DNA of 64,000 bases. Origin: Daucus carota subsp. sativus. Taxonomy: Eukaryota > Streptophyta > Magnoliopsida > Apiales > Apiaceae. The stretch spans positions 43,522,689-43,586,688 of the forward strand of contig NC_030381.2 in assembly GCF_001625215.2 (NCBI RefSeq). The letters are read 5' to 3'. Positions 1 to 64,000 of this stretch are shown piece after piece. The notes beneath the pieces were generated by a model that searched no databases, was not told the origin of the DNA, and saw only the letters and a list, made by a program, of their open reading frames with translations. Made by a program: the position numbers and the translations under genes. Every line of letters starts with the position of its first letter. The stretch's first letter is position 1.

Positions 1-1659
1 CAACACAATTTACAGGGAGGTACCTTTAGCTTCTACTTTGTTTGGCGTGGGGTTTCTTATTAATTGAATTAATGTGTTTTTTTGTTTCTTCTCTGGCACT
101 AGCTTCTGCCAACTCTCTTTCAAGTTGGGTGGTTTAGCTATTTTAGTATCAAATTTGTCACTTTTTGCATCAAATCACTATCTACCTTGTCTCTCTGTCT
201 ACACAGCTGATAAGAGTCTAATCACATAATATTATTAATATTCAAATTAAATTGTCATCTTTTATTTGCAAATACAGCTGAATATTTTTACACTGCAACA
301 CACTACTCCCTCCGTCCCTTCTAGGAATCCTTGCACGCGTTTGTCCTTATAAATTATAGTTCTGTAATTTATTTTAAAGATTTTTTTCTGATTTAGAATA
401 AGAAAATATTAAAAATAAGTTATAGAACTATATTTTAAATGAGCATTAATATAGGTGTCGAGCAGTGGAATAAGATGTATAGAAATGAGTGAGATGGAGG
501 GAGTATAAGTTTATAACGACTCTACTACAAGAATTAATAGAGTATATTGTGACATGTATCTACTGTTTTTTTACTGGGAAAAACAGACCAGCTAGCTAAA
601 CTTAAACAAGTTACTGTAGATCTTTGATATATACTAGTAGTTCCTAGTATGTTCACTAAGTAGTATTGGAGCTATCTAGTACTCCTATAATACTATGCAC
701 TGAAATTGAACATAAAAAGCTTTAGAACGATCAATAGAGCAAGCTGCAAGAACAAAAATCCCAAGAGCCACCTTTCACTGGCTGACTTGATGTGATTACG
801 GAAATGACTGACAAACACTAAAGATGAGACAAATAAACCAGATTAGCCAACATATGGTCATTTCATAATTCTAAAGATTATATGTCATAAAAAGTACAAT
901 AAATCTACTTTTTCCTGTAATTCTTATTTATAAATAAATAATGATATACAATATTCCAAAATTATTATTAGAATATAATATGATTCTTCTCGTAAGCACT
1001 CGTCATTGAGTTTTTGAAAGAATTGGTCACTTAACATCGTTATGCAGCCGAAAAACTGTTTCGAATAGCAGTTTTTAGCTCAAAAATTGCTTTACTCATT
1101 TACAATTCTGCTTGTGACGGACTCTTTCTCGACTCAAGATTAGTTGGTTACCAATAAATCCTGCTTACATTTCAACTCAAGCGAAAAGAACTAGTTTCGT
1201 AGACATTAAAAAAATACTCAGCATTTGCACTTGCCAGAGTCTTTATTGGACAAAAATTCCAACACATTATGCTACCAGTTGACCAGTGATTCCAGTAGCC
1301 CAAATTCAATACCTTCTATATAACAGAAAAACTTTTAAATGACAGATTTATGAAGACATTAACCTGTATAGTTCAGTAATAAGAACTTTACTCTAAACAA
1401 ATCAACTCCAACATGAATTCTGATCTAATCACTGTAGAATTTTATCTATCATACACTGTGAGACGTATGAAGTAATTAAACTTCAAGTGATCAACTCAGT
1501 CTGTCTGTTCTGCTTTCTATTGCTCCAGATTATTTTGTTTCTCTGTCTAGACCTCTTATGAAGCTAATTACGAAACACATAATCTTATACTCCCTTGTTT
1601 GCGAGGCAAGCATTTACACTGACCATAAAGTACAGTTCTCATCAACCTTCACTTCAGTT
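1..1659. other. gene-free AT-rich stretch
   Basis: No coding exon or RNA gene is recognisable on either strand. The only structured element is the small Stowaway-type MITE listed separately at 306-503. The last few hundred bases probably include the 3' UTR and terminator region of the minus-strand carrier gene that ends at 1660. Confidence 0.5.
306..503. mobile_element. Stowaway-type MITE (198 bp)
   Basis: The left end reads CTCCCTCCGTCCC and the right end is its inverted form (GATGGAGGGAG). Both sides are flanked by the dinucleotide TA (304-305 and 504-505), the target duplication expected of Tc1/mariner-derived Stowaway MITEs. The interior is AT-rich and non-coding. Confidence 0.75.
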
Positions 1660-3460
1660 TTAAGCTTTTTTTATTCTACCTGCACTGACCACAAGATACC
1701 TTCGAATGGCAAGTATAAGGACCCAAGTTGTTGCTGCAACTTTCTCTTTAATCATCAATAGTAGTGCTGAGCTTAACACAGTCTTCAGAATCTGTGCATG
1801 CAACCCCTTGAAAAATCCTAGCAAGCCCTCTTTTTTCCATATAGAATATATAACACCAGATATTGTTTTGCGGGATTTTGTTTTACCATTCCCATTGGCA
1901 TCCTCATCCGGATCTGCAGCCTGAATCATTACCTTAGTCCTGTTTGCAGTTCATGTCAGAAAATGGTCATCTTCCGACGTCAAAATAACATTAAGAGTGC
2001 CGTAAGAGAAATAGCAACAGACCTGATAGCTGGATAAGTTAATACAGTTGCAATGCTCTTTGAGATTGCACCTATCATAAAAGCAGAGAAGGCCGAAAGG
2101 GATTCGGAGGATGATCCATTTTGAGTTTTAACTTGTTTCCTTATCGCCTTCTGTTTCATCTGATCAAATACTGTGTACTGCACACACAAAGTTACTCGAT
2201 CAGCTTGACATTATCCATAGAGGATCCCTATCTGACGTTCTCTGACTTGTAAATTGTAATAAGACCATAAGAATCATACTAAAGGTACACGGTACTGTTG
2301 GTAACACTGGATCTGAATTTGTGAAGAAACATAATAGTATTACAAAAGGTACGAAGTGGTACCTGAATTGCAGGATTGGAAGTCAAAAGAAGAGAGATGC
2401 CAAGGCCATCAAATGCTTCACTCCAACTCCCTCCAGTTAGGGTTAACCATAGTCCTTTCGATTTCCCAAAGGAGCTCGTTTGCATTCTCGAGGATGCGGT
2501 ATCCAGAGGCTTCACCAAAAAAAAACCATAGTGCTTTTAGAAAAACATAGCAAACATAACTTTAGAATAACATATATTATAATGACACAATGATGAGAAC
2601 AGTATACTTTTTGTATGTTAATAATCATATTCATATAAAAGAAAAAATTAAAAAAATGATCATCTTATAGCAACCATCCCAACAAACTCTTGGTTGGACT
2701 TTAGCAGCACCAACATTTAACCACGATTTGACGTGGTAAAAAGTCAAAAACAAAATACTTGATCGAGCTTTTAATAAATATTAAGATTCATCAAATTGAA
2801 GTTAAACTTCAACATAAACACACATTGTGAGCAGCGTCTGATCATTGATTCACTTTATCTCGCCAGTGTTTATGCGAGTGTACTGTAATCCGATTAAAGT
2901 CTTTATGCTGTGAATATAATTTACATTTCAGTGAAATGATTTCACAGTAATTCATCAACTAATACCCCCATAGTTTGTGCTTTCTCTATTTAATGATACA
3001 TATTTATGAACATGATCAGTGCAAACATAGCATAAAACGGTCTACACTGACCACTAGCCTGGTTGCATGTGAGCAGTTACAAAAATTAAACTCTTCTTAC
3101 TATTTTGATGATCCTTACAGACCAACAGTGTTTACTCAATTAAGATCGTTTAAAGTCATGTGTACAGAACTCCTCTCAAGTCTTATATATGTTTGCATGT
3201 CTTCCATGTTGTTCCACACTTAATATCAAATGTCTTTCTTGGTTTTCTTAGCTACGAGCAGTTTTTTTTCAATTTTTCAGTACAGTATTCATCTTCAAAA
3301 TCTATATTAATTGAAGATGTGATTCAACAAAACATAAGTAAAAGTTGGATTTCCATTAAAAAAAGGTTTCATATTCAATCAATTTACTAATCAGAACTTC
3401 TTTTTCCCTTGCTAGTTCTCCATTAAAACTTGGCAGGTTCGATCATAGCCACAATGACTT

Positions 3461-3491
<31 letters not shown>

Positions 3492-4833
3492 GCGTAAGGT
3501 CTCTCTGAAATCTCTGGTCAGGTAAACTATTTCTATAGTTTAACTATTGAATATGGTGACGACTCGCAGCAGAACCTAATTCATGTGGACCAATTAATCA
3601 GTAAAACGTAGATCAGAACTTCTACAGAGTTATATGAGCAACTGCTAATTGCGTTGGATGCAACATATCTTAGAATTGACATCAGAAAGTTCTACATCCA
3701 CGAGAATGCTTCCGCATGCACTAGTGCTTGTACAAAGGCAGAGAGAGGAAACATTAAAAATGTTGGGGTTGGGAGGACTAGCACAGAATTTCTTACTTGA
3801 GTTATAAGGGCAGTACATGACCCAGCAGCAGCTGCTATAAGTAGGTTTGCTTTGGTGCCAATGTATTTGGAACCACTCTTTTTCAGATATAATTTCTTGA
3901 AGTAACTATATCCATAAAAATATACAAACTGTGCGATGAATGACTGCAGGTTCTTTGTTCCAAGGCCTTGATACAACGAAAGAACCTGACCTTTTGATAT
4001 TGCTTCTAAAAGAACATCAGAAAGGTTCCTGCAAAAAGCAGAGAAAGACAATGAATCATGATGAAAAGATATTTAATGGTGTAACCGTGTAAGACAAGAA
4101 TACCACAACTTGATAATTTTGGCTCATATTAACACAATTGAAATATAGGACCAAACTAAAAAAAAATTGGAAATTTTTTCATATTTTATTTATGCATAAA
4201 CACCTACAAAATAACATATATTCAAACAAAAAATCTGCTCATTCGGCTTATATTATATTTCCTGATCTTAGGACGGAACACAAGCCCCGCCCATTTCGCA
4301 TATGACAAAACTTGATAGCAACCTCTCATGCTGCTTTAGATGCTAATTGTATATAGAAAAAGTCCCAATTTGCAAAAACTGCACATGATCATCCTAGGTT
4401 CTAACTTGCGAAAAATATGAACTTGAGAAACATATGGAACCAAATGAGAGCAGTCAGAGTACAAAATTAAACCACTTGTACTAATTCATATTAAAATTTC
4501 AAGAGTCAACCTAAACATACCACCAACCCATCTCAAGAACACATCAGCACACAATAATTCATCAAAAAAACAAAAAAAAACAAATACAAATCGACCCAGA
4601 AACACATAATCACAGGAAACGAACAAAAGCATAATAAGTGATCAAAAATAAAAAAATTTAAAAAAAAAACAGAAAATAAAAAGAAAAGACCTGTATCTCT
4701 GATGACCCTGTTCTCTAACCTCAGCCTGGTACTTGGCCTTACAAGTATCAAGAGGGTACAAAATAGTTGTACTAACCAAAGCTCCAATGGCTCCTGAGGT
4801 CGCTTCTGATATAGATTGGAGATTCACAGACAT
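1660..4833 (-). CDS. PNC1: peroxisomal adenine nucleotide carrier (PNC1/PNC2-type), five exons
   Basis: Mitochondrial-carrier-family protein of peroxisomes that exchanges cytosolic ATP for peroxisomal AMP/ADP, feeding fatty-acid activation before beta-oxidation. Exons on the minus strand: 4833-4691, 4028-3797, 2509-2363, 2177-2023, 1939-1660. All junctions are GT-AG and the frame closes to 318 aa, close to the ~320-330 aa of Arabidopsis PNC1/2. Three carrier repeats are visible. The signature is PLDTCKAK near residue 27 in repeat 1, [10 protein letters not shown] at the start of exon 3 in repeat 2, and YPAIRTKVMIQ across the exon 4/5 junction in repeat 3. The family-typical NPAIQYTVFDQ and [16 protein letters not shown] stretches are present. 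The start is the ATG opening [17 protein letters not shown], which matches the family N terminus. PNC1 and PNC2 cannot be separated by eye; the family call is firm. Confidence 0.95.
3459..3492. repeat. T12-G22 homopolymer tract in PNC intron 2
   Basis: A run of T is followed directly by about 22 G in the intron between exons 2 and 3 of the carrier gene. Such tracts are slippage-prone and the exact length in an assembly is unreliable. Confidence 0.9.
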
Positions 4834-5033
4834 GATCTCTGAGCTTTTATGTGTGTATTTTTATGTACATGTAGAAATTGAAGATGATCAAAGTTGTTGA
4901 ATACATACAGAATCTGTAAGTATATGTAGAAAGGAAAAAAGGGGTTGGTGAAGATGGGAAATGGGAAATAATTAAAGATTAAAATGAATAATTGATTCAA
5001 TGACGGAGAGATAGAGAGAGCAGACGGGATCAA

Positions 5034-5150
5034 AGATGGTGGCTTCTTGCTTTCATTGGGAAGTGTAATAAATTACGTGCAAATGCTTCTTGGGCCCTTA
5101 TTGCTCTCCATGGGGCCACGTGACACGGTTTACCCTGTTCTTAAAAAATA
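5034..5150. other. PNC 5' flank / upstream region
   Basis: The stretch between the carrier start region and the composite MITE beginning at 5151. The minus-strand leader and core promoter of the carrier should lie between 4834 and about 5100. Its leader is rich in CT (GA on the plus strand near 5005-5020). No clear TATA box was assigned. Confidence 0.35.
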
Positions 5151-5199
5151 CTGCCTCTGTCCCATTTACACGCATTTCAATACTCTTCACAGGCTGAGG

Positions 5200-5326
5200 T
5201 TAAAATCAATCTCACTGTCCTCACTGTTCTCTGATGAACTCGTAATGCTGGCCCTTAAAATCAATCTCACTGTCCTCAAACCTCCAAACTTTAATTTAAA
5301 ATCAATCTCACTGTCCTCAAACCTCC
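5200..5326 (+). repeat. P450-derived micro-repeats copied from CYP71 gene A
   Basis: A 50-bp segment at 5235-5284 is identical to 8058-8107, inside exon 2 of the P450 gene ending at 9619. The core TTAAAATCAATCTCACTGTC is present three times, at 5200, 5253 and 5296. The matching exon segment encodes the stretch around FEDSEIDFKGQHYEF just upstream of the haem loop. Genes B and C differ from this copy at several bases, so gene A is the source. The fragment is too short to encode anything. Confidence 0.85.
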
Positions 5327-5347
5327 AAAATTCTGAATAAAAATATA

Positions 5348-6854
5348 GGGTGTTGCTAAATACAGTTCACTTTTACTTCGTGCAGTTCGCAGAGATTACA
5401 AGTATATCCCTCAACCTATTAAATGTGTGGAACCATGATAAATGCCTTAGTGTTGATGACAATGCGTCTCAGATAATAATATCATATTGTGATAAGGTTA
5501 TATTGCACATGTATAACACCTGATGCCTAAACTTTCTTATTTTCTTTTTTAATTTTTAATTTTAAGATATTTAAGTTTTAATTCTAAAACATATTCTTTT
5601 CAAAAATATGTTATAATATATGATTATCATGTTTTAATAATTTATTGATTTTGCATATTTAATATTATGAATTAATAAAATTATTGACTATTAAAGAAAC
5701 ATTCATTTTTATAAATATTATATACATGTTAAAATTGTGTGCAAGAATAATCTTTAAAATATATTTTAAAATTGTGAAGATTCTTAATACATATTAAAGA
5801 TTCTAGGCCGCCTAAAGGTTATATTATAAAAGCTCAAGTATTTTTATTTTGACTAAAATATTATATCAAACACTAGTGTTAACTTTTTAATATTTTTTGT
5901 TATTGAGATTTTAGCCCATCCCAACCCCAATGCTAGTATAGTCTTAAAATTTTAAGTTGTTATGATTAAATGAGAATGAACAAAGTAAAAAAAATTACAC
6001 ATCGACAAAATATTAAAGATGTGAATAAAATTATATATAAAGTAAAAAAATTTAGTGATAAAATCATATATAAATTCAAATAAAATTATATGAATAAATA
6101 TTATATATAACTTATCTTTCTAAATATTCAATACACATTAAAGATTCTAGGCCAGCTAAAGGCTATATTATAAAAAAAATCAAATATTTTTTATTTTGAT
6201 TAAAATATTATACCAAACATTAGTGTTGTCTTTTTAATATTAAAAATCAAGTATTTTCTATTTGACTAAATATTATATCAAACACTAGTGCTAACTTTTA
6301 ATATTTTATATATTAGGATTTTAGCCATTCCGACCCTAATGATTTTTTGCCCATGGTCTCGTAGCAAAGCCTCAAAATCTTAAGTTGTTTCGATTAAATG
6401 AGAATGAACAAAGTGAAAAAACTAAACATATCGATAAAAAATTAAAGAGATGGATAAAATCCTATATAAAATCAAATATTTTAGTGATAAAATTATATAT
6501 AAAATCAAATATATGAATAAATATTATATATAAAAATTATTTTTCTAAATTCTTAATACATACTAAAGGTTCTAAGCCAGTTAAAGGTTATAATATAAAA
6601 AAAATCAAATAGAGTTTAGTATAATCTCAAAATTATAAGATTTAAATTAAAGTTGAGAATGAACAAGAGTACTCATTGAAAAAAGATAATTAAATTAGTT
6701 AGTTAGTGGATGGATGTATTGATTGCGTGTATTAATACCCGATGTGCACAAAAAATTAGGGCAGAAAAATATAGTTACACAAAAGTTTAGGAAGGATATA
6801 TTTGTAATCTGGTGAACTGCACAAAGTAAATATGAAGTGTATTTAGCAACTATG
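5348..6854. mobile_element. non-autonomous TIR transposon, ~1.5 kb, Mutator-like or hAT-like
   Basis: The left terminus (GTTGCTAAATAC...GTGCAGTTC...GATTACAAGTATATCC) recurs in inverted, imperfect form at the right end, over about 65 bp on each side. An 8-bp direct repeat AAAATATA flanks the element (5340-5347 and 6855-6862). The interior is about 80% AT with no transposase ORF. It contains three diverged direct repeats starting near 5781, 6128 and 6550, each with a conserved block CTAGGCC-GCTAAAGG. Superfamily is uncertain: 8 bp fits hAT, but the terminus lacks the usual CAGGG and resembles MULE-type ends. Confidence 0.7.
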
Positions 6855-6990
6855 AAAATATAACATCCAAACTTTAATTAAAAAAAGAAAATTTAAAAAT
6901 AAATTACACAACTACACTTCACAGGAGTATTAAAGTCCGTGCCGCGTCCCCGTCCCCCAATATATACTACTCAGGGGGACGGAGGGAGTA

Positions 6991-7412
6991 CTAAGAAATT
7001 ATTTTCGTAAAAATAATTATTTATGTTTATCAAATAAAAAAATAATTATTTCTTGTAATATTTATTTTTAATCAAAGTACGAGAATATGTACTTATATGA
7101 GGAAATAAGTCCTTATCTCTGAAACATGTTATTTGTCGGACCGTACTCGTGTATCATTGTTAGATTTAAAGATTTTGGGGTTTATGAGAAAATTGATTAA
7201 GAGAATCATATAAAAGAATCAAAATATAGTATGCAAAATATTTTTTATGTATTTTAAATTATGTATAAAAAATTAAAGAGAAATAAATATGGGATAAAGA
7301 GGAATTTTGTATTATAACAAGTATTTTGTAATATATGAAAAATTGGGTAATGTGATGATTTTATAGTGATTATTCGAAAATCAGGAATCAATATAGTATT
7401 TAATATATTAAT

Positions 7413-7468
<56 letters not shown>

Positions 7469-7842
7469 GTTGGCCAACACTGAATTAGGAGCGAATTAAT
7501 AAGAAATTTACCATTTTCTTTATGTAGAAATTTGGCATGGAGATTTTTGACAGCTGAGCTGATATACAGTAGAAGGATCATTGTGCAACTTCTAAAAAAG
7601 GGTCTTGGCTTTGAATCTCTGAATTTTATTTGGGTAATTAGCAGAAGAAACCTCTTAATAGTTGATTACTTGGCCATTTTCAGTTGGAATTATAAAACAA
7701 AGACCCTGTTTAAGAATTTCAGCTAGAATTCAGAGATATCTCTGTTGAGGCCTTGTAGACTATAGTATATATTTAAGTTGAAGTAGAACCTGCAAATGAA
7801 AATGCAAATAATGCCAATGCAAGTACTGCAGTATCAATACTA
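6991..7842. other. AT-rich spacer with (AT)n microsatellite
   Basis: No gene is recognisable. It contains a (TA)n tract of about 48 bp at 7417-7465. The segment nearest 7843 should carry the 3' UTR and polyadenylation signals of P450 gene A. Confidence 0.5.
7417..7465. repeat. (AT)n microsatellite
   Basis: About 24 uninterrupted AT units, likely to be length-polymorphic. Confidence 0.95.
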
Positions 7843-9619
7843 TTAAGTTTGGATTTCATGCTTGATCGGAACGAGTTGAAGAGGAAATTTCTTGTTTATG
7901 GTCAAGCCAACCTCTTCCTCCATGTTAATGTCTTCAGGCTTCATCCCATCAGGCAACTGCCAGTCGAAACAATACAGCAGATTTGCAAGTATAGATTCCA
8001 CCGAAGCCAAGCCCATTGTCATTGCAGGACACATTCTGCGACCAGCACCAAATGGAATGAACTCGTAATGCTGGCCCTTAAAATCAATCTCACTGTCCTC
8101 AAACCTCTCTGGAGAAAATTCCTCCGGCTTATACCATGTATTTGTGTCTCTGCCAATAGCCCATGCATTGACAAAGATCCTGGTTTTGGGGTATACGTTG
8201 TATCCCCCAATTTTGCAGAATTGCATTGATTCGCGAGGTAATAGGAGTGGCACTGGAGGGTGCAACCTGAGGGTCTCTTTTACCACCATCTTGAAGTACT
8301 TGAGTTTCTCTATTTCACTCTCGTCTACTTGTGATTTATTTCCCGTGATCTCTCTGATTTCAGCTTGCACCTTTCTCATGACTCGCGGGTTCTTGGAAAG
8401 CTCACTCATGGCCCATATGATTGTGCCAGAAGAAGTGTCTATTGAAGCCAGAAATAGATCCTGAAGCAGGTGAAAACATGCATGTTACAAATCATAGAAA
8501 TAAATCATTAGCTGGTTAAATAGTCACATAGAAAGAGAAGCAGAGGAAACGGACAACCAACCGAGTTTCTAACAGCTAATGATTCAAATAAATCATTAGC
8601 TTGTTAGTGATTATAGAAGTTTTAAACTTCTATAATCAAACACACAAACACAAAAATATATTCAGACGAAGAAAATATAGTTTTACCACAAAGACGGCTT
8701 TAATATGATCTTTTGAGAGACGGAGGGCAGCCGTTTCATCATTGGACAAAGCAAGCAAGATATCAGTTATGTCTTGATGGTTCAACTGAGGCCTAGAAGG
8801 ATCGAGATGCTCTTTGATAACACTTTCATTAAATTTATCGACCTCAGTAAAGCACTTTTCCATCTTGTGTCGAAATCCAGATAATAGATCAATTATCCAT
8901 CCATAATAAGGGAAGAAATCTGCTGCACAAAAGCCACTAGTCACTTTCATAACATCCTGTATAGTCTTCTGAATTTCATCTTCCTTGAACTTCTCCCCAT
9001 GGAAACTACTGCCAAAAGCAACCTCACAAATGATGTTTTTCGCGAGGGAAAATATTTTCTTGTCAAGGTGAATTAACTTAGTGTCAGGGTCTAAAGCTTC
9101 TTTGGAGATGAGGGCCACAAATTTAGCAATCTCTTGGTCTCTAACATGTTGAAAGGAACGAACTCTCTTAACAGTAAAAATTTCTATGACACAGAGCTTA
9201 CGCATTTCACGCCAGTAATCACCATAAGGAGAAAAAGAGATGTCCTTCTGATTGTATGATAGTTTTCTCATACCATAAGAATCAGGCCTGCTGCAGCACT
9301 TTGTATCATGAACTTTGAGCACCTCTTTGGCCATCTCAGACGACGAGACGATCAGAGCAGGGACTTGGCCTAGTCTTAGGTGCATGACAGGCCCGTATTG
9401 TTGGGACAGTCTGTACAGAGAAACATGAGGCAGTCTTCCAAGTTGGTGAAGGTTGCCTAATATGGGGAGCCTCGGAGGACCTGGGGGCAGATTTTCTAGA
9501 ATTTGTTTCGAAAAATATCCATGACACAATGGAAGGAGAAACAGGAGGAGGAGAAAGGCAGTGGTAGTTAAAAGCCAGAAGAATGAGACAGAGCTAAGAA
9601 ATTCAGAGATCATTTCCAT
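7843..9619 (-). CDS. cytochrome P450, CYP71 family (CYP71B-like clade), gene A
   Basis: ER-anchored haem monooxygenase; substrate unknown, and CYP71 members mostly oxidise specialised metabolites (terpenoids, phenolics, alkaloids). Exon 1 is 9619-8687 and exon 2 is 8460-7843, joined by one phase-0 GT-AG intron, giving 516 aa. Visible in order: N-terminal membrane anchor (residues about 8-35), proline hinge LPPGPPR (about 44-50), I-helix segment with D319-T320-S321 (ASIDTS in place of the common AGTDTS), K-helix E373-T-L-R376, PERF (428-431), and haem loop [11 protein letters not shown] with Cys455 as axial ligand. The residue after CP is Ala rather than Gly, as in part of the CYP71B group. 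The start matches MEMISEFL in gene C. The upstream sequence is shared with gene C. The intron holds a palindrome at 8612-8638. Confidence 0.93.
8612..8638. repeat. 27-bp near-perfect palindrome in the gene A intron
   Basis: GATTATAGAAGTTT and ACTTCTATAATC face each other around a very short loop inside the only intron of P450 gene A. Genes B and C have no such hairpin in their introns. It may be a small foldback remnant; no function can be read from it. Confidence 0.7.
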
Positions 9620-10023
9620 GAGTGCTACTGAGGGGCAAGATAAGGTGTGATATCCTTATAAAACCAGATTGTGATGTAGACTTAGTGGTTTATTTTGAAA
9701 CTAAGGCCCAAAGAAATGTCAAATACGTTGAATGAGGATCAAGTGAGTGCACTCTTAGTCAATACTCTCGCTCTGGCTCTCATGTTCCTTACGTTTCTTG
9801 ATTGACTCAACCTAATCTGGAGAGGGTAAGTATGTAAATAGTCAGTTAAATTATTTTTTAGCTACTTAATGAAACTATTAGGCATTAATGAAATTTGAGT
9901 TTTCGTTTAACACAGATCGTAAAAATACAAGTAAAAGCTACAATGAACTGGCAAAAGCACAGTTGCTCACTTAACTCTATAATCGAAAGAAGAGGGGCTA
10001 AGGCCAATACTGGATTGCGCGGT
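9620..10023 (-). promoter_or_regulatory. gene A promoter, block duplicated upstream of gene C
   Basis: The first ~190 bp upstream of gene A (9620-9810) align almost base for base with 13796-13990 upstream of gene C, so the tandem duplication included the promoter. A minus-strand TATA-like sequence TTTTATAAGG lies at 9655-9664, about 36-45 bp before the ATG, implying a very short leader. Beyond 9810 nothing recognisable is seen up to the end of gene B. Confidence 0.55.
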
Positions 10024-11641
10024 TTAATTTATACGTCTGACAGGTAGCAGCTGAAGTGGGAATTTTTTGTTAATAGTCAAGCCAACCACTTCTTCCATGT
10101 TAATGTCTTCAGGTTTCATCCCTCTAGGCAACTGCCAGTCGAAACAATGCAACATATTTGCAAGTATTGATTCCACCGAAGTTAAGCCCGTTGTCATTCC
10201 AGGACAAATTCGTCGACCAGCACCAAATGGAATCAGCTCGTAATGCTGACCCTTGAAATCAATCTCACTGTCCTCAAACCTCTCTGGATAAAATTCTTCC
10301 GGATTCAACCATGTATTACTGTCTCTGCCAATCGCCCATGCATTGATAAAAATCCTGGTTTTGGGGTACACACTGTAGCCCCCAATCTTACAGTATTGCA
10401 TTGATTCTCGCGGTAAGAGTAGCGGTGCTGCAGGGTGCAGCCTCAGAGTCTCCTTCACTACCATCTTCAAGTACTTGAGCTTCTCTATTTCACTCTCTTC
10501 TACTTGATTTTTATTTCCTATTACTTTTCTGATTTCAGTTTGCACCTTTGACATTACTCGCGGGTTCTTGGCCAGTTCGCTCATTGCCCATACAGTTGTC
10601 CCAGAGGTAGTGTCTATTGAAGCCAGAAATAAATCCTGAAAACACCAGAAACACATGAACCTCATAGAAGCGCGTAAAGGAAAGAAGCACGTAGGGTATA
10701 GTATAATATACAAACTAAATTACCATGAAGACAGCTTTGATGTTATCTTTGGTGAGTCTGAGGGGACCAGTTTTATCATTTGACAAAGCAATTAAGATGT
10801 CAGTAATGTCTTCATGGTCCAGCCTGGGCCTTGAAGGTTGGAGATGTTCCTGAATAACAGCCTCATAGAATTTATCAAACTCATGAAAGCAATTTTCCAG
10901 CTTCTGGCGAAACCCTGTTAATATATCAATCATCCATCCATAGTATGGAAAGAAATCTGCAGCGCAGAAGCCACTAATTACCAGCAAGGCATCCTGTAAA
11001 GTCTTGTGAATTTCTTGTTCCTTGAGCTTCTCATGTTCAAAATCGGTTCCAAATGCAATCCCACAAATGATGTTTTTTGCAAGAGAGTATATTTTGTGAT
11101 CAAGCTGGATGGATTTATTGTCAGGGTCTGAAGCTTCTTCTGAGAGAATGTTCACAAACTTGGCAATCTCCCGGTCTCTGACATGCTGAAATGAACGAAC
11201 CCTCTTGACAGTAAAAAGTTCTATGACACAAATCTTACGCATCTCGCGCCAGTACTCACCATAAGGACTGAAAGATATGTCCTTTCGGTTGTATGATAAC
11301 CTCCTCATACCATACGAATCAGGCCTATTGCAGCAACTCGCATCCTGATCTTTGAGCACCTCTTTTGCCATCTCGGGGGATGAAATGACCAAAGTAGGGA
11401 CTCGACCAAGTTTTAGGTGCATGACGGGGCCATATTTTTGGGACAGTTTATACAGAGAAAAATGAGGCAGATTACCAAGTTGGTGAAGGTTGCCTATAAT
11501 GGGAAGCCTTGGAGGACCTGGGGGTAGATTTTCCAAATTTCGTTTCCCTACATTTCTGTTTAAGAAGATAAGTAGAATGGCAATGCCAGTAAGAAGCCAT
11601 GGCAATGAAAGGAAGTTGAGAGATTCCGAAAAGATTTCCAT
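10024..11641 (-). CDS. cytochrome P450, CYP71 family (CYP71B-like clade), gene B
   Basis: Second member of the tandem array. Exon 1 is 11641-10724 and exon 2 is 10635-10024, separated by an 88-bp GT-AG intron; 509 aa, normal for the family. N-terminal anchor, LPPGPPR hinge, I-helix ASIDTTSG (Asp314), ETLR K-helix (Glu368/Arg371), PERF and haem loop PFGAGRRICPG with Cys450 are all present. Unlike A and C it has the classical CPG. It is the most diverged intact copy: the anchor differs (MEIFSESLNFLSLPWLL) and its upstream region does not align with those of A and C. Substrate is unknown; a microsomal oxidation in specialised metabolism is the family expectation. Confidence 0.93.
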
Positions 11642-12045
11642 TAAGCTAGGTGATAGGGTAGAAATGAGCAGGAAACCAAATTTCGAATTTGGTTATGAGA
11701 AGATAGAAGACAGTGTTAAACATGGTACCATACAATATTAAAATATTCTATCTTTATCCTTAAACTGTGATATGGACCTGTGCGGTGCTGGTTGAATTAA
11801 TGCAAAGCAATAATGTAAAAACAGTTAAAAGTATCCGCATGACTATACATATCATCCAAGTATATATAGAGGGCAATCACATTACAGTGAATAAATAGTT
11901 TACTCGGTGTGAATTTATATTCTTATTGACTATATCAATTGCTACTGCAATTTAGATAATTATGTATCTGTACCTCCAGTGAGCCCTTGACCTCGTGCTC
12001 TAATTACGAAGGAAGGCATTTCCTAGCTAGTTTATAGTCAGGGGA
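11642..12045. other. spacer between P450 genes B and C
   Basis: Contains the upstream region of gene B and the 3' flank of gene C. No further gene or transposon end was recognised. Confidence 0.4.
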
Positions 12046-13795
12046 TTACTTGGTCTGAATCTGAAATTCATGTTTAATAGGCACCAGATGAAGAGGAAAC
12101 TTCTTGTTTACAGTCAGGCCAAACTCTTCTTCCATGTTCATGTCATCAGGTGTCATCCCGCTGGGCAACTGCCAGTCAAAGCAATGCAGCAGATTTGCAA
12201 GTATTGATTCCACCGATGCCAAGCCCATTGTCATTGCAGGACACATTCTTCGACCAGCACCAAATGGAATCAACTCGTAATGCTGACCCTTAAAATCAAT
12301 TTCACAGTCCTCAAACCTCTCTGGATAAAATTCGTACGGCTTTGACCATGTATCACTGTCTCTGCCAATAGCCCATGCATTAATAAAGATCCTGGTTTTG
12401 GGGTACACATTGTATCCCCCAATCTTACAATGCTGCATTGATTCTCGAGGTAAGAGTAGGGGCACCGGAGGGTGCAACCTGAGGGTCTCCTTTATCACCA
12501 TTTTGAAGTACTTGAGTTTCTCTATTTCGCTCTCATCTACTACTGCTTTATTTCCTACAGCATTTCTGATTTCAGCTTGTACTTTTCTCATTACACGCGG
12601 ATTCTTCGCAAGCTCGCTCATAGCCCATACAGTTGTCCCAGAACTTGTATCAATCGAAGCCAGAAACAGATCCTGTAAACAGAACAATCCACTCATCAAT
12701 TTTATTTAGGTTAATGATAAACAGCTAACACCAGATGCATTATTTCATTGAAGACCATATATGTGTATGATTTTATTGATGTCACTCTTGTGGGCTGGAA
12801 GTGTTTGCAATGGAACTTACTCTACACATGTATATATACTGAAAAAGAAAGAACAGAGTTACCATGAAGACAGCTTTGATGTGATCTTTCGTGAGATCAA
12901 AAGGGGCATTTTCATCATTGGACAAAGCAATTAAGACATCAGTTAAGTTTTCATGATCCAACCTGGACCTAGAAGGTCCAATATGTTCTTGGATAACACT
13001 TTCAGAAAATTTATCGAGCTTATCAAAGCTCTTTTTCATCTTCCTGTGGAATCCGGTTAATAGATCAATTATCCAGCCATAATATGGAAAGAAATCAGCT
13101 GCACAAAAACCACTAATCACGATCATGGCCTCATGTAAAGTCTTCTTAATTTCGTTCTCCTTGAACTTCTCACCTCCAACATTAGTGCCAAAAGCAACCT
13201 CACATATAATGTTCTTTGCAAATGTCAATATTTTCTCATCAAGGTGTATGAATTTATTGTTAGGATCCGAAGCTTCTATTGAGATATCATTCACCAATTT
13301 AGCAATCTCTCGGTCTCTAACATGTTGAAATGAACGAACCCTCTTGACAGTAAAAAGTTCTATGACACAGAGCTTACGCATTTCACGCCAGTAATCACCA
13401 TAAGGAGAAAAAGAGATGTCCTTCTGATTGTACGATAGTTTTCTCATACCATAAGAATCAGGCCTGCTGCAGCACTTTGTATCATGAACTTTAAGCACCT
13501 CTTTGGCCATCTGAGGCGACGAGACGACCAGAGCAGGGACTTGACCTAGTCTTAGGTGCATGACAGGCCCGTATTGTTGGGACAGTCTGTAGAGAGAAAT
13601 ATGAGGCAGTCCTCCAAGTTGGTGAAGGTTGCCTAATATGGGGTGCCTCGGGGGACCTGGGGGAAGATTTTCTAGAATTTGTTTCGAAAAATATCCGTGA
13701 CATAATAGAAGGAGAAATAGGAGGAGGAGAAAAGCCGTGATGGTTAGAAGCCAGAAGAACGAGACAGAGCTAAGAAATTCAGAGATCATTTCCAT
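12046..13795 (-). CDS. cytochrome P450, CYP71 family (CYP71B-like clade), gene C (mosaic copy)
   Basis: Third intact member. Exon 1 is 13795-12863 and exon 2 is 12672-12046, with a 190-bp GT-AG intron; 519 aa. Hinge LPPGPPR, I-helix ASIDTSSG (Asp319), ETLR, PERF and haem loop [11 protein letters not shown] (Cys455) are intact. Residues 1 to about 160 are nearly identical to gene A. From about residue 167 to the end of exon 1, and through the intron, it instead matches the truncated gene D (for example NDISIEASDPNN and FGTNVGGEKFKE). This points to gene conversion or unequal crossing-over within the array. The promoter aligns with that of A, but the TATA-like box of A is replaced by TGTACAAAG. 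Catalytic activity is expected; substrate unknown. Confidence 0.93.
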
Positions 13796-13990
13796 GAGTG
13801 CTACTGAGGGGCAAGATAAGATGTGATATCTTTGTACAATCAGGTTGTGATGTAGACTTTGTGGTTTATTTCAAACTAAGGCTCAAAGAAATGTAAAACA
13901 CATTGGATAAGGATCAAGTGAGTGCAGTCCTGGTCAATACTCTCGCTCTTGCTCTCATGTTCCTGACGTTTCAAATGATTGACTCCATCT
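13796..13990 (-). promoter_or_regulatory. gene C promoter, duplicate of the gene A promoter
   Basis: Aligns along about 190 bp with 9620-9810. The position of the gene A TATA-like box (TTATAAAA on the plus strand) reads TGTACAAT here, so the core element is damaged while the flanks are conserved. Confidence 0.6.
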
Positions 13991-14296
13991 GTTGAGCTGG
14001 CATCCCGGGACAACAGAAGATAAACTCAACACTTGAGCTATCCAATCGTGCTGGAGAGTTTATGTAATTAACACCATTAACTATGTGATTTCACTCTCAC
14101 CGAATCTTTCTCTCTATACTCTCTGAGATATCTATGATTTCTCTCTACGTGCGATTCATTGAATTATCTCTAGGAGTTTGTCTCACTCGGAGTTCTATCA
14201 CATCTCTGTCTTTATATATCTTATTCCAGTGTTTTTGAGCAGATTATTAGGTAAAGTTGTGTGCTTTCTGTTCAAATCATTGATCAAAGATGATTA
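13991..14296. other. unassigned insertion between P450 C promoter and P450 micro-fragment
   Basis: About 300 bp with CT-rich composition (repeated TCTCTC and TATCTC) that matches nothing else in the array. It could be part of an LTR or other insertion, since it begins TGTTGAG and ends near ATCA, but no target duplication was found. Confidence 0.3.
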
Positions 14297-14338
14297 TATT
14301 GGATCATTTCCCTGAGTGCTAGTGAGGGGCAAGATAAG
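14297..14338 (-). pseudogene. P450 5'-end micro-fragment with lost start codon
   Basis: Aligns with 13784-13824, the leader and first codons of gene C. The ATG (CAT on the plus strand) has become CCT here. It is joined directly to the intron remnant of gene D. It is a recombination scar rather than a gene. Confidence 0.7.
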
Positions 14339-15376
14339 ATGCATTATTTCATTAAAGACCATATATATGTATGATTTTATATGTATGAAACTTAGTCTAC
14401 ACATGTATATATACTGAAAAAGAAAAAACAGAGTTACCATGAAGACAGCTTTTATGTGATCTCTTGAGAGATGGAAAGGGGCATTTTCATCATTGGACAA
14501 AGCAATCAAGACATCAGTTAAGTCTTCATGATCCAAACTGGACCTAGAAGGATCAAGATGTTCTTGGATAACACTTTCAGAAAATTTATCGAGCTTATCA
14601 AAGCTCTTTTCCATCTTCCTGTGAAATCCGGTTAATAGATCAATTATCCAGCCATAATATGGAAAGAAATCAGCTGCACAAAAACCACTGATCACGATCA
14701 TGGCATCATGTAAAGTCTTCTTAATTTCGGTCTCCTTAAACTTCTCACCTCCAACATTAGTGCCAAAAGCAACCTCACATATGATGTTCTTTGCAAATGT
14801 CAGTATTTTCTTATCAAGCTGTATGAATTCATTGTTAGGATCCGAAGCTTCTATTGAAATATCATTCACCAATTTAGCAATTTCTTGGTCTCTAAAACGT
14901 TGAAATGAACGAACCCTCTTGGTAGTAAAAAGCTCTATAACACAAAGCTTACGTATCTCTCTCCAGTAATCACCATAAGGAGAAAAAGTGATGTCCTTGC
15001 GGTTGTATGATAATTTCCTTGTACCACAAGAATCAGGCCTACTACAACACTTTGTATCGTGAATTTTGAGCACCTCTTTCGCCATCTCTGGGGACGAGAT
15101 GACCAGAAGAGGGACTTGGCCAAGTTTGAGGTGCATGACAGGTCCATATTTCAGGGACAGCTTCTGCAGTGAAACGTGAGGCAATTTTCCAAGCTGGTGA
15201 AGGTTGCCTATGATTGGAAGCCTTGCTGGACCTGGCGGTAGGTTTTCCAGATTATTATTTCTATTCACTTTTCCAAGACAAAACCATGGAAGGACGAAGA
15301 AGACCAGAAAAGTAGTAATGACAGTTAAAAGCCAGAAAACAGAGTTGGAGCTGAGGAATTCAGAGAAAATTTCCAT
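14339..15376 (-). pseudogene. truncated cytochrome P450, gene D (exon 1 only)
   Basis: Exon 1 (15376-14438) is open for 313 codons from MEIFSEFLSS to DHIKAVFM and ends at the same GT donor as genes A-C. About 98 bp of intron (14339-14437) follow and align with the gene C intron. The sequence then switches at about 14338 to a copied P450 5' end, and no exon 2 follows. The K-helix, PERF and haem Cys are therefore missing and no functional P450 can be made; read-through would add a short intron-encoded tail. An upstream in-frame ATG at 15388 is possible, but 15376 matches the other copies. The intact reading frame implies recent truncation or selection for a partial transcript. The 3' half of the exon matches gene C. 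Confidence 0.88.
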
Positions 15377-15907
15377 GGTGATGAGCAAGATCAGTGAGAC
15401 GATCTACTACTCTTTCTGTTTGTATGAATAATGTAAAAGACACTGAGAGGCTACAATAAATTTAGATACCATAATTTCCATGACTGATCTGGTACCTAAT
15501 AATAGTACTACCAAAGTGTTAGGTGCATGTCTAACCAGAGTAATGCTATTAATATTGTACCTTCATAAAGCTAGATAACCTGACCAGCTCCATTTTCATT
15601 GTTATGAACTACTAATCCTTGGCCACAAAGCCGAACAGGACTTATTTCGTTATTTTTTTTCAGGTTTTCTATGTAGTATTAGTAATATTTCAAAGTTACA
15701 AACAAATATACACAGGAATTTCAAGTGCACTTCATTGAGCTTTCAAGAAGAGAAGAAGAACACTTCATTGAAAAACATATTGAAATAAATCTTATATGAG
15801 AGTATGAGACATAACTCACAATGGAAAATCAAACTTGTCAAGGAAACAATTTTCCCCTTGAAAAAAATGACTATAAACATCGAATAAATAATTTTCTTTA
15901 ATAACCT
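15377..15907. other. spacer between P450 gene D and TANGLED1
   Basis: Holds the upstream region of gene D and the 3' flank of the TANGLED1 gene. No other feature was recognised. Confidence 0.4.
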
Positions 15908-17442
15908 TCAAATTCTTCGAGCGGAGAACTGCATTGGTATAGAAGAACTTGGTCTTTGTTTGAGTCCACTCATCATCATCTTGACCCCATCAATATTGCT
16001 TAGAGATTTTCTATTTCTCAATGGCGAAACCAATTTGTTTGCCAATCTTGATGGTGAAAATGATCTACGCAATTTTGTTGCAGTCGATATTTTTGGTGAT
16101 TTTCTGATCAAAGTTGAGGGTCTTGTTGGGGATAAACTAAGTGGTGGACTCTTGATCTTCACTTGAAACTTTGAAGCGGAAGCGGGGGATTTGATCAAGA
16201 ACTTGTGTGGAGTAGTTGGTCGGTTTCTGGCAATCACTGGAGACATTGTTTTGTTGAATTTCTGCTGATTTTTTGTAGGTGATGTATGGAACAATGGGTT
16301 GGGAAAAAGTACTGCTTTCTTAGCCCATGGTTTGTGCCTCGGGGAAACTCTGTTGGCAGAAAAACGACAATTTTCTTTATCATTCTCCCTTTTCTTTGGT
16401 GGAGAGATCTTGAAATTTATCCTAGATTTAGCCCGTTGCAGTCTTGGGGGATCAGCATCTACTCGAATAGATTGCAAGGCAGTTTGTTTCTCCCTCTTTC
16501 TTCGTACCTTGAGTTCAGAGTTCTCGGGGCTTGACCTCTGTTTACGCCTCACATTTAGTGGAGTTTTGGGATCATCAGTGGCATCTAATGTGTTTGTTGG
16601 TGCAATTGCCACCATATCTTTAGCAAATTGACTAGCTTGCAGTATTTCACCCACTGTTTCTCCTAGCAGCATTGCTGGCAATGACATTCGTCGCCATTCG
16701 CCTGAATTTGTGCACAAACTCAATCAATCTCATATACCAATTCCAATCAAATGCACATACAGATCAAGAAATACACCTTCTATACCACCAAATACACAGT
16801 AAAATAGTGTGTGTGTGTGTGTGTGTGTGGCCTTAAATTATACATATATGAATTACGATTCTTTGGGGATCAAGAAATGACCTCTGTTTGTAGGCAAAGT
16901 TCCAGGTGGAGATTTTCTAGGAGTAGCATTCCGGATCCTTCAATTTAAACAAGAAATTAAAGAAAACCCATTTGAGAAAACACTACAAACAATCAAAATC
17001 AAGAAAAAGATTGAATCTTTAGCATGAAAACTACCCAGAATTGAACCAGGAAATGTTACCTTGCAGACTCTTGCTTGCATCTGAGACTAGTTTTTAAATA
17101 GACTCTAGTACTGCGTGGACTCAAACTCACGCCAGATATAACTTTTCTCCCTCCTGTTACTGTGTATTGAAGCTCTTGTAATCTTGCCACACATTTGTCC
17201 ACCTACAAGCCAAACAATCACACACACCCCACATAAGAGAGAGGAGAGAGAGAGAAAGAGAGAGAGGGGGGGGAGGGAGGGGGAGAGAGAGAGAGAGAGT
17301 GAGAGAGAGAGAGAGAGAGAGGGAGAGTGGGGGCGAGAGAGAGAGAGAGAGAGATTTTTACCTTGTCAACAGTTTCTCTGAGAAGGGTGGGATTGAGAGG
17401 AGCCACCATTTTCTTGAGCTTTGGTGGGCTTCTTGCAACCAT
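15908..17442 (-). CDS. TAN1: microtubule-binding protein TANGLED1
   Basis: TANGLED marks the cortical division site from preprophase to cytokinesis and guides the phragmoplast to the correct wall position, acting with microtubules and POK kinesins. Exons: 17442-17362, 17202-17060, 16937-16882, 16701-15908; all GT-AG, 357 aa. Recognised from the N terminus [11 protein letters not shown] with [23 protein letters not shown], the [24 protein letters not shown] block, the [15 protein letters not shown] block, SPVIARN, and the C-terminal [12 protein letters not shown] and SGLKQRP motifs, in the same order as Arabidopsis TAN. The protein is very basic and Ser/Pro rich, as expected of a microtubule binder. 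It is shorter than Arabidopsis TAN (about 430 aa) because the repeated SPTR-type segment before KLRRSF is reduced. The first intron contains a 130-bp GA tract close to the donor. Confidence 0.95.
16808..16828. repeat. (GT)n microsatellite
   Basis: About ten GT units in intron 3 of TANGLED1. Confidence 0.9.
17229..17354. repeat. GA-rich polypurine tract in TANGLED1 intron 1
   Basis: About 125 bp of (GA)n with G runs on the plus strand, (CT)n on the sense strand, filling most of the 159-bp first intron starting a few bases after the splice donor. Long ORFs across it are artefacts of the repeat. Confidence 0.95.
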
Positions 17443-19339
17443 TTTCAATCAATCAATCACTAAAATCTCTCACACTATCTGTAGAATTAAATGTAGTTGT
17501 AAACTGAAGGCAATGGGGTTGTTAATGTGGGAACATGATGAACTTGCTTTTGGTGTAACGGATACTCCTACTTATGTTCCAACGGTCGAATGTAGTATAC
17601 ATACAAACAGAATGTGTGTATGTATAGATACTGAGACCGCTAATAATAAACAAATCTGAAACGGCTATTTTCCATAGCCACTAATTAAACGATATAATAA
17701 TTGATTCTAATCTCCTTTACGTTACATGTGTGTAAAAAAGTCAACAAGTGTATTACACCTGATTTTTGGTTTTTTGTGTTAAATAAGGAATTTGATAAAA
17801 AAAAATGGATATAAAATAAAATGTTAAACATGTTTATCGATTATAATTTATATATAATAATAGTGAATTCTGTATGATTAATATATGTATTAATCTTTTT
17901 AATCAAATCATTATAACAATAGTGAAATCTTTTGTATGTATTAGTTAATCTTAATTATTTCAAACGATCACAATAGTCAGATTATTTTGTAATAGATTTT
18001 ATATCCAATTTGGACAGCTTTATTAAAATATATATATATATAATTTGTTTAAGTTTATATTAAAATGAAAGCTGGCGAGTTTTTCTTTAAAAAATTCAGG
18101 TTTTCTTTCATTGTTTTTACTCTCTGTGGACTATATACGTTTTTAACATTTTTTGGATTTAAAGATTCGAATGCATTTCTTGAATCCAACCAGGAGTACT
18201 TCAAAACCAGAAAAGCATCTCCGAATTATAAAACTCTTGTCTAAATTAGTCTATCCTATGCCAAGTTTACATGTCACTATCCGGATAATAAAGAAAAAAA
18301 CATTTCAATTTCGCAACCCCTTCACAACCAATATATTATAAACTAAATTTTTTACATTGTACATTTAACCAACTTTTTTATCTGATGCTCTTGCACTTAT
18401 TTTCTCTGTGATTCTGCACAGAAGGGTTTTCAACATTAGAAAATTTTCAGACGTAACGTATTCTAAAATATAACGGCGTATTAGATGGTCAATTTTGCCA
18501 GATGTATATTGCTTTCTAATAAAGATTTACGTGTAAGTTAAAGACGATGTAATTTGTACAGTACTTGTGCATACAAAATGTCCCGAGTTTTATAGCAGGC
18601 AGAATATTGGCTTAATGTCTGTTTACTGTCAGAAAACTTCTTCACAAATACATTGTAAAATACTCCCTCTCTCTTAGGTATCATATTTACAGAGAGCTTG
18701 CTAATATAACACTCTGCCGAGACAAAGAAAACTGAGAACAGAAGCTGCCTCTGCTCTTCGCCCCACCAATATGCTAACAAATTTCCACTGCTTGGCCCTA
18801 GATATAATCAATCAAGGTTAGAATTTGAATCAGGTCGTGAATTTAGGACACGTAGAGGTACACGAACACAAGATATCTTTGCAGGTTCTAACCTAGACAA
18901 TGTTGCAACATGGAATATAACTCTTCAACAGAAGCATATGTAGATTAATTGTTCCATGGTTTACCTTTATATAGTTTATGCAACAGATTCAGAGGAAAAT
19001 AAACTGTTATCACTTACATTAATGGTACTATCAGTTGTTTTGAGACTTTTTGCATTGCTACAAAGGAGGGAGAACCAGTAAGAAGGTGGTTTAATTTTGT
19101 CCAGGAGACGGCAGAAGCAGAGGGAAGTGATATTAGCTGGTAGATGTGGGGGTCGACATATCTTGTTATAGACTTATAGTCGGTACCTTCTGCACTAGAA
19201 ATTATTACTTTACTCACTAAAGCATGCTACAAGCAAACTAAAGTTCAAAAGCATAATATTGAAGGTCTACTCTAGATGGTTAGTAAACTCTTATCATAAT
19301 GCATTTAAAAATGAAATAAACGAAAATTGTTTACCTGAC
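17443..19339. other. spacer between TANGLED1 and the mannosidase
   Basis: The first ~200 bp are the TANGLED1 promoter and leader. The middle is AT-rich without recognisable genes. The last ~500 bp are likely 3' UTR and terminator of the minus-strand mannosidase. Confidence 0.4.
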
Positions 19340-22300
19340 TCAATGATAAACAGTATGAGCACCATGGTAATTCCAACCCTGAAGTTTAACCTGTGGCGTG
19401 ACACCTTGAGGGACCTCAAAGGAGAGAGCGATAGTCATGACTTCACCAGGAACCAGAGAGAAATAATTGTCTGAATAATGAACTGGAAGAATTCTTGTGT
19501 CTTCCCCTACTTTCTGATCCTTCTTTGAAGAATGAACAGAAAAATGAAGAAAGAAAGCAACACCAGTCTCAGATCCATTGATAATCTCAGTCCTCAAAGC
19601 ATCACGTCCCTTTGAGGATTTACGAGACATCCTCTGAAGGAAATTAACTTGATGCTCTTTATGACTCTGTACTGTTTTGGATGAGGACATACCAAAATCT
19701 TTATCACCATTACTGTTGAAAAAATTATTCTTGTATAACAGGTCTTTGGATTCTGGTTTCTTCGAAATGTTTTCTACATGCATTTGCATTTCATAACTAT
19801 CCCCATCTACCATTGTCTGTGAAGTTATCTTGAGGGGTACCGTCTTTTTCCTGTATGGTTCCAATAACTTATAATCATCTCCAGGAAGGTGCAACCAATA
19901 AAAGTTCCTTGATAATATGCTGTGATCAGATACATCATAGAGTTTCAGAAGCAGAAAGTAGACCGGCTTTGGATTCATAGACTTTGGGTACGTCATCTCA
20001 GTTACAGGTACAGTTCTTTTAGATGGAATAGAGAGCACCTCAGTTACTTTGTAATATGGACAATCTCCATCCAGTTCCCACACAGATACTTCTATTGCCA
20101 CATCGTACAATATACTGGCTGTCGTGTTGACCACCTGTTTGGAAAACAAGTGGAAATGCAATAAATTTCATTTTAAAGAGCTGCGAATATTTTGTTGAGT
20201 GTATCCAGTTAAAGTTGTAATAATGACCATCAGTTTGCATGCTTATATATATGTATATAGACACACACACACACACATATAAGTGGGGCTTTATAAAATT
20301 CCAGAAATCATCAAAAGTTTTTAGGTTACTTTTTCAAGAACTCGTACACAACACATAAACTATACTGTACATGCTATTATTAATTATTTTTTTAGAGATT
20401 AATATTACCTGCACATTGTAACTACAAAGCAAGTAAACAACCCAAAATCCCTAATAAAAATGGTGGCGAATGCTAATCGTACCTCTATAAAATATGTTGC
20501 CAGATTCAGCTGGACATGAATTGGTTCAGCTGCAGAGCGACAACCATAAAATCCAGCTGTTTGATCATGAAGATGATCATAAAACTGGCCTCTTAGACCT
20601 GTCCAAGGATTTTGTGTTTTCCAAATCAGAACACCTGTGTATTTACTCCACATTCGAGAAGTCCAGCCTTCCAACAGAGCTTGGTACTGAATATAATTCA
20701 CTAGTTGCGCCTGAAATGAGATTTCAGTTCAACCAACCTCAGAGAACAGAAGGATGAGAGCAGACACTATTAGCAAAAGTTCGTACTGGCATACCTTGAG
20801 ACAGAAATCATCAAGATCCTTTGTGGTGCCGTAATGTAATATTTGATCATGAACCAAGTTAGGTTTTGAATAAGGGATGTATTTATGGTAATCCCATACA
20901 GGATTCGGGACCTCTTCGACATAGCCATTTGATAGTTCCTTGAACAAAGGAATTTGCCATCCCTCTGGAGGCATTGTTGCCCTGATAGTAGCTGCAACAG
21001 GCATTCCAACAGAACCAACCTCTGGGTTGAAGCCATACATGTAGAAGTCGTCCTTAAAAAAATTTTCAGGGTTCTGAATTTCATATGGACCATCTGTAAA
21101 ATCTCCCTTACCATTTGCAAAGCCATCCCACATAGATCCTTGTACATAAATGCGTGTACCATCAAGGTATTGACTAGGATCCTTTAAAACTAGGGAGATT
21201 TCTTCTGGTGATATTTTAATTTCATCAAGTTTCTGGAAATATGGATAGAGTCTCAGATCATGTTTTAAAGCTGTGTTGATATCATCTGGCGGAACTTGTT
21301 CATTTCCTCCTACCCACAGAGCAAGACTAGGATGATTCCTGAGAAGCTTGACAGTGTCTCTTGCACAGAGCAGGAAAAGGTCATGATCTAAAGGACCATC
21401 AGGGTTTGAAATCGGGACACCTCGTCCATCAACATCTCCAGTTATCCAAAACTCTTGCCAAACCTACATTTGCATCAGATATTAATAATTGACTGTACTC
21501 GCCTAATTTTATACTGACTGAGAATCTTAAATTTGAAGATAAATTAAAGTAACAATACAACAGCCATAGAGTAAGAAGACAACTCATAATAGAGAACAGC
21601 AATCTAATAAGTAACTTCTAACCTAATAATTATTTGCAAAAGGATTTATATATATACTTACTATGTCTTACACTGACTCGGATCTCTATCAAGGAAGTAC
21701 CAATCATATTTGTGCATAATAAAGTATTAATAAATTAGGTACACTTTACCAACCAAACATTTTTTGAATGCATGAATAGAGTAAATAATGCATGAGATCT
21801 TAGCACAGCCTTAACTGAAATACACATTTATTGATGGTGCAATACATTTGTAACAGAGTTAACCTGAATGTATCAGTTATAAGCACATCCCCCCCCCCCC
21901 CCCCCCCCCCCCTTCTCAAGTTCTTATAATCGATAAGATGTAATCAAATATCAAAATGTAATATGCAACAAGCTAATTGTTATCAAACACCACCAGAAAG
22001 GAAAAGATAAAGATGAGGACATTATTAGTAAAATATACACTAAAGTAGAGAACAAACTCAAACAGCAGTATCAAATCTTGGAGGCACAAATCCTTTAACG
22101 AAACTACAGATGTCTGTCAAGTTTCTGATATTTGTTTTTATAAATCAATCTTTAAAAGGCTACCATAAAGGGGTGGGATAAGTAAGAAAAGCATCCTCGC
22201 CCAAAATCCTCAAAGGCTAGTGATAAGCTTTAGAAGCCATGTTAACAAAACGAATCTTAAATTATAAAAGTGTCATGACATATAAAGAGCATGTCACAAT

Positions 22301-25300
22301 ATTTAAACTTAAAACTTTGGGCCAAACATAGTTATTAAATATGCTAGCTCAGACCGAGAAAATCAATATTTTATAGCTACTGTATAACTGGAGTAAACGG
22401 TAATAAACAGTACATACACACACAGCACATGGCCACACAGGGGTCTCACCAGCAGCCCATAGATATCACAGTAATGGTAAAACTCAGGTCTCTCAGCTAG
22501 CCCCCCACCCCAACAACGTATCATGTTGAAGTTCATATCAGCATGAAATTTAATATCTGTTTTATAACGTTTATCTGATAGTCGTAATAGTCCATCAGAC
22601 AATATCCAATTTCCTCCCCGTATAAAGATGGGCTGCTCATTCACCTTAAACAACCTGTAACATTAAAACAAAAACAAAAAGTGTAACTTGTACAACTCGC
22701 ACTAAAATAACCTGAGCCATACATAATCAATCTGGAGTGTAACATACCTTCCTCCAGTTGCACTATCAATGTCACTCTCAATTTTGCGAAATCCAAATGG
22801 ATGGCTCCATGAATCAGACTCCGCAAAACCTTTCACCTCAACAGAAATTTCAACATTGTACAAGGATTGCTTTCCCATACCATTTGGCCACCATAGATTG
22901 GGCTTGTAAAAGAAAGCCTGTACAAAAACCATCAACATTCTAAAAGAAAGCTGTAGAAAAGTAAGTTGATTCATTATCAACACAAATTGAAGGCTAAAAC
23001 ATATATAAGTAATCCTTGGAGACATTCTTAATCCACAAACTGTAGTTACTACTATAGAAAATCTTTGTCAACTGTCACGTCTTCCTTACAGAAACATCTT
23101 TTCATTTCCATGTCATACTCCTCGACACTAAGAACAAGCATTGATTGGATTCCAGCTGCGCACGCACACCAATAAAAGACTTAATGGTAACATTAAAAAA
23201 CAGGGGAGTAGGAGGGACATGAACATAACAATTTGTACCAACATACTTTCACTGCTCAGTAGAAGTTTATTCTGAAACCTATGCTTATGACTCTAAATAT
23301 TAAAGCAAGTCATAACAAAGAGTAGCACATTTTTGTGTACCTATACGCGAATATAAGAGGTCCACAAGAGAAACTAGTAATGATAAGAGATAACTATAAG
23401 GAAAATATGTTATTTGCGGCCACTGTTTACATAGTTTTAGTTACAGGACTTGCGAAGTATTAGTTATCTTATAAAATATTAGATGATATCTGCCACCTTC
23501 TGCTTGGACGTATATAAGCATATCTTGTACAATATTTGATAATCCTAATAAATGCTTACATAAATATATCACATAAATCAATATGCGTTAAAAAATTGGT
23601 AAAAATGGGGTGCCCAACTTCCATATTTCAGCTTCATGAGTAAACTCCCACTCCCTGGGATTTAGGATTACATATCTATAGTGGGTCATTTATCATTGGT
23701 ATACAGTCCAAATAAGATGAACAGTATAGACATGACAATTAAAAGTTTATTAGCCACAATGCAAATTCCTTCTCAGAGAGTCAGCCCTCTGTACAACTTT
23801 CTGAATTAAAATACAGATCGAAGAAGTACCATCTATATTGCATTCTTTACTACATTTATATAATTTACTCACATTATCTTTATAAGCTAGATGTATTTTG
23901 ACTTCAAAAGTAGCACCATCGAATGAAAATTGTCTCAGAAGACAAACACTTTGCCCAATATTTTCCCCAAGTTATTTTATGTTACAGGAACTTCTCATTC
24001 ATGCATAGATATAGAATTCTATGGCAGACAATTTCAAGGTTTACTAACAATAAAATGGAACTGTCTAACCTTGGAAAACGTATACTGGACATGAGCTCCA
24101 GGATAGATTGACAGGTGTTCCTTCCGAAGATGCTCTAGTGAGCAAATGTTTCCTTCAAGTTCTGTTGTCACTTGTATGATCAAGTCACACTCAGCAACCG
24201 AAGAACTTTTGTTTACCAGTTCAGTGGATGCATGCAAATAAGCTCTCGTACAATCATCAAATAATGATGAGACCAAGTGAGGATCCACTATTTTAACAGG
24301 CTGCAAATGTTTATACTCATGAGAGACAAGGAGTAAGACTTTGAAAAAAAATGTGCGCACGCACACACACACACTTTACAAAATATTCAGTGGCACATAA
24401 TATCAGTTACAGTTCATGATACACGTATCCATATGGGGAGAGGGAGAGGGGGAGGGAGGGAAGGAGGGAGGGGGGGGGGGGGGGGGGATACGGTATCTAA
24501 AAATCATGTTATAAACAAAAATTCAACATCAGATACAAAAGTTCACCAATTGAGGAAGAGCTTAAAAGCATGAATGAAATATATTAATTACACTATGCAT
24601 CATCTGCCATTTAAAAAGCACTTGCTAGTGTAAAGACCTTATGGTAGATTATTAGTGAATGGAGTAATCTATACATAGATGGTAGATATATCAAACTCAC
24701 CCCAGTAACAGAAACAGATACCTCATCCCAGATGCCAGTGTTCCTATCCCTGAAATATCGAACTGTTATGGTACATGTACAGCACCCTCATAAAAGCACT
24801 AGGCTGCAAACCCAGTGCACATTAACATAGAGATTCGGTCTATTATTAAGATAACAGAAGTTGCAAAGAAAGCAAAACTATGAAATTTATCTCAATAATT
24901 CTATATATGTTGATCAATCAGTATACATGCTTGATACTTTAGTTGAGAGCAAGGAGGCCATAAACATATACAAAATAATAATAGCCACGTATTAACAGTT
25001 TTTCTTTATTGATATTACTCTGAGCAAACTTTTGTTAGCTTATTTGACAAACACTGCCGACATGAAGCCTTGATGACATGAAGAAAGTAGTAACTAGATT
25101 TTGGTGGAAAGTTGAAATTAATATGCATATTGGAGCCTGTTTTATGAACTCCCTTGTTTCCTACATACTAAATTGGTGGGATGTCCCGGCAGAGTCTCAA
25201 ATGTTGCGCAGTATACAAAGGCGATATTCTACCTTAAGAACTCCAGAAAGTTTGGAACTCACATGTAAATAAAAGGGAATTTCATTACAGTTAGATGTGA

Positions 25301-27966
25301 ATGTGTAAAGTTGTTTACATTTTGTGTTTCGTAACTCTCCAAAATATGCTTCACTATTTGGTTTTACAGATAGTTTTAGGTGTCAAACCTAGACATCTGC
25401 AACAGAGGGATGACAAGTAATATACAACAATGCCTATAAATGTGATTGATACTAAGTTCGAAAGTCAGGTAACTATATAACTACACAAGAAATATATTTC
25501 TGTTTTACGGTCTCTTATATCAAATCATATGTTGAAGTGTTAAATTAAGTTATCGGAAGCCAACAATGCTTCAACAATTTAAAAATATCAAATGATAAGG
25601 CTCTACAGTCTACACAATCAGCTGTATGATGTGTTCTGAAGAATTCTTAAAATAATAGGTGCAGACTTAAAAGGCCAAATAAATAGTCTGGATGCAGTGA
25701 AGTGTATATATCAAATTTAGTCCGAGATTCAACTCCTGTCACCTTATAGGAGCCATCCAGTCCCAGCCCTCAACATATTGTGTAGCAACATCTTTTCCAA
25801 TCTGCAAGAAGAAAACATGATATGTATACGAACATACGAGAGGTCATCCAAATTAATATCAATGCAGTATAGATTAAGTCTTTTCAGGATTTAGGGAAAT
25901 CATAAAGTATGTCTACTTTCAAAAATCTCGTCTCAAATACAAGGTGTTTAGAGCATATATAAGAAAGTATCAACCCTCCAAGGCAGTCCGGTTCCTTATT
26001 GCATAGGAATTTGATTCAAGTATGGAAACATTAAAAAGTCGGAGTTTCTAAGATTCTAAATAACAGTTCGCCCTCTAACACGTTCAATTTGCTTGGGTTT
26101 AAGTTTAAACTATTTAAAAATTAAATGGTTGTCCGAAAGTTCCAGACTTATGTTTTCCGTGCATGTAAGCCTCTACCCTGCAATTTTGAAACTGATTAAT
26201 ATATTATAAACAGCTTGGGGTTTTTATTATTAGAGCACAGACCTTCCGTTGTTAGATAGACACTTGTTTCTTAATAACTGCCCATCTCTAATAATAAAAT
26301 CCCAATCTGCATTGAAGATTTATAGATATTTCAGGGAACTTAGAGGAACAGATTATATTGCTATGTGGAGAGAATGAAGGATCCATTTCCATGAAAGAAC
26401 TGTCTACCTCATGGTCGCCACCTTGGCCCCCCTCTGGAGGAATCTTTCCAGGATGATCAGGAGGATAAACCATAACTGCAAGTAAATTCTGACCATCAGG
26501 ATGCAGAATATCAGTTACATCGAGTGAATGTCTTCGGAACATTCCCTTTGGCAAGACCCTTCTGTGCCCATTCATATACACCTCGGCAGAATAGTTTATA
26601 GCCCGGAAATTCAGGTCCACATGCTGACTACTCGTCTGAGAAAAAATCTAAAAAGATTATTATGTACAGTATATGAACAAAAGTATCGACAGCAATTAGG
26701 AAAAAATGCCGTCTTAAAAACTATTTACAGTTCAAAACTAAATGTATAGGAAAATGTTAACTCTAACCGCACAGGTACTCTCCTGTGTAAAGGAAATTGG
26801 AACTTACGATGCCTCTTATTTGTCAGTGAGAGAAGCAGTTAAATTTGTATATGCTTTAACATATGCTATGTAGTTTTTTGGTTCCTGCAAATACTATTCT
26901 TTCCGAATTTAGTATAAATTGATTTGTTTTTCATTGATGATGAAGATTTGAGTCGGAAGAAGATGAATTCTTTTCTTTTGCGCCGATCACAGAAAGTAAC
27001 ATAGAAGTATTTTCACCACTGGTAGCACATATATTGAGACAAGCATATCAGAAAGTAAATCGCACATGACCCAATTTAATATTTTATACCCAATAAATCA
27101 ACTTAGACTAGTAATATGCATACCGGCTTACAATGAAAAGTTGTGAAGAACCAGAAAGTGTAGTAATCTCTCCCTGAATCGGCAATGTCTATAATCGACT
27201 CATTCTCCAACCCATAGAAAGGATCAGGTATGAGTTTATTCCTTAGAAGCGTTGCCAGTACACTGCAAATCAGACCGCATAAATTAATTGCTTGAATTAA
27301 TAGGTTTAATTATGTTAAAGAACAGCCGAAAACAACCAGAACACAAAGAATTAATCAATACAGTAATTCTAGTAAATTAGTTCATCACATATCATAACTC
27401 AAAAATCTAACTTATTATACAATTAATTCCTGCTATATAAAATCGTAAACTGAAATCGTGTTACTCTTTGGATAATTGCATACATAATTACGTACATGTA
27501 GTGATCACCTATGTATAAAGCCTCTTATATCTCTAGGCCATATTAAAAGATCCCGATAACAGTGTCAGCCACAAAATCTCCAAAACTTGTACTAAAACCA
27601 TACTAGTTTAGCCCAATTCTACAAAGAATTAAACACAACAGAGTTGTTCTCATATTTCTTTACCAATCAGCTGACACTATCGAGTTTCGAAACTTAACTT
27701 CGAAATTCAGTTACAACAGAATTACCAGAATCAGTTATATATCGAATAAACATAGGAACAAAGCAAAATTGAGTTGGAAAAAAGAAAGTAAACGATATCG
27801 AAAGAAGTGATTACGTTCCGGGAACACAAGCTTCCATCCAGGGAAGAGAAGTAGGTGAGGAGGACGGAGGATGAGTGGTGGTCAGCTCTACTCCGGTGAG
27901 GTCAACCTCCGTTGACCGTGCAGCTAACCATCCTTTATTCAGAATTTTCTTCCCTATGTTCGCCAT
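19340..27966 (-). CDS. EBM: mannosylglycoprotein endo-beta-mannosidase (GH2), 11 exons
   Basis: Plant endo-beta-mannosidase hydrolyses the Man-beta-1,4-GlcNAc bond of N-glycan cores during glycan turnover. Exons: 27966-27815, 27262-27124, 26635-26408, 25801-25743, 24749-24701, 24300-24070, 22917-22748, 22654-22450, 21463-20795, 20710-20483, 20134-19340. All are GT-AG and frames join to 974 aa, similar to the lily enzyme (about 950). It shows the GH2 order: N-terminal sugar-binding domain ([19 protein letters not shown]), Ig-like domain ([12 protein letters not shown]), then a TIM barrel with RGGNW and RCWGGG. The acid/base is inferred as Glu466 in WVGGNEQ and the nucleophile as Glu559 in GFNPEVGS, corresponding to the two catalytic glutamates of lily EBM. 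The lily protein is processed into subunits; no cleavage site is assigned here. Several introns carry homopolymers. The start ATG gives [13 protein letters not shown]. Confidence 0.95.
21889..21912. repeat. poly-C tract in EBM intron 8
   Basis: An uninterrupted run of about 24 C in the intron between exons 8 and 9. The length is probably unreliable. Confidence 0.9.
24436..24487. repeat. GGGA-rich and poly-G tract in EBM intron 5
   Basis: GGGAG-type repeats end in about 18 consecutive G in the intron between exons 5 and 6. G-runs of this kind could form a quadruplex on the non-transcribed strand. Confidence 0.85.
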
Positions 27967-30096
27967 TTGTTTTGCTGATGATTTACGGAAACATGAGAAC
28001 TGAAAGTATGTGATTGTGCGTGTGTGTTTTTGAGACAGAACTGAGAAGTGTTATGATCAGATCAGATGAGAGTGAGATGGATGATGACAGGATGGAACTG
28101 ACATGGCGGGTCCAGCCAATTCATTTTAATTCCGCACAATAAAATTGAGAAATCTATCCGTTAATCTCAGAAAAAACCCTTACGAAAATTCACAATTTTC
28201 TCAAATCAAAAACTTACATCATCGTTGTTCTTGAAATTATTCATAAATTAATATATCAAAATTTTATTTCAATCCATAAAATTTGCTTGTCACATCATTT
28301 TCAGGTTATTTTATTTTTATTTTATTTTCAATTTCCACATTAACATCGACTAACATTCGTTAGTCAGATTATGACAGAGAGAAGCGAATTAGATATTTTG
28401 AAAATTGAAGAATTTATTTATTAAATGTTTTAGTTTATGAATTTAAACTATAACAAACTATAGTTGAAGGACTAACGGAAAAACTATGCATAATTTTAAT
28501 TATTAAAGACTTTTGTGCATAAAAAGATTATTATCATTATTGAGATGATAACTTATAAAAATTTATCATTTAAATAAAAGTAGTTGTTAATATATGTTTA
28601 TAAACATACTTGAAAATTTATTAATAATTCTAGACTGAAAAACTTATAGCACAGATTTATGCGTTTTCATGGTTATGAACTTTATGATTTGCATTATCCG
28701 CCACATAGGAGGCTACTGGGGGGTACATTTTTTTCCTTTCTTTTATCTATTTATTAGAAGGGAAGAATTTATTAAAATATTGAAATCTAGTGGGGACTTC
28801 TCGAGCTGTCAACTACAACTTGATTATAAAATAAAAAATGATGTAAATAGATAGTCATTTTGTTTTCAAATCGTTTAACAAATTATAAATTAAATTTTTT
28901 TAATCTAAAACAAATATTACAATAATATTTCGAACAATGCAACATGCATCAGTTGTGAACATATTAGCATCGCAATTAACCTTCACATAAACATCATCTG
29001 TAACCCAATATTCATAATTATCACTCACATGATCTGAAATTGGAGCAACAAATATCCTCAAAATATGAACAAATTTTTGTTGTGGAAATCGAGGCCTTAC
29101 GATAATCACCACCATCCCATAATTGATGCAAGTTGTACGGATTAGCCAAACTATCATGTAAGTACTTCTTAGAAGAACTGCCGAAATCCATAACAAGACA
29201 CACACAAACATTTGAATATAAAACAATAACATCCAAAAAAAAATGGACACGATCAACAATTTTGATAACAAGGTATTCCACGAGAACTCATCAAAAAGGA
29301 TGAAATTTTGATTTGATTACAACACCGATAAATATGAGAGATAATGGAAGAAAGAAAAGGTTTAATTAGTGAAGGAGATGAAAATTGAATGGAGAATTAA
29401 TAAATAGAATCCTAATTCCGAAAATCGACTCTCAAAATCGCAAACGCTATTGAGACCGTGAATACACTTTTAAATAGAAATAAGGAATAGAATTTAGAAA
29501 GGCATCCTCACTTGTCATAAACGATACATGAATAAAAAAATATATATGCCGTAACTCCATTGATAAGGGTGAATTTGAGATTATGTGTATAAATGTTCAT
29601 TTTTAGGTTCGATTCTCCACAACTCATAAGGGATTTTTTTTATTTTTTTTAAATTTTATGAGTAAACAGTGGGATGTTATACTAATCATCTTGCGAGATT
29701 AGTCAAAATGTGCGAAAACTGGTCCCTCTTATTTCCCTCATTTCCTTGCACGGAAGGGTGGAAGGGATTAATAAACTATTCGACGGCTTTAGACGGGTTC
29801 CCAGAGTATAACAGTGTTGTTCAAGTTCTACTAACAGCTAGGCATTCCGACCCCCCTTAGCATTTACTCCTACTAGATATTCAATTAAGCATACTGAAAT
29901 CACCAGTACATTTCATCCAATTACAATCTCAAGTTAAAAGGTTTAAAACAAACTTATGCAAGTGGACTTATTACACTCATTTAGAACTTCTAGTTTACTG
30001 TAAGGAATCACATGAATCTGCAATTTAAAGACTTGAGCACTGGTATCCACACTTAACTTTTAACCCTCGCTATGATTATTAAGAGGAGAGGCATAT
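27967..30096. other. spacer with EBM promoter and no recognised gene
   Basis: The first few hundred bases hold the EBM leader and promoter. The rest is AT-rich. ORFs at 28900-29271 (minus) and 29669-29860 (plus) match no family I know. A possible SINE is listed separately at 29545-29655. Confidence 0.4.
29545..29655 (+). mobile_element. possible tRNA-derived SINE head
   Basis: A degenerate polymerase III A-box-like block (AACTCCATTGATAAGG) is followed about 45 bp later by GGTTCGATTC, a good match to the tRNA B box. A T-rich stretch then follows. No cloverleaf can be drawn, so it is not a tRNA gene. Tail and target duplication were not defined. Confidence 0.35.
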
Positions 30097-30793
30097 ATAG
30101 CCCATTGTCATTGCAGGACGCATTCTTCGACCAGCACCAAATGGTATCAACTCATAATGCTGACCCTTAAAGTTGATATCACAGTCCTCAAACCTTTCTG
30201 GCTAAATTCTTCAGGATTCCCCCATGTATTGATGTCTTTTTCCATCGCTCATGCATTAACAAAGATCCTAGTTTTGCGGTATACATTACATCCCCCAATC
30301 TTACAGTATTTCATTGATTCTCTAGGTTACAGTAGCGGTGCTGCAGGGTGCTGCCTGAGAGCCACCATCTTAAAGTACTTGAGCTTCTCTAATTCATTTC
30401 CATCCACAGCTAATTTGTTCTCTGTGATTTTTCTGATTTCAGCTTGCACCTTTTTCATAACCCGTGGGTTCTTGGCAAGCTAGCTCATCGCCCATACAGT
30501 TGTCACAGAAGTAGTGTCTATTGCAGCCACAAATATATTCTGAAAAAGAATCAACAGAATTATAAAGATTCTCAACACAGGAGAAAACATGCATACCAGT
30601 TTCATCATGAAGAAATTAGAGGTACCATGAAGACAGAGGGAACTTGCACTTTCATCATTTGACAGAGCAATCAATATATCAGTAATGTCTTCATTATCAA
30701 TGGAAGGAGGAAGAAGGCAATGATGAGAAGGGTAATCACAGTTAAAAACCATGGCAATGAGATAGAGTTGATAAATTCTGAGAAGATTTCCAT
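30097..30793 (-). pseudogene. CYP71-type cytochrome P450 pseudogene (E)
   Basis: A decayed relative of the 7.8-15.4 kb array, 15 kb away and in the same orientation. Exon 1 remnant 30793-30625 keeps the N-terminal anchor (MEIFSEFINSISLPWFLT) and then jumps, out of frame, to the end of exon 1 (NEDITDILIALSNDESA), removing about 250 codons. Exon 2 remnant 30539-30097 keeps the I-helix stretch AAIDTTSVTTVWAMS, then has a TAG stop, small indels in the K-helix area, and breaks off after the haem loop, where the axial Cys codon TGT reads CGT (Arg). No functional product is possible. It resembles gene B most (HPAAPLL). Confidence 0.9.
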
Positions 30794-31460
30794 GAGTGCT
30801 GCTCATTGCATGATTTCTAGAAAGGACGAAATCTTTTCTTGGCGAAGATCAAATAAGAAATTTGATTGCACCAAAAGTTAATGATTTTGATTTCCACTGC
30901 TATTATTCCAGTCTAATTAATTATGAATATCAATTTGCAAGATGGAAAAACAAACTCGAATCCAGTTGATACAATACACATAGTACAGTTTTTGTAATGA
31001 AATAAATATAAGGCTCAAAGAGAATGAATAAAAACCAAATACTTGATCCGACTTTGTTCCAGATGCAACCCTGCACTGTATAAATTTAAGGGAACATTTA
31101 TGCAAAGGTAAGTTCGAGACATGTTGCTAACACAATTAAACAGTTTGTGCCTGCTTCATGCAGAGGCTTAATCGTCTTCACATCGTAAGATAAATTAATA
31201 ACGTATACATTAGTAACAAAGATGAAGCATCACAGAAGAAAACAGAATTTCATTACAAGTCAGGATAACTCATGTAAATTTCTTTAAATACCTCTAATAT
31301 GAAATATATATATATATATTGAAGGATCCTGCATTCGGAATACGGTCAAAAGAAAAGGGATACAGAGATGCCAACAAACAACAGAATGTTTTGTCCCACA
31401 GAAATATACCATAATTTTGCACTAGATACCCAAATTAGTCTTTAGAAAACAGCATAGCAC
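30794..31460. other. spacer between P450 pseudogene and TRAPPC4
   Basis: No gene recognised. It probably includes the TRAPPC4 3' UTR near 31461. A short (TA)n tract is present near 31305-31319. Confidence 0.4.
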
Positions 31461-34400
31461 TTATCGTCCAAGCAATGCAAAACGGTCATTTTGAATTGCC
31501 TGTGTCAAGTTGATATCAAAGAGCTCGCACCTAATAGGCATCTCCATTTCATAAAAAGGATTTTTCAAAACATAGTCAGTGTATAGTTCGTAGATATGCT
31601 TTAATAGGCTCTCCATATTTTGCGTTCCAGGCGCAGCAACCACGAAAAACTTTGTCCCTGTAGAAGAAAAAATGGAATTAAAATCTTATACATCAAAAAA
31701 AATTCAAATTCTGTTTTTTGCTAATAGAACTATATATTCTACAAAAGTATGCGAACCAATGAAGGCAACTGAATAGAGACATTTTGGAGGAAAGGTTTCA
31801 TTTGCACAAGTTTTGTCTAACTCCAATTAATGTGATTCCAAAATGGATTCCATTGTCAGAGAAGCCATTTCGTGACATTCCAAATCAAAAAATATATGAA
31901 GCATTTCCATCATTGAGGCAGAAGATATTGCAAACATGGAAGCAAAGACATGTGGCCCGTAAGGTCTATTAGAGAGTTTGGTTTAATGATTTGTGTTTAG
32001 TAACAGAATCAGATTGCTATGGACTTAAGGAAAAAATACTATGTAAATGCACACACCAAACATATTGATATTAGATATGATTGGCTAGACACGATCGAGG
32101 AGAAAGAAATTAGTTGAAGATAGAACACACCGACAAGATCAGTGCTGCTATGTTGAAAAAGGTGGTTTTCGAAGGCAAGCTTAATATTGGTAGTAAGCTT
32201 GATGGGATGAGGTTTGTAATAATGGAGTGATCATATCTTCCATCTATTGGGGTGGAGACGGAGATTGTGGGATAAACTACGTGTGTAAATGAGTCAGACT
32301 ACTTATAACTTATTCGAGCTTCACACGAGTATAATCGGACCAAGCTTGAGCTATTTAAGTACTTTACGAAGGTCCAGCTATAAATTACTTGGCTTGTGAG
32401 GCTCCAAAGTCTAGAAGAGCTACTCTTTTATTTCTATTTGTATATTCCAATATCTATTATATGAAATATGAATATTCAAAACTATTACATATTTGACATA
32501 TCGAGGCTAGTGACGACAATGGATCGGTTCAGTTCAGATCAGGATTCGTGAAACCTAACTATAACCAATGTGTTTTGGCCCAGCAAGGGTTCTGATCAAA
32601 AGAAACCCTAACATTCAGGTTTAGATCAAATGCTTTGAAAAGAAAATCAAAATAAATCAAAACAAATGATATCCAAATTTGGAAATAGATATGTCCTTAA
32701 CAAGTACAGATATAAGTACTTTTATATTGAAGCAAAAACGCAAAATGTCATAACTTAAAATTGGAGAACATGGGAAAGACGTACAAAAATATTACAACCG
32801 TGCACATGTACACATATATGGTCATGATCTACTAGAAAACAAAATTAAAATGAAAACAGAGTATATACTTTTATTTTTAACCACCCACTTAACTTATCAA
32901 TCCCTATCCTTTGTTCTCGTCACTGTCCATCCAGACTCTCTCCCTTCTCTACTCATTCTATTATTTGTTCATCTTCTTCCACCCATTCAATTATTTGTTT
33001 TTCTGTTATCTATTACTCTCTCCTCTTTATTTCATCAACCCTCAGTAAAATACAGTTAATAATATACAATACAAAAAATTCCAAAATTTCAAACTTTGAA
33101 ATTCTAGATCTATTAGTCTTTTAAAGTTTCAAATTTAAAAACAAAGGATTCACAATATTGTAGAAAGATTTTGTATGTAGCTTGTAGTAAACGGTCACAG
33201 TACTTTGGAAAGACAACGATAGATAGATGCAAAACACAAGTGATTTGTGGAAACACTTACTTTCATTGAACAAACCACTTGTTCTGTACTAAAAAATCAC
33301 CTATTTCAGTGATTACTGTAATTGCAAATTTGTGACTTTGAGTTGTGTACTATTTATTAGTTATTTGCTTTAAAAACAACATTAGTGGTGAAGGAGAAGA
33401 GAGTCCAAGTGGTGGTGGAGAAGGTGATGAGTAGCAAGGCAAGAAACGAAAAGGAAATAAAAAAACCTCGGAGCTCAGAGAAGGGGGGGAGAGGGGAGAG
33501 GAAAGAGGAAATGATGAGAAAAAAGTATACCTCCTGGGAGAGGACAGAGAAAAGCTCGAGTGGAATTCTTCGTATTCAATCTTTTGCTAATATTAATTAC
33601 ATTAGAGTCAAGCTCTCGAGTACATTCAACTTTCACCAAACAAAAATTTGAGCTTAAATTTCTAGTTAAATGCCTAACAGTGTTCGACTCCTCTCGGCTC
33701 AACTACACTGCCCAACTCCTGCTATAAATGCACAAAAAGCCTATAGCCCCGAGCCGGACTGTTAAGGAAAATAAAAAGTACACTAAGGATCCACTTTGGA
33801 CCTTTTGAGTGAGTCCCAAATATGTTTGTTAAGTTATGTGTTTTGGCAGCCTAGGGTTATATCAAAGAGATAACAATTTAGACAATCACAATTACAGTAG
33901 GAAAAAAAGAGAGAGGTGGTGAGAAAAACAATATAGGAAAATCACAATTATAGAAAGTAATAAAGAGAGGTAGTGAGGAAATCTGATTTTTTGGAGACAG
34001 CAACGGGTTATGTGCCTAAGAGGTCAAATTGAGGGTTGAGCGGCATCTGAGTTGACTAATGTTTGAGTAGCTTGTTGAGGACATACAGATATGCTTTGTT
34101 TGGTATCACCGGATAGTGCAATAACATGAACATGAAGGCTTCAGCAAGAAAGGTTGAATCATGAGTTTAAGTTGCAAATTGTGTGTTACAACCTCTAGAA
34201 AGTTTTGAGTCTTCATCATAGTGACATTCTTTATCTTCTTTTCCTCTTATTAAAGTTCTCTTAGTTATGAACTTAATGGTGGTTGCAGGGCTGATCCTTA
34301 CCACATTAGGGCCCAAGGGGAAACAAAAAAAGCTGGGCCTTAAATAATTTTTTTTTTAAATTTTGATAATAATCACACCCACGCACATATGTTGTTTTTG

Positions 34401-36144
34401 ACAAAGCTCGGACCCTTGAGATCCCGTAAGTGAAGCAAGAGAGGTAGCATTAAAAGAGAGGTCACTTTTCAATATGAAGCATACTGACATAACATCACTA
34501 CGAGTTTCAACGACACGGACTATATTGAACTGAAAATTAAGATTAAAGATATTCTTAAAATCAACATAACATTTAAAAAAGTAGAGAATATATTCTAGTC
34601 TATGAAGGACAAGTGCGGGTGCGGGGATACGGTAATTCGGGAAAATAAAATGGGGATTCGGGTGTGGGGCATACGGCAATTAGAATAAAATTAAAAAATA
34701 TATATTGTATATATATTCAATTAACAAAACAAAGGAGTGTCATTGAAATAAATCAAATAGTCAAATACCAAAGTTCATCATACTTGATAAATATTAATAA
34801 AAGACATGATATTCAATATTCATCAAACACATGATATCAGTCATCTTGAATTATCATATCTTCCATCTCCGGCTCATCAAGAGAAAGACTAGCTTCCATC
34901 CTTTTTTTTACCGCAAAATTACATAAATTACTTTTCCCGCACCCCATGAATCCCTGACCAGATACGCTGGGATATGCCATGTGGCGCACCCAGCCACACC
35001 AGCACTGCACAAAAACTAGGTGCCACGCTCATGCTTCATAGCTTCGAGTAGTTTCAACATAAACTTTACTCAATTGAATATAAAAATAAATTAGCAAAAT
35101 ACTAACAATAATATTCATGTAAATGAAGAAATACCTCCAAATTTCGAAGCTAATATAAATCCAACATTGCAATGTACATATTAGATGATTTGGAGATGAA
35201 AGAGGTCCCAAAAATATAAAATCGGAAAAATTACTAAAGGCACACACACGGAAGGCTTACATACTAAAGGGCCTTATTTTGTTTTTTTTTTAAAGTTCGG
35301 ATATATCATAATAAAATAGAGCGAACTCCTCACACATGGTAATGCATGTGTAGAACTTACCAGAGACGGAAGTACTGAAGGGCTTACCTGGGCTTAAGCC
35401 CAGGGTAATTTAAAAAAAGAAGTTTAATAGTTGTATATATTATGTAATTTATGTGTTAAGTAAGCCCACGTCATCTATCAACTAAGTCCAACCCATCAAT
35501 ATAATCAAGTAGATACATAGAATAAAATAGAGAATGTTGATTAACTGGGTGGAGTTCTCATTTTCTTCGGTTCCTAGCATGAATGCAATGTATAGTGCGG
35601 TGAGTATATTATTTTTTTAGATCTTAGCACATGAGGTGTTTCGACCTCATAAACATACGAGCGGGTATATTTTTCTTCGTTATTCACTTGTCAAGCCCAC
35701 CCCAGTCCAAAATCCTGGTTCCGTCCCTGGAACTTACCATAACAAAGTGTAAAAGAAAAAGGTACCTGTTAGAGATTGGAAACAATGGAGATCAAACGTA
35801 TCTGCCTCAAGAAGTTCAATCCCAGTGCATCCTGCAACAGGCGATAACTGCTGAGAAATTGCATGCATGGAGTGCCACAGACTAGCTAATCTCAAGCTGT
35901 CATTTGTATCCATACGTCCCGCAGAGCCATAGTCCTTCAAACGAATTGTTACCAACACTATAAAGAACTTTATTTTTCTCAATACTTAAAAAGTTCGTAA
36001 ACATAGCACAACCAAACCCATAAATCCTATAACACAAGTTTCGAAAGTACCTTGTAGTAATTTACCCAAAAAAACAAAATGTACCTTGTGGTAGATGAGA
36101 CCGCCAGATTTATTGATGATGTAAAGACTGTAAACTGCAGGCAT
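31461..36144 (-). CDS. TRAPPC4: trafficking protein particle complex subunit 4 (TRAPPC4/Trs23)
   Basis: Core subunit of the TRAPP tethering complex, part of the Rab guanine-nucleotide exchange core acting at the Golgi/trans-Golgi network. Exons: 36144-36085, 35934-35766, 31657-31461; GT-AG throughout, 141 aa, the usual plant length. It begins [20 protein letters not shown] (longin-like first strand), continues [20 protein letters not shown] and [17 protein letters not shown], and ends with [19 protein letters not shown] and [15 protein letters not shown], all highly conserved in the family. The small first exon (20 codons) carries the start. The second intron (31658-35765) is 4.1 kb, unusually long for so small a gene, and contains transposon insertions including a hAT MITE ending 36 bp from the exon 2 splice donor. 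Confidence 0.95.
31658..35360. other. TRAPPC4 intron 2, mostly unassigned sequence
   Basis: Nearly 3.7 kb without recognised coding sequence. It contains imperfect local repeats (AATCACAATTA followed by AAGAGAGAGGT, at about 33885 and 33943). It also has a segment at 34285-34345 (CAGGGCTGATCC...GGGCCCAAGGGG) that looks like a transposon edge, but its partner end was not found. Confidence 0.4.
35361..35729. mobile_element. non-autonomous hAT MITE (369 bp) in TRAPPC4 intron 2
   Basis: Terminal inverted repeats CAGAGACGGAA (left) and CAGGGACGGAA (right, inverted). The perfect 8-bp target duplication GAACTTAC lies at 35353-35360 and 35730-35737. The CAGRG start and 8-bp duplication are diagnostic of hAT. 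No transposase is encoded. The perfect duplication suggests recent insertion. Confidence 0.88.
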
Positions 36145-36654
36145 TTGGCGAGGTAAACGCAACTTTCAACCCCCAAACTAATTAATTAATTAATGAAACC
36201 TGGAGTAAGCCAAAAAAGTCCCAGATTAAAAATCAATCAAGTGAAAAACTATAATGCAGCAAACATTGTCTAATATTGGATTACTAAAATGAATTTCAAA
36301 GATGCGCCATTAAGGGCCGTTGGGGTTTCACAAAAGAATAACAAACAAGTATTGAATATAGATAACCCACAACCCAGATCATATATAGCGATTTGAATAT
36401 CTAATATTCGGTTCAATTAGAGTGTGTAGAAAGCGATCAGTACATAAAAACACAAAATTTATCTCTATATAAGTGAATATTTGAGCAGAACTGAACAGGG
36501 GTGGTTGAGAATAGCGTACCTCAAGAAGAATCGCTGAGCTGGGAATGGCCGGAACAGGGGTGCTTATTTGTTCAATTTACCATCCAACGGATGATAAGCT
36601 TTTGGACCACGTGATCATATGACCAAATTATCTCCCTTACGTTTATTATATATA
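36145..36654 (-). promoter_or_regulatory. TRAPPC4 upstream region
   Basis: Contains the TRAPPC4 leader and probable promoter. The block 36563-36654 recurs, diverged by a few bases, at 37622-37712. It includes ATCCAACGGATGATAAGCTT and a CACGTG G-box-like core in the first copy (36607-36612), changed to CATGTG in the second. Confidence 0.45.
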
Positions 36655-36683
36655 CTAGCCTTTAACCCGTGCGAAGCACGGGC
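36655..36683 (-). mobile_element. Helitron-like 3' terminus
   Basis: Read on the minus strand, a 7-bp-stem hairpin (CCCGTGC-TTC-GCACGGG) is followed by TTAAAGG and CTAG, with T as the next base. This is the hallmark 3' end of plant Helitrons: a GC hairpin about 11 nt before a terminal CTAG inserted between A and T. The matching 5' TC end should lie to the right but was not identified. Confidence 0.6.
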
Positions 36684-37302
36684 GAGTATATAATTCTTTA
36701 TTTTTTCATTTATAAGAAAAAAAATATTAGTTAATAATATTCACGCTTATTTATATAAATATTTTATTGATTTTCAGTTTGTCTTTTATAAGTTATACAT
36801 CTATTCATAAGTATTTATTAGTATTAATATATTTTATTAATAGTTTTTGTCTTGTAATATAAGATGAGTGTTTTTAGTATCTTTCATATGTTGTAGACTT
36901 CTAGTTCTATAGAAAGAGTACCAAACCAAAAATTTGTACGACTACAAATTATACCCATGTTGGCTTATTATAGTATAGTATAGATTATTATTATTGTAAA
37001 AATATATAGGTTCTACTTTTCAGACTTGTTTCTGGAAAAAAAACTACACATATTGGATCATCCAACAGTCGGTGGCGACTGGCGATGCAGTATAAAATGC
37101 ACTGTCACCGTCATTAATGGCTTCAAATAAACTATTGTAATCAAGTCATTCCTTTTCTCTTATGTATCATGCCAAAATATTAAATTTTTTCTATCAAATT
37201 TTAATATATATTGAGTAGAATATGTGACGTGAACTTCCATTAGATTATATTTATAAATATATTAGTATATATTAGAATTATTATAATATGATTCAAATTT
37301 GG

Positions 37303-37510
37303 CTTACTAATTTTAAAATATATTAGATAAAAGTAATTTTGTGACTGTGCGATTTATATGATTCTACAATTAAAACTGGTAGAAAGTATTTATTTTATAT
37401 TAAAATATCCAACTTATTAATTTTAAAATATATTAGCTAAAAATAATTTTGTGACAATGCGATTTATATGATTCTACAATTAAAGCTGGTAGGAAATATA
37501 TATTTTGGAT
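37303..37510. repeat. two tandem ~110-bp direct repeats
   Basis: Copies begin near 37303 and 37413 and share ATTTTAAAATATATTAG and GCGATTTATATGATTCTACA with a few substitutions. AT-rich and non-coding. Confidence 0.8.
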
Positions 37511-37621
37511 TAAGACATGTGAAAAACAGAATTTGCTTTGGATGTAGAAAAGAAATTATAAACATGCAAGTAGATATCAGTTGCCTTATAGAATTAGAAG
37601 TTAATTTTGTTCTAATCTAAC

Positions 37622-37712
37622 GGTGCTTATTTGTTCAATATACGATCCAACGGATGATAAGCTTTTGGAACATGTGACCATGCAACCAAATTATCTCCTT
37701 TACGTGTATTAT
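37622..37712. repeat. second copy of the TRAPPC4 upstream block
   Basis: Aligns with 36563-36654. Directly after the shared end the second copy lacks the Helitron-like hairpin segment present after the first (36655-36686), then both continue with AGTATATAATT. Confidence 0.8.
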
Positions 37713-37939
37713 ATATAAGTATATAATTGGGCATGTAGCATGTTAGTAAAAAAAATGTATTTAATTATTTATTATAATGTTTATTTTAAATTTAAATGTT
37801 AGAATGTAATAAAAAAATTGAAAAATAGAAAAATATTATTTTATTTTTTTGAAAATAAAGGACTTTCATTACTTCAAATCATTTAGAATTATCTCCACCA
37901 AATGGGTAGGAGGAGATGCAAACACAATAAAGCAATTTA

Positions 37940-38440
37940 ACGAACCGGAACTCTAGTTAGACTATGAGCCACCCTATTGGCTTGCTACCGAATATGACAT
38001 AACGTGACCATAGGAAAATCCTGGAGCATCAATCTGCATTGAGCTATTACGTGACCAACCTCCAACAAATTCATTGTTGTTCCATTTAGAGTTCTGGCTA
38101 CTAATAATGAGTCAGTTTCAATTGTTATTTTTCTACCTGGGTATTCCATTAGCCAAGACAGAGCTTCCCTAACTCCTATACACTCAACTTCCATCACAGT
38201 TGTCGGACGAGGAAGGGAGATACATTTTCCGCCAATGAAGGAGCCCGCCTGATCTCGCATAACCAATCCTATAGAAAAAGATTCATTCTCTGGAAAAAAT
38301 GACACATCAACATTGAGTTTCAAGCCCCCTGGCTCTGGAGGAAACCATTTCTTCGACTTGCAGTCGCGCCCATTTTCCCCCTTACAATTTGTTCCACCTT
38401 TTGATCGAGCATCCTTCCAGTAATTAGAAAAAATATCATA
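37940..38440 (-). pseudogene. LINE-type RNase H domain remnant (RVT_3), copy 1
   Basis: Encodes the C-terminal RNase H-like domain typical of plant non-LTR retrotransposons. WFPPEPGGLKLNVDVSFF carries the first acidic residue, EVECIGVREALSWL the Glu, and ETDSLLVARTL the next Asp. The frame meets a TAG immediately after LCHIR where copy 2 reads HVRKQANRVAH, so it is broken. No reverse transcriptase or endonuclease is nearby. It is homologous to 39984-40536, about 2 kb away in the same orientation. Confidence 0.82.
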
Positions 38441-39137
38441 TATATATTTTTTTTGCACCTGTCTCGAAACATGTATAAGATGTAAAAACAATCATATACA
38501 ATAATTAAGTATGATAGACGAATCACACAGATTAAGAGCATAGAGAATCAGAGATCATGTAAATTGAAGCAATCAAAGAATCACTGAAAGAAGTTTATTA
38601 ATATGATCAGGTCTAAATAGAGAATAAAGTACAATTTATTTGAGGGATTAGAATTTGTCTATCAATTCAATATCAAGTGTCAGTGGATTCTAGTATCGTC
38701 ATCCTGATTATTGATAAACAGTATCTAAAATATTTTTAGCCCGGAATAGATGGATCAAAGTAATTCGATTTCAACGTTAGTCGTTTGTAAACCAGACCAG
38801 TACACTAAGACACATACGAAGTTGTTCGTCATATTTATCAAACAAAGAATGGATGAGGTCAACAAGTCAATTGATCCAAGTCAAAATCAAGCCTACCGAA
38901 TGTCTCTTGGAGTTAACAACTGTTATATAAGCTATGTTACGTATTTTTATATATGCACTTTTAAATGGAACCAAGTGTTACTACTTATAAATTTTCTATA
39001 TAATAACACCTACAGGTATATATACATATGTATATAGGCACCAGGTTCATTTAAAATAACTAAGTATGAAAGATTTCTACTGGTGCATACTCTGAAAACA
39101 AGACGCCAAATGAATGTTTGATGAGAAATTGGCCAAG

Positions 39138-39190
39138 TCACATCACATGGCGCCACTATCTCACTCTACACAGTGTAAGTGGCGTCATGT
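39138..39190. repeat. short inverted repeat (15-bp stem, 20-nt loop)
   Basis: TCACATGGCGCCACT and AGTGGCGTCATGTGA face each other with one mismatch. It is isolated from any recognised gene and too short for a confident miRNA precursor. Confidence 0.6.
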
Positions 39191-39616
39191 GAAGGTATTC
39201 AGTATTTGGCTAGGTAAAAGAGCACACCGCACTCTTTATGATATACGCTGGTATAACTTTGACATACTAAATCTCAAATTTCATCAAGTCAAAAAGACAT
39301 GTGGTTGGAGCCATACGAAAGCTGATATGGTTGACAAAAATAGTGTTTGGAGACAGGTAAAAATTAAGATATTCAAGGTTTTGTTTAAGACAAAAAGACG
39401 CAAGGTCCATTTCATACATATACATTGAATAAACTTACGAGAAGCTAGGTGACAAGTAATCATGATTGGGAATTTCATTCTATAAATATATATAGTTAAA
39501 TAGTTTCATCTGAAACTTTTTAACAACTATGTCTAAAAACACTTCACGCTTTGCTCCTGGTGAATTATGTGCATTTTCTTCCGTAATAAACTCGAGCAAT
39601 GCGGGTAAAGGACTAA

Positions 39617-39980
39617 GAGCATCTCCAACGGTGCTCCTAACTCATTCTTTAAAAAATAATATAAAATATCGCTCCTAGTAAGTTAATACATCGGAAAATG
39701 TGAGAACTCCAATGCTACTCTTTATAGTTAGCTCCTAATTCACATTTTATATTTATTTTATATAAATGGGAGGAAAAAGTTAACTAAAAGAGAGAGAAGA
39801 TTGGAAAGAAAATAATATTATATTGAGTTAAGAGCTACTAGATGCTCTTTAAAAGAAAGGAGAGAGAGTAGGCTCCTAAATTTTTAAAGAGTATCTAGGA
39901 GCCCATTGGAGCACTATATTTTGATTTGCTCCTAAAATTTGGACTTAGGAGCTTGTTTAGAGAGCCCATTGGAGTTGCTC
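39617..39980. mobile_element. Tourist-type (PIF/Harbinger) MITE
   Basis: Starts GAGCATCTCCAACGG and ends with its inverse (CATTGGAGTTGCTC), flanked by TAA on both sides (39614-39616 and 39981-39983). TAA/TTA duplications are characteristic of PIF/Harbinger. The element abuts and truncates the RNase H remnant to its right. Confidence 0.78.
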
Positions 39981-39983
39981 TAA

Positions 39984-40536
39984 AGGTCTTATTTATAAAG
40001 AGCTCTCTAATATTAAAAGAATTAGTGATTATATAGTGCAATAACATACAGGGAACTCTTGCCAAACAATGAGCTACCCTATTAGCTTGCTTACGAACAT
40101 GACATAAACGAATACTTGGAGAATCTTGAAGCATGAGTCTGCACTGCTCCTGGATATAACCAACTTCTAGCAAATTCACCGTGCCTTCCATCAGTGCTCG
40201 ACATACTAGCAGGGAATCAGATTCAAGAGTAACCCTCTGAATTGATTGTTCCATAATCCATGATAAAGCCTCCCTTACACCAATACATTCAGCCTCCATT
40301 ACAGTTGCTGGCCGGGGTAACGAAATACACTTACCTCCTACAAATGCTCCTTCCTGATCACGAAGTACCATGCCTACAGAAAAAGATTCATGTCCCGGGA
40401 AAAATGATGCATCAACATTAAGTTTCAGCTCCCCTGGTTCTGGAGGTTGCCATCTTCTCAATTTGCTGGCTCCCTTAACGTTCACAGCTCTCCTGTCCAC
40501 ACTTGTTTTACGAGCAGACTTCCACTCATTATACAC
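39984..40536 (-). pseudogene. LINE-type RNase H domain remnant (RVT_3), copy 2
   Basis: Open from codon one through the RNase H domain. WQPPEPGELKLNVDASFF, EAECIGVREALSWI and ESDSLLVCRAL hold three of the acidic residues. The terminal motif reads NRVAHCLAR, with His where many members have Asp. After the domain the frame runs on into the adjacent Tourist MITE, so the last ~30 codons of the apparent ORF are MITE sequence. No other LINE domains remain. Very similar to copy 1. Confidence 0.82.
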
Positions 40537-41230
40537 TTTAAACGTGTTTATAACATTGCTTTTGACTAGAAAATAAGTAACTATGACTTGATTTAAAATC
40601 TAAAAATACAAGATTAATAATCTGAAAATAATATAAAACGCGATATTTTTGGAATCATTAATTAAAAAGGGAGAAAAATATGATTTAACAACTTTTCTAC
40701 CAATGAAATTAGCAGTTAGTAAACTCTATAATAAAATGTAAAGGCGGAGATATTAATTTTATTGAAGCTGAACATGTAACTGATCGCTAGCTTCTGATAT
40801 TATATTGCTCTAATATTTATGTCTTTGACAATAACCCGGACTTCGATCAACTCTTTTGAGTTCGATCGACTTAGGGGACCCGAATCTTCGTCGAATTTTC
40901 CATAGACATATTTAAAGAGCTCAGGAACATTTTCAAAGTTTAATATACTATATTTTAATCAATCATGATCTTACTTGCAATTATACAGCTGTAAAAAACA
41001 CCACTAGTTCTTCAGCATTCACAACGAGTTGTCACATACTTAAATTTGCATAAGAATTGAAAAAAAAAAAAAGAATTGAAAAAAAAAGTCATTAAATAGC
41101 CTCACAGGCTTGCATTTAGAGTAAGAGCTGTTATATGATAGTCTCTCAGCATGTACACCGCTATTCTTCTTCTTTTTTTTTTTTTTAAGATGCTATTCTT
41201 AATTTAGTTCTCGTAGTGCTTTAAGAGATA
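40537..41230. other. gene-free AT-rich stretch
   Basis: No gene, RNA or bounded transposon recognised; short A-runs are present near 41060-41090. Confidence 0.4.
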
Positions 41231-41840
41231 CTCCCTCCGTCCCAGTCATTTGTATACAAATGGCTGGGACACGGAGACCAAGAAAAAGTGTAAAAAATGA
41301 GTAAAGTTAGATGAAAAGTGAGTATAGTGGTGGGACCCATTTATATTTAATAATAGATTTGAGATAGTGTAGGAAAGTAGTGGGTGTAATAGTGTTTATA
41401 TTATTATAGAATGAAGATAGTGGAGGAAAGTAGTGGGTGTAATAGTGTTCCCTCCGTCCCAAATTAACTGTCCAGTTTGACTTTTTGATGGTCAATTTGA
41501 CCCAACTTTGACTGAAAAATATGTATATTAAATAACTGAATAAAATTATGAAATATATATCATTGAAAAGATTATCAAATCTATTTTAGAATATATTTTT
41601 CAGTTTTGTAAAATCGTAAAAGAATAATTTTTAATTTTCAGTCAAAGTTGGGTCAAATTGACCATCAAAAAGTCAAACTGGACAGTTAATTTGGGATTAG
41701 TATTATAGAATGGAGATAGTGGAAGAAAGTAGTTGGTGTAATGTTATTTTATATTATAAAAATTACTACTTTTGGTATGTATACAATTGGTGGGACGTCC
41801 CAAAAAGGAAACTGTATACAATTCATTGAGACGGAGGGAG
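41231..41840. mobile_element. Stowaway MITE carrying a nested foldback MITE
   Basis: Outer ends CTCCCTCCGTCCCAG and the inverse ending ACGGAGGGAG are flanked by TA (41229-41230, 41841-41842). The interior shows repeated GAAAGTAGTGGGTGTAATAG blocks. A second MITE (41450-41696) is inserted in it. Confidence 0.82.
41450..41696. mobile_element. nested MITE with 62-bp perfect inverted repeats
   Basis: Begins CCCTCCGTCCCAAATTAAC. Arm 41457-41518 is the exact inverse of 41635-41696, with an AT-rich loop of about 115 bp. The right end lacks the final CGGAGGG, so it is slightly truncated. A transcript would form a long perfect hairpin, a typical source of 24-nt siRNAs. Confidence 0.85.
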
Positions 41841-41842
41841 TA

Positions 41843-42570
41843 CATATATTTATCCCATATTCAGTCTATTTTTAATTTTTTATGATTAAATTTATTGATT
41901 TTTGACTGGAAATTGTGAATTTCTCTTTTATAGTGTTAATAAATTGAAAAATATATGTATAAAAGATTATAGATAATTTTATTAATATAGATTTGATAAT
42001 ATTATTCAAATATATGATATAAATTAAATCGATATCATGATATTATTTTGACACGAAAATAATATATTTTACTGAGCAAGAAATGTATAACTTGTACGAG
42101 ACCCAAAAACAATCAGTCGTATAACACTTATTTGCACTCAACAAATACTTCGCATAAAACGTGCAAATATCACTGACAATTACTCCAAATAGTTTAAACC
42201 GAACTCTTAAAACGAGAATATTATAGTTTCAGCTATATATTCTTAAAATTACCACTTTGAGCTATTATTAAATATAAGATAGTTACTAATACTTCAAACA
42301 TTAGTTTATATAGTTAGAATTAATTAAGAAATTGAGTTTACCCACACGAAACGTACATATTATGACATAGCAAAATGTATATGCATATATGCAGATTATT
42401 TAAATCTTGTATGTTTTTACTAGTTATAATTAAAATATTATTAAATTTTATTATAAAATCAAAACACTTTAATATGTAGTATAAATTAAATGAGAATACT
42501 AATCATCATTATTATAAATACCAAAGAAATATTTTAATATATTTTGACCGTACATATGATATAATTATGT
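41843..42570. other. gene-free AT-rich stretch
   Basis: No gene or bounded element recognised. Confidence 0.4.
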
Positions 42571-42873
42571 AGGGCTGTTTAACGAACCGAGCTGTTCGCG
42601 AACAAGCTCGAGCTCGGCTCGTTAAGAGCTCGTTCGGCTCGGCTCGTTAAGTTAACGAGCTCGAGCTCGAACACAAAAAATTGTTCGTTAAGTAAACGAG
42701 CTCGAGCCGAGCTTTTAGTATGTTCGGCTCGAGCTCGGCTCGAGTTCGACTCGAGCTCGCTCGGCTCGAGCTCGGCTCGTTAAAGCTCGAAAAAGTGTAA
42801 TATTTTTGGGGTTTTTTTAATAATTTATATATGTTATTGAATTCAGAATTCAACGTATAATTTATATATATAT

Positions 42874-42911
<38 letters not shown>

Positions 42912-43392
42912 ATATATATATATTAGTGTTGTAACCAAAATTTCGGAAAATAATAATTTTATATGGTTTGCTATTTTAACAGTCAAGTAGAAGGTTAACT
43001 AGTACCGCTAACTAGTGTTTAATCCTAATTTAGTGTTTCAATATTTTAAAAAATATTTCTTACTGATCCAACCGTATAGATGTTAACATATATACATTTT
43101 AGTGATATAAACAAAGTTTCAAAAAAATTAAAATTATTTGGTTAGCTATTTTAAGAGCCAACTAGCGGTTTGTCTTTATTTTTTTTCTGGCTCGGCTCGA
43201 CTCGACTCGACTCGGCTCGGCTTGTATTTGTTCGCGAACAAGCTCGTGTTCGGCTCGTTAGTTAACGAGCCGAGCTTGAACACAATTTTTGTTCGATAAA
43301 AAAGCTCGGCTCGGCTCGACTCGTCAGAAAAAAAATTAAAGCTCGGCTCGGTTCGGTCAAAACTCGGCTCGGCTCGGTTCGTGAACAGCCCT
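42571..43392. mobile_element. GC-rich-ended foldback/Mutator-like element (822 bp)
   Basis: Ends AGGGCTGTTTAACGAACCGAG and AGGGCTGTTCACGAACCGAG (inverted). The perfect 10-bp target duplication ATAATTATGT lies at 42561-42570 and 43393-43402. Both subterminal zones (about 42580-42790 and 43185-43390) are packed with GGCTCG/CGAGCC units. The middle is AT-rich with a long (TA)n. A 9-10 bp duplication and subterminal repeats fit a non-autonomous Mutator-like element. Confidence 0.82.
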
Positions 43393-43853
43393 ATAATTAT
43401 GTGACCAAAGTCCGGGGTCTGTCTTTATTTTCCTATGACCAATACAGTCTTTGTATAGCCTACACTTATATCTGTGTGGGTGGATTTATTGAATCATCTA
43501 CCACTCACTGCACCTCATAAATGTGAAGAAATTGAGGCCAGGCCAGAGCTAGTGCAACCCTAACAAAAATAATTGTCGCTCCAGTACGTACACATGTGTA
43601 ATATTTAATTAGTGCCCTACTTTTCACCGAAAGAGGTGGCCTTTAGGGTTTATTGATTGCAAAATACATTAAGAAATTAACATACGAATTATTGTTTGGT
43701 TTAGACACGCACATTCACCAGATGTGACAAGCAGCGTTTATATCCCAGTATTAATGATGTTTTTTAAGAATTTCACACGCAACCTTAACACTTTTAAACC
43801 GGTTTGGGAAATAAATGAAATTTATTAAAGTCCCATGAACTCCCTGTAACCCC

Positions 43854-43863
43854 TTTTTATAAA
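43854..43863 (+). promoter_or_regulatory. probable TATA box of the KCS gene
   Basis: TTTTTATAAAT lies about 105 bp upstream of the KCS start codon, giving a predicted leader of roughly 70-80 nt. No other strong TATA-like match is nearer. Confidence 0.5.
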
Positions 43864-43962
43864 TTGCTTTGTTGCAAATCTTGGACATCAAAGCAAGTGT
43901 TTTTGAATTCTTGTGAATAGAAGAGACTTGAAACATTCCCCTCTTCTCATTTTCTCATTTTC

Positions 43963-45354
43963 ATGGACAATATTCTGTTTTTCTTGTACTCTCTTCCACT
44001 AGTATGTTTATTCTTCTTACTATACAAGGTCATTGATCAAAGAAGGCACCAATGCTGCTACATCTTGAACTATCAATGCTACAAACCATGCGACGAGAGG
44101 AAGCTTAATACCGAGTTCTGTGGAGAGGTAATCAAGAGGACCAAGAATTTAGGGCTCAATGAGTACAAGTTCCTCTTGAAAGCCATTGTTAGCTCCGGCA
44201 TTGGGGAAGAAACGTATGCCCCGTGGATGGTTATCAATGGGAGAGAGGACAATCCTACTTATGAAGATGCCATCTTGGAGATGGAAGAGTTTTTTTGTGA
44301 CAGCATTGATAAGGTTTTGTCGAAAACAGGCCTTTCTCCGAGGGACATTGATGTACTAGTTATCAATGTGTCGATGCTGTCTACGAGCCCGTCTTTGGCT
44401 TCTAGGGTTATAAATAAGTACAAGATGAGGGATGATGTTAAGACCTACAATCTCACTGGAATGGGATGTAGTGCTAGCTTGATATCGATCAATATTGTTC
44501 AAAGCATCTTCAAGTCTCGAAAGAATGTGAACGCTCTTGTCGTGACATCAGAGTCCTTGACCCCTAATTGGTATACCGGCAACAATAGATCCATGATTCT
44601 TGCTAATTGTTTGTTCAGATCGGGAGGTTGTGCAATGATTTTGACGAACAAGGTGGCTTTAAGGAGTAAGGCCATTTTTAAGTTGAAATGCTTGGTTCGA
44701 ACACATCATGGTGCGAAAGATGAAGCTTATGGTTCATGTATACAGACGGAGGATGAGCTGGGGCGTGTAGGGTTTCATCTCGGGAAGAACCTCCCAAAGG
44801 CGGCTACTAGGGCTTTGATTGATAACCTAAAGGAGATATCTCCGAGAATCTTGCCAGTAAGAGAGCTTCTTCGCTTCGCCATTCTTTCATTTGCTTATAA
44901 ACTGAACAAAGGCTCTTCAAAAGGAGGAGCAGCAATTAGGCCAATGATCAACTTCAAATCAGGAGTTGATCATTTCTGCATTCACACAGGTGGAAAGGCG
45001 GTGATCGACGGAATAGGCCAGAGTCTAGGTCTGAGTGAGTATGACCTGGAGCCGGCGAGGATGACGTTACACAGGTTTGGTAATACTTCTGCTAGTAGTC
45101 TTTGGTATGTTTTAGGGTATATGGAAGCGAAAAAGAGGTTTAAGAAAGGTGACAGGGTTTTTATGATAAGTTTCGGGGCAGGGTTCAAGTGTAACAGCTG
45201 TTTGTGGGAGGTTTTAAGGGATTTAGATGATGGAAATTGCTGGAAAGAGTGCAATATTGATACATACCCTCCAAAAACCCTAACAAATCCCTTCATGGAA
45301 AAGTTTGGTTGGATTCAAAATGAAGATATCAGCACCTTCAAGTTTCCAGAGTGA
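43963..45354 (+). CDS. KCS12: 3-ketoacyl-CoA synthase (KCS12-like)
   Basis: ER-membrane condensing enzyme that joins malonyl-CoA to a long-chain acyl-CoA, the first and chain-length-determining step of very-long-chain fatty-acid elongation for waxes, sphingolipids or suberin. Single uninterrupted exon, 463 aa, normal for the intronless KCS group. One hydrophobic segment at the N terminus (about residues 4-22; most KCSs have two), then the FAE1/CUT1-type thiolase-fold domain. The catalytic triad is predicted as Cys169 (TGMGCSASLIS), His341 (FCIHTGGKAVID) and Asn374 (HRFGNTSASS). The short N terminus (CYILNYQCYKP) and C-terminal NPFMEKFGWIQNED resemble Arabidopsis KCS12 rather than CER6 or FAE1. 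Substrate chain length cannot be read from sequence. A TATA box lies at 43854 and an AATAAA at 45550, about 200 bp after the stop. Confidence 0.95.
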   Translation: MDNILFFLYSLPLVCLFFLLYKVIDQRRHQCCYILNYQCYKPCDERKLNTEFCGEVIKRTKNLGLNEYKFLLKAIVSSGIGEETYAPWMVINGREDNPTYEDAILEMEEFFCDSIDKVLSKTGLSPRDIDVLVINVSMLSTSPSLASRVINKYKMRDDVKTYNLTGMGCSASLISINIVQSIFKSRKNVNALVVTSESLTPNWYTGNNRSMILANCLFRSGGCAMILTNKVALRSKAIFKLKCLVRTHHGAKDEAYGSCIQTEDELGRVGFHLGKNLPKAATRALIDNLKEISPRILPVRELLRFAILSFAYKLNKGSSKGGAAIRPMINFKSGVDHFCIHTGGKAVIDGIGQSLGLSEYDLEPARMTLHRFGNTSASSLWYVLGYMEAKKRFKKGDRVFMISFGAGFKCNSCLWEVLRDLDDGNCWKECNIDTYPPKTLTNPFMEKFGWIQNEDISTFKFPE

Positions 45355-45549
45355 AGGGTAAGAGAACAACATACACATTCTTCTCCCTGGTTTCAAAATA
45401 GTTGACTCAAATTATTATAAAGACACATAAAAAATGTACTTTTGATTAAATTCTTTTTTTTTATCATCATTGAAATTAGTTTTGTTTTTTATATTCATGC
45501 GGTGGATTTGCATATTGTTTGATATGTTGTGTAGCATTCACAGAGAATT

Positions 45550-45555
45550 AATAAA
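45550..45555 (+). terminator. probable polyadenylation signal of the KCS gene
   Basis: AATAAA about 195 bp downstream of the KCS stop, followed by T/G-rich sequence. Confidence 0.5.
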
Positions 45556-47715
45556 GATTGTTATGATCAGTGATTGTTTTTTTATTGAGAATAGGGATAA
45601 ACACAATTGCAGTTTGTTTATTACTAGCTGGTGCAACTTTAGGTAAAGTTTACCAGCTTTTTTGTACAGTTGAGTAGTGATTCAATTCTGTGTTTATGAG
45701 TATGTACGTACCTTCTATCAGTGACCATTCAAGTTACTGGATTACAGTTGTATTTCTCCATGCTATTCAAATGAAAACGTTAGATTTCGGACAGGAACGT
45801 TCTGTGTACTAGAAAAATCTCTTCTGCCAAGAGCACATGAGTTCGAGTAGTGGAGACGTGAAATAAAGATACAAATTACAAAAAAATATATGCAATGTGG
45901 CGGGAGCTTAACTCAAAGACTCGCAAGAGACTCGGGTTGATTTCCTATAATATATTTAATTTTCTACATTATATTAATTATGAATATGAAAACAAAATTA
46001 TACATGATAGACACAATTCTAATGAAAGGAATATTAGTATATATTATATAATATAATATTAGTAAACTCTCGGACTCTTATGATAGAAGTGTAATTTTAA
46101 ATTGAGTTTAGTATGATGGACACTATGAACTCATTGCTTGATAACGTCTACAACTTATATTCTAATCAGGTTCCGAGTTGAATAGATACAGGATCATCGA
46201 TCAATATCATTTTTTTAACAATAAACAAGTTTTCTCCTGAATTGTTTAATCAACAATAAAAAAATTTTGCTCGAGTTATCAGCTAATCTTCTGTTTGAAT
46301 TCAACTCGTATAATAGTTCCAAACAAGTCAAGCCGCCGAGTATGAATTTAAAATTTATGGTCATTAGGTAAACTTCCAGCCTTCTATAGTTGTATTTCTC
46401 CAACCATACATATACAAGATTGGAACAACATAAATGGTAGGACCGAAGGGCACATTACACATGAATCGTCCTTATGTTTTTGGTCTGGTGTATACAGTGT
46501 TAACCCCATGAGGGCATCATAAATTCTACACGGTAATCTCGGTTTGTTCTGGTTGTACATCATTTTCCGAATAGTTACTTTTCTATCTGCTTTCAAGAAT
46601 TTGTGCAGGTGTGTCAATGTAAAAACTTTCATAAGATTAGGTGAAAAATTAATTAGTTTGCCCACATAAAATAGCACCACTGTTTGAATGTTTTGAAACT
46701 AAAGTTTGTTTACAAAATACGGAGTTATCTAAAAATAATTGTAGTAAATATATATATCTAATTTAATTAAGGATTAATTAATTATATAACGCACAAATTT
46801 TCTATAATCGAGTCTAAATATACATAATATTATAGAGTTCACATATATCCGGAAACCCAGCTGGCTATCTCATGTTCTTCATCTTTTTTAGAGTCCGTAT
46901 AAATATTTATATTGCATTATTTTTATATATTGTTGAGTCACTAATTTCATTTTGTATTGAGAATTCACATATAATGGTATAAATAGAAATGAAAATTAAA
47001 AAAAAAAGATTTATCAAACCCATGCTTCATAGTTCATACCACCTTTCCCCATGGGTAAGAAAATCTAATAATACCATGTGAGTTTCGGGTATGATTTTCA
47101 AGAATACCTTTTCTCAATCAAACACTAGGTATAGATTTGAAATCAACGGAACCCATAGCTAATACCTGAAAAACTCAGAAAACAACAATCCATAAAATTG
47201 TTATAGGGATTTTATATCAAAGTACACACAAATTTTGTTAAACTGCTATCTCATGCTCATAGCTACCTGATCTCCACAAGATCTCACTTTAAGCACTCAA
47301 ATCACTATAAATATCACTATGTTAATTATAAAAACAAATAGAAAAGAATTCTAGTTACAAGATGATGTGCACTACACGTGGCTTACATAATACGGATGAA
47401 TCACAATTATACACGTCCAAACACATACATGAACATAGAAACTCAGTTTTTAAAAAATTTCTCTCCAACTCTTAGACCTGTATTTGTTCTTGTACTTGAT
47501 TTAGTAATCGTCAAACCAAAAATCGTGAATCACTTAAGTCTAAAATTGTTCTGATAAATCCCCAACTTTACTGAATTTGTGTGCATTTAACATAATATAC
47601 ATTGTGACTTGAGTGTTTTAAGTGAATCCTCGTGACGATCAAATAGCTAGGTGAAATATTTTAACAAAAATAACGAAGCAATGGTCGATAAATACACACA
47701 TAGATTCAAAACAAT
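45556..47715. other. gene-free AT-rich stretch
   Basis: No family could be assigned to the only moderately long ORF (46384-46680, minus). No bounded transposon was recognised. Confidence 0.4.
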
Positions 47716-48499
47716 GGCATTGTTTGGAAGTTAGAGGTTTGTGCCATGTTAGAGGTTTGACTATGTAAATATGCTAATATTAGCATTTTGTAGTTGGCAG
47801 ATTGAAATAGCGGTTTGGAATCACAAAACCAATTTTCAAACAATTACAATTGCTTGGAAGAGTTTTTTGGGTTAGTGGATTTGATTTGTATTAGTTAAAG
47901 CACAAAAAGTTATTCATACAACTATTTCCCAGACTATTTTACACAAACAACTAATTAAATCTGTTAGTCAAAACAACTACTTCAATCAGCTAGTCAAAAC
48001 ATCCAATTCAATCCGCTAATAGTTACTCCCTCCATCCCAAATTAGATGAACTAGTTCACTTTGGGCACGTAACTTAAGGTGCATTGACTGTCTAGTTCCG
48101 AAAATTATTTTTTTAAATTTTTTTTGTAAACGAAAATTTCATATTTAAATTTTTATTTGGAAAAATAAAATTTTAAAAATAAGTAATGTAGTTATGCGGT
48201 CAATGGACTTTAAAGTGCGTGCCCAAAGTCAACGGGCTCATCTAAAATTAGATGAACTAGTTCACTTTGGGCACGTAACTTAAGGTGCATTGACTGTCTA
48301 GTTCCGAAAATTATTTTTTTTAATTCTTTTTGTAAACGAAAATTTCATATTTAAATTTTTATTTGGAAAAATAAAATTTTAAAAATAAGTAATGTAGTTA
48401 TGCGGTCAATGTACTCTAAAGTGCGTGCCCAAAGTCAACGGGCTCATCTAATTTGGGATGGAGGGAGTAACCGCTTAGCGTTAATTACCAAACAAGGCC
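47716..48499. mobile_element. Tourist-like MITE hosting a Stowaway dimer
   Basis: Ends GGCATTGTTTGG and inverted GGCCTTGTTTGG, flanked by AAT on both sides (47713-47715 and 48500-48502). GGNCNTGTTTGG ends with 3-bp duplications are common in PIF/Harbinger-type plant MITEs. A Stowaway element (48026-48467) lies inside it. Confidence 0.6.
48026..48467. mobile_element. Stowaway-type MITE, tandem dimer
   Basis: Ends CTCCCTCCATCCCAAATTAG and its inverse, flanked by TA (48024-48025 and 48468-48469). The interior consists of two nearly identical ~207-bp direct copies starting at about 48039 and 48246. Only the outer ends keep the full CTCCCTCC terminus; at the internal junction it is missing. Confidence 0.82.
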
Positions 48500-48502
48500 A
48501 AT

Positions 48503-49905
48503 ACTTTTGGAAAGATGCTCAAAGTCCTCTGGTGAGAATGTAGCCGATTGAGAAGTCATGTTTCTTCTTTATATTTATACTGAGATGGGCTGTTACTGTA
48601 ATTGAGAAGTCCAAAAGATAAAACTAAAAATCCAGAAATTTGAGAAGTCTGGAAATTAGAGTGAGAAATCTTGAAGATGCCACCAAAGGACATCAAGATC
48701 ACTAAAAAATCTAGAACTGACCCTTCGTCATAAAAAAACCCAGATATCACCAAGAAAATTGCGAAGATCACTTCTTGCAGTTTTAAAAATGTTTGATGAA
48801 GCTTTGATATACACAGTAGAAATGTAATCAAAAAAATTAGTACTAACCTTTCTTTTAAAAAAAACCAGTGTAGGAAACATGTTAAATCCCGAATACTTTC
48901 TTTAGCCATTATGCCACAGAGAAGACTTCATGTATCTACCATTATCGGTCACCTGGTAGCAGAGAATCCAGAAGGAACCAATTCACCTGCAATAACAAAA
49001 CAAGAATATTGTTTAAGAATCTGCCAATATGGGTAGTCACAATATACTGAAGCAATGGTCAATTCTGGATTACAAAATACTGAACTAATGATCAATTCTG
49101 GATTATACATGTTGAAGACATGACAAATTTACACAAGCCACCATATACGGGACAAGCAATGAAGTTCAAATTGATAGCTCATCACAAAACAAAACAAAAA
49201 AGGTACAAAGAAATGAGCAATCTAGTATTTGCATGGCATAAAAAAATTACCCGAAAATATGTGCATAATTATGGTTTAAGCTGGCATTCGAATAATTTTG
49301 AACTGATAACACATTGAAGATAGAACTATGAAGAGACAATTGAAGGCCTAAGATCAATCTGTTGGTGTACATAGCTCTGCCTTACTTTTAATTCCAAAAA
49401 GATTAAAAAATACAACTCTACAAAATGAGAAAAAACTAGAATGGAGAAACCAGGGGCATGCCACATCGGCATCCCAAGATCCTCATATATATATGTACAC
49501 ATATATATAGAAAGAGGAACAATCTTGTGTAATGCCAATGCATATAGTGCCTTTCTGTAGCCATCTTCCAAGAATAAATGTTAACAATCAATTTATTCAC
49601 TAATAAAGATTATTACATGATAATCCAACATATTCAATTCAAATGCACGCAATAATTTCTAAATTTAGCTCCCATCTTTAATTTAAAAAATGATGATGCT
49701 CCACAACCACATTTGGCCTTCGGAACAAGTCCGGAGTTGTGCCACTTGACATGCACCAAAATATGCCATGTACATTTGGCCTTCTGGTTATGGTCGACGT
49801 TCTTTTGAAAATATGCCCTTACTACCAGAAACTTCCGTCCTAGAGAAAGAACTTAGGTTCGGCCGATGATAATTCGTGGGGGCTAACTTGTATCATACTC
49901 TACAT
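48503..49905 (-). other. 3' region of the VAR3/OZ1-type gene with possible 3' exon
   Basis: No independent gene is convincing. A splice acceptor TTATTGCAG ending at 48987 can join to a donor at 49909-49908 that overlaps the stop codon of the zinc-finger gene. In that case 48986 and below is a 3' exon in which TGA (48985-48983) ends the protein at the same residue. The ORF at 48556-48909 matches no family. Confidence 0.45.
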
Positions 49906-52900
49906 TTACCTGACATTGTTACGGGGTCTGCGTGGTCTTTCATCTTCATAGTAACTATCTGAGCCACCTACTGCAGCCCTTCTATCGAAATTGTTTCGGC
50001 CTCGTTGGTCTTTACCAAAGCCCTCTCTCCTAGGGCTATTAAAATTTCGCAAATCTCCACCAGACCCCTTTTTACGACCATCATAGTCATCCCGCTCAAA
50101 TCCCCTATCATTACCACGAGGCCCACGAGATGGTCTCTCGAACTTGTCCCTGAAAGAATGACTTCTGTCACCCATCGTACTGCGGGATTTGAATCCAGAT
50201 CTTTCAGACCTGTCAAATCTAGCACGTCCATCAAAGTCATCCCGCTCAAATCTTTTATCATTACCACGTGGCGAACGAGATGGTCTCTCGAACTTGTCCC
50301 TGGAAGATCGACTTCTATCACCCATTATACCGCGGGACTTAAATCCAGATCTTTCAGACCCATCAAAACCGCCACGGCCCCTTGCCAGGTTTTTCTTTCT
50401 ATCAAAACTTTCTTTATTGCCTTGATCTCTATGAGATTTTAAGTCTTCATCATCAGACTCAATTCCAGAGAAATCTTCAGAACTATGACTAGCTCTCCTT
50501 CCGAAATCCCTTCTGTTAGTTCCCCGTTTATTTCCTATTGAATTTCTAGATTGATGATTCCTCTCATCTTCAGATCCAGAAGTGAGCCCAATGTCTTCAT
50601 CTGAGTCAAAATCCTTTGCTGCTCTACCTTTAAGTCTTCGTTGAGAGTTAGCAACATGACTGGATTTCCAGTTTGGATGAACTGGGATATCTTGGTCAGA
50701 ATCTAAATCTATTTCATTGCCCTCAGATCCCGAGAAAGCTGCATTTCGACGCATTGGCCTTGGTGCCTTAGCATTTCTAGGCAAACTGGTTCTCCTTGTA
50801 GCCCTGAACCTGTCATTAGGGCCTTTTGTATCATCACTTTCAGAATCAGCCTCAATCTCAGAGAAGTCTATAGTACCAGTTCCCTGTCCTTGGTCCCTAC
50901 TCTGGTTATCTAATTCGTAACTCTCCAGATCATCTTCTTCATCATGAAAATCGTCAAAACCTGTTCCAGGCTGCTGACCGAGATCTGAGTATTCTTTTGC
51001 AAGTGTCCTAGGAGGCATGTTGCTTGTCTGAAAACCAATTTCAGATCTTCTCCTATTTTCTCTTTCATCCCATCTGGCTTCAGGGAAATCTTCATTAAGT
51101 TTATGTGAATCTGCATGCTCAAATGAAGCAACATCTGCTCCATCAGACTCGTTGTCATCAAAGTCAAAATTCCAAGAGTCCTTCCGGGTAGAAATCTTCT
51201 CGGGCCTTGTCCGCGAACCATATTGCTTTTCTTGCATTTTGTTCTCCGTATATTCATCGGGGGGCCGTTTGCACTCACAGTGAAAACATACCACGTTTCT
51301 TCTATAGTTCAAGAAATTGCACCTGCCAAGGGTAGACAAACAAAAGCAGGTTCAAAATATGACCATTTGTCCGCACAGCAATGAAGGACTGAGCATGTTC
51401 GAGAATAGTCTGATGTTAAAAAGAAGATACTGAAATACAAAGAAAACATACTCAGGGCATTCCCACTCTCCTGGAAGAAGTTGTCTTTTTGGACGATTGG
51501 AATCACATTGCAGGCAGATAGAATTCTTCGCAAAATTCATAAAATCACACCTGAGATTTAAAGCTGTACATTTTTAGCAACTCTGTAACAACTTAATTCA
51601 ACAAAATCATATATTATTGAAAATTTTGAAATGACTTGGGAGTTGGGACTTCTTCTTAAGATGTTATCCTTGTAAAGGTACTAGCATATGTAGTTAAAAT
51701 TCTATTGTCCAGAAAGTAAAACATGCAAAATAAGCACTGAATATATTATGACCCGAAATATATACGTATTCTTTACATTCAAAGTACTCAAAATGATGAT
51801 TTCAAACTGATGATCAAGAAACCAGTCAAAACCTGGATGCAAAGTGCATTTTATTAACCACTTGCCCAGCAGAAAATAGGTGAACAAGGCATACTGGAAT
51901 ATCAGAGGCTACTAACTAAAGTCATAGTGGAACATGGAGCATACAAAATTACAGATATACTGAAAGTGATACCTACTTTGGACAAAGCCAATCTCCTTTT
52001 TTCATCTCAATATCATCACGCCCAACCCGTCTTCTTGGAGGGGGAGGCGGTTGCTTCACTTTTGGTGGAGGCCTTTTAATGACAGGTGGAGGAAGATTTG
52101 GGTCAATTGGAACTGCACTCAATTTTACCACATGATGAAGTAATTTACGAACTACAGTTTTGACAGATTTTATCTTCAGAATGGACTCATTCACAACTGA
52201 TCTATTCACAGGATCAAACCCATAAGCCAACAGAACACGCATAATATCAATAGTTCTTGCCTCATCCTCCTTGTTTGTTAGCAAATATCCTCTTTCACAA
52301 GAGCTCCTCAGACTACATGAACTACAGACCTGACATTTAAATGAAGTCAATTAGAATGTTATATACACATTTTAAGTTATTTAGATTAGTACAATGAATT
52401 ACAGTAAATATTTCTGATACAGTATTTACCTGGGTATGCAAAAACTTATCTAAACAAATTTTCAGGACTACAGCAGAAACTATCAAAATTAAGCAAAACT
52501 GGCAGCAGATTGGAGAACAAAGGAAAAACTATACCATGAAAGAACAAATAACTTGGTACGCTATATGCCAGATGGAAACAAGGAACGCGGGATGGAGCCC
52601 TGTTTTGCAATCTGGATCGTTCGTCCCCTTTCCCGGAACAAACGCGTCTCAGATCGCCAGGGGTTGCGTCTCCGATCGTTCATGGCCTTCATCAAGGTGG
52701 ACATGTTTTCTCAACTATTTTAGGTAAACTTTAAGCAAAACCCTAATAATTATGTGTATTATTGTCCAACCTTATAAATGACGTATAATCAGTAAACTTG
52801 TACTCAAGTTTACTCCTCCATCCTACCCAAATATTTACATTTGGATTGGGCATGGAGGTTAAGAAAATATGTATAATAAGAATGCAAAAAGTAAGAAAAG

Positions 52901-55900
52901 TGATGATAGTGGTGGGACCACTTGATATTTAATGTATAAAGTATGGTGGGGAAAAGTAGTGGGGGTTGTTAAAATTTATATTATAAAATTTTACTATATT
53001 TAGTAAGTTTTAAAATGTAACGAATTAGATGGGACATCTCAAAAATGAAAGTGTAAAGAAATGGTTGGGACAAAGGGAGTAGTATTATACAGGTCACAAT
53101 GATATTTAATAATAAACTTTTATATTATTATTTAACATTGTTTTTTATGTTTAAAAACATATTATAACAATCTTTTGGGAAAAAAAAAAGACTCAGCGTA
53201 CCCACACATCCCATCGTACCCGAGCGCTCCATCATATTGGATACACTAAAATTTATGTTTCGCGTATCCGTTCCCATACCCCGTTCCCAATCAAACCCTG
53301 TCCTATGTAACACTGTGCCTGAAGATATAAAAACAACCGCCAAGGAATGTATAACTTACATCGCCTTCATCAAGGTGGACATGCTTTCTCAACAATTTTG
53401 CAGAAAAAACGACCTTCTTGTCTGTGCTTGGACATCCATGACCAACCAAAACTTGGATATCTTGTCTCGACAATGACCTGAAACAAATTATTTCCCAAAG
53501 CACATCTCAAGCAGATTAGATCAAATTAGATCAGTGTAACAATTTGATGCATAATAGATGAATGAAAATACAACGGAGTCTTCTTGTACCGGATATGAAG
53601 GATAATACCTAAAATCAAAATTCCTAGGTGCTCTACATATGATTTTTTTGACATAACATATAATTTTTCTATGCGCAAGCGTATTCTACTTGTTACTAGC
53701 TGTTTCTGGTAATAATTGCATACTTCACCTCGTCAGTAAATATTTACATTTTTGTCAATAAAATACCACTATCAGTTCTAGCCACTAGCTATTCCGATCC
53801 GCCTGCACCTGTTGTACATCCTATTCGAAATGCTTTATATCTCCCCATAATAATTTTTGTGTTCAACTTAAAACTCGTGTGTTAAATTTATGTGTAGATG
53901 AAGCTAAAACATGTATTTGCTATAACAAAAGTTACATAATAGAGATGCAGTGAACACAGAACAGTGATTACACATCAGCTACATTTTAAAGAAATGAAGC
54001 CTTCTGGACCGATTTACTGAACCTGGTCCCTAAAATTCTCTGCATCTTTACAAAATCCAAATAAAAGATAGTGAAATGTGCAGTTACTACTTGAGACTGT
54101 TTTCTGAATGAAAATTGACTTGAGGGTCTGTGTTCCTTTAAATGAAGTTCGAAAAGATCACTAAGTAGTTCTTTAATTAGTAAAATCCAAGCCTATTAGC
54201 TATGTGGTAAGATAGATCGACCATAATTCCGAAACTTAAATGTATATATTCAAAACAATGAACCATATTCATTTCTTGCCTTGTATACATGTCTATTTTG
54301 GTCTACTGTATAATCAAGTTGTAAATTATGTAGGATGTAGACTATCAACGAGTTATGTGATTACACCTCTATGACCGATTTTAGGTAAGAGCTAAGAGGC
54401 ATATATAAAGCTACGAAAACCTTACATCAATTTGTACATACTAATTTGGTAGGCGCGGATCAACGGATTCATAGATTTCTAATTTGAAGTGCATTGTCAT
54501 ATTAGCTATGTGGATAATTAACCATCACAAGAACCCAAAAAAATAAGAACACTTCACAATTGTTTGATACTTTGACCAATATATTTGCAAATTTTAAACT
54601 TTGAGATTGTTTTATGCATGTTTTCTTTTTTAAGTTTTGATTAATTTGTTTTCACCCTAAAGATTTATGTAATTACAGTTCGATTTTGAGTTCTGGTTTT
54701 GTAGCAATATTGGTAAATAGATATTATTTGATGTTATGGATTAAATTATTACAAGACTTCACATAATTTATTCATCATGTTGATAAGATGACCGAGGAAT
54801 CTCATGAATTTTGAAATAAAAATGCTACTACTATTGAAGGAGATGTCGAGAACTTCTTGCATCCAAAGTGGCCTCGAATGGACGAAAACAGTTCTGGGCT
54901 AAGTCGAGCAACAGGGGTAAAATTTATCAATCACATTTGTCACCAATATCATCCAGGCCAAAGATTCGTGAAGACTTATTTATGCATATCTCGAAGATCT
55001 GATAAATGACTGTAATTTGTTGTGGTGGATGTCTGTTTTCTAAACCACTATACTCCTTACCCAAATCTAGTTGTCTGATCTAAATACGAACTGAGTGTGT
55101 GGTTGAAAATAGAATCCATCTCCGCCACCCATTGTGGTTGTCGAAAGCATTAAGCATGCAAAACTCCCTGGAGTTATGATTTTGATTGTGACCTGGAGTT
55201 ATGCACAGGCTTTTCAACACCAGAAGCTTTTGCAATATTTGTCCACCTTAATCCATCACAAAACTCCCTGGAGTTATGAATTTGATTGTGACCTGGAGTT
55301 ATGCAAAGGCTTATCAACACCAGAAGCTTTTGAAACATTTGTCCACCATAATTCATCATAAGCCAGGATCATTAGATGCATCTGATTTCCCATCAGTCAA
55401 CCAACCAACCAACCAACCGTTTCTGTTGAACGATCTTTAATTACGGCTTTTTACTTTCTAACGTGGCTCAAATATTTACTTTATTCCGCTCTTATGTTTT
55501 GGGTTATATTTGTTAGACCTTTAACTGACCCAGTAACATCAATCCTATTTTTAGTTCTAGACTCCAAGCACGTGCTTGTTTGAATACTTTTTCAGTTCTA
55601 GTAGAATAGAAGTGGCAATGCCATTCGAACCTAATGTGATTATCAACATAATTACATAAGAAAAACAGAACATAACCTGAAATAACTTCTTCACAAATAA
55701 AATTGACACACAAGCTTAATTCTTTAATTCAGTTTTTGTTTTTCCAATCTTATATGCTCATTTTTCAAAAGTTTCAGCAAGTTTTAGAATGACAACTCAA
55801 ACTGACACACGAAAACCTCCAACTTACAAGTATATCACACGACCAACATTGATATCACAAATATAATGTAATAAACAACATTGACAGCATAAACATTCAA

Positions 55901-56604
55901 TTATGCCATAACAAAAACTTAACCACAAACCTCAATATATCGAACCGATCCTTCCCAAAATTAAGACAAGCAGTCTGAACAGTCCTCCAATCCCTGGTAA
56001 AATCAAAACCTTGATCAACAACTTCCTCCATCTTAAACCCCAAATCCTCAATCATCTTATCCTCATCTTTCCTCTTATGATCAAAATAATTCTGCTGCAC
56101 CAATCTCTCCATCAATTCAATCCACTCGGGCCACGGATGCACCAACTCCACCTCCTTACTCATCAACCCCCCTCCGCCTCCAATTCCCACCCCCTTTTCC
56201 CTCTCCTCCACCTCATTCACCTTAACCCCACTGGCCCCACTTCCCAACCCATCACTACCCACATTCCCCTCACCCTTCTGCTTATTTTTCGACTCGCGCC
56301 ACGCCCGAATGCGCTGGAGGGTTTCATCTTTCTGGGACCGTTCTTTCTCAATGGCATCGATTTGATCGAATACGAAACTCATCCGGGCGGAGAGGGAGGT
56401 GGGTTTGGGGGCATTCGGGGAAATGGGTAGTGGTGAATTGGGCTTAATTTCACTTTCAGGGGCAGAAGAAGAAGAAAAAGAATGAGATTTGTAGTTTGAA
56501 AAGAAGGGGGTTTGAGACGAGATGTATGTATAAGAGTATGCATATAGACGGTGTTTATAATTGCGAGAACAAAGTGGGCTGCGAATTAAGTGTGTAAAAG
56601 ACAT
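49906..56604 (-). CDS. VAR3: organelle RanBP2-type zinc-finger protein, VAR3/OZ1 family
   Basis: Member of the OZ family needed for organelle C-to-U RNA editing; Arabidopsis VAR3/OZ1 acts in chloroplasts. Exons: 56604-55931, 53477-53360, 52329-51977, 51550-51452, 51322-49906; all GT-AG, 886 aa. The N terminus is Ser/Arg-rich and transit-peptide-like (residues about 1-50). A conserved block follows (HPWPEWIELMERLVQQNYFD, TVQTACLNFGKDRFDILR, SRQDIQVLVGHGCPSTDKK), then CSSCSLRSSCERGYLLTNKE. Next come a proline-rich linker and two C-x2-C-x10-C-x2-C RanBP2 fingers (GDWLCPKC...ICLQC; GEWECPEC...VCFHC). The long C terminus is acidic, then Arg/Asp/Ser-rich with two 50-residue repeats. Exon 4 encodes exactly one finger period. 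VAR3/OZ1 versus other OZ members (such as mitochondrial OZ2) is not settled. Introns hold a Stowaway MITE and a 100-bp tandem repeat. Confidence 0.92.
52813..53079. mobile_element. Stowaway MITE in intron 2 of the VAR3/OZ1-type gene
   Basis: Left end CTCCTCCATCC and right end CAAAGGGAG (inverse) with TA on both sides (52811-52812, 53080-53081). The interior includes GTGGTGGGACCACTTGATAT and AATGAAAGTGTAAAGAAATGG, common in this Stowaway group. Confidence 0.7.
55161..55360. repeat. two tandem 100-bp repeats in intron 1 of the VAR3/OZ1-type gene
   Basis: Unit 55161-55260 repeats at 55261-55360 with about ten substitutions, keeping one phase (AAACTCCCTGGAGTTATGA ... GAAGCTTTTG ... TTTGTCCACC). 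One plus-strand frame is open through both units with similar peptides, but no family is recognised. Confidence 0.85.
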
Positions 56605-57018
56605 GAATTTTAAGCTTGGAGATGAACTGAGGGTTTTAGCTTATTTCTTAAACCCTACTTTGCTCAACAGAGGACATACGACGTCGACGACGAGCCACAT
56701 TTCCTTGTACCTTTTTGCCCTTTGACCTTTTACCCAAATTTGTACTAATTGTAATTACAGAATTTATAAAAGAAAAAAAATACAAAATTTAGATGTTGCA
56801 TTAAATGCATTGTATTCTTTTAAACAAATGCGTGTTTATTTCTTTTTTGAGGAAAACAATTCAAAATATCAAGAAAATTAGAAACATGTTTAAGTTGATT
56901 GATTTTCAATATAAATATAGAAAACGAGAATATAAGATTTTCAAAAATTATCTATACAATGCGTTGCACGTGGTATCCCATAAATATGTATATATTTGCA
57001 TTAGAAGTTTCCCGGCCT
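56605..57018. other. VAR3/OZ1-type gene 5' flank
   Basis: Probable promoter and leader of the minus-strand zinc-finger gene, followed by AT-rich sequence bordering the hAT remnant. Confidence 0.4.
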
Positions 57019-57903
57019 CTACATTATTTGCAATATGATCGGTAACAACTTGTATATACATTTTCCAACAGATTTAACATAATTCTCTGTCAACTCTAGC
57101 ATCTTTTCGCTTGTTTTTGAATAATCTGAAGCATCAATTGATCGAAGAAAAATGCTCTTTTTTGAAGAATTTACCATAAAACTAATCAGGATTCTTTCTC
57201 TTAATTTTGTCGTTCCAGACATCACGCATAATTGAAAATCCAACTTTCTTCCTTTTTTTATGCTCTTCTACGATCTTATTTGTTTCTTCAACCTCATTAT
57301 TAAGCAAAGGGACTCTAACTCGTGGTAGGTAGGTAGTTTCATTCCTGGCCATGTTGACCAATAGCTTCGATCGCCGGACCAAAACTCTCATAATTAACTG
57401 CATCGAACGGTAGTCCTGCATCGTACATCCATCTTGCGAACATCTTACAAGCTTGATTTCGAAAGTGATCCCTTACTCTCTTTGAATCTCCACTCGTAAC
57501 TAGTTTCCTTTTCTTTAATGTAGCTTCTGTATTAGGCATAAAAAAAATCAGTAGTCCTCTGCTGTGTCATTTTTGATTGCCTGCGAAGCTTGAATTGAAT
57601 TGATTAAATTGTGTACTCACTATACATCTTTTGATTTTTGATCCTTGATGTTTATATACTCTATATTTTTATTACTCTTCAATTCCTTTTTCTTTCCCAT
57701 AAACTTTTTGATTTCATCTCTAACACGGGCTGGTACCTTATCACAAGGTAGTGCATCTCGACTATATCCACCAGCAAGGTGCTTCCTAAATTGACAAATT
57801 TCATATTTATAAATATTCTTGCAGAATGATAACATAGAACTTTGTTTTTATCATTCTCTACTGGAGTTCCATACTTCCATCCAATATCAGGAGTGCGAGT
57901 CAT
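57019..57903 (-). pseudogene. broken hAT transposase fragment (BED finger and DUF659)
   Basis: The 5' part (MTRTPDIGWKYGTPVENDKN) leads into a BED-type zinc finger (LCYH, then KYEICQFRKHLAGG), but the second half of the finger is in another frame, so a frameshift lies near 57830. After a stop, KRVRDHFRNQACKMFARWMYDAGLPF and NYESFGPAIEAIGQHGQE match the DUF659 domain of plant hAT-like transposases. Further frame changes precede PRVRVPLLNNEVEETNKIV and VGFSIMRDVWNDK. The catalytic and hATC dimerisation parts are absent. Terminal repeats were not found. Confidence 0.82.
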
Positions 57904-59099
57904 TATAGAGTGAATTAGAAAAGTTAAGAATCGGAAATCAGAGATGGAGATGGAGAGAGATTAATTAAGAAAGACAGGAAAGAAAATGAGAAGAGAAATC
58001 TCTACACATATACTTATATATTTGTATGTATATACCGAGAATAAAGAAGAAAACTTACGTTTACATTTAGGCTTTGATGTTTAGATGATACTGGGTCTTA
58101 TGAAAACTTTAGAATTTTCTCCTTTTACCCCCCTTTTAAAGGTATTATCGTCTTTTTTGTTATCAGCACCTTTTTCGCTTTAGTAGTGCCTTTTGGACGA
58201 TTTCAGAATTGCACTAAATCGCTTAATTTTGAATTACACACCTTGCGTTTAAGCGCGAAGGGTCACTAATCGCGCATTTAAAAACAGTACTGCATTAATG
58301 ATTATCCAGGACTCTTGATAGATTTTTGAACAGTTATAATCTTTCTAGAACTCTAAGGTTCTGGATACTTCTAGGAGATTTCTAATTAGACTAGAAATTC
58401 CATATACGGGCCTTGACAGGATTGAGGGCTCGTACTTTGAGATTTGACAACCCACGTATCTCAATCGGGGACATCCAATAGGCTTTTATTCGGCCTTTTA
58501 TTATTGTATTAACACACCATGTTTCAAGCTCATTAAATGTATTTCATTCCTCCGGGGCCTCTTAATATCCAATTTGGATTTTTTTTTGACCAATATTATT
58601 TATCTCCAATTTTGGATAAGTTTCGAGGAAACTTTCCAAAGGTTTAAAGCTCTTTTTACAAACTTTTGGAGTTTTTCCTCGTAAACTAAATATTCTTCTT
58701 GCAGGTATGACAAGTAAGTTTGCTCATTTTAGCTAAATATAGTGCTCACAGACATTAACATATTTATCTTGGGATCAATTTTATTTTATTGGAATATTCT
58801 TTAATCAGTTCCAATTTTTTAAAAGATTTATGAGCCACAAACAATTTTCACATTTTTTCCAAAAACAATTCCGAGGTACAAAAAAAAAATCCAAGGTCAA
58901 GGAGTTTAGATTAAGAATATAATAGATGTGTGTTTACATTGAATATTATTTAAAATAACAAAATATTAAATAAATAAAATTTTCTCTATTACAATTTATC
59001 GGTAAAATTTCAAGTTAGTTTTACCTATCTCAATTTAATGGACATTGTCTTTTGAGAGCAAATTTTAGGGACATTGTTATATTTTGTTTATATCTTAAG
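57904..59099. other. gene-free stretch
   Basis: Nothing recognised on either strand; composition is AT-rich with a more GC-rich island near 58390-58570. Confidence 0.4.
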
Positions 59100-59247
59100 G
59101 GGTCGTTTGGTTCGAGTAATGGTATCGGGTTGGAATGAGGAATCGGGTTAAGCGTTTGAGGTATCATATTTGATATCACGTGTTTGGTTGAGTGCTGGAA
59201 TCAATATATACAATTTTTGTAAAAAATAAGTTATTAATATATATGTA

Positions 59248-59285
<38 letters not shown>

Positions 59286-59487
59286 TTAAAATATTAATAA
59301 AATTATTATTCTCATATATTTTGGCATCATTGATTTAATTTTTATCAAACATTAATATTTCATTACTTAAATAGAGAAAAGACAAATAAAAAATAAATGC
59401 ATCCAATACCTGTATCTCATACCCACCTCCCCACTTGAGTACCAGGTATGACATATCTCATTCCAGACACGCATAAACCAAACGACC
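59100..59487. mobile_element. Tourist-like MITE
   Basis: Ends GGGTCGTTTGGTT and inverted GGTCGTTTGGTT. AAG is present on both sides (59097-59099 and 59488-59490), a possible 3-bp target duplication. Contains a (TA)n of about 36 bp. The exact left boundary is uncertain by one base. Confidence 0.6.
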
Positions 59488-59805
59488 AAGATCAACCTAG
59501 CATATATATACCGGATACTTCTAATTCATATTCTAAATCAATTATATTGAACAAATTATTTCTAGTTAAAAAAAATACATATAATCATGAATGAAACTTG
59601 TCCATATAAATTAAAATTATATAATATAAGGTACATTTCAAAAAATGGACATGTATTTTAATTGATGGAGTATATATATTTTAGTTCTCACTTAATCACT
59701 TTGACTAAAAATCATGGTTCGGTTCCATTATTTAAGCACAAATCTACATATATGTCCTCAAAAGATCAACTTGATTATAACTAGATCTGGAGAGTGAATA
59801 GAAAA
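59488..59805 (+). promoter_or_regulatory. NF-YB upstream region
   Basis: Lies directly upstream of the NF-YB start; a Tourist-like MITE ends 319 bp before the ATG. A weak TATA-like TATTTAAG is at about 59729. Confidence 0.35.
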
Positions 59806-60147
59806 ATGGTTGAGGAACATGACAGATTGCTTCCAATTGCAAATGTTGGTCGGATAATGAAGCAAATTCTGCCAGCAAACGCCAAGATTTCAAAAGAAGC
59901 CAAAGAAACAATACAAGAATGTGCATCTGAGTTCATAAGTTTTGTGACAGTGGAGGCATCTGACAAGTGTCACAAGGAGAACCGCAAAACAGTTAATGGA
60001 GATGACATCTGTTGGGCTCTGGGTTCACTAGGGCTTGATCACCATGCTGAGGCTACTGGAAGGTACTTGTATAAATTTAGAGAGTTCGAAAGGGAGCGAG
60101 CTAATCAAAGCAAAGCCATCACTGCAGGCAGAGAACAGAAAGATTGA
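59806..60147 (+). CDS. NFYB5: nuclear transcription factor Y subunit B (NF-YB4/5-like)
   Basis: Histone-fold subunit that pairs with NF-YC and then NF-YA (or with CONSTANS-type proteins) to bind CCAAT promoters in the nucleus. Intronless, 113 aa. The conserved core spans residues 8-98: [37 protein letters not shown] opens the fold, followed by the NF-YC-contact helix with [12 protein letters not shown]. The NGDD motif (Asp-Asp, not the AED of LEC1 types) and short N terminus place it with non-LEC1 NF-YB4/5. Odd points: FVTGEASD reads FVTVEASD, and the last helix is diverged ([15 protein letters not shown]). The ATG at 59806 precedes VEEHDRLLP, as in NF-YB5; the in-frame GTG at 59794 is not used. 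Confidence 0.92.
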
Positions 60148-61328
60148 AACATCAGATTCATTAGAAAGTAAACACAGTTGGGGAGAAAGATTAAACCTCA
60201 ACTGTAGAGCCAAGGATTCTACAGTACTAGATCTCTACTACTTTTAAGTGACGAATTGTCGTCTTTGAGGATGATGAACAAGATCAAAAAATGGGATATT
60301 TTTTGCTTGGTTTTTTTTGATATTCGAAGTTTGAAGAACTTGTGCAAGGTAGGTCAATGTTATCGATTTCTGATTGTGAATAAATCCGCAACAAGTCAAA
60401 TTGATATTGATGAGGTAATTATTTATCAATATATTCTTAATCATAAGTTCTTGGCAAAAATCTTTTCTTAATTCATATTTTCTCTGGAGCTGATTTTGTG
60501 GTAAACATTTAGTTTATGCACAAACAGGAGACGGCGGCTAGGGTAAGTATAGTATTATGTATGAAGTAATGGATTTAAACATTTTTGCAATTAGGTTTGA
60601 ATCTGAACACAAGCACATAATTTATAAATATATACACGTTAGTACATGACAACCAACTTATAAATGATATGTTCTTAAGTCTAATTATATCCTGATAAAT
60701 AAGTTCATACCTGTTTTTGCTTAATATTGTTTAAGCAATTCCACAGCTGAAAATAGCCATGTCCATATAGTATCTAACCCATCTTCTGAATCAGTATGTT
60801 AAAACCCTCAGGGAAAATGTATCTGTAGCATACACAAGTTTGGAAGAACGCTTGATGATTAGATGTTTCCTTTTTCGAGAAGCTGGATCTTCATTCCCTC
60901 TACATGCCATCCATAAATTTGAAAAATAAAAATTTTCAAAGTATAATACATAGTTATTCAGATAAATAATTTAGATTATAGCTATGTGAACTAATTACTG
61001 TGTACATCGTCTTCGAACCATCTCTTGTTTTCCTTTGGCTTATGCGTTTACTGATTCTGATATTCAGGGCCAGAAGCAGCTGTGATAGACTGATAGGACT
61101 TGTCCAGACGTAGTTGACTAGTAATAGGAAATTAAAAGACGAATTAATTAGGATAATAGTAGTGCATACATTGCCAAGCTATAGCTAATAACATTCACGT
61201 CACAAAGAAGGCGATGTGAAGCATTTAGCATTCTTCATAACATATAGTTTGGTTTGGTTCAACTCATAATTGTCTGCGAGGATAAATGAAAACATAAGTT
61301 GTACATGTATCATTGAACTTGAAGAGCT
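60148..61328. other. spacer after NF-YB
   Basis: NF-YB 3' UTR followed by AT-rich sequence without recognised genes. Confidence 0.4.
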
Positions 61329-61845
61329 CACTCCAACAAAACAAGGTATTTACGATGGATAACTTATGACGGAACACCTTCGCGCCTGAACTTACGACGG
61401 ACAGTGTACAATCTGTCGTAAAGTATTACAACGGAACACAAAACCGTCGTAAGTTCATTATTTTATTATTTTTCACTGAATTGAAAAAAATTTAAATGTT
61501 CTGATTCTGAGTACGGTGTCGTTTTTATATTCCAAACTTACGACGACATATACGTTTCGTCGTAAGTTCCAAACCGAAAAGACTGAAACGGTGGGCTCAT
61601 TATGAATATACGACGGATGTTCCGTCGTAACTTGGTCAAACAAGTCAAACAAGACCGTGACGAAATCTGTGGGCCCTACCTGAGAAACTTGTGACGCTTC
61701 TTTGTATTTGCGACGTTTAGATAATTGTGACGGTTTTTAAACTTACTACTTGAGCAAAAGCGACGGAAGTTTTTCATCATAAATTGAGAACTTACAACGG
61801 AATGTAGGCTTAATTTCCATCGTAAAAGGCTGATTTGTTGTAGTG
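61329..61845. mobile_element. complete non-autonomous CACTA (En/Spm) mini-element, 517 bp
   Basis: Left end CACTCCAACAAAAC and right end inverse of CACTACAACAAATCAGCC; 3-bp target duplication GCT on both sides (61326-61328, 61846-61848). At least eight copies of TTACGACGG or close variants occur in both orientations inside, the subterminal transposase-binding repeats expected of CACTA elements. No ORF. One base in the left CACTA motif is changed (CACTC). Confidence 0.88.
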
Positions 61846-61848
61846 GCT

Positions 61849-63832
61849 AGATGGTGGATATCAACTAATAATTTTAATTATTGAGACTTGAAATAAGTGT
61901 CGACTTGCAAGATGAACAAGAATCAATCCAAATAGCTTGTATATATAAGTTCCGACTACAATACAAATCATTAAAATACTAAATGCAAACTACTATTATT
62001 AAAAAGAATGAGAAGAATTGTGATACCCGGGGCCGGGAACGAACTCTAGGCGCGTGGGTCTAGATGAGATATGAGTGAGGCCTAATAGGATTGGGATGGG
62101 TTAGTAAGACTGAGGGTTTTGGATTATTTGGATCATGTTGAGGGGTTTAGGGTCAGGAGCAGTGAGATTTTAATACACCCGGCCCGAATTGAGTAGAGTC
62201 CGGTGAGATCCCGAACGAGTGATATTAATTAGGAAGGGAATAATGTATTTCGTAATTTTCATTTTAATGATTTATATTTAATGATAAATATATATATACA
62301 CAAGTGCGGTACATAATGAATCGATCAGAATGTGCGCTATGATGTGTTAACACTTATATCGAATAATGGTAAATGATCGAATAAAATAGATACAATATTA
62401 CACGTACCATGCTACTTATTGTTATTTATCATAATTACTTATGAATTATGAATCCATGCTTCATAGGTAAATTATGAACTCACACATTTGCGAATGATAA
62501 TTTCACAAAAACACACCATATCTTGCATCATATCTCTGAAGTCAGGCCACTCTTCTGTCGTCGTTTAGAAGTAGAAAAGACGAATTTGTTAACTGACGGA
62601 TTTAATATTAAACAGAGGGATATATAAAAATAAATAAATACAATGTGTGGTCCAAGTAACTGTCTTAAACTAGTCAAAGCAGGACACAAGTATGGAAACA
62701 AGGTGCTTAATAATTCTAAAATACTCAAATAACCTAGATAAATGGAACCAGTGCGTTATCTTTTTTTAGGTTTCTGTATGTAAGCATACATTACTTTCTC
62801 GAAGATTCTATCAAATAGATTGACATATTTTATATGTATAGATGTGTGAGTGTTGATGTATTGTGCCACAGAAAGTAAGCGGAAAAATTCCTTAGGAATG
62901 AGAGCTTAAGTTAATTAAATAATACATAGTTGTCAGATTTAGGGTTGAAAGCATGCAACCTAGGGTTTCTAAAAGCTCCTTTCTGGACCACTTCTCCAAT
63001 ATCTCTTCCACAATTTGCTGATAATGATAAAGTTGAATAATACCTCCTTGCTAGCGAGCTGGTACTTTATATATATTTAAAACCATAAAACCATCAGTTC
63101 TTCATTCAAGTTGAGCCAGAATAAATCACAGTATGTGGCTTTTATTAGTAAGACCTAGGCGAATCGATATATATAACTGCTTATTTAATAATATATAAAA
63201 TGAATCTATGCAAGCTAAATGAAATAACTAGAACTATATACGAAATTTCAGTTACCTACAATTGTAAGTGCTCCTTGTGTTGTCGTATACAATACCATAT
63301 ACAGACCAATCAATTAAGGAGCTGATAAAGGATGGAAACTGTGATCAGTGGTTGATCTATCCTTGTGCTTCAATAACCTTTCCAGGACAGGACAAAATTC
63401 AATAACCTGGTTCACTTCACTTTCCTTTCCATTTCCTCTCTTTTGCTTATTTTTTTTTTTGCACCTTTTTGCAGCTCTGCAAGTTCATGTTTTTCATATG
63501 AAATCCTCAAGAACATCAAGTAAGTAATTCTTTATTCTAATATTGTAGGTATTATTTATATATTTATACCTTGATTATATTTTTCTGTAGAGTTGTGGTA
63601 CTTCTAATTTATTGGTGTGTATAAAAATGCATTATTTTAAAATTTAGCGTATGTGATTTTTATAGTGATTTTTATAGATAGCATCCAATCGTAGTTGGAT
63701 TAATGATAGTAATCGATTTTACGGGATTAGATACTTGACAGACGAATATAAACATGATATTGATGATTTTTTTTAAATTTTCTTTGTGAGAATCTTCATT
63801 AAAAAACTGGTGGGCTTATAAAATGTCGATAT
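61849..63832. other. AT-rich spacer with an LTR-like fragment
   Basis: No gene recognised. It includes the retrotransposon-like fragment listed at 62019-62230. Confidence 0.4.
62019..62230. mobile_element. possible LTR fragment
   Basis: Starts TGTGATACCCGGGGCCGGG, which resembles the 5' edge of Ty3/Gypsy-type LTRs, and is much more GC-rich than its surroundings. No second LTR, internal region or 3' end was found. Confidence 0.4.
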
Positions 63833-63835
63833 TAA

Positions 63836-64000
63836 GAGCATCTCCAACGGCGTTGGCAATAATCGTTGGCTAAATTGGACCTGTAAGAGCATCTCCAACC
63901 ATTGAAAGCTCTCGGCTAAAATGTGAGTTGACATACTTAAAAAAAATTTAGCCAACACTCGAAAAGCATAACTCCAACCATGTCTATAAATTTAGCCAAC
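63836..64000. mobile_element. Tourist-type MITE(s), truncated by the window end
   Basis: GAGCATCTCCAACGGCG begins at 63836 after TAA, and a second identical-type start (GAGCATCTCCAACC) at 63887 also follows TAA. The ends match the MITE at 39617-39980. The right ends lie beyond the window. Confidence 0.65.

Follow-up and report, generated by a model that had tools for sequence, protein, structure and literature searches.

Gene C of a cytochrome P450 array resembles two of its neighbours in different places, which raises the question of whether recombination built its first exon and, if so, by which route. We analysed the window, meaning the whole 64-kb stretch of DNA at C1:43522689-43586688, from a genome of 441 Mb in 11 contigs; its content is plant-like. 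Four P450 genes, A, B, C and D, all on the minus strand, follow one another head to tail within positions 7843-15376 and are transcribed in the order D, C, B, A. The parents identified below, A and D, are neighbours of C in this one tandem array and share its strand. The coding features are as follows.

7843..8460, minus strand, exon 2 of gene A
8687..9619, minus strand, exon 1 of gene A, parent of the 5' part of C
10024..10635, minus strand, exon 2 of gene B
10724..11641, minus strand, exon 1 of gene B, used as a control
12046..12672, minus strand, exon 2 of gene C (208 codons plus stop), not A-like
12673..12862, minus strand, intron of gene C (190 bp; the first 127 bp or so D-like, the remainder without counterpart in D)
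12863..13795, minus strand, exon 1 of gene C, the mosaic (933 bp, 311 codons; open frame with ATG at 13795 and GT donor at 12862)
14438..15376, minus strand, exon 1 of gene D (313 codons)

The Pfam p450 model (PF00067) matched both exon 1 (E 1.6e-32) and exon 2 (E 2.8e-58) of C above the curated cut-off; the NCBIfam matches of exon 2 were to bacterial P450 models only, all below cut-off. When the exon 1 protein of C was searched against the genome, A, B, C and D scored best, followed by gene E on C6 (59% identity; 20210523-20212284, both exons), which served as the outgroup. Beyond those five genes, the other 122 of the 127 matches listed had at most 44% identity. Exon 2 of C carries the heme-cysteine loop FGAGRRMCPAMTMG and the ExxR motif KETLRLHP, two hallmark motifs of P450s. 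An Ala follows Cys-Pro in this loop, where we take the usual consensus to be Gly; A and C read CPA at the heme cysteine, and B and E read CPG. The I-helix motif, usually AGxDT, is ASIDTS in exon 2 of A, B and C (core ASIDT) and APIDTG in E. The best solved-structure matches of C were plant ferruginol and sugiol synthases. Judging by sequence style, we assume that the array genes belong to the CYP71 family, which is recognised by clade placement and an identity of 40% or more to its named members.

A mosaic first exon in gene C

Identity was scanned along exon 1 in 90-base windows with a step of 45. C was 89-99% identical to A in the first ten windows, the last of which covers alignment positions 406-495, and 72-82% identical in the eleven later ones; its identity to D was 61-86% and 85-98% in these two sets, respectively. 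C thus switches from A-like to D-like, and its divergence from the two is not even along the exon. Informative sites gave the same picture: 100 of 196 united C with A and 96 united it with D, and they were sorted by position. C equalled A at 86/90 sites before alignment position 445 and at 5/9 between 445 and 495; from 507 onward it equalled D at 88/97. At 28 additional sites A and D agreed and C differed. The initial annotation, which had matched residues 1 to about 160 of C to A and those from about 167 onward to D, into the intron, agrees with both analyses.

It had also called the front part almost perfectly A-like. The match is strong, but not of that degree: between 13370 and 13795 (bounded by the last site with the AC|BD pattern), 404/426 bases equal A and 324/426 equal D, leaving 22/426 base differences and 8 amino-acid differences in 142 residues between C and A. 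The HVRD block cited in its favour is present in both A and C; it is not diagnostic of A, since it also occurs in B, D being the one gene that differs. In the D-like part (12863..13297), 411/435 bases equal D (24 differ) and 332/435 equal A.

The recombination tests pointed in the same direction. With C as the child of A and D, the exact 3SEQ-type P was 1.8e-32, and MaxChi reached 134.6, compared with a highest value of 24.2 in 20,000 permutations. In 500 alignments simulated on one tree under the GTR+G fit, MaxChi was at most 15.4 and the descent statistic at most 48 (observed, 79). These simulations contained no blocks of differing rate along the gene, for which B served as the control; compared with A, C and D, it showed no comparable switch. 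The two-rate likelihood (2-lnL) and MaxChi placed the switch as follows.

13295..13358, minus strand, breakpoint range, best point 13347/13346

This range corresponds to residues 146-167 of C, approximately. It overlaps the interval first suggested for the switch, 13285-13345, and extends further 5' in the gene. In the solved-structure alignment the switch falls after the WR..RK motif; from the general P450 layout, we presume that helix C and substrate-recognition site 1 precede it and that sites 2 and 3 follow.

The non-coding DNA on either side is divided in the same way as the exon.

13796..13985, minus strand, A-like upstream region of C, 88% identical over 191 columns to 9620-9808 upstream of A

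The A-like block thus reaches about 190 bp 5' of the ATG of C. Downstream, the introns of C and D are equal at 89/97 aligned bases, with about 30 bp of C absent from D. The intron of A matches that of C only in the donor region, and A is clearly different from C here and in later exon 1, as had been noted. The synonymous divergence (dS) of C exon 2 was 0.653 to A and 0.592 to B. Since it is about as far from A as from B, A-likeness does not return in exon 2, which presumably descends from the D lineage. The coding switch is therefore single, with upstream DNA and intron splitting alike, as far as the comparison reaches; D has no exon 2 to compare. We conclude that this signal is real and strong and that gene C arose naturally, long ago, as a hybrid that took its promoter side and protein start from the A lineage and the remainder from the D lineage.

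Gene C as the recombinant

Codon alignments were trimmed back to the outermost safe sites, which excluded 72 columns at the junction. In the A-like part, dS was 0.156 for A-C, 0.866 for C-D and 0.680 for A-D; in the D-like part, the values were 0.807, 0.135 and 0.745, respectively. Because the A-C and C-D distances switch while A-D alone stays flat, C is the recombinant.

The 15 five-taxon topologies were compared for each segment by AU and SH tests. For the A-like segment, the three trees joining A and C were kept (p-AU 0.61, 0.54, 0.29) and the other 12 were rejected by AU (largest 0.0057), two of these being retained by SH (0.095). For the D-like segment, the three trees joining C and D were kept (p-AU 0.68, 0.33, 0.45), and both tests rejected the other 12 (largest value 0.0057 for AU and 0.041 for SH). 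Site-pattern tests, segment trees and the flat A-D divergence together bear out the earlier proposal of recombination inside exon 1, with an A-type 5' part joined to a D-type 3' part.

We also ran the recombinant test on all 24 ordered triplets of a child and two parents. A and D were rejected as the recombinant: C with parents A and D gave 1.8e-32 and 1.7e-32, and the lowest P of any other triplet was 7.2e-7 (child D, parents C and B). Ten further triplets, each including C, had P from 0.0077 down to about 4.8e-6 or 1e-5. This is the pattern expected if C is the mosaic. A tract from B as a third donor at the junction was suggested by a run of 44 bases identical between B and C (alignment 433-476) and was rejected; a switch at 455/456 explains the run, given that B resembles A up to that point and is identical to D over 456-476. 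One site shared by B and C only (alignment 491) is left unexplained by the switch and is compatible with chance.

Routes to the hybrid

The truncated gene D and the interval between it and C bear on the route. A local search of the 64-kb window plus 20 kb on its low-coordinate side found no exon 2 of D; its exon 2 matches were A, B, C, a pseudogene (30082-30539), fragments of A (5200-5357) and one 18-base match. The intron truncation of D lies between D and C, where we found the following features.

14341..14437, minus strand, remnant of the D intron, which aligns with the C intron and is cut at 14341
14302..14341, minus strand, second A/C-type 5'-UTR and start fragment, in which ATG reads AGG
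13997..14055, strand not assigned, interspersed-repeat fragment, which accounts for most of the 42 genome matches of the region (two copies compared)

From D, the order is the cut intron, the 40-bp start copy, about 250 bp of unique DNA, the repeat fragment and the A-like upstream region of C. The start copy and the D intron overlap by 5 bases where they join, and by eye the copy differs from 13784-13823 at 2 of 40 bp; its BLAST alignment to A was 82.8% identical over 64 columns, part of the alignment being D intron. It may be a relic of one more A/C-type gene, or else templated filler from the repair of a break. The 250 bp or so between it and the repeat matched nothing else in the genome search. 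We take the repeat fragment to be SINE-like, as it resembles the 5' end of a SINE. We considered a long terminal repeat in the C-D interval and dropped it, since the compared copies look like a SINE 5' end.

Homologous recombination within the array, most plausibly an unequal crossover whose product was later trimmed, is the account that we are inclined to accept. An A-type gene contributed the membrane anchor and about 150 N-terminal residues, together with the DNA upstream of them; a D-type gene contributed what follows in exon 1, the intron and, presumably, exon 2. If the ancestral array was transcribed in the order D-B-A, unequal crossing-over of A from one chromatid with D from the other, inside exon 1, would have yielded the duplication product D-B-(A5'/D3')-B-A. 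Exon 2 of D and the extra B would afterwards have been lost in a deletion reaching from the D intron to a point upstream of the hybrid, leaving D (exon 1 only)-C-B-A. Without such a deletion, the duplication product does not fit the D-C-B-A order seen today; the deletion would also account for the loss of the 3' half of D at this point, and the cut intron of D is at the expected place. Against this account, the D-C scar is not simple, containing the second start fragment, the unique stretch of about 250 bp and the repeat fragment, and no trace of a second B copy was found between D and C.

Interlocus gene conversion is a serious competitor that we rate somewhat lower. Here C would have arisen by tandem duplication of D, and its first 150 codons and the DNA upstream of them would later have been replaced by the sequence of an A-type gene. 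Conversion would produce an identical site pattern, and A, B and D are all still in the array. Gene conversion is common among plant gene families, a rice genome survey reporting 377 conversions in 626 multigene families (PMC2277409). Like the rice cases described there, C reflects sequence exchange between plant paralogues, although for C we favour a crossover with a single switch over a bounded tract. Only the 3' end of a tract is seen in C: no D-like sequence was found within 642 bp upstream, although any such sequence may be masked by the repeat fragment and the unique DNA there. The ages of the two halves were indistinguishable, as a single event requires: 14/99 and about 11/85 synonymous sites differ (Fisher P 0.83), and in the flanks 20/188 upstream and 8/97 intron positions differ (P 0.68). 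Conversion soon after the duplication of D fits these ages too. A prior copy of D would allow C-D to be older than A-C, but the dS values (0.135 and 0.156) are not different.

Two further explanations deny a recombination event in the genome itself. Tandem paralogues are a classic site of misassembly, and C might be a chimera of A and D reads; a splice of the assembly's A and D should, however, match them nearly perfectly. The divergence of about 5% from each in the matching half (22/426 from A, 24/435 from D) means that C is not a splice of the present copies. Moreover, C carries its own constrained changes, and a chimera would need two more unassembled loci or very divergent alleles, so we regard this origin as very unlikely. 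Uneven rates or selection might instead mimic an A-like front and a D-like rear, as exon 1 has both conserved and variable stretches. We give this practically no credence: 0/500 simulated alignments reached the observed MaxChi or descent, B shows no switch against A, C and D, dS itself switches, the upstream DNA and intron split likewise, and the segment trees contradict it. Returning to the favoured reading, we infer a crossover rather than a conversion, a later deletion, and C as a working enzyme with a D-type core and an A-type promoter.

Constraint, possible function and parallels of gene C

Changes private to C were polarised with the other genes; four A/C or C/D differences that were undecided and one junction replacement were left out. 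The A-like part had 10 synonymous and 5 replacement changes, and the D-like part 5 and 7, respectively. The synonymous share, 15/27, exceeded the neutral share of 185/861 (P 1.1e-4); by part, P was 4e-4 in the A-like part and a weak 0.07 in the D-like part (5/12). This suggests that the private changes of C have been under purifying selection. The open frame, splice sites and heme loop of C are all intact, and C may be the only complete gene retaining the core of D, behind A-type upstream DNA. A bolder reading, plausible but less likely than not, makes C a functional new enzyme: exon 2 would have been lost from the D lineage itself, whose catalytic core would survive only in the hybrid, which would have gained the proximal promoter, anchor and first substrate-recognition region of A. 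If so, the crossover rescued and rewired a P450 lineage while its parent decayed. The hybrid may also have a changed substrate range, as envisaged in the initial annotation.

New plant chemistry comes in large part from tandem P450 arrays. In humans, too, tandem P450 genes have given rise to hybrids (CYP2D6/CYP2D7 and CYP21A2/CYP21A1P), mostly as recent alleles and often with loss of function; unlike these, C looks fixed, is old and shows signs of constraint. The nearest parallel is CYP337B3 of the cotton bollworm, Helicoverpa armigera. It is reported to be a chimera that takes much of its 5' coding part from CYP337B2 and its intron and later coding part from CYP337B1; its origin is attributed to unequal crossing-over, and it metabolises fenvalerate (PMC6211633). 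C is likewise a hybrid of tandem P450 paralogues, with its 5' part from one parent and its intron and later coding part from the other. As described there, however, CYP337B3 replaces both parental genes on a chromosome and comprises recent population alleles with a tested new activity, whereas C still has A and a truncated D beside it, goes back to an old event (dS about 0.15), and any new activity of it is hypothetical. The two also belong to different P450 families and kingdoms. The kind of event is thus already known, and C is a new, well-resolved example of a well-known route of tandem enzyme-gene evolution. It is also a clean natural swap experiment, sharing its front with A and its later exon 1 with D, with both lineages adjacent.

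Other features were observed in the window. A P450 pseudogene of the array's group lies at 30082-30793 (minus strand), with the start of exon 1 fused to its end and an exon 2 containing stops and a frameshift; it is nearest B (369/458 bases; A 361, C 359, E 320), with a tree support of only 52. Three pieces of A exon 2 (24, 30 and 51 bp), each 100% identical to A, lie in non-P450 DNA at 5200-5357 (minus strand) and look like templated filler at a repaired break. An RNase H (RVT_3) reverse-transcriptase-like open frame is at 37985-38491 (minus strand, E 1.9e-12), and the open frame at 39895-40599 resembles it by eye. An intronless 3-ketoacyl-CoA-synthase-like gene (FAE1_CUT1_RppA, E 5.4e-115) occupies 43921-45354 on the plus strand.
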